Assembly (NCBI GenBank): GCA_024401865.1
Contig: JAKSKI010000006.1
Coordinates: 1-49,895 of the forward strand
Reading direction: 5' to 3'
Length of the DNA stretch: 49,895 nucleotides
Source of the DNA: Bacteroidales bacterium
GTDB lineage: Bacteria > Bacteroidota > Bacteroidia > Bacteroidales > UBA932
Shown here: piece after piece, positions 1 to 49,895 of the stretch
Numbering within the stretch: the stretch's first letter is position 1
How the letters are laid out: every line of letters begins with the position of its first letter
Position numbers and translations under genes: made by a program
Notes under the pieces: model-generated
Told to the model about the DNA's origin: nothing
Database searches by the model: none
What the model saw: the letters and a program-made list of their open reading frames with translations, nothing else

Positions 1-2
1 CG

Positions 3-158
3 GCCGGCACAATGGTCTCCGGGAAGACAATGAGAAGGATAAGGAACGGCTATCTCCACGAGATATGCTATCAGTCCGACCCTTATGCTTTGCAGTCAGT
101 AAGGAACTCCTGCAAAGGCTATTTCTCGCATTTCAAATCACACATTCATCTCTTCTGA
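3..158 (+). CDS. Reverse transcriptase C-terminal end (partial, DGR-like)
   Basis: An open frame enters from the left edge and stops with TGA at 156-158, giving 51 visible residues. The tail has the pattern S-G-K-T-M-R-R-I, then after a gap R-N-S-C-K-G-Y-F-S-H-F-K-S-H-I. This resembles the end of reverse transcriptases of diversity-generating retroelements, which have a basic strand of the type SNRTxxNxxxxI followed by NSYxGxxxHxxxxxI. The RT catalytic YxDD motif would lie upstream of the window, so the call rests on the tail alone. The gene converges on the AddA-like gene and their 3' ends overlap by 26 bases. No template repeat can lie directly downstream, because coding sequence on the other strand begins there. 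It could also be a retron or Abi-type RT, or an unrelated protein. Confidence 0.45.
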   Translation, partial: AGTMVSGKTMRRIRNGYLHEICYQSDPYALQSVRNSCKGYFSHFKSHIHLF

Positions 159-2871
159 CGTACCAGACGACGCCCTTGACGTCGCTGTAGCCCATCTTGC
201 GGTAGAGCCTTACATATTCGCTCACCTGACGCCTGTGGGAAGGGCGTTCCTCGCCGAACTTGTAGTCGATGATTGTGATGCTGTCCCCGTCCTTTATGAC
301 CCTGTCGGGGCGGTGGCATTGTCCGTCGTCTCCGATGATGGTGACTTCGTTGCCGGATTTGACCTTGCCGAACCATTCGGGATGGGCCCCTATGCGCTCG
401 GACAGAAGTTTGAAGGCTTCTTCGCCCCGGGATCTGTCGATGGCTCCGGAGGCGACTGCTCCGTCCACTGCGGCCTTCAGGTCGGATGCTTCCCTGACTT
501 CGGAGAGTATGCCGTGCAGAATGATGCCTTCGAGTCTGGGGGATGCTCCGGGCCCAGTGATGCCCTCTTCTCCAAAGAAGTCGGCCGCGTCTGTGGATGG
601 CTGGAGCCTGCCGCCCAGAGGGATGGACTCGTATACGGCCGGGAAGGTGTTGTCTTTGAGTCTGCTGTCCCTTTCCATCAGATTGAAATCGTACATCGTC
701 CCATAGCTTCTGTCAGAGCAGGCGCCTGAGAATGCGTACAGGATTTCAGAGAGCGACGAATATTTGGGATGTCCCTTGGCAAGTCCCTCACGGAAGGTTT
801 TGCTTGGTTCGGAGGCTATTACGTGAAGGCATTTCGCTGCCCTTGTCAGGGCTACGTAGAATATGTTGAGATTGTCGACGGTCTGCAGATAGTATTCCTT
901 GCGGTAGCTCTCCGCATACATCGTGTTCTCTGACCTGGAGGAGAGGGGGAAGGGGTATATCCCGTCAAGTCCCTCTCCCTCGATGCGGCACCAGTGCGTA
1001 TTGTGTCTGAACAGTTTCACGCTTTCGGCGTAAGGGAAGATGACGTAGTGGAATTCGAGGCCCTTGGACTTGTGTATGGTGATGACACGGATGGAGGCCG
1101 AATCTTCGGGGGAGCCTACATATATTGTCGCATCCTTCCAATGCTGGAGGTAAGCCTTGAGGTTGTTGCCGTTCGCTTCGGTCCAGTTCTTGACGTCATC
1201 CATAAAGGTCTGGACGAAGAGGGTCTCGCCTTCGAACAGTTCGGGATCCAGGGCTTTGAGCTGCCGCAGCAGGGCTTCGCACAAGTCTGCGAGTGAGAAA
1301 TACTGCTCCGGCCAATCTATGTTGAGGCTGGCGGACAGGAATCTGCCTATGCTGTCTTCGGGATTGTCAAAGCCGCTCAACAGTGATACCAGGCGCCTTA
1401 CGGTGACCGAGGACTTGAGATTGAGCGAATCGTCCGAAATGACAGGGTAACCTTCCCTTATGAGGGCTTCGGCTATGGATGCGCCATCTGTGTGGTCGCG
1501 TACAAGTATTGCGATGTCGTTCCACCCGGCTCCGGCTTCCCTCGCGGCAGCGATGGATTCCAATACGACCTTCTCCTGGTCGTCGGCGAATGAGACACGC
1601 ACGAATCCCTCCTGCCCGTCATCTGTCCTGGGCTCCTGCCGGACATCGGAATATATGTCACTGATGCCGAGCGCTTCTGCCGCATAGGTGAAGAAGTCGT
1701 TGTTGAAGTGCACAATCTGCCGGCAGCTTCTCCAGTTGCAATCCAGCGACTTCGGCTCCTTGCCGGGGAATTCTTCGCTGACCCTGCTGTTGAGCAGATT
1801 CCAGTCCGAGTCCCTCCAGCGGTAGATGCTCTGCTTGACATCTCCCACAATCAGACTTTCGCATCCGTTGTCCTCGCTCTCGTGGAGGAGGGGCTTGAAG
1901 TTGTCCCACTGTATGTTGGATGTATCCTGGAATTCGTCAAGGAGGAAATGCTCGTAACGTACGCCCAGCTTCTCGTAGATGAAAGGGGCGTCGGAACCGT
2001 CGATTATGTCCCTGAGGATAGTGTTGGACTCGTCCAGGCACATAAGGTTCTTCTCCTTGAGCAGGGAGTTGAATTCCCTGAGGAATTCGCCCGCCAGTCC
2101 CAGGTTATAGGTGTGTTTGTCTATATCGCGTGCCGTGTTGTAGACCTCGAAAGGCCTGCCGAACAACTCTGAGAGGTCCGCATCTGCGGCAAGCGCTTTC
2201 TTGCCGGGCATCTTGTATGCTCCGGATGGTTCGGGCCTGAGGCCGAAGGCGGCCGCTTTGGATTCGAAATCACGGATGATTCCGCGGCAGTGCCTGTGCA
2301 GGGCTGCGAGCCTTGTCTTGTCAAGGCTGTCCGTGCCGACGGTCTCGACCAGCTGACGGAATTCCTCGCTCTTGAGCTGCTTGGCTATGGTGTACAATTC
2401 TTCGTTGAGATTGTATCTCTCGCCGGCCTCCACTTTTTCTTTGACGCATTCCTTGAGCCAGCCCAGGAGTTCTTTCTTGTCTTCGGTGAGCGAGTCCAGA
2501 ATCCGGTCCATTGCCTCGGCCGTGATGGAGTCCCTGTCAAGCTCCAGCTGGTAGGATGCGAACTGACCGATCTCTCTGGAGAATGCCTTGAGGGTGGTCT
2601 GGAAGAATTTGTCGATGGTGCTTACCGCGAATGCGCTGTAGTCGTGGAGTATGTCGGTCAGTATCGCCTTGGCCTTCGGATTGTCGGCCGACACCTTGTA
2701 CAGGTCCGACAGAATGCGGCCCTTCATCTCTGCGGTAGCCTTGTTGGTGAAGGTTACGGCAAGTATATGGCGGTAGGCGTACCTGTCCGGCGAATCCATC
2801 AGCAGTCCGATGTATGTGTGGGCAAGCGTGTAGGTCTTGCCCGATCCCGCAGAAGCTTTGACTATTTTCAT
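133..2871 (-). CDS. AddA/RecB-like UvrD-family helicase-nuclease
   Basis: This 912-residue protein is an ATP-dependent DNA helicase with a C-terminal PD-(D/E)xK nuclease, expected to act with the upstream AddB-like protein in processing double-strand ends for RecA. Superfamily 1A motifs are visible: Walker A GSGKT (9-13), motif II LLDEFQDTS (310-318), motif III VGDVKQSIYRWR (342-353), motif V ITIHKSKGLEF (597-607) and motif VI FYVALTRA (671-678). The nuclease residues are a His near 786, RPDRV (854-858), DYK (869-871) and a Gln near 882. The start overlaps the stop of the AddB-like gene by ATGA, so translation is probably coupled. The 3' end overlaps the convergent reverse transcriptase gene. 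Bacteroidota often annotate this protein simply as UvrD-helicase domain protein; the AddA assignment comes from pairing and domain order. Confidence 0.9.
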   Translation of the reverse strand: MKIVKASAGSGKTYTLAHTYIGLLMDSPDRYAYRHILAVTFTNKATAEMKGRILSDLYKVSADNPKAKAILTDILHDYSAFAVSTIDKFFQTTLKAFSREIGQFASYQLELDRDSITAEAMDRILDSLTEDKKELLGWLKECVKEKVEAGERYNLNEELYTIAKQLKSEEFRQLVETVGTDSLDKTRLAALHRHCRGIIRDFESKAAAFGLRPEPSGAYKMPGKKALAADADLSELFGRPFEVYNTARDIDKHTYNLGLAGEFLREFNSLLKEKNLMCLDESNTILRDIIDGSDAPFIYEKLGVRYEHFLLDEFQDTSNIQWDNFKPLLHESEDNGCESLIVGDVKQSIYRWRDSDWNLLNSRVSEEFPGKEPKSLDCNWRSCRQIVHFNNDFFTYAAEALGISDIYSDVRQEPRTDDGQEGFVRVSFADDQEKVVLESIAAAREAGAGWNDIAILVRDHTDGASIAEALIREGYPVISDDSLNLKSSVTVRRLVSLLSGFDNPEDSIGRFLSASLNIDWPEQYFSLADLCEALLRQLKALDPELFEGETLFVQTFMDDVKNWTEANGNNLKAYLQHWKDATIYVGSPEDSASIRVITIHKSKGLEFHYVIFPYAESVKLFRHNTHWCRIEGEGLDGIYPFPLSSRSENTMYAESYRKEYYLQTVDNLNIFYVALTRAAKCLHVIASEPSKTFREGLAKGHPKYSSLSEILYAFSGACSDRSYGTMYDFNLMERDSRLKDNTFPAVYESIPLGGRLQPSTDAADFFGEEGITGPGASPRLEGIILHGILSEVREASDLKAAVDGAVASGAIDRSRGEEAFKLLSERIGAHPEWFGKVKSGNEVTIIGDDGQCHRPDRVIKDGDSITIIDYKFGEERPSHRRQVSEYVRLYRKMGYSDVKGVVWYVRRDECVI

Positions 2872-5657
2872 CGGCCGCAGATGTTTCTGAATTTACAATA
2901 TGAGCAGGACTTGGCATCCTTTGTCCTTGTCCAGGGCCTGCCCGTGTCTGCAATCTGTTCCAGCAAGGCGTTCACCTTCCCGTCCATAAGCGTGCAGAAC
3001 CTGTCATTCAGGGCAACGTTCTCCACTTCATTGGTGAACAGGCGGGCCGGCTGGTATATGGAATTGACGATGCTCCGTCCTCTGACTTCTTCGAGCCCCC
3101 GTGACATGATGTCATAGAGGTAAAGCTGCAAGGCAATGTTGGGCCTTTCCTTGACATTGTCGCCGAACAGGTCGCCGACCACTTTCTCGGCATTGTCTTC
3201 GTTGATGATGAAGTCATTGTCCGTGACTTTGCCCGTCTTGTAGTCCACAATCCGTACTTCTCCAGGGGAGAACGAGTCCAATCTGTCGATGTATCCGACA
3301 AACTTGAATCCTCCGATTGTCCTCGAGACCTTACGCTCGAGCCCGAGTATTTTGAACGAGGGTACTCCGTATCTGTCAAGCAGTTCGAGGTCGCTGGACA
3401 GCACTCTGGCCACATAACGGCACACCATATCCTCGAATAGGAGGTTGCGTCCGCTGATCTCGAAGGTGCGCAGGGTCTCCATTATGTGCCTGTCCACGCA
3501 TTCCTTGATACGCTCCCGGTCAGACAGAAGACTCCTCAGATATGCGGCTGTAATGCTCTCGCGGTGATTGTACAGCTCTTCCATCGTATTGTGGAAGACG
3601 GTGCCCATCGTGCCGGAATCGAGGGATTCGTTGACGTCCTCGTCCTCCTTAAGGCCGCACACCGATTTGTAATAGAACTTGGCCTGGCACTTGAGGTAAT
3701 TCTCAAGAGCTGTGGCGGACAGGTGACCTGAGCGGAGAGCCTCTATGTGTGCCTCTGTCTTGGGGATGTCGTCGCTGTTGTCGGTATGCCGCAGGGGGGC
3801 CTTGGCCGTGAATCTCTCCACCGGTACTCCGAAATGGAGCTCGAGCTGCTTGATGTACCGGCTCTCTTCGCCCGACCTGGTGCCTTCCGCACGCGAGTCA
3901 TACAGCATTGTCACCTGCTTGGCCCTTCTGATCAGCCTGTAGAAATAATATGCCCAGACGGCATCCTGGTGCTCATATGTAGGCAGCCCGAACGCCTTGC
4001 GCAGTTCGGGAGGGATGAATGACTCCCTGACCGAGTGGCGGGGGAATATGCCTTCGTTGCAGTTGAGGATGATGACGTTGTCAAAATCCAGGGCTCTGGT
4101 TTCCAGGGGACCCATTATCTGAAGGCCTTCCAGCGGTTCGCCCTTGAACGGAACGGCCATTCCTGCGGCCACCTGCCCGAGGAGCCTGTAATATGTGACA
4201 GGCTTGATGTCGGGCCCGTAGGACTTCAATTTGCCGATTGCAAGGTAAAGGTCTCTGGCGAAGTCCAGTTCGAGAGACATCCCGGCATTGTCCCGGATCT
4301 GCGGGGCGAGACTGCTGATGATGTCCTGCTGGTATTGAGCTATGGACTGTACGTCCTCTCCCGCCGGCTTGAATATGCGGTCAAACAGAGGGGTGCCGCC
4401 AAGTTTCTCCATCGGGATGTAGTACCGGGCCTCGTCCTTGACGGACTTCACCCTGTCTTTCTCTTCTTCGGAAAGCACTGTCTTGAACAGGCTGTTGGAG
4501 AATATGGCCCGGACCTGTTTGTGGTAGAACAGGATTTCCCCTTCCCGCTCACGGATGTGGAGCTGCATGGCGGCAATGTCGTTCATCAGGGACCAGAGCG
4601 AACTGCCGCTCATTGCGTACCCCATCGTGACGTTGAGCTTGGAAATGTCACCGGGAATCGAGTTCAACACAGGTACAAGCATTTTCTCATCGGGAAGGAT
4701 GATGGCCGTGTCAATGCCGGGGATGCCTGGCTGCTCCGACAGCAGGGCGGGCAGCTGCTTGGCCTGTCCCACTGTGGACGGTACGCTGATGACCCTTATC
4801 CGGGGTATGTCGTTGTCATCCTGCAACTCGAATGCCTGGGGGAATTCCTGTACGAACGATGACAGGAATAGCGAGGATTTGTTGTTGCGGTCCGTGGTCA
4901 TCGGCCCGGAATAGTCCCAGCAGAATTCTGCCATTCCGGCGTTTGCGCACTTGCGCATCAGTGTCTTCTCGCATTCGTTCAGGGCGTTCAATCCTACGAA
5001 TATGAATTTGTCAGCATCGGGGAACGAACGGGCGAGTACGTCCGGAGCGGATTCTTCGTTCATCCGTTCAACCGTGGAACGGTAGACCTGGCCTTCATAG
5101 GACAGGCCCTCCCCGTCCAGGGACTCTCTGAAATCCCGGTACAGAGGCAGGAGCAGGTCCCAGATATGTCTGAATTCAGCCTTTATGCGCCCGTCCTTCT
5201 CGAAATGGCTGACGAAACGGCGGACGGCTTCCTCCTGCGTGGGCGTAAGGTAGGAGAACGAGTCCCTCATACCCTTGAACTGGGCCACGTTGGTGAAAAT
5301 GCCGGACGCGTCGACCAGGTATTTGTCCATGTCATCGAAATCGGAGAGCAGCACGTCTCCCCAGAATATGAAATCATCCAGTGATTCCGCCCTGACATTG
5401 AACTTCCTGTACGAATCGTACAGCCTGAGCAGCAGGTGGACCCTGTCGGCAGACTTCCTTTCGGCCAGGATGAAGAAGAACTCGTTCATCGTCAGCATCA
5501 ACGGGGCCGTTACGGGGACACCGGACTGCCGGACCGCATCTCCAAGATACTTCTTGAAGAAGGTCAGGGACCGCTTGTTGGGGAATATGAAGCATTTGCG
5601 GACCAGAGAGCCCTCCGAGTGGTAGTGCGAGGCGACTTGCTTGAGGAATGGAGTCAT
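2868..5657 (-). CDS. AddB-like PD-(D/E)xK exonuclease subunit
   Basis: This 929-residue protein is the likely partner of the AddA-like helicase. It has no clear Walker A motif at its N-terminus (the corresponding strand reads FIFPNKRS), so it is probably helicase-inactive like other AddB-type subunits. The nuclease domain is C-terminal, with DYKTGK starting at D805. Four cysteines suit the AddB iron-sulfur staple: C657 (in YLKCQAKFYY) and C918, C921 and C927 in the last 12 residues. An ATG seven codons upstream (5678) is possible, but the ATG at 5657 forms an ATGA overlap with the LolA-like stop, as at every other junction of this operon, and is preferred. Confidence 0.85.
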   Translation of the reverse strand: MTPFLKQVASHYHSEGSLVRKCFIFPNKRSLTFFKKYLGDAVRQSGVPVTAPLMLTMNEFFFILAERKSADRVHLLLRLYDSYRKFNVRAESLDDFIFWGDVLLSDFDDMDKYLVDASGIFTNVAQFKGMRDSFSYLTPTQEEAVRRFVSHFEKDGRIKAEFRHIWDLLLPLYRDFRESLDGEGLSYEGQVYRSTVERMNEESAPDVLARSFPDADKFIFVGLNALNECEKTLMRKCANAGMAEFCWDYSGPMTTDRNNKSSLFLSSFVQEFPQAFELQDDNDIPRIRVISVPSTVGQAKQLPALLSEQPGIPGIDTAIILPDEKMLVPVLNSIPGDISKLNVTMGYAMSGSSLWSLMNDIAAMQLHIREREGEILFYHKQVRAIFSNSLFKTVLSEEEKDRVKSVKDEARYYIPMEKLGGTPLFDRIFKPAGEDVQSIAQYQQDIISSLAPQIRDNAGMSLELDFARDLYLAIGKLKSYGPDIKPVTYYRLLGQVAAGMAVPFKGEPLEGLQIMGPLETRALDFDNVIILNCNEGIFPRHSVRESFIPPELRKAFGLPTYEHQDAVWAYYFYRLIRRAKQVTMLYDSRAEGTRSGEESRYIKQLELHFGVPVERFTAKAPLRHTDNSDDIPKTEAHIEALRSGHLSATALENYLKCQAKFYYKSVCGLKEDEDVNESLDSGTMGTVFHNTMEELYNHRESITAAYLRSLLSDRERIKECVDRHIMETLRTFEISGRNLLFEDMVCRYVARVLSSDLELLDRYGVPSFKILGLERKVSRTIGGFKFVGYIDRLDSFSPGEVRIVDYKTGKVTDNDFIINEDNAEKVVGDLFGDNVKERPNIALQLYLYDIMSRGLEEVRGRSIVNSIYQPARLFTNEVENVALNDRFCTLMDGKVNALLEQIADTGRPWTRTKDAKSCSYCKFRNICGR

Positions 5658-6094
5658 CGCAAGTCTGTGATTACCCATCCGGCATCCAGGTCGGGAACGC
5701 TGAATACGGAGTCGTCCGATGAAAGTTCGTGCACGGAGACGGAGGATGACTTGAAATCGCGTACCGACCCTATGCTTCCGTCGATGTATTCGTCAATTCT
5801 GACGGCGTCTTCGATATATGCCTCCCTTGCATTGAAATCAAGACAACTTATTGTCCTGCCGTCGCAATAAATTTCCAGACCGTTGCCGCTTATGCGGAAC
5901 CTGTCACCCTGAAAAACGGCGTGTCCGCTGTACAGTACCGGTACGTCGCCGCTCGTGACGCTGAATGAATAGTCCGCCTCCACCCGGTGGTCCTGCGCCT
6001 TGGCGAGAAGGCTGACCATCTCTTCAGGCAAAGAGGCCGCTCCCCGGGGGCAGAACATGCACAGGAGCAGGAGTATGGCGGCTAAGCGTTTCAT
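5654..6094 (-). CDS. LolA-like periplasmic protein
   Basis: A 146-residue secreted protein. It has a signal peptide (basic MKR, hydrophobic to about residue 18, small residues before SLPEE) and then a beta-rich domain with the LolA-type pattern of a 'grFRISG' strand followed by 'YCDGRT' and 'NAREAYIED'. It is short compared with proteobacterial LolA (about 180 residues after cleavage) and fits the Bacteroidota LolA_2 type, which is thought to help move lipoproteins to the outer membrane. The position directly after ftsK matches the usual Bacteroidales order. Both ends overlap the neighbouring genes by ATGA. There is no lipobox before the mature start; two cysteines lie inside the signal segment. 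The transport role is inferred from the family. Confidence 0.75.
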   Translation of the reverse strand: MKRLAAILLLLCMFCPRGAASLPEEMVSLLAKAQDHRVEADYSFSVTSGDVPVLYSGHAVFQGDRFRISGNGLEIYCDGRTISCLDFNAREAYIEDAVRIDEYIDGSIGSVRDFKSSSVSVHELSSDDSVFSVPDLDAGWVITDLR

Positions 6095-8418
6095 TTTATG
6101 AACGTATCCAATATGGGTCTGAGGGAGTTGAGGTCGGGCACGAGCACCTGACGGGGCTTGGCTCCTTCCTGGGGGCCTACAATGCCTGCCGCCTCCAACT
6201 GTCCCATTACTCTCGCTGCTTTGGCAAATCCCATACCAAGCCTTGTCTGAAGGTATGATGTGGATGCTTTCTGCGTGGTCACGACAAGTTCGGCGGCTTC
6301 CCTGAACCTCTCGTCCACGTCATCCATATTGGTAAGAGATCCGCCCTCCTCGCCGCCTTCGTCCGCTTCGGGAAGGTAATACGGGGTGTTGTAGCACTTG
6401 GCGAAGCCGGTCTGGTTGCCGATGAATTCGGTCAGGGCGTCCACTTCCTCTCCGCTTACGTAAGCGCACTGGATACGCTCTTCATCTATGCCCACGGAGA
6501 ACAGCATATCTCCCTTGCCGATGAGCTTCTCCGCGCCGGGAGACCCGAGGATGGTCATCGAATCTATCCTGGATGCCACCCTGAAAGCTATCCTCATAGG
6601 GAAATTGCTCTTGATGATGCCGGAGATGACGTCAACGGAGGGACGCTGTGTGGCAAGAATCACGTGGATGCCGGCCGCACGTCCCTTCTGGGCCAGCCTG
6701 ATGATTGAATTGGTAATGCTCTTGGATGCCGCCCTCGTCTCGGGGGATGCTCCTATTGTCATAGTGAGGTCGGCATATTCATCCACGACGCATACTATGT
6801 ACGGCAGGTATCTGTTGCCCTTGTCGGGGCGGAGGTGGCGTTCCTTGTATTTCTCGTTGTAGAGGGTGATCTTGTTGACTCCGGCCCTGGACATAAGGTC
6901 ATATCGCTCGTCCATCTCCACGCAAAGTGACCTGAGCGTACGCTCTGCATCCTTCGGATTCTTGACGATGGCCTTGTTGCGCTCATCCTCTTCGGACCCG
7001 GCGTCGGGCAGTACCGCAAGATAATGCTTGACAAGGCGGGAATATGCCGAGAATTCGACCATCTTGGGGTCTATGAAGACAAACTTGAGCTCTGAGGGGT
7101 GCATCCTGTACAGCAGGGAACCGACTATCACGTTGAGTCCCACGGACTTGCCCTGCTTGGTGGCGCCCGCTATCAGGAGGTGGGGAGCGTCGGCAAGGTC
7201 GAACACCTTGACCTCCTGGGTGATGGTGTATCCGATGGCGACCGGAAGCTCGGCCTTGCTGTCACGGAACGATTCGTCATTGAGAAGTGACTTGAGCGGC
7301 ACTATCGAAGAGTTGTCGTTGGCCACTTCTATGCCGACGGAATCTGACAGCGCCACCACGCGTACTCCCTTGGCGTTCAAGGACAGGGCGATGTCTTCCT
7401 GCAAGCGCTTTATCTGTGAGATCTGCACGCCCGGAGCGGGGTATACCTTGTAGAGGGTGACTGTGGGACCGACGATGGCCTTGACGTCATTGACGTCTAT
7501 GCGGTAATTCTTGAGGGCTGCGCGAATCTTGTTGTTGTTGCGCGTAAGCTCGTCATTGGAGACTTTTCTCCGGCTTTTGGCATAGTCCTCCAGCAGGTCC
7601 AGGCTCGGGAACTTGTATCTTGGCAGTCCTTCCGGAGGGTCCATACGGTTGTCTATGGGCTTGAGTTCCTCCTCGACGCTGCGGTCCAGGGTGTCATCGG
7701 ATATGATTTCGAGACTGCCTTCGGTCTCATTGTCATCCGGGACTTCATCCGCCCGGGCGGGTTCCGGCTCTGCGGCATCCTGACAAACGGTCTCGGGCAG
7801 GGGCTCGGGTAAGGGCTCGGCGATTTCGGGCTCTTCCTCCATTCCGGCGTCAGTGCAGTCATCACTGCCGGACCCGGCACCGAGAGAGGAGAACCATTCG
7901 GTGAATCTGTGCGAACTGAAGAAAAGCCAGGAAAGGATAAGCACCGCAACAATGACTCCTGTCACGATGGAGCCGAAAAGATTGACCGATGCCTTGATGA
8001 CCCAACTGCCGAATCCTCCTCCAAGGCCTCCGCCGAAGGCATGGTCAAGGCCTGCGAGACTCCCCGCGAAAGCGAGTGCCAGGGAGGCGATGACGGCACC
8101 TGAGAGAGCGATGAGACAAGTCTTCACCAGCGGCCGGTCCCAGTTGAGGGCAAGCAGTCTGGCAGACACGGAAGCGAGGATGACCAGCAGTGCGAAACTG
8201 CCAAGCCCGAACAGGTCGCAGACGAGGAAATGTCCGAAACGGAATCCGAGCTTGCCCGCCTTGTTGCCGACTTCTTTGGCGGCATCCATCATCGCAGGGT
8301 CGGACAACAGGCTCATATCCTCCTTCCAGTGGAAGAGGTATGATGCGGACGAGAGCAGGGTGAATATGGCCAGCGCCGCCACCAACAGGCCTGTTATCCT
8401 GATTGTAGAGGTCTTCAT
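6091..8418 (-). CDS. ftsK: DNA translocase FtsK/SpoIIIE family
   Basis: A 775-residue septal DNA translocase. The N-terminal region has about four membrane segments (roughly 8-28, 68-92, 100-125 and 147-167). An acidic, proline-rich linker (about 185-260) follows, then the motor: FtsK alpha/beta domain from about 275, Walker A GATKQGKS (418-425), Walker B VCVVDEYADL (542-551) and ATQRPS (589-594). The C-terminal winged-helix gamma domain (about 705-760, with TSYLQTRLGMGFAKAARVM) normally reads KOPS-type polar sequences and activates XerCD at dif. It pumps chromosomal DNA through the closing septum. It is flanked by DUF4290 upstream and the LolA-like gene downstream, both with ATGA overlaps, in an operon that also encodes the AddA/AddB-like pair, so chromosome segregation and break repair are co-transcribed. 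Confidence 0.96.
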   Translation of the reverse strand: MKTSTIRITGLLVAALAIFTLLSSASYLFHWKEDMSLLSDPAMMDAAKEVGNKAGKLGFRFGHFLVCDLFGLGSFALLVILASVSARLLALNWDRPLVKTCLIALSGAVIASLALAFAGSLAGLDHAFGGGLGGGFGSWVIKASVNLFGSIVTGVIVAVLILSWLFFSSHRFTEWFSSLGAGSGSDDCTDAGMEEEPEIAEPLPEPLPETVCQDAAEPEPARADEVPDDNETEGSLEIISDDTLDRSVEEELKPIDNRMDPPEGLPRYKFPSLDLLEDYAKSRRKVSNDELTRNNNKIRAALKNYRIDVNDVKAIVGPTVTLYKVYPAPGVQISQIKRLQEDIALSLNAKGVRVVALSDSVGIEVANDNSSIVPLKSLLNDESFRDSKAELPVAIGYTITQEVKVFDLADAPHLLIAGATKQGKSVGLNVIVGSLLYRMHPSELKFVFIDPKMVEFSAYSRLVKHYLAVLPDAGSEEDERNKAIVKNPKDAERTLRSLCVEMDERYDLMSRAGVNKITLYNEKYKERHLRPDKGNRYLPYIVCVVDEYADLTMTIGASPETRAASKSITNSIIRLAQKGRAAGIHVILATQRPSVDVISGIIKSNFPMRIAFRVASRIDSMTILGSPGAEKLIGKGDMLFSVGIDEERIQCAYVSGEEVDALTEFIGNQTGFAKCYNTPYYLPEADEGGEEGGSLTNMDDVDERFREAAELVVTTQKASTSYLQTRLGMGFAKAARVMGQLEAAGIVGPQEGAKPRQVLVPDLNSLRPILDTFIK

Positions 8419-9083
8419 TTCCTCCTCTTCTTGAAATTGTTGCGTCCCTTGCGGTTGCCGCCACCGGGCTGACCCACATTGATGCCCATTCCGGGACGGG
8501 AATAGTTGGCATCCTGGGATATCTTGCCCAAGGTCATGCCTTCCGGCACCTTGAGCCTGTGGTCCGACAACTTCTCGATGTCGGCGAAAATGGTCTCGTC
8601 AGCCACGGAATCCTTGTTCCAGATAAGATACTGCTGTCTCATATAGGTGGCCAGCGAGTGTATCATCGCTGTCTTCATCTCCCCTTCCGGCTCGTCGCAG
8701 AGGAGGTTGATGATGCGCTCTATGTTGCGTCCGTAGTGAGTGGCCTTGATCTTGGAACCCTTCATCGGCAGGGGTACGGGCCTGGTCTCGAAGTCTTCGG
8801 CGACGGGGCAGGGATAGGGTGAATCCACATCGAGGTCGAAGCCTGCTATCATATACAGGTGATCCCACAACTTGTGTCTGAAGTCCTCCTGCGCGTGGAC
8901 TTGCGGATTGAGGATTTCCATAGACTTGATGACGGCCCTGGCCTGCTCGCTGCGCTTGTCCCTGTCAGGTATCTCCTTGAGCATTTCCACCATTCTGAGC
9001 ACGTTCCTGCCATACTCGGGCATATCAAGACGCTCGCGTTCGGTATTGTATTCGAGTTTGATTGAATTGTCGTTCCCTTCCAT
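8415..9083 (-). CDS. DUF4290 family protein
   Basis: A 222-residue cytosolic protein of the Bacteroidota-specific DUF4290 family. It is recognised by the opening LEYNTERERLDMPEYGRNV and a second block with HYGRNIERIINLL. It is mostly helical, with no signal peptide or membrane segment. The C-terminus becomes glycine-rich and then strongly basic (GRNNFKKRRK), which could contact nucleic acid. The family function is unknown. The ATG at 9083 is chosen because family similarity starts there and because a textbook promoter lies 25 bases upstream; an upstream in-frame ATG at 9131 would lie on the far side of that -7 element. It is the first gene of the five-gene ftsK-addB-addA operon. Confidence 0.85.
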   Translation of the reverse strand: MEGNDNSIKLEYNTERERLDMPEYGRNVLRMVEMLKEIPDRDKRSEQARAVIKSMEILNPQVHAQEDFRHKLWDHLYMIAGFDLDVDSPYPCPVAEDFETRPVPLPMKGSKIKATHYGRNIERIINLLCDEPEGEMKTAMIHSLATYMRQQYLIWNKDSVADETIFADIEKLSDHRLKVPEGMTLGKISQDANYSRPGMGINVGQPGGGNRKGRNNFKKRRK

Positions 9084-9108
9084 AAATAATCTCACTTGGT
9101 TTGATTGA

Positions 9109-9139
9109 CAAATATATGAAAACCGGTGCAAAAATTCAA
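9109..9139 (-). promoter_or_regulatory. Bacteroidota-type promoter for the DUF4290-ftsK-addBA operon
   Basis: On the minus strand, TTG (9139-9137), a 20-base spacer and TATATTTG (9116-9109) match the Bacteroidota -33/-7 consensus exactly. It drives the ATG at 9083, leaving a short leader. The -33 part overlaps the stop codon of the ApbE gene. Confidence 0.75.
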
Positions 9140-10089
9140 TAGCCCCCGCCCCCGTTGAATCCGGGGGAGAACCAGATTGTGTCCGTACATATCAGGCAGG
9201 CTTCCAGGTCCGGATCTGACAGGACTTTGCTCCGTGACTCTTCGAATCCGATCACCATGAACCAGGTGGCAAGGGCGTCGGCATCCGTGGCGGTGGGAGC
9301 CACCACCGTGGCGCTCAGAAGGTTGTGGGATACGGGGTACCCGGTCCTGGGATCTATCGTGTGGGCGTATTTGCGGCCGTCCCTGATATAGAATTTGCGA
9401 TAATTGCCGGAGGTGACTATGCCGTATGAGCCTCCGCCGGAGTTCCATATTCCGCTGATGCTGGCCCCCGGAGTGACATTGCCGTCGGTGGGAGTATCTA
9501 TGGCGATGTTCCATCCCTTCCCGGACGGATTGCTGCCCGAGCAGAATATCTCCCCTATGTCCACCAGAAAGTCGGTGATGCCCGCCGACCTGAGGAAGCG
9601 TGCAATGGTGTCGCAGGTGTATCCCTGAGCTATTGCATTGAAGTTAAATGACTTGCATTTGCGACATTCGGCTATGGTCTCTTCGATGCGTTCGGGCGAA
9701 GGCAGTGAGTCTCCGGTAAATCCGAAGCCCCACAGATCGAACAACGGTCCCGCGCATACGTCGAAGGCCCCTTCCGACATCTCCCTGTATCTGTCTGATA
9801 CGGCAAGCAGTTCGAGAAACATTTTGTTGGGCTCCACGGCCTCCCCGGCATTGATGCGGCTCAGGAGCGAGTTGGCGTTGTAGCCCGAGAAAGTGGTGTC
9901 TACGGCGGTGAGGATGTCTTCGATCCTTGCGGCTATCTGACGGCGGGTGGCGGTGGCGCCGTCCATCCTGACCTTTACCCGGTATTCGCCGCCCTGGGCG
10001 TAGCCGCTCAGAGTTGCGTATCTCCCGCGAGTGCAGGATGCCGCGGCCAGGACGGACAAGGCGGTGAGGATTATGATGGCTCGTTTCAT
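9136..10089 (-). CDS. apbE: ApbE family FAD:protein FMN transferase, lipoprotein
   Basis: A 317-residue exported flavin transferase. Family enzymes split FAD and attach FMN covalently to Thr/Ser of Rnf/Nqr subunits and other periplasmic flavoproteins, with a metal cofactor. The ATG at 10089 gives a lipoprotein signal peptide ending in the lipobox AAASC. The longer frame adds seven residues that spoil this signal. Family blocks in order are GAFDVCAGPLFDLWGFG, FNAIAQGYTCDTIARFL, a glycine loop beginning LVDIGEIFCSG, HTIDPRTGYP and ATDADALATWFMVIG near the C-terminus. The glycine loop has one Gly where relatives usually show Gly-Gly, so a one-residue deletion is possible. It transcribes away from the FISUMP lipoprotein gene; a TATATTTG -7 element lies at 10108-10115. 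Confidence 0.88.
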   Translation of the reverse strand: MKRAIIILTALSVLAAASCTRGRYATLSGYAQGGEYRVKVRMDGATATRRQIAARIEDILTAVDTTFSGYNANSLLSRINAGEAVEPNKMFLELLAVSDRYREMSEGAFDVCAGPLFDLWGFGFTGDSLPSPERIEETIAECRKCKSFNFNAIAQGYTCDTIARFLRSAGITDFLVDIGEIFCSGSNPSGKGWNIAIDTPTDGNVTPGASISGIWNSGGGSYGIVTSGNYRKFYIRDGRKYAHTIDPRTGYPVSHNLLSATVVAPTATDADALATWFMVIGFEESRSKVLSDPDLEACLICTDTIWFSPGFNGGGGY

Positions 10090-10107
10090 TGCGGCAAAGT
10101 ATTTGTA

Positions 10108-10115
10108 CAAATATA
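10108..10115 (-). promoter_or_regulatory. -7 element upstream of apbE
   Basis: TATATTTG on the minus strand, 18 bases before the apbE ATG. No TTG is seen at the usual 20-base distance. Confidence 0.5.
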
Positions 10116-10162
10116 GGTGAATTTTGAACTAATTTGTGCATATTTGCAAATCGTAACCAAGA

Positions 10163-11200
10163 ATGAAGATGAGATTTGTCAGGTTTCTGCTGTGTGCGGC
10201 GGCCATAGTCGCGGCCCTCGCCTCGTGCGAAAAAGAAGAGGAGACTCCGAAAGACCTCCCGCACCTTTTGGGGCAGTTGTATTTTACGACCGAAGTGCCC
10301 CGGTTCGTGGGCTACGGATACGAGCAGGACGTCAAAGTGAGCGGTGCGTATCATCCGGATGTAGTGATGAGGCCTGACGGTACATACCCCGATTCGCTCG
10401 GATACTATTTCACTGACCCCTTCACCGCCGAGAATGATACGGTCAAGCGCTTCGAGGACCCTGTGGACACCAAGGTGGTCTATCATTTCAAGGTGACTCA
10501 GGATACGCTCGCCACGTTCGGACTGAATGCTTTCGCTTTTGCTCCGGGCCATTATTCTTCCAGCTGCACCGCATACATCACCGTGGTACGGCCCGGATAT
10601 GGTGACGACAAGAGCATACGGGGCTTCGACACAAGTACGGAGTCCGTTCCGCTTCACGGCAGGCAGTATTACGTTGTGGAGCATAACGGAGTGCAGTGGA
10701 CAAGACAGAATTATTCGGATGAGAAGTCGGGTACCTCGTACTGCGGAAGCGAGATAATGAATGAGATATTCGGACGCTACTATACCTGGGAGCAGGCATC
10801 CAAGATATGCCCCTCAGGCTGGAGGCTGCCTTCGAGCGCCGAATTCGACGCTTTGGTCGAGGAGTACGGAGGAGTGGCGGCCTTGATGTCGGACGTATAT
10901 TTCAACGGTTCCAAACCCAAGGACAAGATGTGGCGCTACTGGCCCGAGGTCGGGTCCATCACCGATGAGAGCAAACTGTCCCTCTTCCCGACAGGTTATG
11001 CCGTCAAGACGGATACCGACTATCAGTTCTATGATCTGCAGGTCAAGTCCGTGGTGTGGACATCTGACAGCGACGACGATACGGGCAAGGCCATTGCCCG
11101 GTATATCCAGGAAGACAGCAATATCCTGTATTCGGGATGGTATGACCAGCACACTTTCGCCGCAAGCGTGCGTTGCGTCAGGGATGTGCTACATCCTTGA
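10163..11200 (+). CDS. FISUMP-domain surface lipoprotein
   Basis: A 345-residue protein with a lipoprotein signal peptide (lipobox ALASC at about 18-22). The middle is beta-rich and unassigned. The C-terminal part (about 160-340) matches the Fibrobacter succinogenes major paralogous domain (FISUMP, TIGR02145): WTRQNY, YTWEQASKICPSGWRLPSSAEF, FPTGY, VVWTSD and the closing AASVRCVRD. This fold is C-type-lectin-like and is found on outer-surface lipoproteins of Bacteroidales; ligands are mostly unknown. Start: ATG at 10163 or the third codon, also ATG; both give the same signal. The 3' end overlaps the convergent comEC gene by 12 bases. A weak -7-like CATATTTG at 10139-10146 lies upstream. Confidence 0.82.
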   Translation: MKMRFVRFLLCAAAIVAALASCEKEEETPKDLPHLLGQLYFTTEVPRFVGYGYEQDVKVSGAYHPDVVMRPDGTYPDSLGYYFTDPFTAENDTVKRFEDPVDTKVVYHFKVTQDTLATFGLNAFAFAPGHYSSSCTAYITVVRPGYGDDKSIRGFDTSTESVPLHGRQYYVVEHNGVQWTRQNYSDEKSGTSYCGSEIMNEIFGRYYTWEQASKICPSGWRLPSSAEFDALVEEYGGVAALMSDVYFNGSKPKDKMWRYWPEVGSITDESKLSLFPTGYAVKTDTDYQFYDLQVKSVVWTSDSDDDTGKAIARYIQEDSNILYSGWYDQHTFAASVRCVRDVLHP

Positions 11201-12241
11201 TATTATTCCAAGCGATGATGTAAGGACCTCAGCGGTCCGGTCGACCATATCAAGCATCACTGCCGGGCACAGTCCCGGCAGTTGCAGTATCATACATACC
11301 AGGCTCTCGGTGATGAGAAGCTCGGTGAGGGGCAGCGCAATCAGATTGGTAAGCAGGAAGTATTTGGGGAAGGTGCCGAACAGGACGGCCGCAAGCGGGG
11401 CCGTGAACAGCTGGCAGGAGATGGAGAGCGCGGCCGAGTTCCATATTCTCCCGGGCAGGTCCAGTCTGGATGCAATCTTCCCTCCCGCTTTGGGGTAGAA
11501 GTCCCTCAGAATGGGATAACAGGTGAATATGCCCAGCATTGCGAGGTATGACAACTGGAAACCCGCAGACCCTATGATAAGCGGATTGGCGGCCAATTGA
11601 ACGGTCAGCGCTGTCCAAAGTACTGACAGGCTGTCCTTTTTCCGGTCGGGGTGGAGTGATGCGGCTTCGTTGATGCAGATGAACAGGAGCGCCCTTACTG
11701 TCGACGGGCCCGCTCCCGTGGCAAAGGTGTACAGGGCGGCGCAGGTTGTGGTCGCAATGCACCGGAAGCGGATGGCGGCAGGGGAATTGCCGCACACTGA
11801 CAGCAGAGATGACATCAGCGCATAGATTATGCCCAGGTGCAGACCGGACAGGGCAAGTATGTGTGAGGCGCCGCTCAGTCTGAACGCCCTCGAGATTCCC
11901 GGGTCCAGCCCGCTTCTGTCCCCGGTAACGAGGGCGTTGACGAGGTCTCCCGTCGATTCGTGAGCGAATGGCATCCCGAGAATCAGTTCCGAAACCGGAC
12001 GGGCGCTGAAAGGGATGTCGAGCCGGGGCCCTCCCGCAATGGAGGCGGAGCAGAAGGCGGAGAATCCGCACAGGAAAAACAGAGCATATGCGACAGGATA
12101 TCCGCAGCGCCTCTTCGAAGCAAGGAGGAGGAGCACGATGCAGGCGAGACCCAGAGATATTGACGCAGCAACGGGAGATGGCCCGACTCCCGCCGCCACA
12201 ATCACCCCTACAACCAAAGGAATCGAAACCTTTCGAATCAT
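11189..12241 (-). CDS. Compact ComEC/Rec2-family membrane protein
   Basis: A 350-residue polytopic membrane protein carrying the ComEC competence domain. Clear family signatures are ALVTGDRSGLDP, the block SGASHILALSGLHLGIIYAL and GAGPSTVRALLFICI. In ComEC this domain forms the channel for single-stranded DNA entry during transformation. Here two or three N-terminal membrane segments (about residues 5-75) lead almost directly into the competence domain. The DUF4131/OB-fold region is largely missing, and there is no C-terminal metallo-beta-lactamase domain. ATG 12241 is preferred over 12292 because the longer start adds an unconserved leader that would cross a -7-like element. Its transport function is inferred; no other competence gene is nearby. 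Confidence 0.8.
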   Translation of the reverse strand: MIRKVSIPLVVGVIVAAGVGPSPVAASISLGLACIVLLLLASKRRCGYPVAYALFFLCGFSAFCSASIAGGPRLDIPFSARPVSELILGMPFAHESTGDLVNALVTGDRSGLDPGISRAFRLSGASHILALSGLHLGIIYALMSSLLSVCGNSPAAIRFRCIATTTCAALYTFATGAGPSTVRALLFICINEAASLHPDRKKDSLSVLWTALTVQLAANPLIIGSAGFQLSYLAMLGIFTCYPILRDFYPKAGGKIASRLDLPGRIWNSAALSISCQLFTAPLAAVLFGTFPKYFLLTNLIALPLTELLITESLVCMILQLPGLCPAVMLDMVDRTAEVLTSSLGIISRM

Positions 12242-12245
12242 TCTT

Positions 12246-12277
12246 TTGCGAAAATAGCACAAAAATTCGTAAATTCG
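12246..12277 (+). promoter_or_regulatory. Promoter of ackA
   Basis: TTG (12246-12248), a 21-base spacer and TAAATTCG (12270-12277), 30 bases before the ackA ATG. On the other strand a matching TATTTTCG (12249-12256) faces comEC. Both -7 elements carry C in place of the third T. Confidence 0.55.
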
Positions 12278-12307
12278 CGGTCTCCAAAGCAACTATTTCT
12301 GACAATT

Positions 12308-13516
12308 ATGATAATACTTGTAATCAATTGCGGCAGTTCTTCGGTCAAGTATCAGTTGCTTGATATGAAGAACGATGAGGTTTACGACCTTCTCGCCAAG
12401 GGTCTTGTCGAAAAAATCGGTCTGCCTGAGGGAACCATCACCCACAAGCCTACCGGCAAGACTCCTGTCATCAAGAATCTTCCCATTCCCGACCACAAGC
12501 TGGGTATGAAACTCGTTCTTGACGCACTTGTCGACCCCGAACACGGAGTGTTGAAGTCCTTCGATGATATTGATGCTGTCGGTCACAGAATCGTGCAGGG
12601 GGCCGATTACTTCAGCGGAAGCGCCCTTGTCAATGATGACGTGATCAGGAAGATTGAGATGTGCTGCGATTTCGCACCCCTCCACAATCCCGCCCACCTT
12701 CTCGGTATCCACGCCATCAGCGCAGTGCTGCCCAAGGTGCCTCAGGTGGTGACTTTCGACACTGCGTTCCACCAGACAATGGAGCCCGTCGCATATATGT
12801 ACGCCCTTCCTTACGAGTATTACGAGAAGTACCGCGTGCGCCGTTACGGAGCCCACGGCACCTCACATCAGTACGTTTCGCAGCGTGGCGCCAAGTTCGC
12901 CGGGCTGGACCTCTCCAATTCCAGAATCATCACCTGCCATATCGGTAACGGCAGTTCGGTGACTGCAGTCAGGAACGGCAGGTGCATCGATACCTCAATG
13001 GGATTCACCCCGCTCGAAGGTATGATAATGGGTACACGTTGCGGCAATATCGACGCCAACATAGTGCCCTATATAATGAAGAAGGAGAATCTCACTCCCG
13101 ACGAGATGACCACCGTGATGAACAAGAAGTCCGGCTTCCTCGGACTCAGCTGCGAGAGTTCCGATATGCGGGATATGATACGGCTCTCGGCAGAAGGTAA
13201 CGAAAAGGCCAGGATAGTATTCGACAAGCTCATCCACGATATCGTCAAGCTCGTCGGCGGCTACATCGCCGAGATGAACGGCGTGGATATGATAATCTTC
13301 ACGGCCGGCATCGGTGAGAACAATGCCGAGGTGCGCAGGCGCGTGTGCGAACAGTTCTCCTATATGGGTGTCAAAATCGATGACGCGGCCAACAAGGCGG
13401 CACACGACGATACGATGATATCGGCACCCGACTCCAAGGTCAAGGTGGCAATGATACCCACGGACGAAGAACTTGTCATCGCCCGTGATACCATGCGTAT
13501 TGCCTCTGAAATCTAG
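12308..13516 (+). CDS. ackA: Acetate kinase
   Basis: A 402-residue enzyme converting acetyl phosphate and ADP to acetate and ATP, the ATP-yielding step of acetate fermentation. It has the ASKHA sugar-kinase-like fold. Visible signatures are N7 in NCGSSSVKY, AHGTSHQYVS with the substrate His, CHIGNGSSV for phosphate binding, FTPLEGMIMGTRCGNID and FTAGIGENN. Length and ends match the family. It has its own promoter and stands alone on the plus strand. Its partner pta faces it from the opposite strand, with only two bases between the two stop codons. Confidence 0.97.
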   Translation: MIILVINCGSSSVKYQLLDMKNDEVYDLLAKGLVEKIGLPEGTITHKPTGKTPVIKNLPIPDHKLGMKLVLDALVDPEHGVLKSFDDIDAVGHRIVQGADYFSGSALVNDDVIRKIEMCCDFAPLHNPAHLLGIHAISAVLPKVPQVVTFDTAFHQTMEPVAYMYALPYEYYEKYRVRRYGAHGTSHQYVSQRGAKFAGLDLSNSRIITCHIGNGSSVTAVRNGRCIDTSMGFTPLEGMIMGTRCGNIDANIVPYIMKKENLTPDEMTTVMNKKSGFLGLSCESSDMRDMIRLSAEGNEKARIVFDKLIHDIVKLVGGYIAEMNGVDMIIFTAGIGENNAEVRRRVCEQFSYMGVKIDDAANKAAHDDTMISAPDSKVKVAMIPTDEELVIARDTMRIASEI

Positions 13517-13518
13517 AC

Positions 13519-14526
13519 TTACTTGGCGTCCATCGCCTGACAGGCGGTGATGGCGACCATCTTGTAGATATCGTCCACCGAGCATCCGCGACTCAGATCG
13601 TTGACCGGTCGGGCGATACCTTGCAGTATGGGGCCGATGGCATCGGCGTTGCCGAGCCTCTGGACCAGTTTGTATCCGATGTTGCCCGCTTCGAGGTTGG
13701 GGAACACGAGGACATTGGCCTTGCCGGCGATGTCGGATCCCGGAGCCTTTTTGGCACCGACGGAAGGCACGAGTGCTGCGTCGGTCTGAAGTTCTCCGTC
13801 AAGCTTGAGTGCGGGGTCGAGCTCTTTGGCGAGTTTGGTCGCCTCCACGACCTTGTCTACAACTTCGTGTTTTGCGGAGCCCTTGGTTGAGAATGAAAGC
13901 ATTGCGACGCGGGGTTCTGGAATGCCTGCGACGCTCTTGGCCGTGCGTGCGGTGCAGACCGCTATCTGGGCCAGCTGGTTGGCGTCGGGGGCGGGGGTGA
14001 CCGCGATGTCACCGAACACGAGCACTCCGTTCTCTCCGTACTGGGGAGTCTTGGTGATCATAAGCATTGCACCGCTCACGCAACTGATGCCGGGGGCGCA
14101 CTTGATAATCTGGAGTGCGGGGCGGAGAGTCTCACCGGTCGTGGAGAGAGCACCGCTTATCTGTCCGTCGGCATCTCCGTTCTTGATGATGAGACATCCG
14201 AAGTAGAGGGGATTCCTGGCAAGTTGGGCGGCCTGCTCGGGGGTCATGCCCTTGCTCTTGCGGAGTTCGTAGAGGAGGTTGGTGTATTCGGCCGTCTTGT
14301 CGCTGGTCTCAGGATCTATGATGGTGGCCTTGCCGATATTGGTCAGTCCGTATTCGGAAGCCTTGGCCATAATGGCGTCCCTGTTGCCGATAAGGATAAT
14401 CTCTGCAAGTGAGTCGGCAATTGCGCGGTCCGCCGCCTTGATTGTGCGCTCTTCGAGAGACTCGGGAAGAACGATGCGCTGCCTGTTTGATTTGGCGCGC
14501 TCGATGATGCTTTCAATAAGAGTCAT
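13519..14526 (-). CDS. pta: Phosphate acetyltransferase
   Basis: A 335-residue enzyme of the short type (PTA_PTB domain only, no DRTGG or N-terminal BioD-like domain). It exchanges acetyl-CoA and phosphate for acetyl phosphate and CoA, and feeds AckA. Motifs include [12 protein letters not shown] near the N-terminus, [18 protein letters not shown] in the middle, and [17 protein letters not shown] with QPI-like [17 protein letters not shown] near the C-terminus. The ATG at 14526 is chosen because family similarity starts at [11 protein letters not shown] and it makes an ATGA overlap with the serine hydrolase stop. An upstream open extension to 14715 reads an unrelated frame of that gene. A TATCTTTG -7-like element at 14550-14557 might give pta its own transcript, but no -33 match accompanies it. 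Confidence 0.95.
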
Positions 14527-15638
14527 TGTATTGTGGTTTGATTGTCTGACAAAGATATGAATTTTTGGTGTAACCTGCGAGTGAGAGACTTGGTGTTGCG
14601 GGCAAATCTCGAACCTTTCCAGGAACTGGTATTGGTGATGAGGGCCCAGCACTGGCCGTCCGGGAAATACCATAGCAGGGCGCTGGTGCCGGCATAGGAT
14701 CCGGTTCTGGTCCATCCTTTGGAAGGGTCTGTGTCATTCCATCCGATAGAGAAGGTGTACGGATCGAACCAGCAGGTCATATCCATAACGCTTTCGGCCC
14801 TTATGATGTCCGCAACGGAATCCTTCCCGTCAATGACCGCAGCCAGACGGCACAGGTCGCTTGCACTTGCGGTCCAGGCTCCCGCTCCCGAGAGGCCGCG
14901 TATGTCGCGGACATAGCATCTGTCCGAACAGCCGTCGTCCGTGTAATATCTGACTTCGGAAGGCAACCTGTCGGAAGGGGAATTCCCGGCCAGTTCCATA
15001 TCACTGATGCCTGCCGGACCGAGCACGTTGGCCTTCATCCATTCGCCGTATTCTTCGCCTGTGACCTTTTCGATAATCATTGAGAGCAGCAGGAATCCGA
15101 TATTGGAATATTCCATCGACGTGCCCGGGTAAAAAGCCAGCGGCCTGGCAAGCTCCCTGCGCAGAAGAGCGTCGTTGTCCAATCCGCCCCTGCCCGAGAA
15201 CATAGGGTCGCCGCCTTTTTGGGAGAATCCTCCTTCGTGGCGCAGCAGGTCCTCGACCGTTATGATTCCATAACGCCGGTCCCGTATCGCGCCGTTGTAC
15301 TCGCACAGGATTCCGTCATCTCCAAAAACCCTGTCGTCCAGAGCAAGCAGGCCGCGGTCCCTGAGTACCATTATGCCGGTTGCGGTGAACAGTTTCGATA
15401 CCGACGCTATCCTGAGCGTGTTGTCTGTGTCCATATGCTGCCCTGCCTCCACATCCGCCCATCCATAGGCGCGCTCGAGGACTATTTCCCCGTCCTTCAT
15501 TGCGCATACCTGCATTCCGCGCAGTTTCCACTTCCGCATGAAATCCCTGACTTCGATGTTGATGGAGTCGGAAGGCGCTGTGGAAGGCAGCGCGAGAGGG
15601 GATATAAGGGCCAGGTACAATGACAGCAGGAGTGTCAT
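14523..15638 (-). CDS. Beta-lactamase-family serine hydrolase, exported
   Basis: A 371-residue class C beta-lactamase/esterase-type protein. A short hydrophobic leader (about residues 1-20) suggests export. The active-site SxxK motif reads SVSK (about 79-82, in [14 protein letters not shown]), and the YxN motif reads YSN in [10 protein letters not shown]. The usual C-terminal HTG/KTG is not exact; [12 protein letters not shown] may take that place. Related proteins act on peptidoglycan peptides or small esters, and the substrate here is unknown. It starts with an ATGA overlap on the kinase-like gene and ends with an ATGA overlap on pta, so it is embedded in the operon. Confidence 0.85.
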
Positions 15639-16252
15639 CCGATAAGCCCGGCCTCCTTGCCGAAGTCTATGATGAACTTTGCGGTGCGTTCGTATCCCAG
15701 GACGCTGGAGTCTATGCAGAGGTCATAATCCGAGGACTTGCCCCAGTGCCCGAAGGTGAAGAAATTGTAGAATTCAGCCCTGGCCTTGTCCCTCTTGTAA
15801 ATGATTTCCTCGGCTTTGTCTGCCGGAATGCCTTCCCGGCTGCAGACAAATTCTTTGCGTACGGACATAGGGGCGCATACGAACACGTCCAGACATCTGC
15901 GGTCACGGAGAACGTAATTTGAGGCCCTTCCTATGAATATTGCGGGTCCGTTGTCGGCAATGTTCCTGATTACATCGCTCTGAATCTTGAACAGATGGGC
16001 GTCGTTGAGCCCCGACGAAGTGGGCGAGCCGTATCTGTTGGAGCCGAAGATGCTGCCTACTCCCCAGAGCCTTCTCCTTTCGTCGCTCCTGCGGAACAGG
16101 TCCTCGCTGAAACCGCTTTCCTGGGCGGCTTTGGTAAGGAGTTCCCCGTCATATACGGGAATGTCGAGAATGTTGCCGATTATGCCTGCTATGGCTCTGC
16201 CGCCGCTTCCGAACTGCCTGCCGATGTTGATGATGGTGTGATTTGTCTCCAT
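15635..16252 (-). CDS. Cytidylate kinase-like family protein
   Basis: A 205-residue P-loop protein of the cytidylate kinase-like family (PF13189). It opens with IINIGRQFGSGGRAIAG, where the nucleotide loop G-R-Q-F-G-S-G-G-R replaces a classical Walker A. Other family marks are the IPVYDGELLTKAAQESG region, FIGRASNYVLRD and YDLCIDSS. It probably phosphorylates a nucleoside monophosphate or related molecule, but family members are poorly characterised and a true cmk function should not be assumed. It lies four bases after the MATE gene and overlaps the serine hydrolase start. Confidence 0.85.
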   Translation of the reverse strand: METNHTIINIGRQFGSGGRAIAGIIGNILDIPVYDGELLTKAAQESGFSEDLFRRSDERRRLWGVGSIFGSNRYGSPTSSGLNDAHLFKIQSDVIRNIADNGPAIFIGRASNYVLRDRRCLDVFVCAPMSVRKEFVCSREGIPADKAEEIIYKRDKARAEFYNFFTFGHWGKSSDYDLCIDSSVLGYERTAKFIIDFGKEAGLIG

Positions 16253-16256
16253 AGTG

Positions 16257-17666
16257 TTACAGGGCGCCTCCGAGGGATTCGGCAGAACTGCCGTCCTCCA
16301 GCCGGTTGAATTGTTTGAAAATACGGATTATGAATATTGCCGATACCGCTACCGAAATGATGTCCGAGATGGGGAAACTGATCCAGACTCCCGTTTCTCC
16401 AAGCCATATGGGCAGAGTGTAAATAAGGGGAAGAAGGAATATCAACTGCCTTGACAGGGACAGGAATACCGAGGTCTTGACCATCCCTATGCATTGGAAG
16501 AAATTGCCCGACACCATGCTGAAGCCGACCAGGGCGAATCCGCAACTCATTATCCTGAGTGCCTTTGGCGCCATATGGGCCAGGGTGGCGTTGGCAGGAT
16601 CATCGAGGTCCACAAAGAGCCCCACTGCGAACCGGGGGAAGAGCTCTGACACCAGGAAACAAGCCAGGGTGACAATTACCTCCCATTTGGCGGTGAGTAC
16701 GAACACTTCCTTCACTCTCTTGTATTGCCGTGCGCCGTAATTGTATCCCGCGATGGGCTGGAGTCCCTGGTTGAACCCCATATTTATCATCACGAACAAC
16801 ATCACGAAGCGGTTGACGATTCCATATGAACCTATGGCGTCGTCACCGCCGTACCTGACGAGCTGCTGATTGACGAAGAGAGCAACTAGGCAGGCCGCAG
16901 CGTTCATAAGGAACGGGCCGACTCCTATGGCAAGGGATTGTCTGGCGATACGTCCGTTAAGCTGGAATACGGGCCTGGGGAAATGGAGGAACCTCTGTCT
17001 GTCTGCCAGGAACCGTATGGTGTAGATCAGAGCCAGGAACTGGCATATTATGGTGGCCAGCGCCGCACCCTTGATGCCCATATCGAACACGAATATGAAC
17101 ACGGGGTCCAGTATCGCATTGGAGATGACGGTGAACAGGGTCAGGCCCATTGCTGTCTTGGGATGTCCCGAGCACCGTATCACTCCGTTGAATCCGTGCA
17201 TAAGGTGGGTGATGATGTTGCCCAGGACTATTATGTACATATAGTCGTAGGCAAACGGCAGGGTGGCGTCGCTTGCGCCGAAAAACCTCAGTATCGGCTC
17301 TAGGAACGGAAGCACTGCCACCGTAAACAAAATGCCCAGGATAGTGTTGAGGGTCAGTATGTTGGACAGGACCTGACGGGCGGATTCGTAATTCTTCTGA
17401 CCGAGAAGAATCGATATCATGGTCATACCGCCCACACCCACGAGCGTGCCCAGGGCAATCGAGAGGTTCATCAGGGGGAAGGTGACGGCAAGACCGCTGA
17501 TGGCGGAAGCGCCCACTCCCGGAATGTGGCCGATGTATATGCTGTCGACCATATTGTACAGGGAAGCCGCGGTCTGGGCGATGATGCCCGGGATCGCGTA
17601 ACTCTTGAGCAGACTGCTTATCTTGCGGGTGCCGAGTTCTGTGGGCGCCGCTCCCTGTTTATTCAT
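16257..17666 (-). CDS. MATE family efflux transporter
   Basis: A 469-residue integral membrane protein with about 12 hydrophobic segments in two six-helix halves, the MATE layout. It probably exports cationic drugs or metabolites using Na+ or H+. The opening region KISSLLKSYAIPGIIAQ, the segment GASAISGLAVTFPLMNLSIALG and the second-half NMGFNQGLQPIAGYNYGA are typical of the DinF/NorM-like group in Bacteroidales. The start codon overlaps the end of the double-FKBP gene by eight bases, so the two are co-transcribed. Confidence 0.93.
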   Translation of the reverse strand: MNKQGAAPTELGTRKISSLLKSYAIPGIIAQTAASLYNMVDSIYIGHIPGVGASAISGLAVTFPLMNLSIALGTLVGVGGMTMISILLGQKNYESARQVLSNILTLNTILGILFTVAVLPFLEPILRFFGASDATLPFAYDYMYIIVLGNIITHLMHGFNGVIRCSGHPKTAMGLTLFTVISNAILDPVFIFVFDMGIKGAALATIICQFLALIYTIRFLADRQRFLHFPRPVFQLNGRIARQSLAIGVGPFLMNAAACLVALFVNQQLVRYGGDDAIGSYGIVNRFVMLFVMINMGFNQGLQPIAGYNYGARQYKRVKEVFVLTAKWEVIVTLACFLVSELFPRFAVGLFVDLDDPANATLAHMAPKALRIMSCGFALVGFSMVSGNFFQCIGMVKTSVFLSLSRQLIFLLPLIYTLPIWLGETGVWISFPISDIISVAVSAIFIIRIFKQFNRLEDGSSAESLGGAL

Positions 17667-18672
17667 AGTCGACTATTTCGACCTCGAAGGACAGGGGACA
17701 GTATGAGGGGATTGCGCTGCCCGAACCGTAATACGAATATCCCAGGTCCGAAGTGAACATGGCTACGGCCTTCTCGTAAGGCCCCATCTTGCCAAGAAGG
17801 TATGAGAAGCCGGTCACGGCGGGAGAGTCATTGTCGCCGACTGTGATTTTGGAACTGTTCTTGGTCCACTTCACCTTCATGGGTTTCCAATCCTGGGAGT
17901 CGGAGTAGAATCCGTATGCCTTGGCCGTGTCGGCCACGTTGGTATCGAATACGACACCGTCCAGACGGCGACCTATGTATCTGACGTATATGGTGGTGTC
18001 CGCGTCGAAAGGATCCCCCTTGTGCGGCACAATCACGTCCCGGAGGAAACCGCTGGTATCAGGAATCGCCTTGGGATGATGCCGGTTGGCATATCTTATC
18101 AGGGAGTCATTCTCCCACTGGTTGATGTCGCTTATGCATTGCTTGATGCTTATTTCGTAGATGCCCGAATCGCCCTCCACGTTGTCCATATATTCCTGCT
18201 CGGTCTTGTAGCGATTGTTGGTAATAAGCCATCCGGGAATTATCAGCTGTCTGGTGCCTCCAATCCTCATTGTCTCGATGCCGTAGTCGAGACCGGCATA
18301 GAGGGCATCGTCAACCCTTTCGAATACGGTGGCGCCGTAGAATGCATTCTTGGTGTGGCTGTGGAGCTTGTACGCATCCGACTCGTAAGTGGATGACAGG
18401 ATATTGCCGTTCAGGTCCGTGATTCTGTAATCCGCCAGGATGTAAGGACTCTTCCGGGAGTCACCCACCAGGTCTCCCGAACCGGGAGTGTCCTTGAGTA
18501 TGTAGTATCCGGGGAACTGGGACTTGCCTTCCAGTTCGGGATGGAATACCTGTATCCAGGCGTCGAAATAAACCTTGTTGGCTTCATTGAGGGGTGTGGC
18601 GGGATCCTTGGCACAACTGCATGCAAGAATGATTGCGGCCAGTGAGGGTATTATGTATTGCTTCATTTTCAT
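17659..18672 (-). CDS. Double FKBP-type peptidyl-prolyl isomerase lipoprotein
   Basis: A 337-residue lipoprotein (lipobox ILACSC at about 16-21) with two FKBP-like domains. The first (about 75-205) includes YRITDLNGNIL, MRIGGTRQLIIPGWLI and a closing YEISI strand. The second (about 225-336) includes YVRYIGRRLDGVVFDTN, GKMGPYEKAVAMFTS and a final FEVEIVDYE strand. Such proteins catalyse or assist proline-limited folding in the periplasm. Domain 2 lacks the tidy VGE..YIPxxLAYG run of active FKBPs, so activity of that copy is doubtful. The start overlaps the DHH phosphoesterase stop by ATGA; ATG at 18666 is an alternative. No specific client is suggested by the neighbours. Confidence 0.8.
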   Translation of the reverse strand: MKMKQYIIPSLAAIILACSCAKDPATPLNEANKVYFDAWIQVFHPELEGKSQFPGYYILKDTPGSGDLVGDSRKSPYILADYRITDLNGNILSSTYESDAYKLHSHTKNAFYGATVFERVDDALYAGLDYGIETMRIGGTRQLIIPGWLITNNRYKTEQEYMDNVEGDSGIYEISIKQCISDINQWENDSLIRYANRHHPKAIPDTSGFLRDVIVPHKGDPFDADTTIYVRYIGRRLDGVVFDTNVADTAKAYGFYSDSQDWKPMKVKWTKNSSKITVGDNDSPAVTGFSYLLGKMGPYEKAVAMFTSDLGYSYYGSGSAIPSYCPLSFEVEIVDYE

Positions 18673-19724
18673 TTGTCACGGGTAGTGTCAGCGTCACGCA
18701 TAAACCGTGCCGCGATATCTTCGAAATATTGCCTGATATTTTTTTTGTCGTCCAGATCCGAGGGGACTGATATCCTGCCCCCGGCAGCCTGAGGGTGACC
18801 TCCTCCGTTGAATCTCTCTCCGGCGAGGGTGTTGACGGCAATGTCCCTGCGGGACCGGAGCGAAATGCGGAAATGGTCCTTCTCCTCCGTAATCAGGGCG
18901 CTGACCCTGACTTTGGCGGCTCTCAAAGGGATGTTGACAAGTCCGTCAGTCTCTCCCTCGAGAAGCCCGAAGCGCTCTCTTGTATCCAGGCCCAGGACGA
19001 TATAGGCGACCCCGCATTCCATTATGGTGAGGCTGTTGTCCAGCAGATGGCTCCAGGCCCGGAGTTTCTCTTCGCGTCCGGAGTTGTAGATCAGTTCGAT
19101 GATGGAATCCCTGTCCACGCCTGCGGCTATCAGGTCAGATGCCATCCGGAGGGTGGACGGATATACGGAATTGGCGAAGTTGTTGGTGTCCGTGGTCATT
19201 CCCGTCATAAGTGAACGGGCGCATTCCGCGGGCAGTCTGCCGGCGTCGCCTCCGATGCCCGGCATATCCACAAGTATGCAATACAGCAGCTCGCTTGCGG
19301 AAGATATGTCCGTACGGGAGAACAGGATGTCGAAGCATCCTTCTTCGGGGAAGGGGTGGTGGTCGACCAGAACCTTGAACGCGGCGCTGCCCCTGAGGTG
19401 CTGCTGGAGCCGGCCTGTGCGGGGGAAATTGTTGAAGTCAAGACAAAAAACCAGCCCGGCATCGCGGATGGCCTCTTCCGCCCCTTCATCGTCCGCCGTC
19501 ATATAATCCACGCATTCGGTGAGGAAGGCCAATGATGGCGGGATGCAGTCGGGGTATATGATACGGGCCACGATGCCGTACTTCACCTTGAGGAAATGCC
19601 ACAGGGCGGTCGTGCTCCCGACCGCATCCCCGTCGGGGTGCTCGTGCGAAACGATTACGACCCTGCCTTCCTTGCGGAGCCGGGAGTCCAGAGCCTGTAT
19701 TTTGTCTGCGGTGACCTCAAACAT
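18669..19724 (-). CDS. DHH/DHHA1 family phosphoesterase (NrnA-like)
   Basis: A 351-residue enzyme of the DHH superfamily, which hydrolyses nanoRNA, pAp or cyclic dinucleotide products. Metal-binding motifs are VSHEHPDGDAVGS (motif I), VFCLDFNNFPR (II) and VDHHPFPE with the defining DHH (III). The C-terminal DHHA1 domain carries the NGGGHPQAAGG signature. ATG 19724 begins MFEVTADKIQALD, where family similarity starts. A longer frame to 19925 crosses the divergent promoter region and is rejected. A TAAATTTG -7 element ends 10 bases from this ATG. It is the first gene of the run that ends with pta. Confidence 0.9.
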   Translation of the reverse strand: MFEVTADKIQALDSRLRKEGRVVIVSHEHPDGDAVGSTTALWHFLKVKYGIVARIIYPDCIPPSLAFLTECVDYMTADDEGAEEAIRDAGLVFCLDFNNFPRTGRLQQHLRGSAAFKVLVDHHPFPEEGCFDILFSRTDISSASELLYCILVDMPGIGGDAGRLPAECARSLMTGMTTDTNNFANSVYPSTLRMASDLIAAGVDRDSIIELIYNSGREEKLRAWSHLLDNSLTIMECGVAYIVLGLDTRERFGLLEGETDGLVNIPLRAAKVRVSALITEEKDHFRISLRSRRDIAVNTLAGERFNGGGHPQAAGGRISVPSDLDDKKNIRQYFEDIAARFMRDADTTRDK

Positions 19725-19733
19725 ATTCTTCGG

Positions 19734-19741
19734 CAAATTTA
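19734..19741 (-). promoter_or_regulatory. -7 element for the DHH phosphoesterase operon
   Basis: TAAATTTG on the minus strand, nine bases before the ATG at 19724. TTA sits at the -33 distance instead of TTG. Confidence 0.55.
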
Positions 19742-19751
19742 ATAAGAATAA

Positions 19752-19782
19752 TTGCATTTCATAAATCAAATTCATAACTTTG
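19752..19782 (+). promoter_or_regulatory. Promoter of the membrane protein-rsmD-cstA operon
   Basis: TTG (19752-19754), a 20-base spacer and TAACTTTG (19775-19782), an exact consensus match. The leader to the ATG at 19819 is about 30 A/T-rich bases. Confidence 0.75.
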
Positions 19783-19818
19783 TGGGACTTTGAATATAAA
19801 ATAAAACACAAATAGACA

Positions 19819-20511
19819 ATGAACAAATCAGTAAAGACTCTCGTTGAGGTAGCCCTCCTCATCATCAGTGTACTCCTTGCCTGGTTGATTGTACGCAGCA
19901 TCATGAAGCCCGTGGAATTCAACAAGCAGAAAGATTATCGTGAGACTGTCGCTATCCAGCGTCTCAAGGACATCCGCACACTCCAGGTTGCATACAAGTC
20001 CGCCAACGGCAAGTATGTCTCCACCGTGGATTCCCTCATCAATTTCTACGAGAGCGGAAAGATGTCAATCGTTATGCAGGTCGGCTCTATGGATGATTCT
20101 CTGGCAGTGGCACACACCGAGGCAGTCAAGAAGGCCAACCGCAAGATTACGGGAGCGGAGCTCTACAAGATGTATCTTGCAGGTGACAACAACCTCGTTT
20201 TCTCTGTCGAGAGCAAGATACCCGTCAAGGATACCCTCTTCCGCTCACGTGAGAATTTCTGTGTCGATTCACTCAAGACCATTCCTTTCTCGAACGGCAT
20301 CCCCGTAATCATGGAGTCTGCAGTGAAGATGGTCTCCGGAGTGCCCGTACCTCTGTTCGAGGCCAAGATGCCTTACAAGGCTCTCCTCAGGGGAATGGAC
20401 AATCAGCTTCGTATCAATCTCGACGCCCAGCGCCGCGACCAGAACAGGTATGAAGGCCTTCAGGTAGGCAGCATCACCGCTCCCAACAACAACGCAGGTA
20501 ACTGGGAATAG
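19819..20511 (+). CDS. Conserved Bacteroidales membrane-anchored protein
   Basis: A 230-residue protein with a single N-terminal membrane segment (about 9-29), followed by a soluble region that should face the periplasm. I do not recognise a named domain. Just after the membrane span, QRLKDIRTLQVAYKSANGKYVSTVDSLINF looks like the pseudopilin-type helix that contacts the membrane and then leads into a globular head. The C-terminal tail is Asn/Gly-rich. It overlaps the GTG start of the DUF3822 gene by three bases. Proteins of this kind commonly sit beside DUF3822 and rsmD in Bacteroidales; the function is unknown. Confidence 0.8.
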   Translation: MNKSVKTLVEVALLIISVLLAWLIVRSIMKPVEFNKQKDYRETVAIQRLKDIRTLQVAYKSANGKYVSTVDSLINFYESGKMSIVMQVGSMDDSLAVAHTEAVKKANRKITGAELYKMYLAGDNNLVFSVESKIPVKDTLFRSRENFCVDSLKTIPFSNGIPVIMESAVKMVSGVPVPLFEAKMPYKALLRGMDNQLRINLDAQRRDQNRYEGLQVGSITAPNNNAGNWE

Positions 20512-20512
20512 T

Positions 20513-20971
20513 GTGGCTGCAACCCTTGTTCCGTCCGATTTCTTCAATCCGGCCGCAGTAAGAAGGCATCTTTCCGAGGTCGCGGAGGTGGCGGATACTG
20601 ACAAGGTGTTTTCCGTGGAGGTCCCCCAGTACGGGGCATATATGATATATAGTGTATCGGGAGGGGACGGAGGGTCCCTTCCTGATCTTTTTTATGTACT
20701 GCGTCAACTGCCCAAATGTCCCGAGTACAACAAAATCGTGGTCTCGTACCGCGATTCGACTCTCTCTCTGGGCATAGCGCAGGGATCCACCCTTCTGCTT
20801 GCCAACGAATACGTCGCGGCTGATTTCACCACGGCCCAATATTTCATTTTCCTGGCCCTCAAGTCCCTCCAGCTCAATCCTGAGGTTTCCACGGTCAATC
20901 TGCTGACCAGACTGCCGCGTGAGGATGAAATGTCTCTATACCGTTATTTCAAGGGCGTAGAAAACGTATGA
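20513..20971 (+). CDS. DUF3822 family protein, short form
   Basis: A 152-residue protein that starts with GTG just inside the preceding stop (TAG 20509-20511). The segment LLLANEYVAADFTTAQYFIFLALKSLQLNP matches the C-terminal half of DUF3822, an actin/ASKHA-like fold of about 250 residues that sits next to rsmD across Bacteroidota. Here the N-terminal half is absent: the first residues (LVPSDFF) correspond to the middle of the family. There is no room for the missing half upstream, because the preceding gene is intact. It overlaps rsmD by ATGA. Function unknown; whether a half-length protein folds is uncertain. Confidence 0.7.
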   Translation: MAATLVPSDFFNPAAVRRHLSEVAEVADTDKVFSVEVPQYGAYMIYSVSGGDGGSLPDLFYVLRQLPKCPEYNKIVVSYRDSTLSLGIAQGSTLLLANEYVAADFTTAQYFIFLALKSLQLNPEVSTVNLLTRLPREDEMSLYRYFKGVENV

Positions 20972-21504
20972 GAATAATCGGAGGTCGTTTGAAGGGGCAG
21001 ACAATCAAGCTGCCCGTTGTCTATGCAGCCAGGCCCACCACGGATTTTGCGAGGGAGGGCCTGTTCAACATCCTCAACAATGAGTATGAATTCGAGGACC
21101 TCAAAGTCCTGGACCTTTTCGGAGGGACGGGCGCGGTGTCATTTGAATTCGCTTCAAGGGGAGCGTCCAGGGTGTATTGTGTCGAGATGTCCCGCGACAA
21201 CGCTTCCTTCATCAAGCTCGAGGCTTCAAGACTGGGCCTGAACAATGTGACAATGGTCAGGGACAATGTATTCGACTTCCTGCCCCTGTGCCGTGAGAAG
21301 TTCGATATCATTTTCGCGGACCCTCCATATTCGCTCGAAGGTTTGGATGCCATTCCGGACAAGGTGCTGGAGAGGGACATACTTCACCCCGGATGCTATT
21401 TCATTCTCGAGCATGGCGGGGAGCATTCATTCAAGGACCATCCCTGCTTTGTCAAGGAGCGCGTGTATGGTCGCGTGCATTTCAGTTTTTTTGTGAAGAA
21501 GTGA
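20968..21504 (+). CDS. rsmD: 16S rRNA (guanine-N2-)-methyltransferase RsmD
   Basis: A 178-residue SAM-dependent methyltransferase that modifies G966 of 16S rRNA (E. coli numbering) during 30S assembly. Family marks are MRIIGGRLKGQTI at the start, RPTTDFAREGLFNIL, the SAM-binding VLDLFGGTGAVSFEFASRG and the catalytic DPPY in IIFADPPYSLEGL. Length and start agree with the family. Its ATG overlaps the DUF3822 stop (ATGA), and cstA begins five bases after its end. Confidence 0.95.
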   Translation: MRIIGGRLKGQTIKLPVVYAARPTTDFAREGLFNILNNEYEFEDLKVLDLFGGTGAVSFEFASRGASRVYCVEMSRDNASFIKLEASRLGLNNVTMVRDNVFDFLPLCREKFDIIFADPPYSLEGLDAIPDKVLERDILHPGCYFILEHGGEHSFKDHPCFVKERVYGRVHFSFFVKK

Positions 21505-21508
21505 GGCA

Positions 21509-22981
21509 ATGTATTCGTTTCTGATAAGTATGGCGGCCCTGATTCTGGGCTATCTGTTATACGGAAAGTTTGTCGACAGGATATTTTCGCCCAACCCGAG
21601 GCGGGTGACTCCTGCCATAACCAAGGAGGACGGAGTGGATTTCGTACCCCTTCCCAACTGGAAGGTCTTTATGATACAGTTCCTCAATATTGCAGGTACG
21701 GGCCCTATCTTCGGAGCCATTATGGGAGCCAAATTCGGACCGTCCTGCTATCTGTGGATTGTTTTCGGCTGCATATTCGCCGGGGCCGTGCACGATTACC
21801 TGACCGGAATGCTGAGTCTCAGGCACGGAGGAGTCACCCTCCCGGATCTGGTCGGCAAGTATATGGGCAGGGATGCAAGATTCGTAATGCTGATATTCTC
21901 CATAGTGCTCCTGCTCCTTGTGGGTACCGTATTTGTGTACAGCCCGGCAATGATTCTCGGTGACATAGCGGGACTGTTCTCATCCGGCAAAATGTCCATA
22001 ATGTTTTGGGTGGCAGTGATTTTTGTGTATTACATACTTGCGACCCTCCTTCCGATAGACAAGGTGATAGCGAGGATATATCCACTGTTTGCCGTATCAC
22101 TGCTCTTTATGGCCGTAGCACTGTCCGTGTGCCTGGTCATCAAGTGGCCCGACATTCCTGAATTCTGGCAGGGTCTGCAGAACCGCGGTCCCGAGATCGG
22201 AGTCAAGGGACAGGGAATCTTCCCCTGTCTGTTCATAACCGTGGCTTGCGGAGCCATCAGTGGATTCCATTCGACGCAGACGCCAATAATGGCCAGGTGT
22301 CTCAAGAACGAGAACCTGGGAAGACCGATATTCTATGGAGCAATGGTGGCCGAGGGCATTGTGGCCCTGATATGGGCTGCAGTGTCTTCATATTTCTTCT
22401 TTGACGGAGGCCAGAGTGAGGTTGGAGCTGTTTCCGGACAGGCTCCGGAGGTGGTGTCATCTGTGGCCAAGGCGTGGCTCGGCACTTTGGGCGGCGTCCT
22501 TGCCATCATCGGGGTGGTTGCAGCCCCCATTACCAGCGGAGATACTGCATTCAGGAGCGCCAGACTTATTCTGTCCGACTTCTTCCGCATCAATCAGAAG
22601 AACAAGACCAACAGACTCATCATCGCCGTGCCTCTGTTTGCTGTCACCACATTGCTGCTGTGGTTCAATATTGCCAACGAAGACGGATTCAATATCATAT
22701 GGCGGTATTTCGGACTGGCCAATCAGAGTCTGGCCTGCTTTACTCTGTGGATGTTGACGGTATGGCTCTCGCGCAACAGGAAGGGGGTCAGCTATATGAT
22801 GACCCTCCTGCCGGCATCGTTCCTGTCGGCTGTATGTCTCGCCTATTTCTGCACGGACAAGATAGGATTCAACCAGCCGATGTCATTCGCCGTCCCCATC
22901 GGAGTGGGGATTTTCATATTGTCACTGGTGATATTCTACCTTATGAGAGGGATTGCCTTGAAGCGCAAGCGCTTGTCATAG
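21509..22981 (+). CDS. Carbon starvation protein CstA family transporter
   Basis: A 490-residue polytopic membrane protein (about 13 hydrophobic segments) of the CstA/BtsT family, which imports pyruvate or peptides. Conserved parts are FLNIAGTGPIFGAIMGAKFGP, VHDYLTGMLSLRHGG, SGFHSTQTPIMARC and PITSGDTAFRSARLI. It is the short Bacteroidota version compared with E. coli CstA (about 700 residues). It follows rsmD by five bases and converges on mazG with a six-base overlap. The substrate cannot be decided from sequence. Confidence 0.92.
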   Translation: MYSFLISMAALILGYLLYGKFVDRIFSPNPRRVTPAITKEDGVDFVPLPNWKVFMIQFLNIAGTGPIFGAIMGAKFGPSCYLWIVFGCIFAGAVHDYLTGMLSLRHGGVTLPDLVGKYMGRDARFVMLIFSIVLLLLVGTVFVYSPAMILGDIAGLFSSGKMSIMFWVAVIFVYYILATLLPIDKVIARIYPLFAVSLLFMAVALSVCLVIKWPDIPEFWQGLQNRGPEIGVKGQGIFPCLFITVACGAISGFHSTQTPIMARCLKNENLGRPIFYGAMVAEGIVALIWAAVSSYFFFDGGQSEVGAVSGQAPEVVSSVAKAWLGTLGGVLAIIGVVAAPITSGDTAFRSARLILSDFFRINQKNKTNRLIIAVPLFAVTTLLLWFNIANEDGFNIIWRYFGLANQSLACFTLWMLTVWLSRNRKGVSYMMTLLPASFLSAVCLAYFCTDKIGFNQPMSFAVPIGVGIFILSLVIFYLMRGIALKRKRLS

Positions 22982-23782
22982 GCCTTTGGCCTTGGCCTCG
23001 TCCCATATCCTGTCCATCTGTGCGAGTGTGAGATCTGTGAGCTTGACGCCCTTGCGGAGGGTGTTCTCCTCCAGGTAAGTGAATCTCCTCCTGAATTTGC
23101 TGCAGGCCCCGCTGAGGGCGGCTTCCGGGTCTACATCATAGAGCCTGCTTGCGTTGATGACAGCAAACATCAGGTCGCCGAACTCCTCTTTCATATGTTC
23201 GGGAGAGTCCTCTGTGCAGGCTTCCCTGGCTTCCGCAAGCTCCTCGTGAATTTTGCCCCAGACATCTTCCCGCTGCTCCCAGTCGAATCCGCAGCCTCTC
23301 GCCTTTTCCTGCATCGAGAGCGCCTTGAGAACTGACGGCATTGCGTCCGGAATTCCCGACATCACGGTCTTGTTGCCGTTTTTCTCCCTGGCCTTGACGA
23401 GCTCCCAGGTATCTGCTATCTCCTTTGCACTGGGGGCTTCCCCTTCTGGGACGGGGCTTCCGTCGGGACGGAATACGTGAGGGTGGCGGAATATCATCTT
23501 GTCGCACACCTTTTCGATGCAGTCGGCGATGTCAAAGGAGCCGTTCTCCTGCCCTATGCGGGCGTAGAACGCCATATGATACAGCAGGTCTCCGATTTCA
23601 CCTGCAATTTTGGCCCCGTCCCCGCCCGCTATCGCGTCGCTGAGTTCGTAGACCTCTTCCTCGGTCATCGGCCTGATGGTTTCCATAGTCTGGGCCGCAT
23701 TCCAGGGACATCTTTCCCTGAGGGAATCCATTATGTCGAGCAGCCTTCCGAAGGCCTCCATTTTCTCTTGTCTGCTGTGCAT
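22976..23782 (-). CDS. mazG: Nucleoside triphosphate pyrophosphohydrolase MazG
   Basis: A 268-residue all-alpha NTP pyrophosphatase that removes abnormal or excess NTPs. Two MazG repeats are visible. The first has RCPWNAAQTMETIRPMTEEEVYEL and the metal-binding EIGDLLYHMAFYARIG. The second has GFDWEQREDVWGKIHEELAE and EEFGDLMFAVINASR. Family length is typical. ATG at 23761 (seven codons in) is an alternative start. A TATTTTTG -7 element lies 23 bases upstream of 23782, back to back with that of tcdA. Confidence 0.93.
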   Translation of the reverse strand: MHSRQEKMEAFGRLLDIMDSLRERCPWNAAQTMETIRPMTEEEVYELSDAIAGGDGAKIAGEIGDLLYHMAFYARIGQENGSFDIADCIEKVCDKMIFRHPHVFRPDGSPVPEGEAPSAKEIADTWELVKAREKNGNKTVMSGIPDAMPSVLKALSMQEKARGCGFDWEQREDVWGKIHEELAEAREACTEDSPEHMKEEFGDLMFAVINASRLYDVDPEAALSGACSKFRRRFTYLEENTLRKGVKLTDLTLAQMDRIWDEAKAKGL

Positions 23783-23805
23783 CTGTCAAATTGTTGTTAT
23801 CACCG

Positions 23806-23835
23806 CAAAAATAGCAATTATTCTCCTTATCTTTG
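23806..23835. promoter_or_regulatory. Back-to-back -7 elements, mazG / tcdA
   Basis: TATTTTTG on the minus strand (23813-23806) and TATCTTTG on the plus strand (23828-23835), separated by 14 bases. The plus element ends six bases before the tcdA ATG. No -33 TTG occurs at the normal distance on either side. Confidence 0.55.
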
Positions 23836-23841
23836 CGCTAT

Positions 23842-24564
23842 ATGGAAGAATGGCAGGAAAGAACGGCAATGCTGCTCGGAGAACCCGCGCTCCAAAGGCT
23901 CTCCTCCGCACACGCGGTTGTGGTGGGAGTGGGAGGCGTGGGCGCCTATGCCGCCGAGATGCTTGTCAGGGCCGGAGTCGGTCATCTTGCGATAGTGGAT
24001 TCCGACACCGTCAGCCGCAGCAATATCAACCGCCAGCTGATAGCCCTGAATTCGACTGTTGGCAAGTCCAAGACGGAAGTGCTGGGGGCGAGGCTGTTGG
24101 ATATCAATCCCGCTTTGGACCTGAGCTGCATCGAATGCTATGTGGATGAATCCAACGTATCAGACATACTGCCGGCAGCGGATGTGGTGATAGATGCCAT
24201 AGATACGCTCAGTCCGAAGATAGCCTTGATACAGCACTGTCTCCGCGTGGGAATCCCCCTGGTGAGTTCGATGGGGAGCGGAGCCAAGTTGGACGTGACC
24301 AAAGTCAGGATAGCGGACATTTCCGGGACCAGAATGTGTCCTCTGGCGCATATGCTGCGCAAACGTCTTCACAAGCTCGGAATCACCACGGGTTTCCTGG
24401 CCGTTTATTCCGAGGAGGAACCTGTCAGGGAAGCCACAGTGATGGAGGAATCCCGCAACAAGAAGTCCCAGGTGGGGTCCGTTCCGTATCTCCCCGCCGT
24501 GTTCGGTTGCGCCTGCGCTCAGGCGGCCTTGTGCAGAATTGCAGGAATCGGCGAAAATGATTAG
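23842..24564 (+). CDS. tcdA: tRNA threonylcarbamoyladenosine dehydratase TcdA
   Basis: A 240-residue E1-like (ThiF/HesA fold) enzyme that uses ATP to cyclise t6A37 to ct6A in ANN-decoding tRNAs. It is recognised by VVVGVGGVGAYAAEML (nucleotide loop), DSDTVSRSNINRQLIAL, VDESNVSDILPAADVVIDAIDT and MGSGAKLDVTKVRIADI. The start is set at ATG 23842; the TTG three codons upstream lies inside the -7 element. With the -7 element ending six bases before the ATG, the message is probably leaderless. The promoter of prfA is embedded in its last codons. Confidence 0.92.
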   Translation: MEEWQERTAMLLGEPALQRLSSAHAVVVGVGGVGAYAAEMLVRAGVGHLAIVDSDTVSRSNINRQLIALNSTVGKSKTEVLGARLLDINPALDLSCIECYVDESNVSDILPAADVVIDAIDTLSPKIALIQHCLRVGIPLVSSMGSGAKLDVTKVRIADISGTRMCPLAHMLRKRLHKLGITTGFLAVYSEEEPVREATVMEESRNKKSQVGSVPYLPAVFGCACAQAALCRIAGIGEND

Positions 24565-24569
24565 ATTTG
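24539..24569 (+). promoter_or_regulatory. Promoter of prfA
   Basis: TTG (24539-24541), a 20-base spacer and TAGATTTG (24562-24569), an exact consensus fit. The -7 element contains the tcdA stop codon TAG. Confidence 0.7.
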
Positions 24570-24591
24570 CAGACTGATAATATCGACATTT

Positions 24592-25683
24592 ATGGCAGAG
24601 AACACATTGCTTGATAAGGTGCTGTCCCTCCAGGACAAGTTCCAGTCTCTTCAGGACCAGCTGTCCAGCCCGGACGTGATGTCCGACATGAAGAAGTTCG
24701 TCCAGCTCAACAAGGATTACAAGGAGCTGGAGCCTATCATCAAGGCCGGATTGGAGTATAAGAGGGTGGTTGACAACATCGCTTCGGCCAAAGAGGTCCT
24801 CTCGACCGAGAAGGACGAGGAATTGAGGGATATGGCCAAGGAGGAGATTGCGCAACTGGAGTCGTCCATACCTGCAATGGAGCAGAATATCAAGCTGTTG
24901 CTCATTCCTGCCGATCCCGATGATTCCAAGAATGCGATGATAGAGATACGCGGAGGTACCGGTGGCGATGAGGCCGCGATTTTTGCAGGTGACCTGTTCC
25001 GTATGTATCAGCACTTCGCCGAGGCCCGCGGATGGAAGCTTGAGATTTCGGACCAGGCTCCCGGCACTTCCGGAGGTTTCAAGCAGATAGTGTTCAAACT
25101 GAGTTCGTCCGCTGAAGGAGTGTACGGAATCATGAAATACGAATCCGGAGTCCATCGTGTGCAAAGAGTGCCCCAGACAGAGACGCAAGGCCGCATCCAG
25201 ACGTCCGCAGCATCCGTGGCGGTGTTCCCCGAAGCCGGCGAATTCGACGTGGATCTCAAATGGGACGATATACGTCTTGACCTCTTCTGCTCTTCCGGTC
25301 CGGGCGGCCAGGGAGTCAACACGACATATTCTGCCGTCCGCCTGACCCATATCCCGTCCGGTCTTGTCGTCCAGTGCCAGGAGGAACGCTCCCAGCTCAA
25401 GAACAAGGACCGTGCATTCGAAGAGTTGAGGACCCGTCTGTATAATCTGGAGCATCAGAAGTATCTTGACGGAATAGCCGCCAAGAGGAAGACTATGGTG
25501 AGTACCGGTGACCGTTCGGCCAAAATACGTACATACAACTATCCTCAGGGCCGTGTGACGGACCACCGTATCAACTGGAGTATGTACAATCTGCCCGTAT
25601 TTATGGACGGAGACATCTGGGAATGCATAGAGCAGCTCCAGATTGCCGAAAATGCCGAAAGGCTCAAGGAAGCGGGAGACTGA
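24592..25683 (+). CDS. prfA: Peptide chain release factor 1
   Basis: A 363-residue release factor reading UAA and UAG. The peptidyl-tRNA hydrolysis loop is GGQ at about 238-240, in [20 protein letters not shown]. The codon-recognition tripeptide of RF1 type (P-x-T) is in [16 protein letters not shown]2 would have SPF. The N-terminal coiled coil (about 1-100) and the [20 protein letters not shown] block are also present. No programmed frameshift is seen, as expected for RF1. The GGQ loop would be methylated by PrmC, which is not in this window. It converges on a DUF4293 gene with two bases between stops. Confidence 0.97.
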
Positions 25684-25685
25684 TT

Positions 25686-26090
25686 CTATTTCCGCGCCCT
25701 TTTGGCTGCACGCAGCCTGCTGGCGCTTCTGACCATCAGTTCATCGGCCCAGATGTTCCTGGCTGCAAGGATGTCGAGAACGCAAGCCACGAGGGGGAAT
25801 ATCGCCGAGAATTTGAACACCAGTTCCTCCCATACCACAACGTAGTCGACGACAAGCCAGGCCTGCAGGGCGAAGGTTATGATGGAAGACAGTATTGCCG
25901 TCCTGAACTGGAGCACTCTCGCCTTGTAGGTCGTGAGCGCTATGACGTTGAGAATGGTGATTATGATGAGGAGGATGAGATACGGGATGTAATCGGTGTA
26001 TCTTACACCGTCGGCCTTGTCGGCGAACAGCATCCACGCTATCAGGGCTGTCGAAATGAGAAGGTAAAGGGTCTGGATTCTCTGCCACAT
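25686..26090 (-). CDS. DUF4293 family membrane protein
   Basis: A 134-residue protein with four membrane segments (about 5-22, 35-53, 65-83 and 92-108) and a basic C-terminal tail. The opening MWQRIQTLYLLIS and the closing LAARNIWADELMVRSASRLR are the marks of the Bacteroidota family DUF4293. Function unknown. It lies three bases after the LytTR regulator gene on the same strand, so it is probably co-transcribed. Confidence 0.85.
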   Translation of the reverse strand: MWQRIQTLYLLISTALIAWMLFADKADGVRYTDYIPYLILLIIITILNVIALTTYKARVLQFRTAILSSIITFALQAWLVVDYVVVWEELVFKFSAIFPLVACVLDILAARNIWADELMVRSASRLRAAKRARK

Positions 26091-26093
26091 GTC

Positions 26094-26972
26094 TTATCTT
26101 GAATTGAAACGGGAGAGCACTGTCTCCTCGTAGGTTTTGGATACGGGTATGGGCGCTACGGAAGGAATGTCCAGGTCTATGCAATAACCGTCCTTCTCTG
26201 CCGTCAGTGTCCTGACCTTGGTGATGTTGACTATGTATTTGCGATGGCAGCGCACGAGTTCGCTCCCCGTGAAACTGTCTTCTATGGTCTTGAGCTTGCA
26301 GCGCAGCATATATTGCTTCATCTCCCCGTTGTTGTCCTTGTACCAGACCTGTATGTAGTTGTCGTCGGACTCTATGAAATAAAGGTTGGATGAATTGGTG
26401 GAGAATTTGAGTACGCCGCTGTTGTCGAAGAGGGTGATGCGCTTCTCCTCCTGGGGGCTTGACGGCAGGTCGCCAACGACGCTGCTCATATTCATCAGAC
26501 GTATTGTGTTGTTTTTGTCGTTGATGGCAAAATACTGGCCGGCAATCACATAGGGGATGCCGAGAGCGATGGTGATGTATGCCAGGGACCTGAAGAATAT
26601 CGCACTGAAACTCTGCTCCTCGATATCGATTATGCCGAAGATGTCACCCTCGATGGTGAAAACGGTGTAGAGCAGGCAGATGAGCAGGATTTCGGCCGCG
26701 TTCCAGATGATGTATCTCAGGAAGGTGAAATCGGGGTATCTTCTCAACGTATACATCGTCATCTTGCTGATGATGATGATGGCCGAAGCCAGCAGGAAGA
26801 ATATCGCCGTATATCCGAAAGTCATCCCGAAACCGACCTCGAACCAGGCATTTTCGGAGAAGGGGAGGGCCAGTGCCAGGAATACGAAAGAGAACAGGGC
26901 CGTAAAAAGTACGGTTCCGATAAGCTGGTCTTTGCCGAGCAGATAATCCGGTATGCGGTCGTAGATTGACAT
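26094..26972 (-). CDS. Membrane-anchored LytTR-domain transcription regulator
   Basis: A 292-residue protein. It has four membrane segments (about 19-38, 45-70, 87-107 and 124-146), then a C-terminal LytTR DNA-binding domain (about 185-290) with NLYFIESDDNYIQVWY, LKTIEDSF and FVRCHRKYIVN-like LVRCHRKYIVNITKVR. There is no receiver domain, so it senses through the membrane part rather than as part of a classical two-component pair. Such one-component LytTR proteins are common in Bacteroidales. Targets are unknown; the adjacent DUF4293 gene is a candidate. A TATATTTG -7 element is at 27006-27013, about 33 bases upstream. Confidence 0.85.
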   Translation of the reverse strand: MSIYDRIPDYLLGKDQLIGTVLFTALFSFVFLALALPFSENAWFEVGFGMTFGYTAIFFLLASAIIIISKMTMYTLRRYPDFTFLRYIIWNAAEILLICLLYTVFTIEGDIFGIIDIEEQSFSAIFFRSLAYITIALGIPYVIAGQYFAINDKNNTIRLMNMSSVVGDLPSSPQEEKRITLFDNSGVLKFSTNSSNLYFIESDDNYIQVWYKDNNGEMKQYMLRCKLKTIEDSFTGSELVRCHRKYIVNITKVRTLTAEKDGYCIDLDIPSVAPIPVSKTYEETVLSRFNSR

Positions 26973-27005
26973 AATGAATATCCCCGGCCGTCAGTGGCGG
27001 CTGTG

Positions 27006-27013
27006 CAAATATA
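27006..27013 (-). promoter_or_regulatory. -7 element upstream of the LytTR gene
   Basis: TATATTTG on the minus strand, 33 bases before the ATG at 26972. No TTG stands at the usual -33 distance. Confidence 0.45.
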
Positions 27014-27036
27014 TGAATTTTTTGACAAAAGGGGCG

Positions 27037-27567
27037 CTAACTTGGGATGTTGCTGCCGATTCCCGGTATCCTTATCAGTCCGGATATGTCCTCTGGGGAA
27101 GGCGTGACGGTCCTTATGGTACTGACGTGCATCCCGTGTTCCTTGAGGTATTCGCCGAGAGATTCGGGAGTGATTCCCGCCAGGTCGAACAAAGCCTTGC
27201 CCTCCCAGCCTTCCGTGCGGCACAACCCCAGCAGCAGGTGGGCCGGAATGACTTCTTCCTGCCCGGCTTTGAGAGCTTCGAATGCGGCCAGATTGATTGC
27301 GTTGCCGGCATTGCGGCTTATTGCAATGTGCGGACTTTCGGAATAGGGTATGTAACTTCCCGAACAAATGCGCCCGTCGATATGGGATTTCAGCCGGTCG
27401 GGTTCCACCCCCAGGGCGGCCATTGCCCTGCAGGCGTCATTGTCCCCGTCCCTCAGGATTCCAAGCGCCAGATGGTCGGGGGTAATGGCTCTGCAACCGG
27501 TGCGCATGGCTTCTTCACGCGCATATCCGAGGATGTTCCCCAGCCTTTCTGAAATTCTGACGTTCAT
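27037..27567 (-). CDS. Stand-alone Clp N-domain protein
   Basis: A 176-residue protein made of two Clp repeat (Clp_N) motifs and nothing else. Repeat 1 (about 1-75) has RLGNILGYAREEAMRTG, followed by AITPDHLALGIL. Repeat 2 (about 80-155) has NAINLAAFEALKAGQEEV followed by IPAHLLLGLCRTEG. In ClpA/ClpC this domain binds adaptors or substrates; here no AAA+ module follows and the reading frame ends cleanly. It may be a free adaptor or a substrate decoy for ClpC. It is divergent from gyrA. Confidence 0.88.
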   Translation of the reverse strand: MNVRISERLGNILGYAREEAMRTGCRAITPDHLALGILRDGDNDACRAMAALGVEPDRLKSHIDGRICSGSYIPYSESPHIAISRNAGNAINLAAFEALKAGQEEVIPAHLLLGLCRTEGWEGKALFDLAGITPESLGEYLKEHGMHVSTIRTVTPSPEDISGLIRIPGIGSNIPS

Positions 27568-27583
27568 GCTTGTTTTTTCAAGA

Positions 27584-27622
27584 CAAAAATAGCAAAAAAA
27601 CGGATTATTTTTGTTAAATTTG
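27584..27622. promoter_or_regulatory. Back-to-back -7 elements, Clp-N / gyrA
   Basis: TATTTTTG on the minus strand (27591-27584) faces away from TATTTTTG on the plus strand (27606-27613), with 14 bases between them. A second plus-strand match, TAAATTTG, is at 27615-27622. No -33 TTG at standard spacing. The gyrA leader would be about 40 bases. Confidence 0.5.
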
Positions 27623-27659
27623 CATCTATTGAAAATTTGAGATTTTTACGGAGTTCAGT

Positions 27660-30188
27660 ATGGAAAATGAGGTTTTGAATGAAGGACCGGCCCTTGGTAT
27701 CATAGAGCCTGTGGAGATTGATCACGAGATGCGTTCGGCGTACATCGACTATTCGATGTCCGTCATTGTGTCGCGTGCTCTTCCCGATGTCAGGGACGGC
27801 CTCAAGCCGGTGCAGAGAAGGGTTCTGTTCGGGATGGACGGGCTGGGTCTCAGTTTTGGAGGCCAGACCAAGAAATCGGCCCGTATCGTGGGTGAGGTGC
27901 TGGGCAAGTTCCATCCTCACGGAGACTCCAGTGTCTATGATGCAATGGCCCGACTGGCTCAGGACTGGAACCAGCGCTATCCTCTCGTATGGGGTCAGGG
28001 CAACTTCGGAAGCATGGACGGAGACCCCGTCGCCGCCATGCGTTATACAGAGGCCAAACTGTCCAGGATGGCCGATGACGTGCTCGCCGATCTCGACAAG
28101 GATACGGTGGATATGGTGCTCAATTTCGACGATTCCACCGAAGAGCCCACGGTGCTTCCGACCAAACTGCCTCTGCTTCTGCTCAACGGCTCTTCCGGCA
28201 TTGCTGTGGGTATGGCCACCAATATGGCCCCGCACAATCTCGGCGAATGCTGTGACGCGATATGCGCTTACATAGACAATCCTGATATCGACACCGAGGG
28301 GCTGATGAATCACATACAGGGTCCCGATTTCCCCACAGGAGGCATCATTATGGGCCGTCAGGGCATCGTTGACGCCTACAATACCGGCCGCGGCAGAGTC
28401 GTCGTCCGCGCCAAGGCGGAGATCGAGGAGACCGAATCCGGCAGGGAGGTGATCGTGGTGACGGAAATCCCCTATATGATCAACAAGAGCGAGATGATCA
28501 AGCGCATCGGCGAGATGATAGAGGACAAGAAGATAGACGGAATAGCCGATATCAAGGAACTCACCAGCCGGGAGGGCATACGCATAGAATTCCTCGTCAA
28601 GAAGGATGCCAATGCCAACGTGGTGCTCAACACCCTGTTCAAGTATACGGCGCTCCAGTCCAGTTTCGCCATCAACAACGTGGCTCTGGTGGACGGTCGT
28701 CCGCGTACACTGTCCCTCAAGGAGATCATTGCCGAGTTTGTCGACTTCCGCCACGGCGTCGTGGTCCGCAGGACAAAGTTCGAGCTTGACAAGGCTCTCA
28801 AGCGGGCCCATATACTGGAGGGTCTGCTCAAGGCCATCGACGTGATTGACGAAATCATCGCCATCATAAGGCGGTCCGCGGGTATCGATGAGGCCAAGGC
28901 GGAGCTTATGTCAACTTTCGGTTTTACCGAAATACAGGCCACGGCCATCGTGGAGATGAGGCTCAAGCAGCTTACCGGAATGGAGAAGGACAAGCTCAGG
29001 GCCGAATACGAGGAGCTCGAGAAATTCATCGCCCGTTGCAATGAGATACTTGCCAGTGAGGCTGAGCAGCTCGCCATCGTGAAGTCCGAGACTCTGGCCA
29101 TGAAGGACAAGTACGGCGATCCCCGCCGCACCATGATAACAATGAGCGAGGAGGAATTCAATCCCGAGGACTTCTATGCGGACGAGGATGTGGTGATCAC
29201 CATATCGCATCTCGGATACATCAAGAGGACCCCTCTGTCCGAATTCCATACCCAGAGCCGTGGCGGTGTGGGCCGCAAGGCCAGCGCCACCAGGGACGAG
29301 GACTTCATAGAGCATATCTATGTGGCCAACATGCACTCTGTCATAATGTTCTTCACGGACAGGGGAGTGCGGTATTGCAAGAAGGTATACGAACTTCCCG
29401 AAGGCACCAGGACATCCAAAGGCCGCGCCGTGCAGAATCTGCTGTCAATCAGCCAGGAGGACAAGATACGTACATATCTCAACATCCCTCTTCCCAAGAA
29501 TGCTGACGCCACGGCATCCAGGTACGTCACCCTGGTGACCAGGAAGGGTGTCGTCAAGAAGACTGACCTGGCGGATTACACCAATTCCCGCAGTTTCAAC
29601 AAGGGTATCATCGCCATCAATGTGCGTGAAGGGGACGAACTTCTCGACGCGCTTCTGACCGACGGCGGACACGAGATAATGATTGCCGCACGCGGGGGAC
29701 GCTGCTGCCGTTTCGACGAATCCGAACTCCGCTCCCTCGGAAGGAATTCCGCCGGTGTGCGCGGTATCAGCCTGGATGAGGGCGACGAGGTCATAGGCGC
29801 AATCTCCTGCGATCCTTCCGCACCCGATGCAGCGGACCGTACCGTGCTGGTAGTCAGCGAACACGGATATGGCAAACGGACTGATGTCCAGGAGTACCGC
29901 AAGACGTCCCGCGGGGCCAAGGGTGTGAAGACAATCAACATCACCGACAAGACTGGCTCGCTTGTTGCAATAAAGAGTGTGACGGAGGAGAATGACCTGA
30001 TGATAATCAACAAATCCGGCCTGACCATACGTATGGCCGTGACGGATATCAGACAGGCCGGACGCGCAACTCAGGGAGTGAAGCTCATCAACATACGCGA
30101 GGGCGATACCATTGCGGCAGTGTCACCGGTAGCGAAGGAAGAATCCGAAACCGATAATGAACCGGAACAGGAGACAATAGCAGAATAA
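27660..30188 (+). CDS. gyrA: DNA gyrase subunit A
   Basis: An 842-residue type IIA topoisomerase subunit that breaks and rejoins DNA to introduce negative supercoils together with GyrB. The active-site Tyr is Y129 in [11 protein letters not shown]. The quinolone-determining region [17 protein letters not shown] starts at H85; S90 and D94, matching E. coli S83 and D87, have the susceptible residues. The C-terminal beta-pinwheel (from about 510) starts with a GyrA-box-like QSRGGVGRK, which supports gyrase over ParC although the box differs from QRRGGRG. The tail is acidic ([12 protein letters not shown]). It is followed after 19 bases by a TPR protein, the usual Bacteroidales order. Confidence 0.96.
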
Positions 30189-30207
30189 CAAACAAACCAC
30201 AATAATT

Positions 30208-31518
30208 ATGAAGAAGATTTCAGTCATACTGGCAGTTTTGCTTACAGTATTATCAGCCAATGCGCAGGACGGCGTGAAGAGCGTCAAAGCGGCTACCAAA
30301 GCCCTCGAATCCGCAAAGGCCGCCACTCTTGATGCCAAGAAGAACACCAAGATGGCAACATGGTTCAAGTACGGACAGGCCCTGGTGGATGCATACAATT
30401 CACCCGCAGGCAATGCGATGGTGGGTATGGACGAAGAGGACGTCGCCTATTTCAACGGCAATGAAAAGGCCGTTTCGGAAGAAACGGTGACATTGTCCGG
30501 ACAGCAGTATACCAAGAAGGTGTGCGATACCAAGAACTATTATTATGATGCTGAAGGCAAGGTCGCCATCATCGAGGTAACCCAACCCATAGAGAAGGAT
30601 GCACTGACTCTTGCAGTAGACGCATTTGCCAAGGCCGCCCAGTTCGACAACGGCGCCAAGACAAAGGATATTGTGGCGGCTCTCAATGACGTCAACAACA
30701 AACTCAACAACGACGGTGTCCGTGCCTATACCTTCGGGGAGTTCGCCGAGGCTTCCAGGCTTTTCGAGGCTGCATCCGTAGCCAAGTCGACCAAGCCTTG
30801 CAGCCAGCTGGATTCCGCTGCCATCTATAACGCTGCAATGACTGCACTGCTGGCCGGAGACAATGCCCGTGCCAAGTCTTTCTATGAGAAATGCGAAGAG
30901 ATAGGCTATTATGGCAACGACGGGGACGTGTTCACCAAACTCTCGGAAATTGCAACCAAGGATGGTAATGCGGACGAGTCCAAGGCCATCCTCGAGCGCG
31001 GCTTTGTCAAGTTCCCCGAGAGCCAGTTGATCATCGTAGGCCTCATCAATGCGTATATGGGCTCTGACGAGGGTACAGACCGTATTTTTGAACTACTTGA
31101 CAAGGCAAAGGTCAACGAACCCAACAATGCTTCCCTGTACTATGTGGAGGGGGATATCCGCCAGAAACTCGGTCAGACAGACGAGGCGATAGCTGCATTT
31201 GACAAATGCTCCGAGATCAATCCCGATTATGAGTTCGGTTATATCGGCAAGGGAATACTGTTTTACAACAAGGCGTTCGAATATTCGGAACTGGCTTCCA
31301 ATGAAAATGACGATGCGAAGTGGAAGGAATATGTCGACAAACTTGAGGTGAGTCTCAAGGCTTGCGTGGAGCCCTTCGAGAAGGCTTTCGAGATAGTTAA
31401 GGATCCTCAGGTCAAGAAGAGTGTCGCGGAGTATCTCAAGAATGCCTGCTTCCGCTTCCGCGAGCAGGATGACACATTCAAGGCCAAGTACGAGAAATAC
31501 GCCGCTGCAGCCGAATAG
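30208..31518 (+). CDS. TPR-repeat periplasmic protein
   Basis: A 436-residue exported protein (signal peptide about 1-19, cleavage after ANA). It carries several tetratricopeptide repeats, clearest at about 175-235 (FAEASRLFEAASVAK and ARAKSFYEKCEEIG) and 290-345 (ASLYYVEGDIRQKLGQTDEAIAAFDKCSEINPDY). TPRs form a helical surface for protein binding. The sequence is Ala/Lys-rich and lacks an enzymatic domain. It is found next to gyrA in many Bacteroidales and is probably co-transcribed with it; its role is unknown. It converges on phoH with six bases between. Confidence 0.85.
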   Translation: MKKISVILAVLLTVLSANAQDGVKSVKAATKALESAKAATLDAKKNTKMATWFKYGQALVDAYNSPAGNAMVGMDEEDVAYFNGNEKAVSEETVTLSGQQYTKKVCDTKNYYYDAEGKVAIIEVTQPIEKDALTLAVDAFAKAAQFDNGAKTKDIVAALNDVNNKLNNDGVRAYTFGEFAEASRLFEAASVAKSTKPCSQLDSAAIYNAAMTALLAGDNARAKSFYEKCEEIGYYGNDGDVFTKLSEIATKDGNADESKAILERGFVKFPESQLIIVGLINAYMGSDEGTDRIFELLDKAKVNEPNNASLYYVEGDIRQKLGQTDEAIAAFDKCSEINPDYEFGYIGKGILFYNKAFEYSELASNENDDAKWKEYVDKLEVSLKACVEPFEKAFEIVKDPQVKKSVAEYLKNACFRFREQDDTFKAKYEKYAAAAE

Positions 31519-31524
31519 ATGATT

Positions 31525-32460
31525 CTAGGCCTTGTCGAAGGCCTTGACAATCTTGGATACCAGAGGGTGTCGCACGATATCTTCCTCGTTGAAGGAAATC
31601 GTTGCGACACCTTTCAGTTTGCCTGTGAGCTCGATTCCGCGGAGCAGTCCGGAGTCTTCCTTCCTGGGCAGGTCCACCTGGCTGGCGTCACCTGTGACTA
31701 TGAATTTGGCATTGGCACCCATACGTGTGAGAAACATCTTGAGCTGTCCCAGATTGGTGTTCTGGGCTTCATCCAGAATAACGCAGGCGCGGTCAAGTGT
31801 GCGTCCTCTCATATATGCGAGCGGAGCTATCTGGATGGTGCCGTTCTCGATGAATTCCTGCAGTTTCCTTGAAGGAATCATATCGCCAAGGGCGTCGTAG
31901 AGAGGCTGAAGATACGGGTCGAGCTTGTCCTTGAGGTCTCCGGGCAGGAATCCCAGCCTTTCGCCGGCTTCGACTGCTGGACGGGTCAGTATGATGCGCT
32001 TTATTTCCCTGTTCTTCAATGCCCTTACCGCCAATGCGATGGCTATGTAGGTCTTGCCGGTGCCGGCCGGGCCGACTGCGAACACGAGGTCATTGTTGAA
32101 ATAGGCCTTGACCATCTCTTCCTGGTTGTGGTTGCGGGCCCGGACGGGTTTGCCTTCGGTTGTGTGAAGTATGACGGCATTGCCGCTCTGCCTGAACTGT
32201 TCGGCCGAGGTCCCGTCGTCAAAGATGTCCTGAACGTCATAGGTGGTGAGACTGGGCTTATGATGGCGCGTCTGAACCAGTCTGGCGAAACGGACGGTGA
32301 AATCTTCGATCTGGGATTCATCGCCTTCCAGCACAATGTCCAGTCCCTTGTCCGTCACTTTCAGCCCAGGGTAGTATGAGCAGAATTCGTTGAGGATACG
32401 GTTGCCCGCCCCGAGTATTTCGACGGGGTCGCTGGTGTTGAGTCTGATGGTCTTCTTCAT
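31525..32460 (-). CDS. phoH: PhoH family ATPase
   Basis: A 311-residue P-loop ATPase of the PhoH/YbeZ group. Walker A is GPAGTGKT (130-137) and Walker B is VILDEAQN (227-234). Other blocks are RPAVEAGERLGFLPGDLKDKLDPY and the sensor VTGDASQVDLPR. An N-terminal KH-like region (about 1-75) precedes the ATPase. YbeZ-type proteins work with YbeY in rRNA maturation and RNA metabolism; there is no ybeY nearby. Its ATG overlaps the CapA gene stop (ATGA). Confidence 0.94.
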   Translation of the reverse strand: MKKTIRLNTSDPVEILGAGNRILNEFCSYYPGLKVTDKGLDIVLEGDESQIEDFTVRFARLVQTRHHKPSLTTYDVQDIFDDGTSAEQFRQSGNAVILHTTEGKPVRARNHNQEEMVKAYFNNDLVFAVGPAGTGKTYIAIALAVRALKNREIKRIILTRPAVEAGERLGFLPGDLKDKLDPYLQPLYDALGDMIPSRKLQEFIENGTIQIAPLAYMRGRTLDRACVILDEAQNTNLGQLKMFLTRMGANAKFIVTGDASQVDLPRKEDSGLLRGIELTGKLKGVATISFNEEDIVRHPLVSKIVKAFDKA

Positions 32461-33533
32461 TGTCGTATGCCTGTTGCTTTCTTCACTCTCTCAAGTGTTG
32501 ACATCATATTGTCATAGTCGGAAGGGGTGATCCATTCGTCCCTTCTTCCTTCCCATTCGTCCACGAATATCGTGCAGTAGCTGTCCGTGAGCCGTCCCGG
32601 AAGCGTGCACCACATAAACCTGAGTTCGGGCTCGAGCATTCGGCTCCTGCCGAAGATGCTGTCCCTGACAAAGGAGATACTGACGGCAAGTTCCAGCCTG
32701 GTGTCGGTGGCACTCATATTGGATACGGCATTGCCTGTCGAATAGACGACGGGGATGCCTGCAATGTGGGTGCTGTCCTGGACCACATGCGGGTGCGAGC
32801 CTATGATGGCATCCACACCTTTGTCTGCCAGCCAGCGGGCCAGCCGCTCCTGCGCACTTGAGTGGAGGAGCCTGTATTCCTCACCCCAGTGTGGCAGCGC
32901 TATGACGTAATCGGCCTTCCTTTGGCGGGCACGTCGTATTGCATTGGCAATATCCGTGGTATCTGTCCTGTTGACTGCCGGCCAATCCCTGTCGGAAGGG
33001 GTATTCGTGCCATATGTGAAATTGATCAGGGCAATGCTGACGCCCCTTTCCCTTATTATCAGCGGATAGACGGATTCCTTCTCGCGTGCATCGGCGGCGG
33101 CTCCTGTGAATCTCACCCCGTCCATATTCCTGTACACGCCTAGAGTACGGTCAAGTCCGTTGGCTCCTCTGTCGAGAATATGGTTGTTGGCCATCAGGAA
33201 AACGTCCACACCGCAGTCCGAGACATATCCGGCATAACTGTCAGGAGAGGAAAACGCGGGGTAGCCGGTGTAGGGCTCGCCCCCTAGAGTGAATTCCATA
33301 TTGGCTACGGCGCAGTCAGCCTCCTTGAGGAAGGGACTTATGCCGCTCAGAAATTTGTCGTGGGGGTATTCGAGTTGCCTGGCGTGCATCATCACGTCAC
33401 CTATTATGACCATAGTGACCGTGTCTGAAACCGGCAGGGGAAAACGGATCGGACCTGTTCTGACATCAGAGCCGGCTCTGGCGACGGATGACAGGACCAC
33501 CAGAAATGAAAAAATCAACAACCGGCATTTCAT
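32457..33533 (-). CDS. CapA family protein (calcineurin-like fold)
   Basis: A 358-residue exported protein (signal peptide about 1-20). It is of the CapA/PgsA metallophosphatase-like family: VIIGDVMMHARQL near residue 42, DCAVANMEFTLGG, VFLMANNHILDRG, IALPHWGEEY and IIGSHPHVVQ. CapA was named from poly-gamma-glutamate capsule export, but most Bacteroidota members stand alone like this one, so capsule synthesis should not be inferred. The ATG at 33533 is only five bases from the -7 element TATATTTG (33539-33546), giving a probably leaderless message. It overlaps phoH by ATGA. Confidence 0.88.
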   Translation of the reverse strand: MKCRLLIFSFLVVLSSVARAGSDVRTGPIRFPLPVSDTVTMVIIGDVMMHARQLEYPHDKFLSGISPFLKEADCAVANMEFTLGGEPYTGYPAFSSPDSYAGYVSDCGVDVFLMANNHILDRGANGLDRTLGVYRNMDGVRFTGAAADAREKESVYPLIIRERGVSIALINFTYGTNTPSDRDWPAVNRTDTTDIANAIRRARQRKADYVIALPHWGEEYRLLHSSAQERLARWLADKGVDAIIGSHPHVVQDSTHIAGIPVVYSTGNAVSNMSATDTRLELAVSISFVRDSIFGRSRMLEPELRFMWCTLPGRLTDSYCTIFVDEWEGRRDEWITPSDYDNMMSTLERVKKATGIRQ

Positions 33534-33538
33534 ATCTG

Positions 33539-33566
33539 CAAATATACCTTATTTTTTGTAAATTTG
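33539..33566. promoter_or_regulatory. Back-to-back -7 elements, capA-like / SPOR lipoprotein
   Basis: TATATTTG on the minus strand (33546-33539) and TAAATTTG on the plus strand (33559-33566), separated by 12 bases. Start codons follow after five and eight bases respectively, so both transcripts should have almost no leader. A CTG sits where the plus-strand -33 TTG would be. Confidence 0.6.
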
Positions 33567-33574
33567 CCGGACAG

Positions 33575-34108
33575 ATGAAACGCTATATCTTATTGTTACG
33601 TATCGCCGTAGTGGCGGTATCCGTGAGCTGCCTGAGCGGCTGTGACTTCCTGCGCACGCTTGCCGGAAGGCCCACTTCCACGGAAATAGAAGTCAAGAGA
33701 GCGGCAGTGGAGCAGACATTGCGTCAAAAGGCTCTGGAGGATTCCCTGGCTATGGAAAGACTCCGTCAGGCAGCCGATTCGCTGGACGCCCTCAACTACA
33801 GGGATTCGCTTGCCCAACTCGTGTCCGTGATGGCGCCTGTGAGCAAAGTGTCCGGCATCGACGGCACACAGTTGCAATTCAGGTACTATCCTATGGTGGG
33901 TTCCTTCTCGGAGGAGGCCAATGCGGACAGGCTGGTAGCCGCAGTTGGCGCCGACGGTCACAATGCTGTCAAACTCAAGTACCGCAAAGGACGGACGGCC
34001 GTATCCGTGGGGCCTTCTGACAATCCCCGTGACATTTACAAGACTCTGAAGGAAATCAAGGGACAGCCTTACTGTCCCGCCGACGTTTGGTTATTGATCA
34101 ATGAATAG
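33575..34108 (+). CDS. SPOR-domain lipoprotein
   Basis: A 177-residue lipoprotein (lipobox LSGC at about 19-22). A charged helical stretch (about 40-85, alternating Ala/Leu with Glu/Arg) likely forms a coiled coil. A C-terminal SPOR domain (about 100-176) follows, with FRYYPMVGSFSEEANADRLVAAV and YKTLKEIKGQ. SPOR domains bind denuded glycan strands at the division septum. The ATG at 33575 is preferred because it gives the lipoprotein signal; the longer frame to 33488 reads back into the divergent gene. The stop overlaps the downstream M28-like gene by eight bases. Confidence 0.85.
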   Translation: MKRYILLLRIAVVAVSVSCLSGCDFLRTLAGRPTSTEIEVKRAAVEQTLRQKALEDSLAMERLRQAADSLDALNYRDSLAQLVSVMAPVSKVSGIDGTQLQFRYYPMVGSFSEEANADRLVAAVGADGHNAVKLKYRKGRTAVSVGPSDNPRDIYKTLKEIKGQPYCPADVWLLINE

Positions 34109-35420
34109 GATTCTTCCAGCGCTGCTGTCTTTGGCAATCCCGGTTATTGCGTCCGCCCAATATCAGGGATACGATGAACTGTATGAGAGCGAGACGGCGT
34201 CGTCGATGAGGCAACAGGTGGAATACCTCGCCTCTTCGGCTTTGGAAGGTCGGAAGGCCGGTTCCGAGGGCGAATTGGAAGCCGCCCGCTATATTGCTGA
34301 CAGGCTGGAAAGCTATGACGTGGACGTGCTGTCGGGAACGGACGGCACTCTCTTCGGCATATGCGAGGAGTCGGAGGACACTCTTGTCTCACGCAATGTC
34401 ATCGGTTACATTCAGGGTTATGACAAGAAACTGAGGGACAAGTATATAGTTATCGGCGCAAGACTGGACAACCTGGGCTCGCGTATGGTGGGCGTCGACG
34501 GAGTCAACCGTGAAATGGTGTTCAGCGGGGCCAACGGAAATGCATCCGGACTCAGCTTGATGCTGCAGCTGGCGAGAATAATGAGTACCAACAGGGTGCT
34601 GCTCCGCCGTTCGGTTCTCTTCGTTGCCTTCGGCGCGGCAGAATTGGACAATGCCGGTTCGTGGTATTTCCTGAACAGGTATTTCAAGGACAGGAATGAC
34701 ATCGATGCGATGGTCAATCTCGATATGGTTGGGACGGGCAGTCGGGGATTCTATGCATACACTGCCTCCAATCCTGATCTCAACAATATGCTCAATGCCC
34801 TTGAAGGCACTCTGCAGCCCGTATTGCCTCAGATAGTATCGATGGAGCCTGTACGTTCCGACCACCGGTCCTTCTATCAGTGCAGCATACCCTCGGTATT
34901 CTTCACTACCGGAATGTACCCCGAATACAATACTGACAGGGACACTCCTTCCGTCATAGAGTATGACTGGATGGAGAGAATACTCGAATATGTCTATAAT
35001 TTCACCCTGTCACTAGTCAATGGGGCAAAGCCCGAATTCGATGCTTCGGCCGAGAAGAAGAAAAAGCCGGTACTGCAATCCGACGTGGTGGCATACAACG
35101 AATGTGAGACCCCTCCGGCATTTCTGGGCAGCTATGACCCGACGGTGTTTCTGAAGAAGTGGGTTTATGTGTACCTCAAGTACCCGCAGGAGGCGGTGGA
35201 GAACGGTATCCAGGGCAAGGTGCTGGTGTCGTTCATTATTGATGAGAAGGGCAAGATGAGAGATGTCGAGGTGACCAAAGGCGTTCATCCTCTCCTTGAC
35301 GAAGCGGCGGTACGCGCCGTCAGCGCTTCGCCCGACTGGCGTCCTGCCAGGAGACTTGGGAAGAAGGTGAAATGCTCGATGTCTCTGTATGTGGAATTCA
35401 GACTGCAAAGGAAAAAATAA
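34101..35420 (+). CDS. Degenerate M28 peptidase-TonB C-terminal domain fusion
   Basis: A 439-residue exported protein (signal peptide about 1-19). Residues 35-305 have the M28 aminopeptidase fold: [25 protein letters not shown] and SDHRSF are clear. The active site is damaged. The His of the first zinc motif (GAHxD) is R121, the bridging Asp of GADDNASG is G146, and the general-base Glu of the EE pair is A180. E181, D208 and H255 remain. Residues 355-436 match a TonB C-terminal domain ([21 protein letters not shown] and [10 protein letters not shown]), normally used to contact TonB-dependent receptors. The protein is probably a non-catalytic periplasmic binding or scaffold protein. It lies between the SPOR lipoprotein and leuS. 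Confidence 0.82.
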
Positions 35421-35427
35421 ATTAAAT

Positions 35428-38157
35428 ATGGAATACGATTTCAAGTCCATCGAGAAGAAATGGCAGGAATACTGGGCTGCCAACAAGACTTTCAAGGCAA
35501 TAGAGGATGAGTCCCGCCCAAAGTTCTATGTGCTGGATATGTTTCCCTACCCGTCAGGCGCCGGCTTGCACGTCGGCCATCCGCTGGGCTACATAGCCAG
35601 TGACATTTTCTCGAGATACAAGAGGCTCAAGGGGTTCAATGTGCTCCATCCGATGGGATATGACGCATTCGGATTGCCCGCCGAACAATATGCCATTCAG
35701 ACCGGAAAGCATCCGGAAGCCACTACGAGTGAGAATATTGCGAGATATCGCAGCCAGCTGGACAGGATAGGGTTCTCCTATGACTGGGACAGGGAGGTAA
35801 GGACCTGTGATCCCGAATTCTACAAGTGGACACAGTGGGCATTCCTCAAGATGTTCGGAAGCTGGTACGATCCCGTACAGGACAAGGCGCGCCCCATCGG
35901 GGAACTCGTTGCCCTCCTGGAGACCACAGGATATGATGACGTGACTCCTCAGATGTGGAAGTCGGCTTCCGAGAAGGAGAAATCCGATATTCTGATGCGC
36001 TACCGTATCGCATATCAGGGTGAGACCTCTGTCAACTGGTGCGAGGGCCTCGGTACGGTACTGGCCAACGATGAGGTCAAGGATGGCCTGAGCGTGCGCG
36101 GTGGCTTCCCCGTGGAGCAGAAGAAGATGACTCAGTGGCAGTTGAGGGTGTCGGCGTATGCAGGCAGGCTGCTGGATTCGCTCGAGAGTCTTGAATGGAC
36201 GGATTCGTTGAAGGAGATGCAGCGCAACTGGATTGGCAAATCCGAAGGTACGGAAGTGGTTTTCGAAACCGAGTGCGACGGCCGCAAGAAACCCGTTACT
36301 ATCTTTACCACGAGAGTGGATACGATTTTCGGTGTCACATTTATGGTAGTTGCGCCTGAGAGCGACCTGGCTCTCGAGCTCGCCTCCGAGTCCAGAAGGG
36401 ATGAAGTGGAAGCATACATCAAGGAAGTCCGCAAGAAGACCGAGCGCGAGAGAATAGCCGAGACGAAGACGGTCACGGGTGTGTTCTCCGGCTCTTACGG
36501 CATCAATCCCCTGACAGGGAAGAAGATACCCATATGGATTTCGGAGTATGTGCTTGCAGGTTACGGTACCGGTGCCATTATGGCCGTGCCTGCCCACGAC
36601 AGCCGCGACTATGCATTTGCCCGCAAGTTCGGACTTCCCATAGTACCGATAATAGAAGGTTGCGACGTGAGTGAGCAGAGTTTCGATGCCAAGGAAGGCA
36701 AAATGTGCAATTCGGGATTTCTGGACGGAATGGATGTCAGTCAGGCCATTGAGGCGGCCAAGGATTACGTCGAAGCCCGCGGGCTGGGAAGGCGCAAGAC
36801 CAACTACCGCCTCCGTGATGCCATTTTCTCCCGCCAGAGATATTGGGGAGAGCCTTTCCCCATCTACTACAAGGATGGCATCCCCTGCCCTGTGGATGTG
36901 GAGGACTTGCCTTTGAGACTTCCGGAGATAGATTCATACAAGCCCACGGGTGAGGCTCCACTGGCACGGGCCAGGGACTGGACTTACAGGGGTTATCCTC
37001 TCGAGACCAGCACAATGCCCGGTTTCGCAGGCTCCAGCGCCTATTATCTCAGGTATATGGATCCCCGCAATGACGAGGCTCTCGTGTCTTCCGCTTCCAA
37101 TGCCTATTGGAGAAGCGTGGACCTGTATATCGGCGGCACCGAACACGCCACCGGCCATCTCATATATTCCCGTTTCTGGAACAAGTTCCTCTTCGATCTG
37201 GGATATGTGTGTGAGGACGAACCTTTCCGCAAACTGGTCAATCAGGGGATGATTCAGGGTCGTTCCAACTTTGTTTACCGCATTGTAGGCACCAACAGGT
37301 TTGTGTCGGCAGGATTGAGGAAACAGTATGATACGACCGAGATACACGTCGACATCAACATTGTCCGTAATGACAGGCTCGACCTGGATGCTTTCAGGGC
37401 GTGGAGGCCGGAATTCGCCGATGCCGAGTTTGTGCTGGAGAACGGAGAGTACATATGCGGCTGGGCGGTGGAGAAGATGAGCAAAAGTATGTTCAACGTA
37501 GTCAATCCTGACGTTGTATGCGACAGCTACGGGGCGGATACACTGAGACTGTATGAGATGTTCCTCGGCCCCATCGAGCAGAGCAAGCCCTGGGATACGA
37601 AGGGAATCGACGGCGTCAACCGCTTCCTCAAGAAGTTCTGGAGGCTCTATTACGACAGGGATGAACTTCTTGTGAAGGATGGCAAGGCCACTCCCGAGGA
37701 GCTCAAGGCCCTCCACAAACTCATCGCCAAGGAACAGGAGGATATTGAAGCCTTCTCATACAATACAACGATAAGTGCATTTATGATTGCCGTCAACGAA
37801 CTTACTGCCCTCAAATGCGACAAGAGGGAGATTCTCGAACCGCTCGTAGTGCTGCTAAGTCCGTTCGCTCCCCATATGGCGGAGGAACTGTGGCACCGTA
37901 TGGGACACACTGACACCGTCACTTATGCCCGGTTCCCCGAGTTCAACAAGGCCTTCGTGTCAGAGGACAACTGCACATATCCCGTGTCATTCAACGGCAG
38001 GACCAGATTCAACGTGGAGATGCCTAAGAGCGCAAGCCCTGCCGAGGTTGAGGCATACGTGCGCGGCCTCGAGCAGACAGCCCGCTATGTGGGAGACGGG
38101 AACATTGTCAAGGTTATCGTCGTTCCTGGAAGAATCATAAATATAGTGGTGAAATGA
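35428..38157 (+). CDS. leuS: Leucyl-tRNA synthetase
   Basis: A 909-residue class I synthetase that charges tRNA-Leu. The HIGH motif reads HVGH (48-51) in [15 protein letters not shown] and KMSKS is at 683-687. The CP1 editing domain (about 230-430) includes [19 protein letters not shown] and the editing Asp region [13 protein letters not shown] leucine-specific insertion lies before KMSKS (about 615-680), as in other Bacteroidota. ATG 35428 is the family start; the longer frame runs into the preceding gene. It overlaps the first YitT gene by ATGA. Confidence 0.97.
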
Positions 38158-39077
38158 TGCCGGCCGGGTCTGTCGTCAAAATTGTCAGGGACTATGCGGT
38201 CCTTACTCTTGCCTGTTTCATCTTCGGCATCTGCTGGGAATGCTTCATGATACCCAACGGAATGTCGGCGGGCGGTATGATGGGACTCAGCACCGTGATA
38301 CAGTATGCCACCGGCGGTGTGATCCAGGCCCAGTATTCATACTTTGCAATCAATACCATTCTGATTATTGTCGCCGTGCTGGCGATGGGCATAGGATTCG
38401 GATTCAAGACATTGTACTGCATTGCGATGTCATCCGTGGCAATGGGCATTCTGGGCAGTCTGGATATGCTGCATTGCGTCCCCGGCTCGTTTTTCTTCAT
38501 TGAGGAAAGAGTGCTGATTCCTGTGGTGGGAGGTGTGTTCGAAGCGCTCGGAATAGGACTGGTAATACGTTTTGGAGGGAGTACGGGCGGAACGGACATT
38601 ATTGCCCTGATGATCAACAAGTACTGGCCTGTGAGACTGAGTACCGTGTTCTTCATATCAGACCTGCTCATATGTTCGCTTCTGCTCCTGCTTCCGGACA
38701 AGAACTTCTCCGATATGTGTTACGGTATGGAGGAACTTGTCACGTTCACCCTGATGATAGATATGGTGGTTGGAGGCAACAGGACATCATACCAGATGCT
38801 GGTGTTCTCCAGCCGTTACGCGGAAATAGCGGACTATATCATCAACGTCATGGACAGGGGAGTGACGGTTCTCAAGGGTCAGGGTTGGTTTACCAAGTCG
38901 GAAAAAGACGTACTCCTCATAGTCATCGACAAGAAGGAGTTCCCGGGACTGTCTTCCAAAATCAAGGAAATCGACCCGAGCGCATTCATGTCAGTGTCTC
39001 CCACCAACAGCGTGTATGGTGAAGGTTTTGACGAAATCAAGACAGGCTTCAAACTCAAGAACAAAAACAACGGATAG
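38154..39077 (+). CDS. YitT family membrane protein (copy 1)
   Basis: A 307-residue protein with five or six membrane segments in its first 200 residues (DUF161/YitT_membrane) and a cytosolic C-terminal DUF2179 domain (about 225-300: [23 protein letters not shown] and [15 protein letters not shown]). [17 protein letters not shown] is a family signature. The function of the family is not established. It starts inside the leuS stop (ATGA) and is followed after three bases by a paralogue. Confidence 0.9.
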
Positions 39078-39080
39078 ATT

Positions 39081-40016
39081 ATGAAACTGAACGGCAAGGC
39101 TATTCTGAATGGAATCAAGGAATATTTCATGATATCCCTGGGACTTGTCATATATGTGGTGGGATGGAGCATCTTCCTTGTGCCCAATAATCTTGTCGGC
39201 GGAGGGGTTACCGGTATATCGTCAATCGTACAGTATGCAACCGACGGTGCGGTGAAGATGGGAACAATCTATTTTGCCATCAATTCCGTGCTGCTCGTAC
39301 TGGCTATGTTCACGTTGGGCAAGTCCTTCGGAGGCAAGACCATATATGCGGTAGTATTCGCATCCATAGGACTCAATGTCGCTCAGGGACTCATCCCCTG
39401 GGATATAATACAGACACTTGCAATCGACAACGGCAAGTTGATGAGCACCATAATGGGCTCGATAATGGTCGGCGTCAGTATGGGAATGACAATGAGCCAG
39501 GGAGGGAGTACCGGTGGAACGGATATCATTGCGCTCATAGTCAACAAATACCGCGGGGTGTCCCCGGGCAGGATGATGCTCTGGATGGACACGGTAATCA
39601 TACTGTCATCACTGCTGATCCCTTCGTATACCCAGACCGGTGGACTTATGCCCTTCACTGAAAAAATCACGACGGTGGTATACGGTTTCATCTATATTGT
39701 CATAGTGAGCACGGTGCTGGACCTCTATCTGTCCGGATCCCGTCAGTCGGTCCAACTGTTCATTCTGTCCAAGAAGTTTGCCGAGATAGCGGATGCCATT
39801 ACCAACGAACTGCACAGAGGTGTCACTGTACTTGACGGCAAGGGCTGGTATACCAAGGAAAACACAGAGGTGCTTATGGTCATAACCCGCAAGGCTGATC
39901 TCAATATCCTTTTGAGATATATCAAGCAGATAGACCCGAATGCCTTCCTTTCGGTGTCGTCGGTGACGGGGGTTTATGGCAAAGGATTCGAAACCATCAA
40001 GATGCATAACAAGTAA
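39081..40016 (+). CDS. YitT family membrane protein (copy 2)
   Basis: A 311-residue paralogue of the preceding gene with the same layout. Shared blocks are [40 protein letters not shown] and AFLSVSSVTGVYGKGF. The pair is a tandem duplication that has diverged a good deal, mainly in the membrane part. Co-transcription suggests they may form a heteromeric complex, which is inference. A strong hairpin follows at 40045-40083. Confidence 0.9.
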   Translation: MKLNGKAILNGIKEYFMISLGLVIYVVGWSIFLVPNNLVGGGVTGISSIVQYATDGAVKMGTIYFAINSVLLVLAMFTLGKSFGGKTIYAVVFASIGLNVAQGLIPWDIIQTLAIDNGKLMSTIMGSIMVGVSMGMTMSQGGSTGGTDIIALIVNKYRGVSPGRMMLWMDTVIILSSLLIPSYTQTGGLMPFTEKITTVVYGFIYIVIVSTVLDLYLSGSRQSVQLFILSKKFAEIADAITNELHRGVTVLDGKGWYTKENTEVLMVITRKADLNILLRYIKQIDPNAFLSVSSVTGVYGKGFETIKMHNK

Positions 40017-40044
40017 TACAGACGCGTAGAACGGCTGTTTTAAG

Positions 40045-40083
40045 TTAAACCCCCTGTTTGACCACGCCAAATAGGGGGTTTAA
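40045..40083. terminator. 16-bp hairpin between yitT copy 2 and the AraC-type gene
   Basis: TTAAACCCCCTGTTTG (40045-40060) pairs with CAAATAGGGGGTTTAA (40068-40083), one G.U wobble in RNA, loop ACCACGC. It lies 28 bases after the YitT stop and ends four bases before the next ATG (40088). It may terminate the leuS-yitT transcript, although there is no U-run, or it may cover the translation start of the AraC-type gene. See findings. Confidence 0.6.
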
Positions 40084-40087
40084 ACGT

Positions 40088-41053
40088 ATGTTTGCAGAAA
40101 AACCCGACATGAGCGCTGCAATACCCCGGAAACAGATTATCAGGACAATATCGCTGCTGACCCTGGCAGCCGGTGCAGTGCTTCCAGTCATAATGAAGAC
40201 AGGAGGTCCATTGTGCGGATACCTTGCCGATGCCGTAATACTCGCAGGGGCAGTTCTTCTCACAAGCCCGCCGGCGGACTCCTCTTCGGTGTGGGAGCTT
40301 CTTGCCGCCTGTCTGATGATGTTGTCGGCCTTGCCTTCATATCTGGTTTCAGATTGGGCCGTGGCACCGTATGCTCCCGCCTGCGCGATCCTGTGTCTGT
40401 ATCTGTGGGTTGAGGCCAGGCTGAGGATACGTGATCTGAGCAGGCTGATGAGAGCGGATGCTCCGCGTCTTTTCGTCCAGCTGCTATCGCGCTTCGCCGC
40501 TGCCGTGACGGTCTGCACACTGGCTTTGACGGCTGTCTCCCACAAAGGTTGGCTGATAATGTCCGTTTCGGCTTTGGTGTATGCCGGGCTTTATGTCTGT
40601 GCCTGTTCGGGACACGCGGTGCTGCTCAGTCCGACGGAGGAGACCGCTCTCAACAATATGATAAGGGGGGACTTGAGGAGGGTGGCGGCGGTGTCCGGAG
40701 ACGAGGGCGTCAGGATGAGCGCCCTGTATTCGAGGGTTGTCGCCTGTATGGAGGAGAAGAAACCTTTCCTGGATGAGGATTTCTCTCTGGAAGGGATGTC
40801 CAGGATGATGTTTACCAACAAGACCTACCTCTCCCGTGTAATCAACAATTACAGCGGACGCAATTTCAAGCAGTTCACCAACTATTACAGGATAATGTAT
40901 GCCGTAGACCTGATAAAGAAGGATCCCAGACTGTCGGTGATGGAACTGGCTACAATGAGCGGTTTCCACTCTGTCGTCACGTTCAATATGGCTTTCCGGC
41001 TCAATATGAACGATACTCCGGGTGCGTTCAGCAAGTGCCTTCCCCGAAGGTGA
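40088..41053 (+). CDS. Membrane-bound AraC-family regulator
   Basis: A 321-residue protein. The first 170 residues contain five or six hydrophobic segments. The C-terminal part (about 215-320) is an AraC-type double helix-turn-helix: FSLEGMSRMMFTNKTYLSRVINNYSGRNFKQF, then LSVMELATMSGFHSVVTFNMAFRLNMNDTPGAF. It probably senses a membrane or periplasmic cue; targets unknown. ATG 40088 is used; a TTG at 40058 would read through the hairpin. The 3' end overlaps the convergent pseudouridine synthase by 26 bases. Confidence 0.85.
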   Translation: MFAEKPDMSAAIPRKQIIRTISLLTLAAGAVLPVIMKTGGPLCGYLADAVILAGAVLLTSPPADSSSVWELLAACLMMLSALPSYLVSDWAVAPYAPACAILCLYLWVEARLRIRDLSRLMRADAPRLFVQLLSRFAAAVTVCTLALTAVSHKGWLIMSVSALVYAGLYVCACSGHAVLLSPTEETALNNMIRGDLRRVAAVSGDEGVRMSALYSRVVACMEEKKPFLDEDFSLEGMSRMMFTNKTYLSRVINNYSGRNFKQFTNYYRIMYAVDLIKKDPRLSVMELATMSGFHSVVTFNMAFRLNMNDTPGAFSKCLPRR

Positions 41054-41765
41054 TGCCCTTCCAGTCGGCCGGAACGGGTACCGTGACGGATATTTCTGTC
41101 TTTTTGACGGGGTGGATGAATGTTATGGAGTGGGCCTGCAGGCATATTCCTCCGTCAGGATTGGATCTCGGCGCTCCGTATTTGAGGTCGCCCTTGATGA
41201 CGCAGCCCATATTCGCCAGCTGACACCTTATCTGATGGTGGCGCCCGGTGAGCAGTTCCACTTCCAGAAGGTGGTACCGATCAGTACTTTGAAGATATCT
41301 GTATCTGAGTTTTGCCAATTTGGCCCGATTTCCGCTCCCTGTGTCAGAGGAAGGGGCTTTGGTGACATAACTTTTGTTCTGCTTCTCGTTCCTGACCAGC
41401 CAGTCCTCCAGTAGACCTCCATCCTTGGATGGCCTGTCGCAGCAAAGTGCCCAATAGGTCTTGTGTACCTCTCCGTCACGGAACATCGCACTCATTCTTT
41501 CAAGCGCCTTGGATGTTTTGGCCAGAATGACCAGACCGCTCACGGGCCTGTCCAGCCTGTGCGGGATGCCCATAAATACCTGGCCGGGTTTACTGTCGCG
41601 CTGTGCGATGTAAGCCTTGTATGCCTCTGCCAGGCACTCGTCCCCCGTCTTGTCGCCCTGGGTGATTTCTCCGACTCTCTTGTTGACCACCAGAAGGTGG
41701 TTGTCTTCGTATACGATCCGGCTGCGGAGATCGTCGGATTCGTCCTGGCTGAGTTGTCTGTACAT
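41028..41765 (-). CDS. RluA-family pseudouridine synthase
   Basis: A 245-residue RNA pseudouridine synthase. The catalytic Asp is D72 in the signature HRLDRPVSGLVILAKT. VYEDNHLLVVNKRVG near the N-terminus and LLTGRHHQIRCQLANMG later are family marks. There is no N-terminal S4 domain, as in the short RluA group, so the target (rRNA or tRNA position) cannot be given. ATG 41765 is preferred over 41813, because the longer frame crosses the -7 element. Confidence 0.92.
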   Translation of the reverse strand: MYRQLSQDESDDLRSRIVYEDNHLLVVNKRVGEITQGDKTGDECLAEAYKAYIAQRDSKPGQVFMGIPHRLDRPVSGLVILAKTSKALERMSAMFRDGEVHKTYWALCCDRPSKDGGLLEDWLVRNEKQNKSYVTKAPSSDTGSGNRAKLAKLRYRYLQSTDRYHLLEVELLTGRHHQIRCQLANMGCVIKGDLKYGAPRSNPDGGICLQAHSITFIHPVKKTEISVTVPVPADWKGITFGEGTC

Positions 41766-41782
41766 ATAAAACAAAAGCTTGA

Positions 41783-41813
41783 CAAAGATACTTAAAAATG
41801 ACATTTCTGCCAA
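41783..41813 (-). promoter_or_regulatory. Promoter of the RluA-family gene
   Basis: On the minus strand, TTG (41813-41811), a 20-base spacer and TATCTTTG (41790-41783), an exact consensus. The ATG follows 17 bases later. Confidence 0.75.
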
Positions 41814-41860
41814 ATTGTCAGTGATTTGGAGATGGCACAGCTTTCGCGGTAAGGACTGAC

Positions 41861-41875
41861 GTCACACAGTGTGAC
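41861..41875. promoter_or_regulatory. Perfect inverted repeat upstream of dnaK
   Basis: GTCACAC-A-GTGTGAC, a 7-bp perfect dyad with a one-base centre, 28 bases before the dnaK ATG. It looks like a repressor operator or a short leader hairpin. It is not CIRCE (TTAGCACTC-N9-GAGTGCTAA). No good TAnnTTTG element is visible for dnaK. Confidence 0.5.
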
Positions 41876-41903
41876 AGAACAGAAATTCAAAATTTTACAG
41901 AAT

Positions 41904-43841
41904 ATGGGAAAAATCATTGGAATCGATCTCGGTACAACCAATTCTTGTGTATCGGTAATGGAAGGCAATCAGCCTACCGTAATCATCAACGATGAAGGTG
42001 CTCGTACAACTCCTTCCGTCGTGGCATTCACAGACGGCGGAGAGCGCAAAGTCGGCAATCCCGCCAAGCGTCAGGCCATCACGAACCCCGCCAACACAAT
42101 CTTCTCGATAAAGAGATTCATGGGCGAGACTTACGACAGGGTCAGCAAGGAAGTGGGCAGAGTGCCTTACAAAGTTGTCAAGGGTGACAACAACACCCCT
42201 CGTGTCGACATCAACGGCAAACTTTATTCTCCCCAGGAGATATCCGCAATCATCCTCCAGAAGATGAAGAAGATTGCTGAAGACTATCTCCGTCAGGATA
42301 TCACCGAGGCTGTCATCACGGTCCCCGCATATTTCAGCGATTCCCAGCGTCAGGCCACCAAGGAGGCCGGCAAAATCGCCGGACTCGACGTGAAGCGCAT
42401 CATCAACGAGCCTACCGCAGCCGCTCTGGCATATGGTCTCGACAAGAAGAACAAGAATATGAAGGTCGCTGTGTATGACCTCGGCGGCGGCACTTTCGAT
42501 ATCTCCATCCTCGAACTCGGTGACGGAGTGTTTGAAGTGAAGTCAACCAATGGAGACACCCATCTCGGTGGTGATGACTTCGACCAGGCCATCATCGACT
42601 GGCTTGCCGGAGAATTCGCATCCGAGAATGGAGGACTTGATCTCAAGAAAGACCCTATGGCTCTTCAGAGACTCAAGGAAGCTGCAGAGAAGGCCAAGAT
42701 AGAACTCTCCAATGCTGCAAGTGCAGAAATCAATCTGCCCTATATCACAGCTGTCGACGGAATGCCCAAGCATCTTGTCAAGAGTCTCAGCCGCGCCAAG
42801 TTTGAGGCCCTGTGCGACGATCTCTTCCGCCGCAGCATCGAGCCCTGCCGCAAGGCTCTCGAAGATGCCAAGCTGAGCGCATCCCAGATTGATGAGGTTC
42901 TCCTCGTCGGTGGAAGCACCCGTATCCCCAAGGTGCAGGAACTCGTGAAGGAGTTCTTCGGCAAGGAGCCCAACAAGAGTGTCAATCCCGACGAAGTGGT
43001 GGCAATCGGCGCCGCTATCCAGGGCGGTGTGCTTGCCGGTGACGTGAAGGATGTCCTTCTTCTTGACGTGACACCTCTTTCACTCGGTATCGAGACCCTC
43101 GGCGGCGTGATGACCAAACTCATCGAATCCAACACCACAATACCTGTACATAAGGACCAGGTGTTCTCGACAGCGGCCGACAACCAGCCTTCGGTTGAGA
43201 TCCGCGTTCTTCAGGGTGAGCGCCCGATGGCCAAGGACAACAAGCAGATCGGTGTGTTCCATCTTGACGGCATCGCACCCGCTCCCCGCGGAATACCTCA
43301 GATTGAGGTCAGCTTCGATATCGATACCAACGGTATCCTCAGCGTGAGCGCAAAGGACAAGGCTACGGGCAAGGAGCAGCACATCCGCATAGAGGCTTCA
43401 AGCGGACTCTCGGATGAGGAAATCCAGCGTATGCGTGACGAGGCCAAGGCCAACGAAGAGGCGGACAAGGCTGAGAAAGAGCGCGTGGACAAGATCAACA
43501 ACGCTGACGCAATGGTATTCCAGAGCGAGAAGAATCTCAAGGATTACGGTGACAAGATCCCCGCTGACAAGAAGTCTGCCATCGAGGCTGCACTGAATCC
43601 TCTCAAAGAGGCTGTGAAGAACCAGAACGTTGCTGATATCGAGAAATTCAGCGCAGAACTTGAGGCTGCATGGCACGCAGCATCAGAAGATATGGCCAAA
43701 GCTGCACAGGGCGCCGCAGGACAGCCCGGCGGACAGGGATTCGATCCCAATGCCGGTGCCGGATTCAACCCCGGAGCCGGTCAGCAGGGCGGCCCTCAGC
43801 CAGACTATGGCTCAGGCAATGACCAGCCTGACGAGCAGTAG
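41904..43841 (+). CDS. dnaK: Chaperone DnaK (Hsp70)
   Basis: A 645-residue Hsp70. The ATPase domain (about 1-380) has [27 protein letters not shown] and [14 protein letters not shown]. The substrate-binding domain contains [20 protein letters not shown] and the linker just before it (VKDVLLLDV). The tail is Gly/Pro-rich, ending in acidic residues. ATG 41904 is the family start; an upstream ATG-like codon at 41871 lies in the dyad. It stands alone without grpE or dnaJ. A bidirectional hairpin terminator separates it from fba. Confidence 0.97.
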
Positions 43842-43851
43842 GACAACGACG

Positions 43852-43893
43852 ACAAAGCAAAGGGGTGACCGGCAGGCCACCCCTTTGCTTTGT
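43852..43893. terminator. Bidirectional terminator between dnaK and fba
   Basis: A perfect 16-bp stem (43852-43867 with 43878-43893; core AAAGCAAAGGGGTG / CACCCCTTTGCTTT) and a 10-base loop. The A- and T-rich stem ends suit both directions. Confidence 0.85.
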
Positions 43894-43906
43894 ATGATTA
43901 CCTGAA

Positions 43907-44908
43907 TTAGCAGGCCTTTCCGTCAGAACCGAGAACGTTTACGATCTTATCCTTGTAGAGTTCGGTCATAAGGTCGCGTGCGGGACCGCAGTATTTGCGG
44001 GGGTCGAACTCACCGGGCTTCTCTGTGAAGACCTTGCGGACAGCGGCTGTGAAGGCAAGACGGCTGTCGGAGTCGATGTTGATCTTGCAGACAGCGCTCT
44101 TGGCTGCTTCGCGGAGCTGCTCCTCGGGGATACCCACTGCATCGGGAAGTTTGCCACCGTTGGCGTTGATGATGTCAACATACTCCTGGGGCACTGATGA
44201 AGAACCGTGGAGAACGATGGGGAATCCGGGAAGTTTCTTCTCTACCTCGTGGAGAACGTCGAATGCGAGGGGAGGGGGTACGAGACGGCCTGTCTTGGGG
44301 TCACGGGTGCACTGCTCGGGTTTGAACTTGTATGCACCGTGGCTTGTGCCGATGGAAATGGCGAGGGAGTCGCAGCCTGTACGGGTGGCGAAATCGATAA
44401 CCTCCTCGGGCTTGGTGTAATGGGACTCTTCGGAAGAGACCTCGTCCTCTACACCGGCGAGGACACCGAGCTCAGCCTCTACGGTTACGTCATATTTGTG
44501 AGCATACTCGACAACCTTCTTTGTGAGGGCGATGTTGTCCTCGTAAGGAAGGGCGGAACCGTCGATCATGACTGAAGAGAATCCGAAATCGACGCAGCTC
44601 TTGCAGAGTTCGTAGCTGTCGCCGTGGTCGAGATGGAGACAAATCTGGGGCTTCTCCCAACCGAGTTCCTTTGCATATTCCACTGCACCCTGGGCCATAT
44701 AGCGGAGGAGTGTCTGGTTGGCGTAGTTGCGCGCACCCTTGCTGACCTGGAGAATTACGGGAGACTTGGTCTCGGCGGAGGCCTTGATGATGGCCTGGAG
44801 CTGCTCCATATTGTTAAAATTGAAAGCGGGGATGGCGTAACCGCCCTTTACTGCCTTTGCAAACATCTCGCGGGTGTTGACAAGGCCGAGTTCTTTGAAT
44901 GATACCAT
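43907..44908 (-). CDS. fba: Class II fructose-bisphosphate aldolase
   Basis: A 333-residue zinc-dependent aldolase that interconverts fructose 1,6-bisphosphate with dihydroxyacetone phosphate and glyceraldehyde 3-phosphate. Zinc and substrate residues appear in ICLHLDHGDSYELC, VEAELGVLAGVEDE, ISIGTSHGAYKF and FPIVLHGSSSVPQEY. It is of the longer class IIB-like type common in Bacteroidota. A -7 element TAAATTTG (44950-44957, minus) lies upstream. The C-terminus ends in Cys. Confidence 0.95.
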   Translation of the reverse strand: MVSFKELGLVNTREMFAKAVKGGYAIPAFNFNNMEQLQAIIKASAETKSPVILQVSKGARNYANQTLLRYMAQGAVEYAKELGWEKPQICLHLDHGDSYELCKSCVDFGFSSVMIDGSALPYEDNIALTKKVVEYAHKYDVTVEAELGVLAGVEDEVSSEESHYTKPEEVIDFATRTGCDSLAISIGTSHGAYKFKPEQCTRDPKTGRLVPPPLAFDVLHEVEKKLPGFPIVLHGSSSVPQEYVDIINANGGKLPDAVGIPEEQLREAAKSAVCKINIDSDSRLAFTAAVRKVFTEKPGEFDPRKYCGPARDLMTELYKDKIVNVLGSDGKAC

Positions 44909-44949
44909 AATATAATTTCAATAAAATTGTATATGCTCAGAATATCCCA

Positions 44950-44967
44950 CAAATTTAACTAATTTTG
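44950..44967. promoter_or_regulatory. Abutting divergent -7 elements, fba / gmk
   Basis: TAAATTTG on the minus strand (44957-44950) and TAATTTTG on the plus strand (44960-44967), only two bases apart. The two polymerases could not bind at once. Confidence 0.5.
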
Positions 44968-44986
44968 TAGAAATAAAGAATAGCGG

Positions 44987-45556
44987 ATGAGCAACAAAGT
45001 CATTATATTTTCGGCTCCTTCCGGTGCGGGCAAGAGTACGGTGGTGGGTCATCTGCTCGGGCTGCACCCGGAGTTCGAGTTTTCCGTCAGCGCCACTTCA
45101 CGTGCACCGCGAGGCGATGAGAAGGATGGTGTCGAATATTATTTCATAGATGCGGCCAGGTTCCGTGAACTGATAGAATCCGATGCTTTCGTGGAGTATG
45201 AGGAAGTATACAGGGACAGGTTCTACGGCACGCTGAAATCCGAGGTTGACCGCATATGGAATGCCGGTCACGTAATTGTCTTCGACGTCGATGTCAAGGG
45301 TGGGGCCAATCTCAAACGCTATTTCGGCGACAGCGCCATGTCGGTTCTGATTCTGCCCCCTTCGATGGAAGTGCTGGAGCAGAGGCTCCGCAACCGCGGT
45401 ACCGACAGTGACGAGGCTATTGCCGAACGCCTGGACAAGGCGCAGTCTGAGATGGATTTCGCCCGCGGCAAGTTTGACCGGGAACTTGTCAACGACGTTC
45501 TCGAAAAGACCTTCAGCGAGGCGGAGGCAATGGTGGATAAATTCCTGGCCGAATGA
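44987..45556 (+). CDS. gmk: Guanylate kinase
   Basis: A 189-residue enzyme phosphorylating GMP to GDP with ATP. The P-loop is PSGAGKST (11-18). The GMP-binding region SVSATSRAPRGDEKDGVEYYF and the lid segment RLRNRGTDSDEAIAERL are typical. Length matches the family. Its last codons overlap nadD by ATGA. Confidence 0.96.
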   Translation: MSNKVIIFSAPSGAGKSTVVGHLLGLHPEFEFSVSATSRAPRGDEKDGVEYYFIDAARFRELIESDAFVEYEEVYRDRFYGTLKSEVDRIWNAGHVIVFDVDVKGGANLKRYFGDSAMSVLILPPSMEVLEQRLRNRGTDSDEAIAERLDKAQSEMDFARGKFDRELVNDVLEKTFSEAEAMVDKFLAE

Positions 45557-46110
45557 GGATAGCGGTTTATTCGGGATCCTTCAACCCTCTTCACAGGGGC
45601 CATGAGGCGATAATGGAGTATCTGGTCGGAGACAGGCTCTTCGACAGGGTATATCTTGTGGTGTCGCCCCAGAGCCCGTTCAAGGATGAGTCCAATGTGG
45701 CTTCGGCTCAGGCAAGGTTCGATGCCGCCGTGGAAGCTGTCAGAAGACATCCGCATCTGAACGTCGTCGTGGATGACATCGAACTGGGAATGGAACCGCC
45801 CCATTATACCATACGCACGCTGGATGCCCTGAAACTCAGGGAGCCCTGCAATTCGTTCACGCTTGTCACCGGAGCCGACCAGTTGTATGATTTCCGCAGA
45901 TGGAAGGATTATGGGCGTATACTGCTCGAATACGGACTTCTCGTTTTCCCCAGGAGCGGATATGATGCCGAAGAGCTCAGGGAAGATCTGCTCAGGGAGA
46001 ATCCGGCCTTCAGAATAGATTTGGCCGCAGCTCCGCTGGTTGACGTTTCCTCTACTGAGATAAGGGATGCGCTTGCGTCCGGCAGGGATATGTCGGAATA
46101 TCTGATGTAG
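45553..46110 (+). CDS. nadD: Nicotinate-nucleotide adenylyltransferase
   Basis: A 185-residue enzyme joining nicotinate mononucleotide and ATP to deamido-NAD. The nucleotidyltransferase motif reads GSFNPLHRGH (8-17), with HxGH at 14-17. The C-terminal SSTEIRDAL is the ISSTxIR motif. It is co-translated with gmk (ATGA). With pnuC in the same window, NAD supply genes are represented twice but not in one operon. It converges on corA with six bases between. Confidence 0.95.
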   Translation: MRIAVYSGSFNPLHRGHEAIMEYLVGDRLFDRVYLVVSPQSPFKDESNVASAQARFDAAVEAVRRHPHLNVVVDDIELGMEPPHYTIRTLDALKLREPCNSFTLVTGADQLYDFRRWKDYGRILLEYGLLVFPRSGYDAEELREDLLRENPAFRIDLAAAPLVDVSSTEIRDALASGRDMSEYLM

Positions 46111-46116
46111 GTTCCG

Positions 46117-47070
46117 CTAAAGCATGCGGTGCTTTTTGAATGACAGCCAGAAGATGGCCGCCATAGCTGCCATCAGGAGCAGTATGCCGAGCCAGGCCAG
46201 ATCGAACTCCGCAAACGGCAACCGTACGTTCATTCCGTAGAAACTTGCCACGAGAGTGGCAGGCATCAGGAGCAGGGATATGAAGGTGAAAATCTTCATA
46301 ATCCTGTTCTGGTCGAGATTGATGATGCCCAGCACGGTGTCCTGGAGGTATTCGAGACGTTCGAATGCGAAATTGGTATGGTTGATAAGGGAGGCAATGT
46401 CCTGGACGATGATGCCCAGGTCTTCCCTCAGGTCGGTGTCCTTGGGGCAGAGTTTGCTCTTGAGTATGTTGGATACGAGTCTCTGCTTGTCCACTACATT
46501 TTCGCGAACCAACATCGCGTTCTCCTGCAAGCGGTTGATATCCAGAAGGAACTCTTCGTTGATGTCCTCCTGCTGGTTTATGCGCTTGCTGAACTGATTG
46601 ACATCCTTGGAGATAAGCTCCACGATGTCGGCATCGAGGTCGACCCTCTTGTCCATTATTTCCACGAATATATGCCATCCGTCCTCAAAGAGTTCGGGAC
46701 GCGCCTGCATCTTGTTCTGGATGGTGGAGAAGGAACGAAGAGGGATTTCCCTCAAGGTGGTGAGAATGCCGGATGCCAGGATGAAGGATACGGGGTCCAT
46801 CAGCATATCGTCATCGGCGGGGGAGAGGAAGTTGGTGTTGGCAAAAATAATCTTGCCCTCCTCACTGAAACGTGAAGAACTTTCGATCTCTTCGGCTTCC
46901 GCCCTTGATTGGATTTCTGTGCCCAAGAACGCTTCAACGGCCCTCTTTTCATCTCCTGTGGGTTCCAGAAGATCTATCCAGAGGACATTTTCTTTGCAGA
47001 TAGCAGCAAACTCCGTTTGGGACTGGGAGAGAGCTATCTCTTGCCCGAGTCTGTAGAAAATCTTGATCAT
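46117..47070 (-). CDS. corA: CorA family magnesium/cobalt transporter
   Basis: A 317-residue channel. A long cytosolic N-terminal part (about 1-255) with a helical stalk is followed by two membrane segments (about 258-278 and 290-312). The diagnostic GMN motif is at 279-281 in SFYGMNVRLPF. It mediates passive Mg2+ entry as a pentamer. The only -7-like element (TATCTTTG, 47158-47151 minus) leaves an 80-base leader, which would leave room for regulation but shows no M-box-like fold that I can recognise. Confidence 0.93.
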   Translation of the reverse strand: MIKIFYRLGQEIALSQSQTEFAAICKENVLWIDLLEPTGDEKRAVEAFLGTEIQSRAEAEEIESSSRFSEEGKIIFANTNFLSPADDDMLMDPVSFILASGILTTLREIPLRSFSTIQNKMQARPELFEDGWHIFVEIMDKRVDLDADIVELISKDVNQFSKRINQQEDINEEFLLDINRLQENAMLVRENVVDKQRLVSNILKSKLCPKDTDLREDLGIIVQDIASLINHTNFAFERLEYLQDTVLGIINLDQNRIMKIFTFISLLLMPATLVASFYGMNVRLPFAEFDLAWLGILLLMAAMAAIFWLSFKKHRML

Positions 47071-47150
47071 CGATCCTTCCTGATGGTCCCGGCTCTGTGT
47101 CGGAAGGGTTAAACTTACGGGTTGGCTGACAGCACGGAGAAGTCAGCCCA

Positions 47151-47180
47151 CAAAGATAAAAAACATTTTTCGTATATTTG
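47151..47180. promoter_or_regulatory. Back-to-back -7 elements, corA / recR
   Basis: TATCTTTG on the minus strand (47158-47151) and TATATTTG on the plus strand (47173-47180), separated by 14 bases. The plus element ends eight bases before the recR ATG. Confidence 0.55.
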
Positions 47181-47188
47181 CATCTGTA

Positions 47189-47818
47189 ATGTTTCAAAAC
47201 GAGAAATATCCCTCGAAAGTCCTGCAGGATGCAGTGGAGGCCATCAGTTCGCTGCCGGGAGTCGGCTCCAGAAGTGCCGTGCGACTGGCCCTCCATCTGC
47301 TCAGACAGCCGGGAGAAAGCGTGCACCGTTTTGCCATGGCTGTGGACAGGCTTGCTACGGACGTACGCTACTGTCGCACCTGTTCGATGATATCGGATTC
47401 GGAGGAATGCTCCATCTGCTCCGACAGGAGCCGCAATCATTCTCAGATATGCGTTGTGGAGAACGTCAGGGACGTTATGAGCATAGAGGCTACGGGGCAG
47501 TACCACGGAGTTTACCACGTGCTCGGAGGCATCATATCGCCAATCAACGGCATAGCTCCCTCGGACCTGACCATACAGGCCCTTGTCTCAAGGGTGTCGG
47601 CTCTCGGGGACAACGGCGTTCCGGTCGAGGTTATCCTGGCCCTCAGCGGTGATGTGGAAGGGGAGACAACGTCTTTCTATATATATCGACAGCTCGAGAA
47701 GACCGGCTGCAGTGTCACTTCCCTGGCGAGGGGCCTCGGTTTCGGCGATGACCTCGAATATGCCGATTCGCTCACTCTGGGGCGCTCTATCGTAAACAGA
47801 GTTAAATTCGAACCGTAA
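47189..47818 (+). CDS. recR: Recombination mediator RecR
   Basis: A 209-residue protein that with RecO loads RecA on gapped DNA. An N-terminal HhH (LPGVGSRSAVRLALHLL), a C4 zinc finger (C62, C65, C74, C77) and the Toprim domain (ICVVENVRDVMSIEATGQYHGVYHVLGG) are present in order. It is two to three residues longer than usual. It overlaps mntP: the last A of its TAA stop is the first base of the mntP ATG. Confidence 0.96.
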   Translation: MFQNEKYPSKVLQDAVEAISSLPGVGSRSAVRLALHLLRQPGESVHRFAMAVDRLATDVRYCRTCSMISDSEECSICSDRSRNHSQICVVENVRDVMSIEATGQYHGVYHVLGGIISPINGIAPSDLTIQALVSRVSALGDNGVPVEVILALSGDVEGETTSFYIYRQLEKTGCSVTSLARGLGFGDDLEYADSLTLGRSIVNRVKFEP

Positions 47819-48366
47819 TGGCTGTGGTTCAATCAATCCTTATTGCTGTTTCGCTCTGTGCCGACTGCTTTGCAGTCAGTCTATGTTCCGGAGTCACTCT
47901 TCGCAAAGTGAGTGTCGGACGGGTTATGCCTGTGGCGGCGATGTTCGCATTCATCCAGACCGCCCTGCTGCTGGTCGGGTGGATGTTCGGGAACATTTTT
48001 GCCGGGCTGGCCGGAAAAGTGGCGCACGTCATAGGATTTCTGCTCCTGCTGTATGTCGGCGGCTCGATGCTTGTCGAAGGTATTCGGGGCGATTCGGAAG
48101 TGAGGAATCTGTCGGGTCTCAAAAACGTGATTATTGGAGGAGTGGCCACGAGTATCGATGCCCTTGCCGTAGGTGCGGCGCAGTCGATGGCCGGAGTTGA
48201 ATGGACGGGCCTCGTTCCGCTTCTGGTGAGCGTGGCCGCAGTCACGGCCCTGTCGGTGGTGGCGGGACTCTTCGGAGGAAGCGTCGTCGGCAGAAAGGCG
48301 GGACGATGGGCTGAAATAGCCGGAGGAATCGTGCTGGTCTGTATAGGTGTCGGCGTGTTGTTCTGA
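47818..48366 (+). CDS. mntP: Manganese efflux pump MntP
   Basis: A 182-residue membrane protein with six segments in two inverted repeats. The conserved acidic residues that bind Mn2+ are in SLCADCFAVSLCSG (first half) and GGVATSIDALAVGAA (second half). It exports Mn2+. Co-translation with recR (TAATG) is probably incidental. No yybP-ykoY riboswitch is possible, since the start lies directly in the recR stop. It converges on pnuC with two bases between. Confidence 0.93.
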   Translation: MAVVQSILIAVSLCADCFAVSLCSGVTLRKVSVGRVMPVAAMFAFIQTALLLVGWMFGNIFAGLAGKVAHVIGFLLLLYVGGSMLVEGIRGDSEVRNLSGLKNVIIGGVATSIDALAVGAAQSMAGVEWTGLVPLLVSVAAVTALSVVAGLFGGSVVGRKAGRWAEIAGGIVLVCIGVGVLF

Positions 48367-48368
48367 GC

Positions 48369-48956
48369 CTACACGTATATTCCGCTGCGACGCCAGTGGA
48401 CCAGACCGATGACGGCGGATACAACGTAGCAGGCGTAAAGCAGGGACATCCACCAGTCTCCCTGGCTGGCAAACAGATATACGGTCACGATGTCGGCGGC
48501 AATCCAGAGGTGCCAGTTCTCGATGTGCGAATACGACAGCATCCAGGCGGCCAGGATGCTGAAGGAGAATGAGAGTCCGTCGGCAATCGGGGACGGGTCG
48601 TTTGTGAGGGAGAACAGCAGACATATCGCCGGAGTGCCGACAAGTCCGGCTGCGATGGCAGTGACGGATTCGCGCCGCGTGAGCTTCACAAGGTGCAGCT
48701 GGCCGCCGCTTTTGTGCTCCAGCTTTTTCCAGTTGACGATGCCGACCACCGACATGACTATGAAGTAGGCGTTGAGAATCACCTGGGCCCACAACGGACC
48801 CCAGACACCGTCATTGAAATTGGCGGCAGATACGATGAGGGCCGAGGTGCAGGTCAGGAGATTGAGGTACCACATCCACCTGTGCTGCACAACCTGCATG
48901 ATCATATAGATGACACCGGAGACCAGAGATATCAGCTGGATGCCTAACAAATCCAT
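48369..48956 (-). CDS. pnuC: Nicotinamide riboside transporter PnuC
   Basis: A 195-residue transporter with about seven membrane segments. Family marks are VVQHRWMWYLNLLTCTSALIV, AQVILNAYFIVMSVVGIVNW, and IENWHLWIAADIVTVYLFASQGDW (the WxxW-type substrate site near the C-terminus). It facilitates nicotinamide riboside uptake, driven by later phosphorylation. Some Bacteroidota PnuC-like proteins (PnuT) carry thiamine instead, but no TPP riboswitch or thi gene is seen here. Confidence 0.9.
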   Translation of the reverse strand: MDLLGIQLISLVSGVIYMIMQVVQHRWMWYLNLLTCTSALIVSAANFNDGVWGPLWAQVILNAYFIVMSVVGIVNWKKLEHKSGGQLHLVKLTRRESVTAIAAGLVGTPAICLLFSLTNDPSPIADGLSFSFSILAAWMLSYSHIENWHLWIAADIVTVYLFASQGDWWMSLLYACYVVSAVIGLVHWRRSGIYV

Positions 48957-48985
48957 ATTCAGGAAATTGCATTTGAAAAAGTGTG

Positions 48986-49013
48986 CAAAATTAATAATAT
49001 TTGACTATATTTG
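48986..49013. promoter_or_regulatory. Back-to-back -7 elements, pnuC / YegP-S1 gene
   Basis: TAATTTTG on the minus strand (48993-48986) and TATATTTG on the plus strand (49006-49013), separated by 12 bases. The plus side leaves a leader of about 70 bases containing a small hairpin. Confidence 0.55.
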
Positions 49014-49021
49014 CACGCTTT

Positions 49022-49038
49022 TGCGGATACCATCCGCA
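49022..49038 (+). promoter_or_regulatory. Leader hairpin upstream of the S1 fusion gene
   Basis: TGCGGAT-ACC-ATCCGCA, a perfect 7-bp stem with a three-base loop, about 10 bases after the -7 element and 50 bases before the ATG. It could be a 5' stabiliser or an autoregulation site for S1. Confidence 0.45.
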
Positions 49039-49088
49039 GGCTCAATACATAAAGTTTAACTACTAGTTTGTCTTTTTAACAACAATTA

Positions 49089-49895
49089 TGGCAAAATTTG
49101 AGATCAAGACCGCCAAAGACGGTCAGAATTATTTCAATCTCAAGGGCGAAGACGGCAAGGTCATCCTCACATCGGAGATGTACACCACCCTCAAGTCCTG
49201 CGAGAATGGAATCGCTTCAGTCAAGAAGAACGCTCCCATGGACGTCCGTTACGAGATGAAGCAGTCGGAAAGTGGCAAGTTCCACTTCAATCTGAAAGCC
49301 GGCAACCATCAGGTTATCGGTACAGGTATGAACTATGCAACTGAGGAAGAGGCCAAGGCAGCCCTTGAGGCAGTGAAGGCCGGTGCCGCAGATGCAGAGG
49401 TTGTTACAGTAGCTGAAGAGGAGATCAAGGAAGAGGCTCCCAAGGCTGAGAAGGCTCCCAAGGCCGAGAAAGTCGAAGAGGCTCCCAAGGCTGCTGCTGA
49501 GAAGGAAGTAAAGAAGTCTGCCCCCAAGGCAGAGAAAAAAGAAACCGGGATTGCAGCCCGCGTAAACGCATCCGTTGCACCCGAGGATTTCGATTGGGAT
49601 GCTTTCGAGAGCGGTGACGTATACGGTACCGCCGACAAGAAGGCTATCGACGAGGCTTATGACAAGACTCTCTCCAAGATTGTGGAGAATGAGGTTGTCG
49701 AGGGCGAGGTCACCGCTATCAACAAACGCGAAGTCGTTGTCACTATCGGTGGCAAGAGCGAAGGTGTCATAATGGCTCCCGAGTTCCGTTACAATCCCGA
49801 TCTGAAAGTCGGAGACAAGGTTGAGGTATACGTGGAGACTGCAGAGGACAAGAAAGGCCAGCTCGTGCTCAGCCACAAGAAGGCCCGCGCCCTCA
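49089..49895 (+). CDS. rpsA: YegP (DUF1508) tandem fused to 30S ribosomal protein S1 (partial)
   Basis: An open frame of 269 codons that runs off the right edge without a stop. Residues 3-49 and 53-98 are two DUF1508/YegP repeats (first: KFEIKTAKDGQNYFNL, ENGIASVKKNAP; second: GKFHFNLKAGNHQVIGTG). Residues 100-160 form an Ala/Lys/Glu/Pro linker with repeated APKAEK. From about 165 the sequence is the N-terminus of Bacteroidota ribosomal protein S1, including FDWDAFESG, VVEGEVTAINKREVVVTIGGKS, FRYNPDLKVGDKVEVYVE and LVLSHKKARA. No internal ATG lies between residues 82 and 228, so separate translation of S1 is unlikely. I know S1 as starting with the FDWDAF region, so the fusion is unusual. S1 binds mRNA on the 30S subunit. 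Confidence 0.88.

Follow-up and report, generated by a model that had tools for sequence, protein, structure and literature searches.

A tandem of two DUF1508 (YegP-type) repeats is joined in frame to the N-terminus of ribosomal protein bS1 in a genome of the Bacteroidales, and the fused architecture is, with near certainty, real in this genome. With slightly better than even confidence we propose, from the analysis of the gene and its relatives, that a YegP pair was copied once onto S1, where it would act as an accessory module tethered to the 30S subunit. YegP/DUF1508 is a widespread family of uncharacterised function that is here joined to a ribosomal protein. An earlier sequence-only reading of this DNA regarded the fusion as undescribed, and a full-text literature search found no publication pairing DUF1508 with ribosomal protein S1; most subscription papers were outside the reach of this search and could hold a passing mention.

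The fused gene and its locus

The window, that is, the whole stretch of 49,895 nucleotides that was analysed, carries on its forward strand a single uninterrupted frame (49088..49894), which runs from an ATG at 49088 to the window end and is still open at the contig edge. The sequence-only reading had set the start at 49089, one position off; its description of one frame made of two DUF1508 repeats, a linker and the start of S1 was confirmed by the frame itself, by Pfam (DUF1508, PF07411, 116.5 bits in two stretches against a cut-off, the gathering score, of 22; S1, 37.9 bits) and by NCBIfam, one of whose models for 30S ribosomal protein S1 is the top match of the window protein (residues 162-268). 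The linker, formerly described as 60 residues of Ala/Lys/Glu/Pro, is indeed rich in Ala, Lys and Glu (13 A, 13 E, 12 K and 4 P) and is 53 residues long; judged by this composition, it is probably disordered. The YegP tandem, fused in frame, was correctly placed next to the presumed ribosome-anchoring end of S1. The gene and its leader contain the following features:

49006..49013, + strand: -7 promoter box TATATTTG, read in the sequence, fits TAnnTTTG
49022..49038, + strand: leader hairpin TGCGGAT/ATCCGCA, from the sequence and a single-sequence fold
49054..49071, + strand: leader box GTTTAACTACTAGTTTGT, exact in 4/8 fused and 7/24 unfused leaders
49088..49894, + strand: 5' part of the DUF1508x2-bS1 gene (rpsA), from the frame, Pfam and NCBIfam; remainder on C50, another contig of this genome
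49112..49255, + strand: DUF1508 repeat 1, 71.1 bits
49268..49405, + strand: DUF1508 repeat 2, 56.7 bits; motif residues G92, I93, S95 and N99 replaced
49406..49564, + strand: Ala/Glu/Lys-rich linker of 53 residues, by composition; highest dN of the three regions
49565..49684, + strand: bS1 N-terminal segment (NASVAPEDFDWDAFE...), with the presumed role of uS2 anchor; identifiable in congeners with and without the fusion
49685..49879, + strand: S1 domain 1, 41.1 bits

In the window rpsA is cut because the window is an entire contig (C56 of genome G000, an assembly of 1.56 Mb in 77 contigs that is 83% complete) and the gene reaches the contig end. The sequence-only reading implied that S1 repeats continue past the window edge, and they do: the reverse strand of C50 (9883 bases) starts with the exact last 55 bases of the window and carries the window frame onward as a 492-residue open stretch with five S1 matches beyond the one in the window, after which comes an RNase Z gene. 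RNase Z lies 3' of S1 in 24 of 25 congeneric loci (6 fused, 18 unfused), the remaining one, in G202, being cut before this point. The exact 55-base overlap, the frame and the gene order agree, and thus support the joining of C56 to C50. The two full-length fused relatives that were scanned, G036 and G179, have six S1 domains each. The rpsA locus is orthologous among the congeners examined by its downstream RNase Z (24/25 loci) and by its promoter box (32/32 genes). In its NCBIfam match, its six repeats, its RNase Z locus and its promoter box the fused gene resembles the bS1 of other Bacteroidota (NF004953, PRK06299.1-3), from which it differs by the addition in front of a 106-residue DUF1508 tandem and a linker of 37-66 residues.

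A second rpsA, which the sequence-only reading had raised as a question, was sought in G000 and not found; the remaining S1-domain matches of this genome are PNPase, Tex and RNase R, and the idea of a second copy is not supported on these grounds, although at 83% completeness such an absence is not proof. With no separate rpsA found and the S1 repeats running on past the window edge, neither of the genomic findings that the sequence-only reading would have counted against the fusion was made. The fused genomes G179, G230 and G357 (96-97% complete) each have a single match to an S1 query, and G000 has two, the second of which is perhaps the C50 overlap. No DUF1508 match was obtained in G000 outside the fused gene.

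Distribution and origin of the fusion

The fusion was located in 8 of the 400 species sampled from the genus, the genome of the window included (G000, G036, G230, G304, G357, G202, G179 and G257; from the matches listed and three genomes read besides). In G202 the fused gene is interrupted by the end of its contig. The genus is apparently Candidatus Cryptobacteroides, and the fused species are gut bacteria, few in number and mostly known through metagenomes; Candidatus Cryptobacteroides equifaecalis is among them, and the sources of the fused-gene records include horse faeces and goat rumen. DUF1508 occurs in 86 of the 400 species and the S1 N-terminal query matches 362 of them, and a stand-alone DUF1508 copy is also present in four of the eight fused genomes, a point against the tethered module proposed here. 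A second draw from the genus fell within the genomes of the first, so no new species was counted; it yielded two borderline hits, with E-values of about 6e-4 and 9e-4, to frames of 624 and 616 residues in G259 and G284, respectively.

Among the best 80 loci of 410 relatives, seven are fused S1 genes (L134-L139, L143), the same as seven of the eight above. Two other long frames among these 80 loci, L187 and L181, were judged by eye not to be S1, one being a frame upstream of the gene and the other a run of N. No further S1 fusion was seen among the frames read in samples of 61 relatives, 395 genomes of the phylum and 393 genomes of the order, the frames read in the order and phylum being those outside G457, G436, G442, G1039, G1123 and G1050, with L080 and L081 inspected by eye only; in the 61-relative sample, long frames were found in G000 and G036 only. 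S1-length frames in G519 (664 and 756) and G677 (770) were rejected as S1 fusions, since they encode a trigger factor, NuoG and an OmpA protein. A wide spread of the S1 fusion is therefore not supported by the genus, order or phylum samples. Plasmid and phage sequences offered no close match: the 25 and 5 records, respectively, stay under 60% identity, and each covers less than 80% of the query.

In the same surveys, L079 (G677:C108) is a protein of 770 residues that combines several stretches of DUF1508 with an OmpA domain at its C-terminus. L078, L080 and L081 have DUF1508 matches within proteins of 900-1040 residues whose starts are alike; by eye we take them to resemble baseplate-type proteins, and a Pfam scan of L078 returned nothing besides DUF1508.

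The S1 N-terminal segment can be recognised whether or not a congener has the fusion. In the unfused congeners that were read, the S1 N-terminus is either short or extended by up to about 130 residues rich in Ala/Lys/Glu/Pro, without DUF1508; long extensions of this composition were observed in L116, L117, L120, L121 and L123-L125. As such extensions occur without DUF1508, the linker of the fusion is part of a fast-changing region that exists independently of the domain.

When 118 DUF1508 tandems were placed in a tree, the seven distinct fused sequences came out together (SH-aLRT 82, from 106 columns only). Their group adjoins the stand-alone copies of G112 and G036 and is separate from the one that holds most stand-alone copies of the genus. 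With this moderate support one fusion is likely, and the tree suggests that a single event drew on a second YegP paralog. The S1 tree (39 proteins, picked from the closest matches and the long frames, with G331, which is truncated, G109, below 500 residues, G237 and G012, below 300 residues, and the cut G202 left out) did not decide between one clade and a grade: the fused species require three state changes, no branch in any of 200 bootstrap trees sets them apart from the rest, and a single fused clade gave p=0.07 in an AU test. The patchiness of the S1 tree may mean that the domain is easily lost or moved. Both trees could be accounted for by a single gain with later losses, or by transfer.

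A tethered module or a passenger

In E. coli, S1 is attached to the ribosome by an N-terminal segment that folds on uS2 (PMC4288201). The corresponding segment is kept between the linker and domain 1 of the fused protein, which makes anchoring on uS2 plausible. We propose that a YegP paralog was copied once into rpsA, behind the leader and ahead of the S1 N-terminal segment; the YegP pair would then sit on a flexible leash, tethered to the 30S subunit at the predicted uS2 anchor, and could serve as the constitutive, ribosome-bound counterpart of the stand-alone YegP activity. It would probably contact a protein or a small ligand, and a stress-related role may be supposed by analogy with E. coli yegP, which is named as one of the stress-response hub genes in one study (PMC9501238); in another, E. 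coli YegP is called uncharacterized (PMC13373217). The fused pair resembles YegP/UPF0339 proteins (PF07411; PDB codes: 2k8e, 2k49) in its tandem of two DUF1508 repeats and scores 94.4 bits against E. coli YegP. It differs from them in being fused rather than stand-alone, in an A36K replacement found in all seven fused sequences compared, and in the loss of the repeat-2 motif in three of these.

The main rival to the 30S-tethered module, possible in our judgement without being probable, is that the pair is a passive appendage: a soluble domain gained by chance on the tolerant N-terminus of S1 and kept since misfolding or truncation would harm S1, with no ribosomal task. The free variation of the S1 N-terminus in the genus and the patchy occurrence of fused species on the S1 tree accord with this, as do the unrelated hosts of DUF1508 elsewhere (NuoG, trigger factor, amylase-like, OmpA) and the erosion of repeat 2, in which the motif G92, I93, S95, N99 is lost in three of the seven fused sequences compared (window, G257, G179). 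Repeat 2 of the window keeps 18 of 25 conserved sites (a conserved site being at least 80% conserved across 44 stand-alone rows), under the lowest stand-alone row, 19. The conserved sites of YegP are nevertheless mostly retained, contrary to what a passive appendage would lead one to expect: repeat 1 of the window keeps 17/20, the stand-alone rows having means of 19.3 (repeat 1) and 23.6 (repeat 2) and minima of 14 and 19, and four other fused sequences keep 19/20 and 22-25/25. Judged by these sites, the DUF1508 module is retained, with its second half changing in one subgroup.

Substitution patterns also speak against an idle passenger. Comparison of fused genes in seven overlapping pairs gives dN/dS values of 0.00, 0.12, 0.12, 0.11, 0.14, 0.29 and 0.10 for the DUF1508 part and of 0.02-0.10 for the S1 part, with synonymous sites near saturation in several pairs and only 45 S1 codons in those of G202. 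G304 and G230 differ at 0 of 106 DUF1508 residues despite a dS of 0.15. The linker has the highest dN of the three regions in all seven pairs; its dN/dS is 0.4 or less where computable, and since this ratio is also low and dS is near saturation, dN/dS alone is a blunt test. The DUF1508 part is under constraint and looks preserved by selection, from which it follows that an uncharacterised module probably rides on the ribosome.

Joined to S1, YegP amounts to a natural localisation experiment, as the domain must tolerate, and perhaps uses, a site beside uS2. The mRNAs of Bacteroidota are without Shine-Dalgarno sequences, for which S1 has been proposed, though not demonstrated, as the substitute (PMC6847099); the lack of these sequences lends special interest to a domain fixed to S1. 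The sequence-only reading suggested that the fusion could connect a YegP ligand with mRNA recruitment, a role that is hypothetical. If the pair is a passenger, the S1 N-terminus is shown to accept folded cargo in nature.

YegP-type proteins had been characterised in the sequence-only reading as small and stand-alone. Most are, yet trigger factor, NuoG, an amylase-like protein and an OmpA protein carry fused DUF1508 as well, and the pair of the window gene is likewise not a small stand-alone protein, for it shares the frame of S1 and no internal start separates the two. G519, another genome of this phylum, has a DUF1508 pair at the C-terminus of trigger factor and a second one at that of NuoG (L075, G519:C11; L076, G519:C178); G519 is the sole genome of its family sampled, so that both fusions rest on one genome. 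Similarly to the S1 fusion, these pairs are attached to the end of a housekeeping protein through an Ala/Pro-containing linker; they differ in their hosts and in being C-terminal, the pair on S1 being N-terminal. The occurrence of DUF1508 pairs on trigger factor and NuoG too makes them a portable appendage. Positions 356-405 (of 431) of the NCBIfam tryptophanyl-tRNA synthetase model PRK12284 (NF008923) match the DUF1508 of the window (E 9.6e-5), hence a curated model already includes a translation enzyme with a DUF1508-like end; this end is C-terminal there and N-terminal in the S1 fusion. No fusion of this kind was seen in 8 further genomes searched for DUF1508.

These attachments could be read more broadly, DUF1508 being a general tether-on module for translating ribosomes (e.g. 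sensing nascent chains, stress or ribosome state), whose joining to S1, trigger factor and a tRNA synthetase would reflect that role and which would here be a stoichiometric part of the 30S subunit. We regard this as unlikely. The three translation-related hosts are suggestive of a ribosomal role, but the others argue against a purely ribosomal one, and with hosts as varied as trigger factor, NuoG, amylase-like and OmpA proteins the S1 fusion need not be specific to translation.

Also unlikely is a co-expression device, in which a protease cleaves the linker, or S1 is also started internally, and the parts work separately. A linker of this length, charged and little conserved, would allow such a device, and some start-like codon lies beyond residue 96 in seven of the eight fused genes: G357 has an ATG two codons ahead of the S1 segment, and six more have an ATG or GTG after residue 96. 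A separate S1 is thus possible there. The stretch between residues 96 and 199 of the window gene, however, is free of ATG, GTG and TTG codons, start-like codons being absent from residue 97 to 20 residues beyond the start of the S1 segment, and an internal S1 start was rejected for this gene. That two adjacent genes were merged by an assembly artefact or in a pseudogene, as might be suspected of a gene inside which the window stops, is extremely improbable and was rejected, because the identical join recurs in seven other species (in five of them inside a contig 61-538 kb long), the RNase Z gene order matches and the sequence is constrained.

The rpsA leader

TAnnTTTG is the consensus of the -7 promoter box of Bacteroidota, and it is found at most 130 bases upstream of the start in all 32 congeneric rpsA genes (8 fused, 24 unfused). 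The core of the leader box, CTA(G/A)TT, is present in 8/8 fused and 17/24 unfused leaders. With the promoter box and the leader core kept in the fused genes, the fusion is read from the rpsA leader. The RNAalifold consensus was empty on 30 of the 32 leaders (G286 and G108 dropped), and Rfam, searched with 48500-49895, returned nothing at E-values of up to 1. By eye, a 5' hairpin occurs in many leaders, with a variable stem sequence. The rpsA leader (49006-49087 in the window) may be a conserved element of the genus, which could, speculatively, serve the autoregulation of S1.
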